DNA of 20,267 nt from a virus: IMG/VR virus record IMGVR_UViG_3300033149_002603, positions 1-20,267 of that record; one strand, written 5' to 3'. Shown piece by piece: positions 1 to 20,267 of the stretch. How positions within the stretch are numbered: the first letter of the stretch is position 1; each line of letters opens with the position of its first letter. The notes under the pieces were generated by a model. The model made no database searches. It worked only from the letters and a program-made list of their open reading frames with translations, and had not been told where the DNA came from. A program made the translations under genes and the position numbers.

Positions 1-1
1 G

Positions 2-1342
2 AATGAGTCATGGGAGGAGACCTTACGCCGGATGTTGCCTGATCTATTGCTTTATGACGCAGGAACTCTTATAAAGATATTCCCGAAGTCAGTATACGAC
101 AAAGACGGAATACTCAAAGAACAACAGGGTGATGACGGAAAACCGACAAAAATCACACCTGTGGAATTGAGCGCACGTGACGGACGATCGTTCTTAAAGG
201 ATACTGACTTATACGGTGTAACAAATCGTTATTTCCAATACAGTTGGATAGCACCAAACGCAAAGCCAATTATGTTCGCTAATGAGGAGATTGTTTATTT
301 AATGCAACGTCCACAGTCTCGATCACCGTACGGAATTGCGAACTTAGAAATTATCATGGATGTTGTCGATTATTTAACGGCATCTATAGATGCACAAAGA
401 TCTTATTATGAAAATAATTTCCCGATTTCCGGTCAGATTGATCACCCGGATATTGTGGATCCGGACGAATTACTAAAACGTGCACAGATGTATAAGGAGA
501 CTTTGAAGGGGGAATCTAACACTGGAAAGTGGCTTATCACATCCGGAGGTACTAAGGTAACGCCGCTTCAGATATCTGCACAGAATATGCAATGGTTAGA
601 ATCGTCGGAATTTTTCAATAAACTGGTATTTGCCGTATTTAAGATCAACCAGTCAGAATTAGGTTTTACTGGAGACGTAAACCGTGCTACAGGCGTAGTC
701 CAATCGCAGATCTACAAAGCGAAAGGTGTACAATCAGTATTAAGATTATTAGAGGAGTATATAAATCGTGAGATTATATGGAAACACTTCCACGAGGATG
801 TGAAATTCCAGTTTGATAGGTCGCTCGATCTTGCAGACCAGAAACAGCAAGCAGATATTGACCATTTAGAGATCACAGATGGTACTAGTACGATTAATGA
901 GATCCGTGCGCGTGATGGTAAGGAACTATACGGAGATGAAGAGTTTAATGCGCCGTTCGCGACTATGGTAATGCAGCAAAAGATCATGATGGGTGGTGAA
1001 GAGGAGCCCGAAGAGGAAGAGGAAGGTGGATTTGGTGGTTGGGGCGGCGAAGAGGAGCAACCAGCGGAAATGCCCGAAGAGGCAGAAACACCCGAAGAGA
1101 AGGCTACACCTAATACTACCGAGAAGATAGAAACTCTTACGAAGGCGGTTATGGCTGAGATTTCAATGGGTGAACCCGGGGCGGCGTTTATTCCGGAAGT
1201 GTGGGATACTAAGACCAAGAAAAAGAAAAAGAAGGAAGAAGAGGATGATGAAGAGGATACTATTAAGTCTCTCGATACTTGGTCCGAAACTACACAGAAA
1301 CAGATTGTGAAGGATATAGAACGTCTTTATAAGGAAAAATAA
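2..1342 (+). CDS. Phage portal protein, 5' end cut by the window
   Basis: This is the portal, the dodecameric ring at one capsid vertex through which DNA is packaged and ejected. The frame is open from base 2, before the first ATG at base 32, so the N-terminus lies outside the window. The visible part has portal-like features: an aromatic stretch around 'YFQYSWIAP', then 'EEIVYLMQRPQSRSPYGI', which resembles the segment before the portal clip, and a long helical region ending in 'EIRARDGKEL', typical of the end of the conserved core. The last 110 or so residues are low complexity: Glu/Gly/Pro-rich, then a Lys run and an acidic run, then a short helix. Such tails are common on portals and may contact scaffold or internal proteins. 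The next gene starts 2 bases after the stop. Terminase would be expected upstream. Confidence 0.93.
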   Translation, partial: NESWEETLRRMLPDLLLYDAGTLIKIFPKSVYDKDGILKEQQGDDGKPTKITPVELSARDGRSFLKDTDLYGVTNRYFQYSWIAPNAKPIMFANEEIVYLMQRPQSRSPYGIANLEIIMDVVDYLTASIDAQRSYYENNFPISGQIDHPDIVDPDELLKRAQMYKETLKGESNTGKWLITSGGTKVTPLQISAQNMQWLESSEFFNKLVFAVFKINQSELGFTGDVNRATGVVQSQIYKAKGVQSVLRLLEEYINREIIWKHFHEDVKFQFDRSLDLADQKQQADIDHLEITDGTSTINEIRARDGKELYGDEEFNAPFATMVMQQKIMMGGEEEPEEEEEGGFGGWGGEEEQPAEMPEEAETPEEKATPNTTEKIETLTKAVMAEISMGEPGAAFIPEVWDTKTKKKKKKEEEDDEEDTIKSLDTWSETTQKQIVKDIERLYKEK

Positions 1343-1344
1343 AT

Positions 1345-1974
1345 ATGACTATAGAGATAAATCTCCAAAAACTTGAAAAGGGTACTAAAAAGGAATGGAA
1401 AACAGTAACCCGTGGTGGAAAGATGTTTAGACAACGTTTTATAACAGGTAAAAAAGATACTACGAAAGCTATAACCGATTTTGAGGCAAAAATCAGAGAT
1501 CAAGATTACGAAACCAGTGGTGTGTTTGATGATACTGGTAATATGATATTTGAAAAGAGTGGTGAAAAAGATAACGTCAAATTTACGAAAGAGGAGATTG
1601 TCAAATTTGAAGGGATGACACTTACACATAATCATCCTCAAGGTGACTCGTTTTCTCCGATGGACTTAAATTTTGCGTGTGCAGCGAAGATGAAAGCAAT
1701 ACGGGTTACATGTCGCGGTAACAATAAATCGTTTATGTTACGAACGAAAGACGGAGCAAATTTCAAACCGGAGTTGTGGCATGATAATAACGAGACTGGT
1801 GTTGAGGGATTAGGTTTTATAGTGTCCACTTATAATGACGACGTTAGGGGTGATTTCGAAGCAAAAATATATGATGGTAGGATGACGGTTGCCGAAGCGG
1901 AAGGTTCACACTGGGAGGAAGTTTGGAAACGTGTTACCGAAAATGATGATAGAATTATATGTGAAGAGGTATAA
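1345..1974 (+). CDS. Tagged JAB/JAMM-like metallopeptidase, candidate internal virion effector
   Basis: A protein of 209 residues. Residues 1-37 form the shared module: 'IEINLQKL' at 3-10, then W19 and 'RGGKMFRQR'. The rest carries a JAMM-type zinc signature at residues 95-107, 'HNHPQGDSFSPMD' (H95, H97, S104, D107), as in RadC and JAB/MPN domains; an upstream Glu such as E70 could complete the site. JAMM proteins usually cleave isopeptide or peptide bonds, and related domains occur in phage and polymorphic-toxin effectors. The substrate here cannot be told. The gene begins 2 bases after the portal stop, so it is probably co-transcribed and coupled. The first 100 bases are nearly the same as the start of the acetyltransferase gene at 2065, which points to cassette duplication. 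An inactive JAB-like fold is possible. Confidence 0.72.
   Translation: MTIEINLQKLEKGTKKEWKTVTRGGKMFRQRFITGKKDTTKAITDFEAKIRDQDYETSGVFDDTGNMIFEKSGEKDNVKFTKEEIVKFEGMTLTHNHPQGDSFSPMDLNFACAAKMKAIRVTCRGNNKSFMLRTKDGANFKPELWHDNNETGVEGLGFIVSTYNDDVRGDFEAKIYDGRMTVAEAEGSHWEEVWKRVTENDDRIICEEV
1357..1394 (+). repeat. Direct repeat, copy 1 (tag-coding DNA)
   Basis: A 38-base stretch identical to bases 2074-2111. It codes for the shared N-terminal tag of the JAMM-like protein. Similarity continues with scattered, mostly third-position differences to about base 1460, then stops where the enzyme domains diverge. Confidence 0.9.
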
Positions 1975-1976
1975 TT

Positions 1977-2093
1977 ATGGAAGAATTATTAATGCTCGAT
2001 GATAGAATTTTTAATAAAAAGATTTATACTAATTCTGAAAAACAACACGATAATGGTAAGAAAGATGATCGAAATAAATCTCCAAAAACTTGA
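1977..2093 (+). CDS. Possible 38-residue protein overlapping the start of the acetyltransferase gene
   Basis: An ATG at 1977 follows 'GAGGT' at a normal Shine-Dalgarno distance and opens a 38-codon frame ending in TGA at 2091-2093. It fills the otherwise empty gap between the JAMM-like gene and the acetyltransferase start at 2065, overlapping the latter in another frame. The peptide is charged, has no recognisable domain, and its last third merely reads the tag-coding DNA out of frame. It may be a leader peptide coupling translation into the next gene, or a chance frame. Confidence 0.35.
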   Translation: MEELLMLDDRIFNKKIYTNSEKQHDNGKKDDRNKSPKT

Positions 2094-2625
2094 AAAGGGT
2101 ACTAAAAAGGAGTGGAAAACAGTTACTCGTGCCGGAAAGACGTTTAAACAACGATTCCATACTGGTAAGAAAGAGAAACCGACAACGGAAAATTTTACAA
2201 TGAGTGTTGTATCTGATATAGCACCGGAAGGTATGGATAAACGTGATTTTATGAATTCACTGGGTTGGGATTTTGAACATTCTCAATTCTTTGATTCGTA
2301 TATTCCTACTGATGCGCACGTTTGTATCGAAGATGGAAAGGCAATGGCACTTACCGATTTTTATATAAATCACAAACATGAGATGAGTATCGGATTATTG
2401 GAAGTCAATCCAACCCAACAACGGAAGGGTAAAGGTGTGGAGACGATGAAGGAAATAGTCTCATACGCACTCGCGCAAGACGTAGAACTCATAAAGTTGG
2501 ATTCGATGGATGCTAATAGTGATAAGTTTTATGACTTTTTGGGAATGGAAAAAATGGGACAAATCTTGATGACAAGTTATAAAGGTGATAAGGAATGGAT
2601 GCAACAGTTCATGAATACGAAATAA
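2065..2625 (+). CDS. Tagged GNAT-family acetyltransferase, candidate internal virion effector
   Basis: I chose the ATG at 2065, giving 186 residues. It puts the shared tag 'IEINLQKL' at residues 2-9, matching the tag placement in the gene at 1345; a GGT-containing stretch lies upstream. The longer frame from 1999 has no ribosome-binding site and a hydrophobic extension absent from its paralogues. Residues 1-36 are the tag, including W18 and 'RAGKTFKQR'. The C-terminal part is GNAT-like: a beta strand 'SIGLLEVNP', then the acetyl-CoA pyrophosphate loop 'QQRKGKG' (residues 118-124), and later 'KFYDFLGMEKMG', the usual motif B region. GNAT enzymes transfer acetyl from acetyl-CoA to amines on proteins or small molecules; the target is unknown. 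Host protein acetylation after injection is an inference from the tag and neighbours. Confidence 0.78.
   Translation: MIEINLQKLEKGTKKEWKTVTRAGKTFKQRFHTGKKEKPTTENFTMSVVSDIAPEGMDKRDFMNSLGWDFEHSQFFDSYIPTDAHVCIEDGKAMALTDFYINHKHEMSIGLLEVNPTQQRKGKGVETMKEIVSYALAQDVELIKLDSMDANSDKFYDFLGMEKMGQILMTSYKGDKEWMQQFMNTK
2074..2111 (+). repeat. Direct repeat, copy 2 (tag-coding DNA)
   Basis: Identical over 38 bases to 1357-1394, in the same position within the next tagged gene. It could serve as a homology handle for exchanging the downstream enzyme domains. Confidence 0.9.
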
Positions 2626-2690
2626 ACCTCGAAGAAGCCCGTAAATATGATCCTCTTGTGGGAAAAACGGAGGAGGAAGAGGGTAACTAA
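2595..2690 (+). CDS. 31-residue free-standing tag microprotein
   Basis: A short frame starting at the ATG at 2595, inside the end of the acetyltransferase gene in another frame, and ending in TAA at 2688-2690, which overlaps the next ATG (TAATG). The peptide contains 'EYEINLEEARKYDPLVGK', a clear match to the shared tag 'IEINLQKLEKG', and ends in an acidic run. There is no room for an enzyme domain. The close overlaps on both sides are typical of translationally coupled genes, and the tag match supports real coding. It could be a competitor or spacer for the docking partner, or what remains of a tagged gene that lost its effector domain. Confidence 0.6.
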   Translation: MDATVHEYEINLEEARKYDPLVGKTEEEEGN

Positions 2691-4054
2691 TGGTAGTGGA
2701 AAAGAGAGGTAATAAGTGGTGTACCATCCATTGTCACGGTGCAGATAAGGGTAAAGTTATATCCTGTTTCGATACTAAAGAAGCCGCTATGGCACAGCAT
2801 CGGGCGATTGAAGCCAGTAAACACGTCAAAAAGATTGAGATAAATCTCGGGGAATTATCTAAAATACGTGGTACTCATAGTGGATGGATAGATGTAAAAC
2901 GTGGGAGTAAAACATTTAAAAGATGGCAACGTATTGGAACAAAGACAACTTCTATAACACAAGATATATCTAAACCAAATCCTGAAATTATAGAGGTTTT
3001 GGAAGCTGCGCATAAATATAGTATTGATATGGCATTTGGTAAACCTGAAGGAGTTGTAGAATTTGATGTTGATTCTGGCGATTTTACATTTCAACCTGGA
3101 GACTATAATGACTGGAGTACGGGTGAGTCAGTACCCACAAAACCTGATCCTGTTAAATTTCGTGTAGAGGGAAACAATATTAGGCGTCTTAATGATGGAT
3201 TTTGTATTACAGTCCCTGAAAAGGAAATTGATAATCCTAATGCGTATGAAAAATTACTTCATTATTTAGATGACAAATGGGGTAGAAGGGGTAGTACACA
3301 TAAGATTTTTAAGCAAGATCATAGTGAATATGAAAATAATATAAAGAAACTTGATGAGTTCGTTCCTGAATATGAAGATGTTTTCGAGGAAGGATCAGGT
3401 AAATATAGTAAGAACATGGATCTTAAAACATGCTCAAATACACCTATTACAACTGATCATTTTGTTCCGATTCTGTGGTATGGTGGTAACCATGATGATA
3501 CGGCATTAGTAGGTGAGGCTACCCAAAGTGTATTTACTGGTAATTATGATGAAAATAATGTGATCCAGCAGCAGATACCGTTAATGATAGAAGGTGCCAA
3601 AAAGATTAATGCAAAGTATGGTACTGATGTCATTTATCGAGGTGAAACTAATATAAATAGCGCAAGAGATATATTATTACAAATTGATGAATTTGGTGAT
3701 GCTGAATTAGCTGACAAACTATTTAGTTGTACAGAAAATGAGAAACTTGGAAAATGGTATGCAGCAACACATGATCAATTAACTGCTCAAGGTACACGAA
3801 ATAAGACTAATGTGATGTTGAGAATACCACGTGAAAAGTTTGCTGATAATGTTATAATGGATCATAGATTAACAGAAAGTGCATTTAATCCTGAAGAAGA
3901 AGTAACCATAGTAGGTAATGATATATCTCTTACAGGTGATGACGTGATGATTAATGCAATTACACCAAAGTGTAAAAATAAAAAATGGATGTCATTTACT
4001 CAATTTAAGTCAGAGGGTGGAATAACAGAAGATTTTGTAAACCAAATAAGGTGA
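2690..4054 (+). CDS. Tagged ADP-ribosyltransferase-like protein, candidate internal virion effector
   Basis: A protein of 454 residues in at least three parts. Residues 6-44 form a small domain with 'KWCTIHCHG' and 'ISCFDTKEAAMAQHRAIEAS', a pattern seen in phage head proteins and echoed in the MuF-like protein here. Residues 47-85 are the shared tag ('KKIEINLGEL', W66, 'RGSKTFKRW'). The C-terminal third has the three elements of an R-S-E ADP-ribosyltransferase fold: 'VIYRGE' (R317), 'LFSCTEN' (S346, T348) and 'NPEEEVTIVG' (E402-E404). Such enzymes move ADP-ribose from NAD+ to protein side chains; T4 Alt is a packaged example. The middle region (about 100-240) is not recognised. A GGAGG-rich stretch at 2669-2684 supports the start. 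The gene is more AT-rich than the capsid genes, which may indicate acquisition. The call rests on motifs only. Confidence 0.68.
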   Translation: MVVEKRGNKWCTIHCHGADKGKVISCFDTKEAAMAQHRAIEASKHVKKIEINLGELSKIRGTHSGWIDVKRGSKTFKRWQRIGTKTTSITQDISKPNPEIIEVLEAAHKYSIDMAFGKPEGVVEFDVDSGDFTFQPGDYNDWSTGESVPTKPDPVKFRVEGNNIRRLNDGFCITVPEKEIDNPNAYEKLLHYLDDKWGRRGSTHKIFKQDHSEYENNIKKLDEFVPEYEDVFEEGSGKYSKNMDLKTCSNTPITTDHFVPILWYGGNHDDTALVGEATQSVFTGNYDENNVIQQQIPLMIEGAKKINAKYGTDVIYRGETNINSARDILLQIDEFGDAELADKLFSCTENEKLGKWYAATHDQLTAQGTRNKTNVMLRIPREKFADNVIMDHRLTESAFNPEEEVTIVGNDISLTGDDVMINAITPKCKNKKWMSFTQFKSEGGITEDFVNQIR

Positions 4055-4056
4055 GT

Positions 4057-4176
4057 ATGATGGAACGAAGAAAAATAGATATTTCAGACGAAGAAGGAAG
4101 AACAAGAATCACACGTGATAACTTAAACATAATTGATGAAATGACAGATGAAGAAGCAAAATCTGTATTTGGGTGA
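4057..4176 (+). CDS. Small charged protein of unknown function, 39 residues
   Basis: ATG at 4057 follows 'AAGGTGAG', a good ribosome-binding site, and lies 2 bases after the ADP-ribosyltransferase-like gene. The peptide is highly charged (for example 'RRKIDISDEEGRTRITRD') and probably helical in its second half. No family is recognised. The stop at 4174-4176 belongs to a 'GGGTGA' that can also act as ribosome-binding site for the next small frame, so these small genes look translationally linked. Confidence 0.6.
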   Translation: MMERRKIDISDEEGRTRITRDNLNIIDEMTDEEAKSVFG

Positions 4177-4179
4177 ATT

Positions 4180-4257
4180 ATGACACAAGATCAAACTATG
4201 GAATTACTTATGTGGATTACAGTATCAATATTAGTATTATCTGTGGTGTATTTATAA
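4180..4257 (+). CDS. 25-residue single-span membrane peptide
   Basis: A short frame with a polar N-terminus and one hydrophobic stretch, 'WITVSILVLSVVYL', long enough to span a membrane. 'GGGTGA' lies just upstream, and its TAA overlaps the next start (TAATG at 4255-4259). Function unknown; small viral membrane peptides can act in lysis or membrane targeting, but nothing specific is seen. The tight junctions favour real coding over chance. Confidence 0.5.
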   Translation: MTQDQTMELLMWITVSILVLSVVYL

Positions 4258-4484
4258 TGACTGAAGAATTATATATCTCCGATCATACTCATGAGTATGA
4301 ATTTAAGATTGGAGATAAATCTGGATTTTTTACGGAAAATAGTATGATAGATTTTTATGATGAAGATGATGAATTCAGAATGCGTATTGATCCGACAGAT
4401 CTCGTTGTAATAAGTGCCATATATAGTACTGTAATGTCAGAATGGCATAAATATGATAAATATGATAAAGAGGACCAACGATGA
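4257..4484 (+). CDS. Small acidic protein, 75 residues, unknown
   Basis: The start at 4257 is preferred to the longer frame from 4173, because the extra 28 residues would simply be the membrane peptide region read in another frame and lack a ribosome-binding site. The protein is acidic, with 'DFYDEDDEFRMRIDPTDL' and a Lys/Asp/Tyr-rich tail. It has no cysteines, membrane segment or recognisable motif. Its stop overlaps the start of the next gene (ATGA at 4481-4484), so the two are coupled. A role as antidote or partner of a neighbouring effector is possible but not shown. Confidence 0.62.
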   Translation: MTEELYISDHTHEYEFKIGDKSGFFTENSMIDFYDEDDEFRMRIDPTDLVVISAIYSTVMSEWHKYDKYDKEDQR

Positions 4485-4780
4485 TCGAAATCGATACGGA
4501 AGATCTTACAAAATCCACAAAACATTACAAGGATGTCAGGTACACCCGGGGCGGAAATGTCTTTACACGTCGGCAACTTGTGGGATCTGAAATAAAGACA
4601 CAGTGGAACACTAAAATTAATGATGTAAGTGCTGAGATGGTTACACAGGCACAACGGGGACAATATTCCCCAACTAAGGCATCAGGACTTAAAGAGATGG
4701 CGAAACAAGCCGATCGGTTGTTAGAGATCTCGAAATTTCTATACGATGTGAAGAAACAGGCTGAAGATAATAAAAAATAA
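4481..4780 (+). CDS. Tagged small protein, 99 residues
   Basis: The N-terminus is the shared module: 'IEIDTEDL' at residues 2-9, then 'RYTRGGNVFTRRQLVG', the second half of the tag. What follows (about residues 40-99) is a helical, Lys/Glu/Gln-rich region with 'GLKEMAKQADRLLEISKF', likely a short coiled coil or helical hairpin. No catalytic motif is visible. It overlaps the previous stop by 4 bases and lies 16 bases before the first of the twin structural genes. It may be a small cargo protein or an adaptor. Confidence 0.75.
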   Translation: MIEIDTEDLTKSTKHYKDVRYTRGGNVFTRRQLVGSEIKTQWNTKINDVSAEMVTQAQRGQYSPTKASGLKEMAKQADRLLEISKFLYDVKKQAEDNKK

Positions 4781-4795
4781 TAGAGGTAATATAAA

Positions 4796-5632
4796 ATGAT
4801 AGATATGAAAGATAAACATCCGATTGTGGAAATGTTTCCGTCACACAACGGACCGGACTATAAGACTGCGATATCTGAACAGAGATTTGAAGGATATTCG
4901 TTAATTAATAAGTTTACGTATTGTATGGATGTGGACACAGGACCATTCCGTGTGCTCGCGAATAATATGGATATGGTATATTGGATTGCATCTGAGAGAC
5001 AAATGCATGTTGTATGTACGAGTGCACAGGATAGTATAACGGGTACGGGTGTAAGGGCGGTACTCATCGAGTATCTGAACGAAGCCGCCGAACTAAAGAC
5101 TGAGTACCTTGAACTTGAAGCGGACCAGCATACAACTACGGTCGCAACGGATATATTCCGTGTTGAAAATCTGACAGCTGTCAAATATGGATCTGGTGGA
5201 TCATTGAATGGTGCAGTAGGGACTATTACACTTGAGAACACCGCTGAGACAGAGGTTTATGCCCAAATAAGTCAATATAAGACACATTCTGAGAGTTGTA
5301 TCCATTGGATACGCCCGGGTTATAGATCTATCTTTTCTGAAGTCAAAATAGAATCTGCTACGGAGGCAGCTGGTGTTTACGTTGGTATATTTGGAACGTT
5401 TGACTATTCGGGGTACGGTGGAGATACTAATGTGGTAGTACAGGCTTGTGGTGTCGGTGTTTCATGGGGTAACATTGCGGTGATCGCGATAGATCCACAC
5501 TTCGGACTATACAATTATTCAGACGAAATTCAGGCAGTATTCTTTGCAGCAAAATCCAAAAGTGCAAGTTCGAATCTACAGGCGTCCGCATCTTTCGTGT
5601 TATACGAGTTTGAAAACGATTTCACGGTATGA
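4796..5632 (+). CDS. Putative virion structural protein, twin copy A
   Basis: A protein of 278 residues with a close paralogue immediately downstream. The centre has a pattern I associate with surface or fibre proteins of environmental phages: 'SITGTGVRAVLIEYLNEA', then a segment with 'TDIFRVENL' and a Gly-rich turn ('YGSGGSLNGAVGTITLEN'), suggesting beta sandwich domains. There is no signal peptide, catalytic motif or shared tag. The ribosome-binding site 'GAGGTAATATAAA' precedes ATG 4796. A head decoration, whisker or receptor-binding role is most plausible, but its place among non-structural accessory genes is unusual. Family recognition is from memory, so the call stays general. Confidence 0.6.
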   Translation: MIDMKDKHPIVEMFPSHNGPDYKTAISEQRFEGYSLINKFTYCMDVDTGPFRVLANNMDMVYWIASERQMHVVCTSAQDSITGTGVRAVLIEYLNEAAELKTEYLELEADQHTTTVATDIFRVENLTAVKYGSGGSLNGAVGTITLENTAETEVYAQISQYKTHSESCIHWIRPGYRSIFSEVKIESATEAAGVYVGIFGTFDYSGYGGDTNVVVQACGVGVSWGNIAVIAIDPHFGLYNYSDEIQAVFFAAKSKSASSNLQASASFVLYEFENDFTV

Positions 5633-5663
5633 TATAATGGTACAGTGGAACGGGGTAATATAA

Positions 5664-6497
5664 ATGATAGATATGAAAGATAAACACCCTCTCGTATCGA
5701 TGTTTCCATCAAGGAATGGACCGGACTATAAGACTGCGATATCAGAGGGTAGATTCGAAGGATATTTACTAATTAATAAGTTTGCGTATACTGAGGAGAT
5801 TTCCCCGGGGCCGTTCAAAGTACTATCTAATAATAATGATATAATTCATTGGATCACGTCTGAGAGACAAATGAAAGTGATTGCGGATGGTGTGGAAGAT
5901 TGTATTACAGGTACAGGTATGCGATCGATCTTGATTACTTATTTAAACGAGGCTTGTGAATTAAAAATGGAATATCTCGATCTCGCAGTTGGTGGAACAA
6001 CTCTTACAGTGGCTACCGACATATTCCGAATCGAGAATGTACAGGCAGGAAGATATGGTTCTGGTGCATCGATAAGTGGTGCAACTGATATAATTCAGAT
6101 TACAAATCTCGCGGAGGACGAACTATATGCACAGATATCACAATATTCAACCGCGTCAGAAAGTGCGATTCATTGGATCAGACCCGGATACCGAACAGTG
6201 TTTTCGGAAGTAAAAGTAGAATCAAGTGCGGATAAAGGCGTTTTTGTGGGTATTTTTGCTTCGTTCGACTTTTCTGGATTTGGTGGTGAGAGTGCCGTGG
6301 CGGTACAATGTTGTGGAATAGAAATTGGTGGAGGTAACGTTGCTATCATAGCTATTGATCCACACGTTGGACTATTTAATAATACAAATGTAATACAGTG
6401 TGCTTATTTGGCATGTACATCTCGTTCTGGTATACCCAACTTACAGGGATCTGGTTCGTTCGTGGTATACGAGTTTGAGAACGATTTCACGGTATGA
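5664..6497 (+). CDS. Putative virion structural protein, twin copy B
   Basis: A 277-residue paralogue of the preceding gene, alignable along its whole length with almost no gaps. The ends are best conserved: both start 'MIDMKDKHP', share 'NGPDYKTAISE' and finish 'YEFENDFTV'; the DNA is nearly identical at the two ends. The interior, for example around the 'GTG' turn and the C-terminal third, has diverged, so the duplication is not very recent or the centres are under diversifying selection. Both copies are intact, with sensible spacing and a GGGGT-type ribosome-binding site at about 5651. They may assemble as a heteromer or give two binding specificities. Confidence 0.6.
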   Translation: MIDMKDKHPLVSMFPSRNGPDYKTAISEGRFEGYLLINKFAYTEEISPGPFKVLSNNNDIIHWITSERQMKVIADGVEDCITGTGMRSILITYLNEACELKMEYLDLAVGGTTLTVATDIFRIENVQAGRYGSGASISGATDIIQITNLAEDELYAQISQYSTASESAIHWIRPGYRTVFSEVKVESSADKGVFVGIFASFDFSGFGGESAVAVQCCGIEIGGGNVAIIAIDPHVGLFNNTNVIQCAYLACTSRSGIPNLQGSGSFVVYEFENDFTV

Positions 6498-6527
6498 TAT
6501 AATAATTTTAAATAAAAGGAGAATAAT

Positions 6528-7541
6528 ATGAACATAAAAAATATTTTACATATAATAATAGTAATAATGATAGTATTGTTGATATCAGGATCAGCAGCAA
6601 ATTGTGCAACGAATGAGATTACACTTAGTGATACCGATATCGATCTAAGTACGGGGAGATCCGTAAATGTAACTTTGATGGTTATGAATGCATCTGAAAT
6701 AGCAGGTGTACAGACAACCATAAATTATGATCCGAATGTAATTAATATTACAAACGGAATAGATGGTCCGGATTTTGATTACGGAACATTTTTCGATTAC
6801 AGAATTCCTGGACAACTTAGTGTATATGCTATTATGTCAAATGATGTTAAATCAGGAAATCTCTTCGTTGGAAATATAACGATAAAAGCAGTTGGCTATC
6901 AATATGACGATAGTACTATAACATTTAATACTACTGTCGGTTGTGATAACTCTGGATATTATGAACAGTTCACTAATATTGATGGATTTATAACATTGAC
7001 GTGTCCTGGACCGAGTGTATTTAATCCATTAGTGGATCATGCGATTCCGACGGATACTGATGACAATCCAATGTGGGGTGAGACAGCAACGTTATCAGTA
7101 GATTGTTATATCGCAGGTGAGGATGGTATTGAATCTGCTATGATAGATCTATCACAGTTGGGTGGAGACGTTGCGGTACCTATGGAACTGGTGACGAATG
7201 AGACAAATTGGGTTGTAACGGCAAGTGTGGAAATCACCGCTCCAGCTTCAACAATCCCCGGTGATTATGTATTCCCAATTACGGTAACTACATACGAAGG
7301 TGGTGTTACAGTATTTGATAGTAAAGCACTTACTGTATTGTGTAATGGTGATATTACTGGAGATGGTACTACTACACCTGAAGATGCTATGACATTAATA
7401 AAGTCATTATTGGGTATACCCGGATATCATATAGATTCTGTATATTCGGCGGAAGTGACGGGTGAAGGAGACATTAATGTGGCAGACGTGGTTCTATTAC
7501 TTAATCATGGATTTTCACCGGAAACGTTTGTGTTGAGATAA
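6528..7541 (+). CDS. Secreted cohesin-dockerin protein
   Basis: A protein of 337 residues. Residues 1-27 are a signal peptide: Lys near the start, a hydrophobic core 'ILHIIIVIMIVLLI', then 'GSAANCATNE'. Residues 30-157 look like a cohesin domain ('VNVTLMVMNASEIAGVQTTI', 'GNITIKAVGY', 'GFITLTC'). Residues 160-270 are a beta-rich Ig-like region. Residues 273-327 form a dockerin with two Ca2+-loop motifs, 'NGDITGDGTTTPEDAMTL' and 'TGEGDINVADVVLLL'. Cohesins bind dockerins, so the protein could self-assemble or bridge to host surface proteins carrying either domain. Six or so N-x-S/T sequons fit an archaeal glycoprotein. There is no C-terminal anchor. AAGGAG at about 6517 supports the start. A host-derived gene used in cell-surface modification or virion attachment is the likeliest reading. 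Confidence 0.82.
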   Translation: MNIKNILHIIIVIMIVLLISGSAANCATNEITLSDTDIDLSTGRSVNVTLMVMNASEIAGVQTTINYDPNVINITNGIDGPDFDYGTFFDYRIPGQLSVYAIMSNDVKSGNLFVGNITIKAVGYQYDDSTITFNTTVGCDNSGYYEQFTNIDGFITLTCPGPSVFNPLVDHAIPTDTDDNPMWGETATLSVDCYIAGEDGIESAMIDLSQLGGDVAVPMELVTNETNWVVTASVEITAPASTIPGDYVFPITVTTYEGGVTVFDSKALTVLCNGDITGDGTTTPEDAMTLIKSLLGIPGYHIDSVYSAEVTGEGDINVADVVLLLNHGFSPETFVLR

Positions 7542-7544
7542 ATC

Positions 7545-7589
7545 AATGTGTAAAGATTGTGATAATTTATATCACAATCTTTACATATT
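7545..7589. terminator. Long perfect hairpin after the cohesin-dockerin gene
   Basis: Arms at 7545-7564 and 7570-7589 pair over 20 positions with one G-U wobble and a 5-base loop (ATTTA). It begins 4 bases after the cohesin-dockerin stop. There is no T-run after it, so it is not a classic intrinsic terminator; an RNA processing or stability element, an attenuator, or a dyad recognised by a DNA-binding protein are alternatives. Confidence 0.55.
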
Positions 7590-7606
7590 AAGAGGACTAA
7601 TATTAT

Positions 7607-7774
7607 ATGATAAATATAAATGAAATAAGAATTAGATCATTAGTCGGAATTATAAGTATGTCTGTAGTAATGATTTTACTAAATATACATGATATTGAAG
7701 TGTTGTTAGGTTACATGGTGGCATGTACAGCAGCAATTTTATTGGATAAAGATGTACCAAAACCGGGGGTGTGA
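7607..7774 (+). CDS. Small membrane protein with two spans, 55 residues
   Basis: The ATG at 7607 follows 'AGAGGACT' in the hairpin's downstream flank. Two hydrophobic stretches are visible: 'SLVGIISMSVVMILL' and 'VLLGYMVACTAAILL', separated by a short polar turn 'NIHDIE', with a charged C-terminal tail 'DKDVPKPGV'. Size and topology are holin-like, but the location and the absence of a lysin nearby make that only one option. It is followed after 2 bases by another small gene, suggesting a coupled pair. Confidence 0.6.
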   Translation: MININEIRIRSLVGIISMSVVMILLNIHDIEVLLGYMVACTAAILLDKDVPKPGV

Positions 7775-7776
7775 TT

Positions 7777-7914
7777 ATGCCGTTATCATCGGCAATCATA
7801 CTCCTGGATAATATAATATTATCTACTAGTATGAAAGATCCACGACGTGATGAATTACTTGTAGTGCGTAATATTATGGTTAATTTCGTCGATAATATTG
7901 TGAAGGAAGTGTAA
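7777..7914 (+). CDS. Small protein, 45 residues, unknown
   Basis: The frame starts 2 bases after the stop of the two-span membrane protein, with 'GGGGGTGTGA' upstream, and ends 3 bases before the receiver gene. The peptide alternates aliphatic stretches ('SSAIILLDNIILS' and 'RNIMVNFVDNIV') with a charged middle 'MKDPRRDELL', giving two amphipathic helices. No family is recognised. The packing between two genes with normal ribosome-binding sites supports coding. Confidence 0.55.
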   Translation: MPLSSAIILLDNIILSTSMKDPRRDELLVVRNIMVNFVDNIVKEV

Positions 7915-7917
7915 TAA

Positions 7918-8322
7918 ATGGTAGAAAGGAGTAATAAAATTCTTGTTGTCGATGATAATTCGGCATATCAGAGATTGGTGTTGGAATCCATGAAGGATCA
8001 GGGTGACGGTTCACTTACGGATCATATCCTCTTTGCAGAAAATGGTGAAGAGGCACTGAAATTATATGCTGAATACTATCCAATTCTAACTCTTATGGAT
8101 GTGAAGATGCCAAAACGGGATGGAACTGAAATAGCTATGGATATAAGAAAAATTGATGCCAATGCATCAATTATGTTTTTAACTAATTTCCCAAAGGATC
8201 CTAAGGCGATGGAGGTTGTAGCGAAACATGTAGTTATGGGATCGATCGATAAGAATTATGGTACTAATTTAGTAGCAAGTATGATAGGATTCGTAATAAA
8301 AATTGCGAGGGTTGCGATGTGA
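7918..8322 (+). CDS. Stand-alone response regulator receiver domain
   Basis: A protein of 134 residues that is almost exactly one receiver domain, without a DNA-binding or other output domain. The full phosphorylation site is present: acidic pair D12/D13 in 'ILVVDDN', phospho-acceptor D61 in 'LTLMDVKMPKRDG', T89 in 'MFLTNFP' and K112 in 'GSIDKNYG'. It should accept phosphate from a histidine kinase and act through protein contacts, like CheY or Spo0F. It lies just upstream of a PocR-DHp protein, the obvious partner. GAAGGAAGTG precedes the start. A receiver inside a capsid gene block is unusual. It could divert host phosphorelay signals, but that is inference. Confidence 0.9.
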   Translation: MVERSNKILVVDDNSAYQRLVLESMKDQGDGSLTDHILFAENGEEALKLYAEYYPILTLMDVKMPKRDGTEIAMDIRKIDANASIMFLTNFPKDPKAMEVVAKHVVMGSIDKNYGTNLVASMIGFVIKIARVAM

Positions 8323-8444
8323 ATAGACTAAGATTAGGACTGGGAGAAATAATCGATTTCTATGACGGATTGGATTTTGACCTTGCATGTAAACAGGCAG
8401 AGAAATTAACGAAAGAGGAGTATTACAATGTCGATGATGAATGA
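8319..8444 (+). CDS. Possible 41-residue protein with a GTG start
   Basis: The GTG at 8319 overlaps the receiver stop (GTGA), has a strong 'GCGAGGGTT' ribosome-binding site and reads 41 codons to TGA at 8442-8444, overlapping the start of the PocR protein by 17 bases. The peptide is 'GLGEIIDFYDGLDFDLA', then a charged helix 'CKQAEKLTKEEYYN'. It would link translation of the two signalling genes and fills their 105-base gap. No family is recognised. Confidence 0.5.
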   Translation: MNRLRLGLGEIIDFYDGLDFDLACKQAEKLTKEEYYNVDDE

Positions 8445-9174
8445 TAAGGTATTTTTAAAGAAACTTCAAGAGTTCCAGGAAATGTTTAGTCTTCACTTTG
8501 GAGTTGCGTCTCTAGTCGTTGATGATGAAGGAAATGCATTAACAAAACCGACGGGATTCACAAATTTCTGTAAAATGATCAGATCTACCGAGAAAGGTGG
8601 TAAATTGTGCCGAGATTCTAAAAAGAACCTATTTGATAAGGTTGCAGACGGAGAGGCACACACGTACCATTGTAGTATATTTGATGAACTTGCGGATTCG
8701 ATCTTGCCTATTATGGATGGTGATGAGGTCGTAGCCTGTGTAGCCGTGGGACAAAAGCGAGTAGCGGATATTACACGCGAGCGAGTAACAGAGGTCGCTA
8801 ATGATATCGGGCTTGACCCGGATGAATTTTGGCAGGCATATCTCGAAGTCCCGTACGGTACAATGGAAGAGTTTGAACGTGGCGTATATTTCTTAAATAA
8901 TACAATTGGGATTATAATGGCGAAGCGGACGCAGGATGTGGAACTCGCTGAAAGTAACGATAAATTATTGAAATTCATTAATATAACGGCACACGATCTC
9001 CGAGAGGATTTAGGTATTATTGTAGGATATTGTGAATTATTGCATGGTCGATATAGTGATGTGTTAGATCCGGATGCTAAAGATTTCGTAGATTATATAT
9101 ATGACAATTCAATTTCTCTAAAAAATACGGCACAACGGTTAATGAACGCTGCGCGCGGTGATAAATATACATAA
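8428..9174 (+). CDS. PocR sensor domain joined to a histidine phosphotransfer (DHp) helix pair, no kinase domain
   Basis: A protein of 248 residues. Residues 10-165 match a PocR sensory domain, with three spaced cysteines, C48 ('FTNFCKMIR'), C61 ('GGKLCRDS') and C82 ('YHCSIFDELADSILPI'), then 'ACVAVGQKRV'. PocR domains bind small ligands in sensor kinases and regulators of anaerobes and methanogens. Residues 180-245 are a HisKA-type dimerisation helix pair with the H-box 'ITAHDLREDLGIIVGY' (H189). The protein stops there: the N, G1 and G2 boxes of a HATPase domain are absent. It cannot phosphorylate itself and could instead be trans-phosphorylated, heterodimerise with host kinases or act as decoy or phosphatase. 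The stop is clean, with another gene 26 bases later. GAGGAG at about 8415 supports the start. Confidence 0.85.
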   Translation: MSMMNDKVFLKKLQEFQEMFSLHFGVASLVVDDEGNALTKPTGFTNFCKMIRSTEKGGKLCRDSKKNLFDKVADGEAHTYHCSIFDELADSILPIMDGDEVVACVAVGQKRVADITRERVTEVANDIGLDPDEFWQAYLEVPYGTMEEFERGVYFLNNTIGIIMAKRTQDVELAESNDKLLKFINITAHDLREDLGIIVGYCELLHGRYSDVLDPDAKDFVDYIYDNSISLKNTAQRLMNAARGDKYT

Positions 9175-9199
9175 AAGTTTATAATGGGAGAATTATACA

Positions 9200-9415
9200 A
9201 TGATTGAGATTGAGATAGATATTATAGAATTAGAAAAATATCGTACTCTTGGTGCTAAAAATAAGAAAAAGAAGGTATCTAAATCTAAAAAATCACTAAA
9301 AGACATTATCAGTGAAAGTTTTAGTTATAAAAAGGATAAACCGGAAAAGGAAAAGTTCCCGTGGGAATCAGACATCCCAGTTTCGAAAGTACCTGGAATG
9401 TATAGTGTTAAGTGA
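9200..9415 (+). CDS. Tagged Lys-rich small protein, 71 residues
   Basis: It starts with the shared module ('IEIDIIEL' at residues 4-11, then 'EKYRTLG'), followed by a strongly basic run, 'KNKKKKVSKSKKSLKD', and an aromatic tail. The second half of the module, W-x-x-V-x-R-G-G-K, is replaced by the Lys-rich stretch. A basic internal protein could bind packaged DNA, as some phage internal proteins do. 'GGGAGAATT' lies upstream of the ATG, and the MuF-like gene begins 14 bases after the stop. Confidence 0.7.
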   Translation: MIEIEIDIIELEKYRTLGAKNKKKKVSKSKKSLKDIISESFSYKKDKPEKEKFPWESDIPVSKVPGMYSVK

Positions 9416-9429
9416 TTTAAGGTGAGAAA

Positions 9430-10575
9430 ATGGATGAGAAGTTAGAAAAAATGAGTGTTATAACGGGTTTCATCTCGAAATTGCTTGATAGTCTACATAT
9501 CAAGGATTTCCGGACGTTACTTATAGGTAGTACGATATCAGCACTTACATCTTCTCACGAAAATACTAATGTAGAGTATGGTTTTAGAGAAACTAAACCT
9601 GATCCTGAGGCTATATCTTATTTAGAGACACGTGCGATCATTCTTTCAGAAAAAACAGCTTCACGCATTGAGGGAGACCTCAAATTTGAATTGTTAGAGG
9701 GCTTAAAAGCCAGTGAAAGTATAGATCAAATGACGGAACGGATTGGGAAAGTCTTTAAAGCCGGAACGCCACGGTGGCAATTAGAGAGAATCGCCAGAAG
9801 TGAGATCATCGATTCCCAGAATGCGGGTAGATTATCGGCATATAAGGCATCTAATGTAGTTAAATACAAGATGTGGGTTACTGGAAAGGGTGTGCGAGTA
9901 TGTGCATTGTGTAAGAGACTTAATGGACAAATACAACCTTTAGATAAGTCATTCGTTGACCCGGAAGATCCGAGTAAAACATGGATGCATCCGATCGCAC
10001 ACCCGAACGGACGTTGTTCCACAGTACCATTACGAAGATTACCCGACGATGTGGTAAAGATCAGTGGACAGATGTATGATGCGTCACGTGTGACGAAGAT
10101 TGAGTTACCATCAGATTTATTTAAATCCCGAAAAAAGAGGAAAGCATGGGTTGTAAGGTTTGCAAACGGTCATGCCATACAATGCTTTGAAGATGAGGAT
10201 GATGCGGATCATTTTATATCCACAAGTAATAAAAAGGACGTTGGATGGTTTGATTTCGTCGGTAAAACATACCGGGAATTGAAGCCCGGGTGGAAAATTA
10301 ACAAAAGTGGGACGAAGATAACATTTAAAACTGATGGCGAGAGTAGAAAGAACGTTAAAAAACTCGAAATAGAGACTTTACAACTTAAAAAATTCAATAA
10401 GGAAGGTTTAATCCGTAAAAAAGTCCCGGTTCATCGATTAGGTAAAGAACCGACGATGGAATACCGATATGTTAAAGCTGAAAATCTACAACTCGAGGTT
10501 AAAGATGATATCACAAAATCTGAAGATGTTTCAAAAATTGATCGCAGCCAGTATGACTGGTCGGGATGCAATTAA
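9430..10575 (+). CDS. Mu gpF-like minor head protein (SPP1 gp7-like)
   Basis: A protein of 381 residues. The gpF core spans about 75-205: a helical segment with 'GTPRWQLERIARSEIIDSQN', then the four-residue zinc-like set 'CALC' (C158, C161) and 'HPNGRC' (H191, C196). In SPP1, Mu and relatives this protein enters the procapsid with the portal and affects DNA ejection. Residues 236-262, 'KAWVVRFANGHAIQCFED', parallel a domain at the start of the ADP-ribosyltransferase-like protein. Residues 311-319 contain 'KLEIETLQL', matching the shared tag, here inside a C-terminal extension. In many phages the MuF C-terminus carries effector domains; here the effectors are mostly separate genes. AAGGTGAG precedes the start. 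The normal neighbour, portal, lies 8 kb upstream. Confidence 0.92.
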   Translation: MDEKLEKMSVITGFISKLLDSLHIKDFRTLLIGSTISALTSSHENTNVEYGFRETKPDPEAISYLETRAIILSEKTASRIEGDLKFELLEGLKASESIDQMTERIGKVFKAGTPRWQLERIARSEIIDSQNAGRLSAYKASNVVKYKMWVTGKGVRVCALCKRLNGQIQPLDKSFVDPEDPSKTWMHPIAHPNGRCSTVPLRRLPDDVVKISGQMYDASRVTKIELPSDLFKSRKKRKAWVVRFANGHAIQCFEDEDDADHFISTSNKKDVGWFDFVGKTYRELKPGWKINKSGTKITFKTDGESRKNVKKLEIETLQLKKFNKEGLIRKKVPVHRLGKEPTMEYRYVKAENLQLEVKDDITKSEDVSKIDRSQYDWSGCN

Positions 10576-11128
10576 AACTATGGTATCGGCTAAAAATGAC
10601 TTTAATTATATAAAAACTAATTTAAAGCAATATCAAGACAGTATAGTCGATATTATAATGTGTGACTTGGGGGATATTATAACTGATGACATAAAACGAT
10701 CGTTAGGTATTGTCGAATTTGTGGAGTGTGATATACGATCTTATAATAAAGGTAATGTAATAGGACTTATGGAATTCAATACAAGAAGTATCTACCACGA
10801 GGTAGGGCATTGTATAGAGGCGAAAAACAAAGTTATCCATCGTAAATGTGTAGAATTTCTTGATAAACGTACGTATGCAAAACCTACATTCAAACTAAGG
10901 GATTACTATTACTACGTTGATGAACGATACGGAGAAGAGATAGCACAACCCGGAGGATTTATCGCGGTATACGCCGGCAAACGTGTAGAATATGATGCCA
11001 TGACAGAAATATTATCTGTTGGATTAGAATACTTTAATACAAATGATAATATATTGAAATTTTATGATTATGACCGTGAACACTTCGAGTTCATATTAAA
11101 TATAATATGTGGTAAATATAATGAATGA
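10505..11128 (+). CDS. HExxH zinc metallopeptidase overlapping the MuF-like gene, candidate effector
   Basis: I chose ATG 10505, which has 'GAGGTT' four bases upstream (207 residues); an earlier ATG at 10469 is possible. The zincin motif is 'SIYHEVGHCIE' (H98, E99, H102), and 'DAMTEILSVGLEYF' (E168 or E175) probably supplies the third ligand, in a context I associate with peptidase domains fused to phage head proteins. The region between, 'YYYYVDERYGEE', is aromatic-rich. It lacks the shared N-terminal tag but overlaps the MuF-like gene by 71 bases in another frame. A frameshift in the overlap would give a MuF-peptidase fusion. It probably cleaves proteins; head maturation or host targets are both possible. 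Confidence 0.76.
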   Translation: MISQNLKMFQKLIAASMTGRDAIKTMVSAKNDFNYIKTNLKQYQDSIVDIIMCDLGDIITDDIKRSLGIVEFVECDIRSYNKGNVIGLMEFNTRSIYHEVGHCIEAKNKVIHRKCVEFLDKRTYAKPTFKLRDYYYYVDERYGEEIAQPGGFIAVYAGKRVEYDAMTEILSVGLEYFNTNDNILKFYDYDREHFEFILNIICGKYNE

Positions 11129-11543
11129 TAATATAGTGAAATCGATAAGATGGCATAAAGAACAGTTATCAAAATTGTTATCTGATGATGAATTTAGTAA
11201 GTTAGAATGTGAACTTAATTATATTCTTACAAAAGCTAAAAAGCAAGTTTGGGTTAAACCTACACCAACTAGAAAAGGACATTATAGGAATGTAAAATCT
11301 AAAGATGTGGATAAAAAGGCTAAAGAACCATGGCAAGTACCTGTGGAAAAATTTGTTGATGATTATATTAAATCTAAAAAATTAAATTATAAAACATCTA
11401 AAGAAAGTGATATGGAATATAATATAAAATTGATGAATGCCCAGAATGACGCTGTCGGTATACATGCAAAAGCTATAAAAGAAGCTGTTGCAAGTGGTAA
11501 GAATGTACCTAAACAGGTTCTAAAGGATTATCCAAATGCATAA
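11121..11543 (+). CDS. Modular small protein with the W-H tag variant, 140 residues
   Basis: The start at 11121 gives an N-terminus matching the gene at 11969 from residue 1; the longer frame adds four residues. Residues 6-35 are the second module, 'VKSIRWHKEQLSKLL' then 'FSKLECELNYI', the last part aligning with the shared 8-residue tag; W44 in 'QVWVK' sits where the tag has its Trp. 'RKGHYRNVK' follows. The C-terminus, 'IKEAVASGKNVPKQVLKDYP', resembles a helix-turn motif seen in phage polyvalent proteins. No catalytic residues are recognised. The gene overlaps the metallopeptidase stop by 8 bases. Confidence 0.7.
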   Translation: MNDNIVKSIRWHKEQLSKLLSDDEFSKLECELNYILTKAKKQVWVKPTPTRKGHYRNVKSKDVDKKAKEPWQVPVEKFVDDYIKSKKLNYKTSKESDMEYNIKLMNAQNDAVGIHAKAIKEAVASGKNVPKQVLKDYPNA

Positions 11544-11555
11544 TGAGGTGAATAA

Positions 11556-11690
11556 ATGACAAAAGGAAAACCGAAACGTGACGGGTCCGGACATGGGACG
11601 CGTGATAATTACAACCGTGGAGGGTGTCACGATGGAGAATGTGATGTACCCGAAGTAATACGGCGTAATTATCGAAATAAAAATAAGTAA
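11556..11690 (+). CDS. Small Gly/Arg/Lys-rich phage protein, 44 residues
   Basis: 'AATGAGGTGAATAA' upstream is a strong ribosome-binding site. The peptide starts 'MTKGKPKRDGSGHGTRDNYN' and continues with 'RGGCHDGEC', a Gly-Arg pattern with paired cysteines that recurs in small proteins encoded near phage head genes. The basic, disordered character would suit nucleic acid binding. Function is not established. It is followed after 9 bases by the next gene. Confidence 0.65.
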   Translation: MTKGKPKRDGSGHGTRDNYNRGGCHDGECDVPEVIRRNYRNKNK

Positions 11691-11699
11691 GGTGATAGT

Positions 11700-11954
11700 A
11701 TGCCAGAGGGCGAGAAAGAAAAGATGACAGCTCAAAATTTTGACGAAGATGACTATAAATCGAAACTCATCGATCAAGATTATTCAGAAGTTACGGCTGG
11801 AATGCTTGCGACAAAAAAGAAAGAAGAGCTTAACAAAATGGAATCTGAATTAAACGGTGACGAAATATCAATGATCAGATGGCATCGGGATCAGGTAATG
11901 AAACTTTTAGGTGGAGATGATTTATCTAAAATACTTTATATAGATGAACTTTAA
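11700..11954 (+). CDS. Modular small protein ending in the W-H tag variant, 84 residues
   Basis: It starts after 'AAGGTGATAGT'. The N-terminal half is charged with a short helical repeat ('DYKSKLIDQDYSEVTAGMLA'), a pattern resembling a UBA-like or acidic helical segment. The C-terminal half, 'EISMIRWHRDQVMKLL' then 'DDLSKILYIDEL', is the same module found at the N-termini of the genes at 11121 and 11969, ending exactly where those continue into their effector regions. It may be a C-terminally tagged cargo, like the prohead protease, or a gene truncated at the module boundary. Confidence 0.65.
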   Translation: MPEGEKEKMTAQNFDEDDYKSKLIDQDYSEVTAGMLATKKKEELNKMESELNGDEISMIRWHRDQVMKLLGGDDLSKILYIDEL

Positions 11955-11968
11955 GGAGATAATTATTA

Positions 11969-12469
11969 ATGAATGCTAATATTATAAAATCTATAGAATG
12001 GCATAGAGATCAGTTGGAAAAGTTGGTATCTCATGATGACTTTTATAGATTAGAAATCGAGTTGGATAGTATGATTGAAAAAGCCGAAAAAGGTCAACGT
12101 ACCGAACTAAGACAAGTAAAACGCGGTGGTAAGGTATTTCAACGGAAAACCAGAGTTGGCGTAAAAGAAACAGATGGTAAATCATTTTGGAGAGGTACTG
12201 ACTTAAAACGTAGGTTTGATGCCGAAGAGTTAGATCCGGACTCATTAGATTATGCAAAATCTTGTGCATATAGAAAAGTTGATAAAATGCGCGGTAAGAA
12301 TAAGACTTTTGGTATGGCGTATATTAAATATGTGGAAGGTAAAGGTCCAGAACCCACTTTCGTAGAAAGTGGGATTAGTATCTCTGCTGCAAATAAGATA
12401 AGAAATGGTTTGACTTCATATAAAAATCAAGTAACTGGTGAAAAACCTTCGGTTGGAGTAATTTCATAA
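11969..12469 (+). CDS. Tagged protein combining both module types, 166 residues
   Basis: Residues 5-35 hold the W-H module ('IKSIEWHRDQLEKLV', then 'LEIELDSM' as the 8-residue tag), and residues 46-64 hold the tag's second half ('ELRQVKRGGKVFQRKTRVG'). This protein therefore links the two versions of the module seen elsewhere in the window. The remaining 100 residues, with 'SFWRGTDLKRRF', 'KTFGMAYIKYVEG' and 'ISISAANKIRNGL', are not recognised; there is no obvious metal or nucleotide site. 'AAGGAGATAATTATT' gives a good ribosome-binding site. Probably another internal protein with an unidentified C-terminal domain. Confidence 0.73.
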   Translation: MNANIIKSIEWHRDQLEKLVSHDDFYRLEIELDSMIEKAEKGQRTELRQVKRGGKVFQRKTRVGVKETDGKSFWRGTDLKRRFDAEELDPDSLDYAKSCAYRKVDKMRGKNKTFGMAYIKYVEGKGPEPTFVESGISISAANKIRNGLTSYKNQVTGEKPSVGVIS

Positions 12470-12495
12470 TATATTTAATATGGAGGTTAATATAA

Positions 12496-13644
12496 ATGGA
12501 GGAAGATTTTGAGTATGTTTTACAACTTGAAAAACTTGAGAGTACTGATCCTAATCGACTTATAATCGCCGGTATGGCATCTTCGGGTGATCTTGATCAC
12601 GACGGAGAACGCATAGATATTGATTCACTACGTGGGCAATTCGATAAATACATGAAGAACCCCGTTATACGCTTTATGCACGGAAAGGACGGTAGAAACC
12701 CGGATGCAATTGGAAAGGTCATCCCAGAGTATACGGACACTAAAGGTAAAGTGTGGAAGACGGAATTTCGGAATAACGGACCTTTTATCATAGCGGAAAT
12801 ATCTAATGCAGACGATGTAAAGTCTATCCGGACTAAAATTATAGAAAAGAATCTACGTGGGTTGAGTATAGGCGGTCGAGCGAAACGTACTAAAGTCTAT
12901 GATCCGAATTTAGATAAAGACGTAAATAATATTACGGTACTTCGCTGGAATGAGACGTCTGTAGTGGATTTGCCAGCGAACCCGGTCGGGTTTTTTGAAG
13001 TGCTAAAGTCTGTGTGTATGGGTCCAAATTGTCCACTTAATGACGGTGAGGAATCGATCGAAAAGGCAGGAAAACCAATGGAAGAATTGACACCTGAGAA
13101 TTATAACGAAGATGAAATATATCGTGGTCTCATCAAACAGGGTTATCGCGAGGATGAAGCTAAAGTTATAATGTATGAGATATTACGTAACGTTAATAAT
13201 ACTGTATACGATAAAGAACATGAAAGAGACGAAGTTTATCATACATTTCTGTCATTAGGTTATACTGAAGAAGCTGCAATGGAACGATCAAAATCAGTAT
13301 TAGATGGAATTAATATAAAGAAATCTATAGATTATAAGGAAATAAATTCCGAAATGCAGGATTATATAGAGAAACTTGAATTAAAAATACAAGATATGAG
13401 ATTTATATATGATAACATGACGGAAGAACCGGTAGAAATCGAAAAAGCCGAAAGTGACGGACGACCGTCAAAATCGTGGATGGACAATTGTCTTTCCACA
13501 ATGAGGCACGTTAAGGACGTTGACGATCCCGGTGCACTGTGTGGATGGCTTTGGTATCACGGAGAGGACGCCGGATTTGCGGCGCAACGTAAAGGTGTAG
13601 GGAAATCAGAGACAGTCGAAATTGATTTATCTGAATTGATATGA
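12496..13644 (+). CDS. HK97-type prohead protease with a C-terminal tag
   Basis: A protein of 382 residues. The protease core spans residues 1-170: catalytic H62 in 'IRFMHGKD', S124 in 'RGLSIGGRA', and the strand 'NETSVVDLPANP' that follows in this serine protease family. It cleaves scaffold, capsid N-termini or internal proteins during head maturation. Residues 180-330 are a helical extension with two similar repeats ('YRGLIKQGYREDEAK' and 'YHTFLSLGYTEEAAM'). Residues 345-365, 'SKSWMDNCLSTMRHVKD', then 'GALCGWLWYHG', form a small Cys/Trp domain seen at the end of other phage proteases. The last residues, 'ETVEIDLSELI', match the shared tag, suggesting the protease docks by the same contact as the cargo. 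GGAGGT precedes the start. Confidence 0.93.
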   Translation: MEEDFEYVLQLEKLESTDPNRLIIAGMASSGDLDHDGERIDIDSLRGQFDKYMKNPVIRFMHGKDGRNPDAIGKVIPEYTDTKGKVWKTEFRNNGPFIIAEISNADDVKSIRTKIIEKNLRGLSIGGRAKRTKVYDPNLDKDVNNITVLRWNETSVVDLPANPVGFFEVLKSVCMGPNCPLNDGEESIEKAGKPMEELTPENYNEDEIYRGLIKQGYREDEAKVIMYEILRNVNNTVYDKEHERDEVYHTFLSLGYTEEAAMERSKSVLDGINIKKSIDYKEINSEMQDYIEKLELKIQDMRFIYDNMTEEPVEIEKAESDGRPSKSWMDNCLSTMRHVKDVDDPGALCGWLWYHGEDAGFAAQRKGVGKSETVEIDLSELI

Positions 13645-13760
13645 ATCGGACAGATTAGTATCTGTCGCCAATGACCCATAGTGTGAGGCATTATGAATAT
13701 AAATATATACATTTCCACAAAATAAAATACTGTGGAGGTGGGCTAAAAGGAGGCTAAATT
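13645..13760 (+). promoter_or_regulatory. Intergenic region with a possible archaeal promoter for the capsid operon
   Basis: This 116-base gap is among the largest in the window. It has a weak hairpin (GACAGA at 13649-13654 with TCTGTC at 13661-13666) and a TATA-like element at 13698-13709 (TATAAATATATA). A start site about 25 bases downstream would fall near the 'TGTGGAGGTG' at 13731-13740, leaving a short leader with 'AAAGGAGG' before the scaffold start. A separate promoter would allow strong expression of scaffold and capsid. AT-rich DNA makes chance TATA matches common. Confidence 0.4.
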
Positions 13761-14273
13761 ATGGAAGAAGATAGTGATAACGGTATAGTCCGGCTCGAAA
13801 TTCCGGAATTGGAGAAGTTTATTTCTGACACGGTAACACGAATGGCAGAAGAAAGTGAAACTGTTGAGAAACTGGATGACTATGACAGATTGCTCAAAGA
13901 GACTGTTGAGATGAGAAAAAAGATTGAGGAACTCGAGGCAAAGGTCACAGCACAGGCGAAAACACTTGCTGCGCAGCCACAAACGACCATGAAGGCGGAA
14001 GATGAACCGGATGGAGTTGAGGATGAAGATGAGGACAAGGACAAGAAGAAGTCATTCCCACCAAAGAAGAAGGGTGACGACGATGAAGATGAGGAGCCAG
14101 CAACGAAGAGCGAGGCAGAGACAGAGTTAGAGGATCTTAAGAAGGAAATGAAGGAACTTAAAGAGAGCCCACTCTATAAAGCACAACAGGACGTAGAGAT
14201 TGAAGACGCAGAAACGGCACCAGCACCAAGTTTGCTTGGTAGTATCGTAGGTGCACATTACGGAGGTATTTAA
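13761..14273 (+). CDS. Probable capsid scaffolding protein
   Basis: An acidic protein of 170 residues directly upstream of the major capsid protein and downstream of the protease, the classic scaffold position. Residues 30-65 and 120-140 are predicted coiled coils ('LKETVEMRKKIEELEAKV', 'ELEDLKKEMKELKE'), separated by a disordered Asp/Glu/Lys-rich centre (about 80-118), as in other scaffolds. Near the N-terminus, 'RLEIPELEKF' is a weaker version of the shared tag with one residue missing. The C-terminus is hydrophobic and Gly-rich, 'SLLGSIVGAHYGGI', and could be the capsid-binding end. GGAGG lies just upstream of the ATG. It is presumably degraded by the protease after assembly. An alternative is a minor structural protein. 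Confidence 0.75.
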   Translation: MEEDSDNGIVRLEIPELEKFISDTVTRMAEESETVEKLDDYDRLLKETVEMRKKIEELEAKVTAQAKTLAAQPQTTMKAEDEPDGVEDEDEDKDKKKSFPPKKKGDDDEDEEPATKSEAETELEDLKKEMKELKESPLYKAQQDVEIEDAETAPAPSLLGSIVGAHYGGI

Positions 14274-14274
14274 T

Positions 14275-15345
14275 ATGGCAGCAGGAATGGGATGGTCGGG
14301 CGCAGGCGAGATTGATCACGAGAGTCTATATAAGATGTCTTTCGGGGAACTTTCCGACGAATCGATATATGATGACGGAATGAACGGAATATTTACGAAG
14401 GCAGAAGGGGATCAGGTTGTATTGCACGATGGATCTTCGACACTTGAGAAGGCAGTTAACGTGGGTGCGACATCTGGAGCAGCCGGATATGCGTATACCC
14501 CGATTGTGTGGGATCAGGATGTAATAGATATCACACGAAAGATGACACCACTTCTTACTCTTATACCGAAACTTACTAATAAGGGTAAAGTTGCACAGTA
14601 CTACCGTGTTACCGACAGAGGAGCGGCAGCATGGCAAACTGAAGATCCGGCGATCAACGAGACGGATGACACCAGAGAAGAGGCAAGTGAGAGTATCAAG
14701 TATCTACGTATCGCAGGTAGAGTTACCGGTGTTGCGCAGGTCGCAGGGGCTCATTTCGAGAGTTCTATGCAAAGAGAAGTTCTGAATAAAACCCAATCTA
14801 TGAACGAACAGATTGAGAATACACTTCTAAGAGGCGATGCTGCTACTAATCCACTCGAGCACAATGGTCTTGAGAAGATCCTAACTGCAGGTGACCCATA
14901 TAATGCAATCGAGACTAGTGTCGGTGGTGCGATTACACTAGCAGCCGTAAGAAAGCTTGTAAGTGACTGCTTCAACAAGAAAGGTGCACCAAATCTCTTG
15001 ATCACAGATTCATATACTGCCGACGATCTAGTTGAGCAACAGATGGATTATGTAAGATATGTTGATCCTAATGTCACTATCGCATGGGGATTGCAAGTTC
15101 CAAGCCTTCAGACGGTAGTTGGACGAATTCCTGTACTTGTCAGTCAGTTTATGCCGACTACAAGTACTGAGAGACGAATATTCTGTATTAATACGAATTA
15201 TGTCCAACAGCGGGTTCTACAGGATATTTCATTTGAGCGGATGGCGAAGACTTCTGACAGTGAGAAGTTTATGCTAAAGACGTATCGAACGATGGTAAAC
15301 AAGTTCCCTGAAGGTATGGGTCAACTTTACGAGATCAGTGACTGA
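14275..15345 (+). CDS. Major capsid protein, HK97 fold
   Basis: I chose ATG 14275, one base after the scaffold stop, with 'GGAGGT' at 14262-14267; the frame from 14251 adds eight residues within the scaffold gene. The protein is 356 residues. Features of an HK97-fold capsid protein include an N-terminal arm, 'TRKMTPLLTLIPK' leading into the E-loop region ('AAAWQTEDPAINETDD'), the helix 'MNEQIENTLLRGDAATNP' (spine helix and glycine-rich turn), 'LLITDSYTADDLVEQQ' (P-domain), and the strand-rich end 'KFMLKTYRTMVNKFPEGMG'. It forms the icosahedral shell. Codon choice looks more even than in the AT-rich effector genes, as expected for a highly expressed gene. The stop lies within a hairpin followed by a T-rich tract. 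Confidence 0.92.
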   Translation: MAAGMGWSGAGEIDHESLYKMSFGELSDESIYDDGMNGIFTKAEGDQVVLHDGSSTLEKAVNVGATSGAAGYAYTPIVWDQDVIDITRKMTPLLTLIPKLTNKGKVAQYYRVTDRGAAAWQTEDPAINETDDTREEASESIKYLRIAGRVTGVAQVAGAHFESSMQREVLNKTQSMNEQIENTLLRGDAATNPLEHNGLEKILTAGDPYNAIETSVGGAITLAAVRKLVSDCFNKKGAPNLLITDSYTADDLVEQQMDYVRYVDPNVTIAWGLQVPSLQTVVGRIPVLVSQFMPTTSTERRIFCINTNYVQQRVLQDISFERMAKTSDSEKFMLKTYRTMVNKFPEGMGQLYEISD

Positions 15346-15375
15346 GTGAGTTTATACTCACTCATTTATTTTATA
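15343..15375 (+). terminator. Stop-codon hairpin plus T-rich tract after the capsid gene
   Basis: TGAGTGAG (15343-15350) pairs with CTCACTCA (15357-15364), an 8-bp stem with loop TTTATA, followed by 'TTTATTTTATA'. The capsid TGA is the first codon of the stem. It could end a fraction of transcripts or protect the 3' end of the capsid message. Confidence 0.65.
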
Positions 15376-15388
15376 GGAGGATAAAAAT

Positions 15389-15880
15389 ATGGCAGCAATA
15401 GTAGCAGAAACAACTTATGACGTAACACCTAATCTGGGTGGAAAGGTTATCAAATTTAAGGGAGTAAAGGCGGCACAGAATGACTTTATCGTTTTCTCGG
15501 ATCCTGTAGGGGTTGTAGTCGTAAATCAGGCAGACGGTACTGTAGATACGGTAGCATACGCGAATGTAGATTCAACTGATGACGCAGCGGGTGTACTAAC
15601 TGATGATGCAACTGATGATACTTTTACATACGATAATGTAGGGGCAGCAGACGAACTACCATCAACGAACGGATATATTATGCTTGATAATGAGATTATG
15701 CAGTATACCGCAGGTGGAGCCGCAACATCAGGTACTTTTACGGGACTACACCGTGGTCTTTTCGGTACAACTGTGGCGGGACACACACAAAATAAGACTG
15801 GGTATAATCTACATACAATAGTACTTGGTGACAGTGTAACCGGACTTGTACGCGGAATCGCAGACGTAATCGAGGAATGA
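15389..15880 (+). CDS. Probable capsid decoration protein
   Basis: A 163-residue protein right after the major capsid gene, with 'AGGAGGATAAAAAT' as ribosome-binding site. The N-terminal half is beta-rich and short on charge patterning ('LGGKVIKFKGVKAA'). The second half has 'NGYIMLDNEIMQYTA', then 'GTFTGLHRGLFGTTVAGH', a motif string that I recognise from small head or fibre-associated proteins of environmental phages. There is no signal peptide or enzymatic motif. Position and composition favour a decoration or stabilising protein on the capsid surface; a head-fibre or neck component is an alternative. Like the capsid gene, it ends in a hairpin with a T-rich tail. Confidence 0.62.
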   Translation: MAAIVAETTYDVTPNLGGKVIKFKGVKAAQNDFIVFSDPVGVVVVNQADGTVDTVAYANVDSTDDAAGVLTDDATDDTFTYDNVGAADELPSTNGYIMLDNEIMQYTAGGAATSGTFTGLHRGLFGTTVAGHTQNKTGYNLHTIVLGDSVTGLVRGIADVIEE

Positions 15881-15909
15881 GTGATTTATCACTCTTCTTT
15901 TATTTTTAG
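15879..15909 (+). terminator. Stop-codon hairpin plus T-rich tract after the decoration gene
   Basis: GAGTGA (15879-15884) pairs with TCACTC (15889-15894) around loop TTTA, followed by 'TTCTTTTATTTTT'. The stem starts inside the stop codon. The sequence resembles the hairpin after the capsid gene (both use GAGTGA), suggesting a duplicated element. Confidence 0.6.
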
Positions 15910-15922
15910 GAGGTAATATAAT

Positions 15923-16621
15923 ATGGATAAAATGAAACTAAATCCATTCCACACTACCGAAGTAGCAGGTTTGACATTTCCGGTTACACAAGTAAACGGA
16001 CAGACTGCCGGGTGTATGGTTGGAGCGGGAACTTCGGCGAAACCTGTGGATTGTTCTACCACAACGGGTATGAAGTTTAACAGTATTTATACATCATCAG
16101 CAGCAACGTCAGGTGACTCAAGAAATACTTATCTACGTCATTATATAAAAGGTATTGGTGGTGCAGGTGAAGCACTTCGAGCATATTGTACCGTATCCGG
16201 TGTAGCAGCGTCAGGTACCGTAAATGGTATCCATGCGAGTTTAGATTTCGCTGATGCTGCCAGTACAGCAAGTGGGATGGGGACAGCAGTTCGTGCGACA
16301 CTACACATACCAGATGAGGCAGCATGGACATCGGGAACGATCACGGCACTTATGGCAGAGGTATATTCCGATGGTGCAGCTTCGGATCCGGACGGCGTTA
16401 CGGAACTGTCATTCATAAGAGTTGTAAATGGTGGTGATGCAACCGGTATGGCTGATGTAGATGACGATGGATTCCTACTTAGTCTTCAGGGATTTACAGC
16501 AGGTGACGCAAAAATGTATAGTGAGAACACTTCAGCGGTTGGTACTACAGCCGGAGCTTTGAAGATAAAAATCGGTGCTAATACACGTTATTTAGCGGTG
16601 TTTAGTGATATAGGATCATAG
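15923..16621 (+). CDS. Virion structural protein, possible decoration or head-fibre protein
   Basis: A 232-residue protein rich in Ala, Gly, Ser and Thr with few charges, typical of beta-structured virion surface proteins. The C-terminal two thirds, including 'GIHASLDFADAASTASGMG', 'ALMAEVYSDGAASDP' and 'NTRYLAVFSDIG', match a pattern I recall from structural proteins near capsid genes of uncultivated phages. 'TTTAGGAGGTAATATAAT' gives a strong ribosome-binding site. It ends in TAG, one of only two complete genes here to do so, and the next gene lies in the same frame four codons later. The role on the virion is not defined. Confidence 0.6.
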   Translation: MDKMKLNPFHTTEVAGLTFPVTQVNGQTAGCMVGAGTSAKPVDCSTTTGMKFNSIYTSSAATSGDSRNTYLRHYIKGIGGAGEALRAYCTVSGVAASGTVNGIHASLDFADAASTASGMGTAVRATLHIPDEAAWTSGTITALMAEVYSDGAASDPDGVTELSFIRVVNGGDATGMADVDDDGFLLSLQGFTAGDAKMYSENTSAVGTTAGALKIKIGANTRYLAVFSDIGS

Positions 16622-16630
16622 GTAACGAAC

Positions 16631-16963
16631 ATGATGAAAATTGATTTGCGGAATTACTCCGTTGAAGTACCAGGACTTGATGAGGAAGGAAACCCGAAAG
16701 TATATTATCAGGAATATGATGTGAAAATGTCATTAGTAACATGTATTATGCATCCTGATCTAAAACTTAGCGCGGTTGAGTTGTTAGAACGAGATGAAAT
16801 TGCACGTAAAATCCGGGATTCTACAGATGAGATTTTACTTGAAGATGCTGAATTTCAGATACTACGAAGTTCCTTTGATATAATCAAAGGATTAACACAA
16901 AATGACGTTGAATTGGTAAAACGGGTATTTGACGCAAATCAAGTCGAAGTTACTGAGAAGTAA
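16631..16963 (+). CDS. Conserved-looking phage head-region protein, 110 residues
   Basis: The protein starts at ATG 16631 (a second ATG follows directly), with 'AGGT' at 16621-16624 as a weak ribosome-binding site overlapping the previous stop. The pattern 'YDVKMSLVTCIMHPDLKLSA', 'ELLERDEIARKI' and 'NDVELVKRVFDA' is familiar from small proteins located between capsid and tail genes in phages, but I know no function for it. It is mostly helical and acidic. It could be an assembly helper or connector component. It lies in frame with the upstream gene, so TAG read-through would fuse the two. Its end forms a hairpin with a T-rich tail. Confidence 0.65.
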   Translation: MMKIDLRNYSVEVPGLDEEGNPKVYYQEYDVKMSLVTCIMHPDLKLSAVELLERDEIARKIRDSTDEILLEDAEFQILRSSFDIIKGLTQNDVELVKRVFDANQVEVTEK

Positions 16964-16989
16964 CTTCATCTTTTTATTTTATATTTATT
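16946..16989 (+). terminator. Stop-codon hairpin plus T-rich tract
   Basis: GAAGTTACT (16946-16954) pairs perfectly with AGTAACTTC (16959-16967) around loop GAGA; the TAA stop lies in the right arm. 'TTTTTATTTTATATTTATT' follows. This is the best terminator-like structure of the three in the capsid block and may close the capsid transcript. Confidence 0.7.
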
Positions 16990-17010
16990 AAATTTATAGG
17001 AGTTTATAAT

Positions 17011-17187
17011 ATGGGTCCAGATGAAGAAAAAGCGATAAGATTGTTCGAACGAAATGCCAGAGTAATTGACAAAGTCCATCATATTATGGATGTGGAAATA
17101 CTTGCAACTCTTAAGGAAATCCTCGAAGAACTGCAAAAAATGAATAAACCGGCGACAAAGACCGGTAGACCAAAGAAGACAGAATGA
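17011..17187 (+). CDS. Small charged helical protein, 58 residues
   Basis: 'TATAGGAGTTTATAAT' upstream is a clear ribosome-binding site. The peptide is helical ('RNARVIDKVHHIMDVEIL' and 'TLKEILEELQKMN') and ends in a basic Pro/Lys tail, 'KTGRPKKTE'. It is the first gene after the terminator-like hairpin at 16946. No family is recognised; the basic tail could bind DNA. Confidence 0.65.
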   Translation: MGPDEEKAIRLFERNARVIDKVHHIMDVEILATLKEILEELQKMNKPATKTGRPKKTE

Positions 17188-17214
17188 TACTAAATTTATA
17201 AAGTAGATAATATT

Positions 17215-17442
17215 ATGGCAATAACATATACAGAATTAACAAATGATCAGAAGATGGAAACAGCAGATCTATTACAGAAACTCGAATCGATCAAGGGTGA
17301 ACTCGCCGACGTACAGACAGCACGAGCGACATCAGAAATTGATTATAGAACACAGGAAGAGGAGTTGAAGGCAGAAGAGAATAAACTAATCCAACTCGTG
17401 CGGGATATGCGGAAAGCAACGGTAGAGGCGAAACATATATAG
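17215..17442 (+). CDS. Small coiled-coil protein, 75 residues
   Basis: Almost the whole protein is a predicted helix with heptad-like spacing ('DLLQKLESIKGELADVQ' and 'EELKAEENKLIQLVRDM'). The ribosome-binding site is weak ('AGTAGATAATATT'). It ends in TAG; read-through would add only seven residues. Likely a small structural or assembly factor; no family assigned. Confidence 0.65.
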   Translation: MAITYTELTNDQKMETADLLQKLESIKGELADVQTARATSEIDYRTQEEELKAEENKLIQLVRDMRKATVEAKHI

Positions 17443-17452
17443 GTATATATAA

Positions 17453-17623
17453 ATGACATGGTATAATAGTTGGGCGAAACGAAAAGCCATAACACTTACT
17501 GGAGGTTCTTCGGGACTCGATGCTGATGTATCAAGTAATGCCGGAACTACAAAATTGTTTAAGAGTGCGATATCGGACGATGGTGTAATATTTAAGAAAG
17601 AAGAATATGTGAGTGGTGCTTAA
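17453..17623 (+). CDS. Short DUF2341-like protein, 56 residues
   Basis: It begins 'MTWYNSWAKRKAITLTGG', like the first strand of DUF2341-type surface proteins, which are normally much longer and often sit beside LamG-like domains. Here the frame diverges after about residue 22 and ends with 'FKKEEYVSGA'. The end resembles the C-terminus of the gene at 18879 ('GEYVSGA'), so it may be an internal deletion product that kept only the two ends of a fibre protein. 'TAGGTATATATAA' lies upstream. It may be expressed as a small protein or be decaying. Confidence 0.5.
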   Translation: MTWYNSWAKRKAITLTGGSSGLDADVSSNAGTTKLFKSAISDDGVIFKKEEYVSGA

Positions 17624-17641
17624 TTATTACTGGTGATATAA

Positions 17642-17755
17642 ATGGCATGGTATAATAGTAGTTGGCTGAAGCGGAAAGCAATTACCCTAACAGGGGGCGC
17701 AAACGGTGACGGATAAACTGTAGGTGAATCATACGAGACTCTGCAGATATTATAG
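17642..17755 (+). pseudogene. Degenerate second DUF2341-like fragment
   Basis: It starts 'MAWYNSSWLKRKAITLTGG', a paralogue of the gene at 17453, but meets TAA at 17714-17716 after 24 codons. The same frame then continues 12 codons to TAG at 17753-17755. 'GGTGATATAA' upstream keeps a usable ribosome-binding site. The two tandem fragments look like remnants of duplicated surface-protein genes. An expressed 24-residue peptide is not excluded. Confidence 0.5.
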
Positions 17756-17777
17756 AAATAAAGAGGTAAATTGAATA

Positions 17778-18863
17778 ATGGAACATGTTGATACAAATTA
17801 TATCTATCCAAAAAATAAAGACATTGATATAATAATTGGGGATAAAAAACAGAAAAATTTTAAACCAAGAATGAAAATTGAAAGATGGGATAATGAGGTT
17901 AATTTTTCTGTAGGTATCATATCTACTCATACCGGTAATGATATGGAATCAAGTGGTAAAGTAGAATGGAATGATGGGCATGGTATAAAAGCACGATTTT
18001 ATCAAAAACCGGAGGATGAATTTGAATTCGAGATCGAACTTGAAAGTGAACCAGAAAATAGAATTGTAGAATTATCAATAGAAACGAAAGGTTTGGATTT
18101 CTTTTATCAACCATTCGAAGTCGAGGACGGATGTTTTCGACCTGAGAATGTGAAAGGATCGTATGCGGTTTATCACCATGAAATGAGTGGCGGTAAGTAT
18201 AGGGCAGGTAAAGCATTTCATATCTATAGACCCCATGTGACAGATATAAATAACAAACAAGAATGGTGTGAATTAGATATCACTAATAATATAATGCGAA
18301 TTACTGTACCTACAGGTTTGGTATATCCGGTTGTAATTGATCCTACGTTTGGGTGTAGTCCCTCATCACCAGGAGGGAGTGAGTATATAATGTATATTAA
18401 TTATTTAGTAGGAACGAACTATACATCTTATAGTGAGGATAGTACAGGACAAAGTATAACTGCGTATGTAAAGAAACCTACAGGTGCGGCGCCAACTCAT
18501 TATTTTAAGGGTGTTATGGCATTAACATCAAATAAAAATATAATATCAAATGGTGTCACTGGAAGTGCTGCTGTGACTTCAGGTACATGGTCATGGGTCA
18601 CAGCAACATTCACGACTGATCCATCACTACCAGCATCTACAGAATACTGGATAATGTGTATTACTAATGATACAGGTAGACTTGCCTATGATACATGGGC
18701 AGCAAGATCTCTAATCGATACTACAAATACATATTCATCCCCGGCAAATCCTACTGATGGAGGTTCCGGTGGTAATATATTTTCAGTGTATTGTACATAT
18801 ACAGAAGTAAGTAATCCAATACCATTAATTATACATCATTTACAAGAACAAAGAATATTATAA
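17778..18863 (+). CDS. Putative phage surface or fibre-type structural protein
   Basis: A protein of 361 residues. The N-terminal 190 residues have a motif string I associate with virion proteins of many uncultivated phages: 'KPRMKIERWDNEVNFSVGI', 'GLDFFYQPFEVEDG', 'GSYAVYHHEMSGG', 'GKAFHIYRPHVTD' and 'VYPVVIDPTFG'. The C-terminal part (about 195-350) is Ser/Thr/Gly-rich and beta-stranded ('WSWVTATFTTDPSLPASTEY', 'TEYWIMCITNDTG'), like a carbohydrate-binding or jelly-roll domain at a fibre tip. It lacks a signal peptide. 'AAAGAGGTAAATTGAATA' precedes the start. It probably decorates tail or capsid and contacts the host surface, as the DUF2341-like fragments upstream also suggest. Confidence 0.62.
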   Translation: MEHVDTNYIYPKNKDIDIIIGDKKQKNFKPRMKIERWDNEVNFSVGIISTHTGNDMESSGKVEWNDGHGIKARFYQKPEDEFEFEIELESEPENRIVELSIETKGLDFFYQPFEVEDGCFRPENVKGSYAVYHHEMSGGKYRAGKAFHIYRPHVTDINNKQEWCELDITNNIMRITVPTGLVYPVVIDPTFGCSPSSPGGSEYIMYINYLVGTNYTSYSEDSTGQSITAYVKKPTGAAPTHYFKGVMALTSNKNIISNGVTGSAAVTSGTWSWVTATFTTDPSLPASTEYWIMCITNDTGRLAYDTWAARSLIDTTNTYSSPANPTDGGSGGNIFSVYCTYTEVSNPIPLIIHHLQEQRIL

Positions 18864-18878
18864 AGAGGTAATTATAAA

Positions 18879-19805
18879 ATGGCAATCCCAATCAGACAGA
18901 GTACAGCATCACAGGCGGTACCACTTGGATATTTCTTGGATTCGACAGATGGTAATACCGAAGAGACGGCATTAACCATTTCAAATACAGATATAAAATT
19001 GTGGAAACATGGTGCTACTACATTAGCGAACAAAAATTCAGGTGGAGCTACACACATGAGTAATGGTATATATTATGCTGTATTGGATGCTACAGATAGT
19101 AATACATTAGGAGCACTTATAATATTCGTACATGAATCAGGAGCACTTCCGGTAAAGGTTGAATGTGAAGTTATGACAGCGAACCGGTATGATTCATTAG
19201 TCGCAGGTACAGACAAATTACAAGTTGACGCAACAGAGATCTCAGGAGATTCAACAGCAGCAGATAATCTCGAGCTCGATTACGACGGTACAGGATATAC
19301 AAAGACAAACTCCACAATCGGAACTTGTACAACCAATACCGATATGAGGGGAACGGACAGTGCCGCACTCGCGGCAACAGCTCTTACAGACGTAACATGG
19401 ACGGATGCAAAAGCGGGATATCTTGATGCGGCGATTACCTCGAGAAATGCGACTACACCACCAACGGTCGGAGAAATCCGAGAGGAAATAGACTCAAATT
19501 CAACCCGACTCGATGTCGATGTGTCAACCAGATCGACGGTCACGACAGCACAGGTCAATACCGAAGTTGTGGATGTGTTAAAGACGGATACAACATCAGA
19601 AATGTCACAAGGTGCCCCACCTGCGACACCTACAATGGAAGAAATGATGGCATATCTGTATTTCCGATTGAGAAATAAATGTACGACCACCGCAGACGAA
19701 GACGCAATGTGGGATGATCTCGGAACTACGAAGTTGGTTAAGGCTACTATTACAGATAATGGTACAACACTTACGAAGGGTGAATATGTATCAGGTGCAC
19801 CATAA
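18879..19805 (+). CDS. Putative phage fibre or spike-like structural protein
   Basis: A protein of 308 residues. The first 110 residues form a unit I recall from phage structural genes: 'LGYFLDSTDGNTEETALTI', 'DIKLWKHGATTLANKN', 'GIYYAVLDATDSNTLGALII', 'ESGALPVKVECEVM'. A Thr/Asp/Ala-rich middle (about 115-230), with runs such as 'DSAALAATALTDVTWTDA', is low complexity, as in fibre shafts. The end, 'EEMMAYLYFRLRNKCTTTA' then 'TLTKGEYVSGAP', is also seen in such proteins. 'AAAGAGGTAATTATAAA' precedes the start. The protein is DNA-packaging neutral and likely sits on the outside of the particle. The exact location (neck, tail or head fibre) is not evident. Confidence 0.62.
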   Translation: MAIPIRQSTASQAVPLGYFLDSTDGNTEETALTISNTDIKLWKHGATTLANKNSGGATHMSNGIYYAVLDATDSNTLGALIIFVHESGALPVKVECEVMTANRYDSLVAGTDKLQVDATEISGDSTAADNLELDYDGTGYTKTNSTIGTCTTNTDMRGTDSAALAATALTDVTWTDAKAGYLDAAITSRNATTPPTVGEIREEIDSNSTRLDVDVSTRSTVTTAQVNTEVVDVLKTDTTSEMSQGAPPATPTMEEMMAYLYFRLRNKCTTTADEDAMWDDLGTTKLVKATITDNGTTLTKGEYVSGAP

Positions 19806-19826
19806 TAATATATAAAGGAGGAGAAT

Positions 19827-20267
19827 ATGGGAATTGATACTAAGGACAGGAGGAAATCTGTAGTTAATTGGTTCCTACGTTTACTCCCGTCACCTGATAC
19901 CATAATCGATACTGCGGATCGTGCGCATATAGGCGGGTTATATCGTGGTTTATTTGCTGCATTAAATATACTTTCTACGACAGCAGATCTATTAATATAT
20001 ACGAGAAAACTTAAATCGTTTACATCTGATTTATTAATATATGTAAGGAATATTAAATCGTTAACATCTGATTTATTAGTTAAAAAATTAGATATAATCA
20101 AATCGTTAACATCTGATTTATTAGTTAAAAGATTAGATATAGTTAAATCGTTTACATCTGATTTATTAGTTAAAAGATTAGATATAATCAAATCGTTAAC
20201 ATCTGATTTATTAGTTAAAAGATTAGATATAATCAAATCGTTAACATCTGATTTATTAGTTAAAAGA
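19827..20267 (+). CDS. Repeat-containing phage structural protein, 3' end beyond the window
   Basis: ATG 19827 follows 'AAAGGAGGAGAAT' and the frame stays open to the end (147 codons visible). The first 50 residues, with 'PSPDTIIDTADRAHIGGLYR', resemble a small protein family often found in phage structural regions. Thereafter the protein is made of 14-15-residue repeats, consensus 'KSLTSDLLVKRLDII'. Each repeat is amphipathic, with Leu/Ile/Val at regular spacing, suggesting a helical or coiled-coil rod. The first two copies ('LSTTADLLIYTRKL', 'KSFTSDLLIYVRNI') have diverged; later ones are nearly identical. A length-variable fibre shaft or spacer is a reasonable guess. Confidence 0.6.
   Translation, partial: MGIDTKDRRKSVVNWFLRLLPSPDTIIDTADRAHIGGLYRGLFAALNILSTTADLLIYTRKLKSFTSDLLIYVRNIKSLTSDLLVKKLDIIKSLTSDLLVKRLDIVKSFTSDLLVKRLDIIKSLTSDLLVKRLDIIKSLTSDLLVKR
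20013..20267 (+). repeat. In-frame tandem repeat, 45-bp unit
   Basis: Units begin with AAATCGTT at 20013 (42 bases, diverged), 20055, 20100, 20145, 20190 and 20235 (cut by the window). Copies from 20055 on are 45 bases long and differ at only a few positions. A more diverged unit may precede them at 19971. Because the unit is a multiple of three, copy-number change keeps the frame. Confidence 0.95.

Follow-up and report, generated by a model that had tools for sequence, protein, structure and literature searches.

A receiver and a PocR-DHp protein lacking an ATPase domain form a conserved gene pair in the head-gene block of tailed viruses

What use could a tailed virus make of a lone receiver and a sensor protein that carries an H-box but stops short of a kinase ATPase domain? 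The question is raised by the window analysed here, a tailed-virus fragment of 20,267 b that is a complete IMG/VR record. The portal gene (2–1342) and the gene of the MuF minor head protein (9430–10575, + strand) enclose an accessory block that houses the receiver and PocR-DHp genes, and a prohead-protease-like gene and an SU10-type major capsid gene start at positions 12496 and 14251. On the 3′ side of PocR-DHp there is a separate small ORF for 71 lysine-rich residues (9200–9415, + strand), which has a homologue at the equivalent place in the relative G010, followed by the MuF gene, the steady 3′ neighbour of the pair.

The receiver (7918–8322, + strand) is 134 residues long and is matched by Pfam Response_reg (1.5e-13). 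It consists of one receiver domain with the D/D/D/T/K active site and no output domain, which places it among the REC-only response regulators. As the original prediction had it, the phosphorylation set is complete, comprising D12, D13, D61, T89 and K112, all of which are invariant in the three viral homologues. The top PDB matches are those of CheY proteins and of Spo0F, whilst the nearest curated model is that of haloarchaeal CheY, at 51 bits and well below its cut-off of 200.

The PocR-DHp (PocR-HisKA) protein (8428–9174, + strand; 248 residues) is made up of a PocR domain (residues 8–165), a linker helix and a HisKA domain (residues 181–245). The PocR match (PF10114; 1.2e-33) scores 116.6 bits against a cut-off of 23.9, and those of the G001 and G010 proteins likewise lie above cut-off. 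Simple hydrocarbon derivatives are the predicted ligands of the PocR family; among the cysteines of the putative ligand pocket, C48 and C82 are present in all three viruses and C60 in two. The HisKA match (PF00512; 2.6e-6) reaches 27.8 bits against a cut-off of 26.9, and the two relatives score below it (21.0 and 19.6), with the H-box and its histidine aligning without gaps. The H-box, H189-D-L-R-E-D-L195 (8992–9012, + strand), places H189 within the sequence TAHDLREDL and is intact in the window, as had been proposed, and in the two relatives as well; the H+5 position, normally Pro, is Asp in the window and His and Ser in the relatives. The viral DHp domain aligns with cellular HDLQEPL-type DHp domains from haloarchaeal and bacterial kinases up to the end of the second helix, and in all three viruses the protein ends about 10 residues beyond that helix. 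Structure prediction of the protein was poor (mean pLDDT 45.2 with two sequences and 47.7 with three).

No match to HATPase_c (PF02518) is present in the entire 20,267-b record, even at E ≤ 10 and with the search reading through stops, and none is found at E ≤ 1 in the records of G001 and G010, one of which is 52 kb long. The protein thus lacks the HATPase (CA) domain that defines a histidine kinase, and because this domain is absent it cannot use ATP to phosphorylate its own histidine. The original prediction that the protein stops before an ATPase domain therefore extends to two independent relatives, and its corollary, that self-phosphorylation is impossible, follows from the absent domain. 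A frameshifted HATPase domain was sought in the window and in the G001 and G010 records and none was found, the end point being common to the three viruses. As far as can be judged from these sequences, the pair can function only with phosphate from a host kinase or another donor.

Scans of IMG/VR with the receiver or PocR-DHp alone as query found nothing, and relatives were reached via portal, capsid and MuF. Two of them carry the pair: IMGVR_UViG_3300005100_000017 (G001), in which the receiver and PocR-HisKA are each 39% identical to those of the window, and the 52-kb IMGVR_UViG_3300033142_001318 (G010), with 43% and 49% identity respectively. The gene order receiver, PocR-DHp, one small gene and MuF is the same in all three viruses, and lengths hardly vary (134/134/134 residues for the receivers and 248/248/245 for PocR-DHp). 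H189, D190, R192, E193 and L195 are invariant; homologues in which H189 or D61 was not conserved had been named in advance as grounds for rejecting the prediction, and both residues are kept in all three. Codon differences are commonest at third positions, and dN/dS is about 0.08–0.29 for those comparisons of the pair that are free of saturation, a pattern that fits purifying selection on the pair. A fragment from another metagenome, 99.7–99.8% identical to G010 over the main blocks, begins 3′ of the pair.

Three small ORFs that were absent from the original account accompany the two genes. A 41-residue ORF with a GTG start (8319–8444, + strand) overlaps the receiver gene by 4 nt and the PocR-DHp gene by 17 nt, and an ORF of 41–55 residues is found at this place in all three viruses, with an overlap of 4 nt at the receiver stop and of 17–83 nt at the PocR-DHp start; the receiver, small ORF and PocR-DHp are a set coupled by overlap in each virus. 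Immediately 5′ of the receiver is an ORF of 45 residues (7777–7914, + strand), with a homologue in G010 ('...STKDPRR.EL...') and a length of 43–45 residues in the two of three viruses that have it. The module is bordered by a hydrophobic ORF of 55 residues (7607–7774, + strand), which has a positional match of 53–57 residues 5′ of the gene set in both relatives and is close in sequence in G010 (MININEIRIRSLVGI...). Between this first small gene and the preceding gene lies a 20-nt inverted repeat (7545–7589; 95% complementary, with a 5-nt loop). The preceding gene (6528–7541) encodes a signal-peptide-like protein, here of viral origin, in which a cohesin domain is accompanied by a weak match to dockerin, and a dockerin-like repeat ORF was recognised by eye at 1–465 of the relative locus L006.

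Elsewhere in the window, several accessory proteins of differing type are headed by a common segment, MIEIxLxxLEKGTxxxxxVTRGGKxFxQRxxxGxK (1345–1974, 1999–2625, 2690–4054, 4481–4780 and 11969–12469), which recurs in relatives at 482–1402 and 3848 of L002, 475–3673 of L011 and 15322 of L038. The proteins that bear it include a GNAT acetyltransferase (Pfam) and, by eye, JAB/HNHP-like, possible ADP-ribosyltransferase and metallopeptidase proteins; the receiver and PocR-DHp do not carry it. In relatives, MuF proteins carry the segment directly after the MuF domain. The segment resembles a tag by which cargo associated with MuF would be sorted or processed. The MuF protein of G001 (L008, 2235–4220) has a C-terminal domain that partly matches TIGR03843 (SCO1664 family), which suggests a MuF-linked effector. 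Tandem repeats of about 16 residues (KSLTSDLLVKRLDII) are found in a virion-type protein of the window (19827–20267) and in L002 (17312–18745), and are long in G002 too; G002 also encodes a ribonucleotide-reductase-like protein with an apparent intein, recognised by eye (L012, 10593–13370).

Among the relatives found, only one clade has the pair. Virus contigs G002 (73 kb), G011, G012, G013 and C112 of G006 carry neither PocR-HisKA nor the receiver, and in the capsid tree the three pair-bearing viruses and the near-copy fragment group together (93/96) inside a larger pair-less set. The simplest reading of this tree, which is small, has no known root and has a group count confused by the identical fragment without the region, would be one gain of the pair within that clade. 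PHROGs contains no match to the PocR protein, INPHARED phage records gave only two weak, partial matches to the PocR region (labelled Bacteriophage sp. and Enterococcus phage), and PADLOC and NCBIfam matched no specific system. The view that the arrangement is unusual in a capsid block is upheld by the single clade and the lack of a PHROG for the PocR protein, and neither phage records nor PHROGs nor the open-access papers searched yielded a receiver/PocR-DHp pair borne by a virus. The architecture of a sensor plus HisKA with no HATPase is already known in archaeal cells (PMC5847659); what is new is its occurrence in a virus, there with PocR as the sensor, together with a linked receiver gene and conservation across the clade.

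An archaeal host of the pair-bearing viruses is likely, though not proven, because of an HHTV-2-like capsid, an RFC-like clamp loader, an ATP-dependent ligase, the cohesin/dockerin protein and the CheY-like receiver model. The nearest named capsid to that of the window belongs to Haloarcula hispanica tailed virus 2, G010 encodes a Rad17/RFC-like AAA protein, and ATP-dependent DNA ligases are encoded by both G010 and G002. The sole genome match is a 59.8-kb contig (C112 of G006; L032–L034) binned with a Planctomycetota MAG. Among its larger ORFs, those for terminase, portal, MuF and protease lie at one end and the capsid gene sits at the opposite end. In the first 40 kb none of the larger ORFs was recognised as a cellular marker, so the contig was judged a mis-binned virus, probably with a circularly permuted genome, and not a pointer to the host.

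We tentatively favour the reading that the pair is a ligand-gated phosphotransferase module, vertically kept, that would divert or drain a host phosphorelay via its own receiver. The receiver encoded alongside is the likely partner of PocR-DHp, and we infer that the two proteins interact; the ligand, the source of phosphate, the direction of transfer and the viral benefit enter as proposals. PocR would bind a small molecule and gate a homodimeric DHp domain, which, since phosphohistidine cannot be made from ATP, would act as a phosphotransferase. Phosphate would reach D61 of the viral receiver from a host kinase or a small phosphodonor and shuttle between D61 and H189, or a host kinase would load H189 directly; it would then finish on a viral or host receiver, or be lost. 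The outcome would be a ligand-dependent diversion or drain of the host phosphorelay, in a manner resembling Spo0F/Spo0B, and it is on this footing that we infer a tap into host signalling.

The H-box bears on whether such a DHp domain would transfer phosphate or remove it. HisKA phosphatases are recognised by Thr or Asn at H+4 (or Glu, as in DrBphP) together with Pro or Gly at H+5. The viral domains retain the His, the H+1 Asp and the H+4 Glu in all three viruses, whereas the H+5 Pro, which 10 of the 11 cellular comparators share (a convenience sample rather than the host's kinases), is replaced by Asp, His and Ser. The closest cellular DHp domains found are those of HDLQEPL-type kinases on haloarchaeal and bacterial plasmids. 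The H+1 Asp is needed for autokinase activity, and its retention in the viral DHp despite the absent kinase domain could reflect loading in trans by a CA domain of the host or mere family inheritance. A ligand-gated phosphatase, acting as an off-switch that keeps a viral or host receiver dephosphorylated, is unlikely. The conserved H+4 Glu speaks for it, as this residue supports the ATP-dependent phosphatase of DrBphP (PMC8292422), as do the EnvZ DHp domain, for which PMC3510030 cites phosphatase activity in the absence of a kinase domain (its reference 16), and the role suggested by Galperin et al. for archaeal HisKA-only proteins (PMC5847659). The loss of the H+5 Pro weighs against it, given that P222A in VicK, at this same position, abolishes phosphatase with autokinase nearly intact (PMC3582566) and P376A in CrdS reduces phosphatase with kinase activity kept (PMC3510030), and the phosphatase activities of DrBphP and VicK both require ATP (PMC8292422; PMC3582566), for which PocR-DHp has no binding domain. 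Because it has neither an ATP-binding domain nor the H+5 Pro, the protein is a weaker phosphatase and a better phosphotransfer candidate; the lost Pro weakens the phosphatase option of the original prediction.

A dominant-negative or titrating subunit, which would form mixed dimers with host HDLQEPL-type kinases or bind their receivers while the viral receiver absorbs phosphate, appears somewhat less probable again. DHp domains dimerise, the nearest relatives found are full-length cellular kinases, and the phage protein PIT4, which binds several host histidine kinases, provides a precedent (PMC10714779); at 33–40% identity to the sampled cellular DHp domains, however, mixed dimers are not obvious, and a pure decoy would have no need of the conserved H189 and receiver active site. 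We give still less credence to a receiver acting outside phosphorelay, as a CheY-like motility decoy or a nucleotide-acting phage cREC, with PocR-DHp a separate ligand-dependent dimer. The haloarchaeal CheY model and the tie of phage cREC to NAD/ADP-ribose enzymes (PMC7824862) point in this direction, as does the possible ADP-ribosyltransferase-like ORF about 4 kb upstream (2690–4054; by eye, with no Pfam support), but every conventional receiver residue is present, cREC reportedly never accompanies histidine-kinase systems, and in all three viruses the DHp gene is linked via the overlapping small ORF. Cellular replicons do contain kinase genes split between HisKA and ATPase (Natrinema DC36, Deinococcus QL22), so that a captured and decaying host kinase fragment, or a sequencing artefact in which the ATPase was lost by frameshift, might be envisaged; such a passive origin is exceedingly improbable and is effectively ruled out by the common end point, the intact active sites and the lack of a HATPase remnant in any frame in three diverged viruses.

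If the ligand-gated phosphotransferase reading is true, this is a virus module that relies on host two-component kinases. A broader and more speculative proposal is that a family of archaeal tailed viruses might run their own segment of a ligand-sensing phosphorelay, expressed with head genes and powered by host kinases alone, that during infection reads the metabolism of the host and redirects its signalling. Archaeal HisKA-only proteins of cells were catalogued in 2018 with suggested roles and without experiments, whereas the viral unit is compact, conserved and made of two proteins. Because the likely partner is given by gene order, the choice between phosphotransferase, phosphatase and scaffold is directly testable with two small proteins.

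Several known systems resemble the pair in part. In Bacillus sporulation, Spo0F and Spo0B relay phosphate between receiver and DHp, and the viral pair likewise combines a lone receiver with a putative ATP-independent DHp-type phosphotransferase, no homology being claimed beyond domain types. Unlike PocR-DHp, Spo0B retains a CA domain in degenerate form, and it lacks a PocR sensor. As PocR-DHp ends about 10 residues past the second helix, without the degenerate CA domain that follows the DHp of Spo0B and ChpT, it would work like these proteins and is not one of them. REC-only proteins are common in archaea. In Methanosarcina acetivorans such proteins receive phosphate from kinases to which they are not attached, and a role as hubs has been proposed for them (PMC11784639); like them and archaeal CheY, the viral receiver stands alone with a full active site and no output domain, but it is virus-encoded, lies in a head-gene block and has a partner without kinase activity. 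Nonenzymatic histidine-kinase-like proteins with HisKA and no HATPase occur in Archaeoglobi and Methanomicrobia and have been proposed as phosphoacceptors or phosphatases, with no partner named and no experiment in that study (PMC5847659). PocR-DHp shares their N-terminal sensor, C-terminal HisKA with conserved His and lack of HATPase, and differs in its PocR sensor, its linked receiver gene, the lost H+5 Pro and its origin, being encoded not by an archaeon but by tailed viruses (portal, MuF, protease and SU10-type capsid). Phage PIT4 is described as binding host kinase domains (PMC10714779); its likeness to the viral pair is that of a viral protein acting on host two-component systems, a role proposed here for the pair. 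The cREC of jumbo phages is also a receiver-type fold with conserved Asp residues in a virus; its associates are NAD/ADP-ribose enzymes and never components of histidine kinases (PMC7824862), whereas the receiver described here is linked to a DHp gene in all three viruses.
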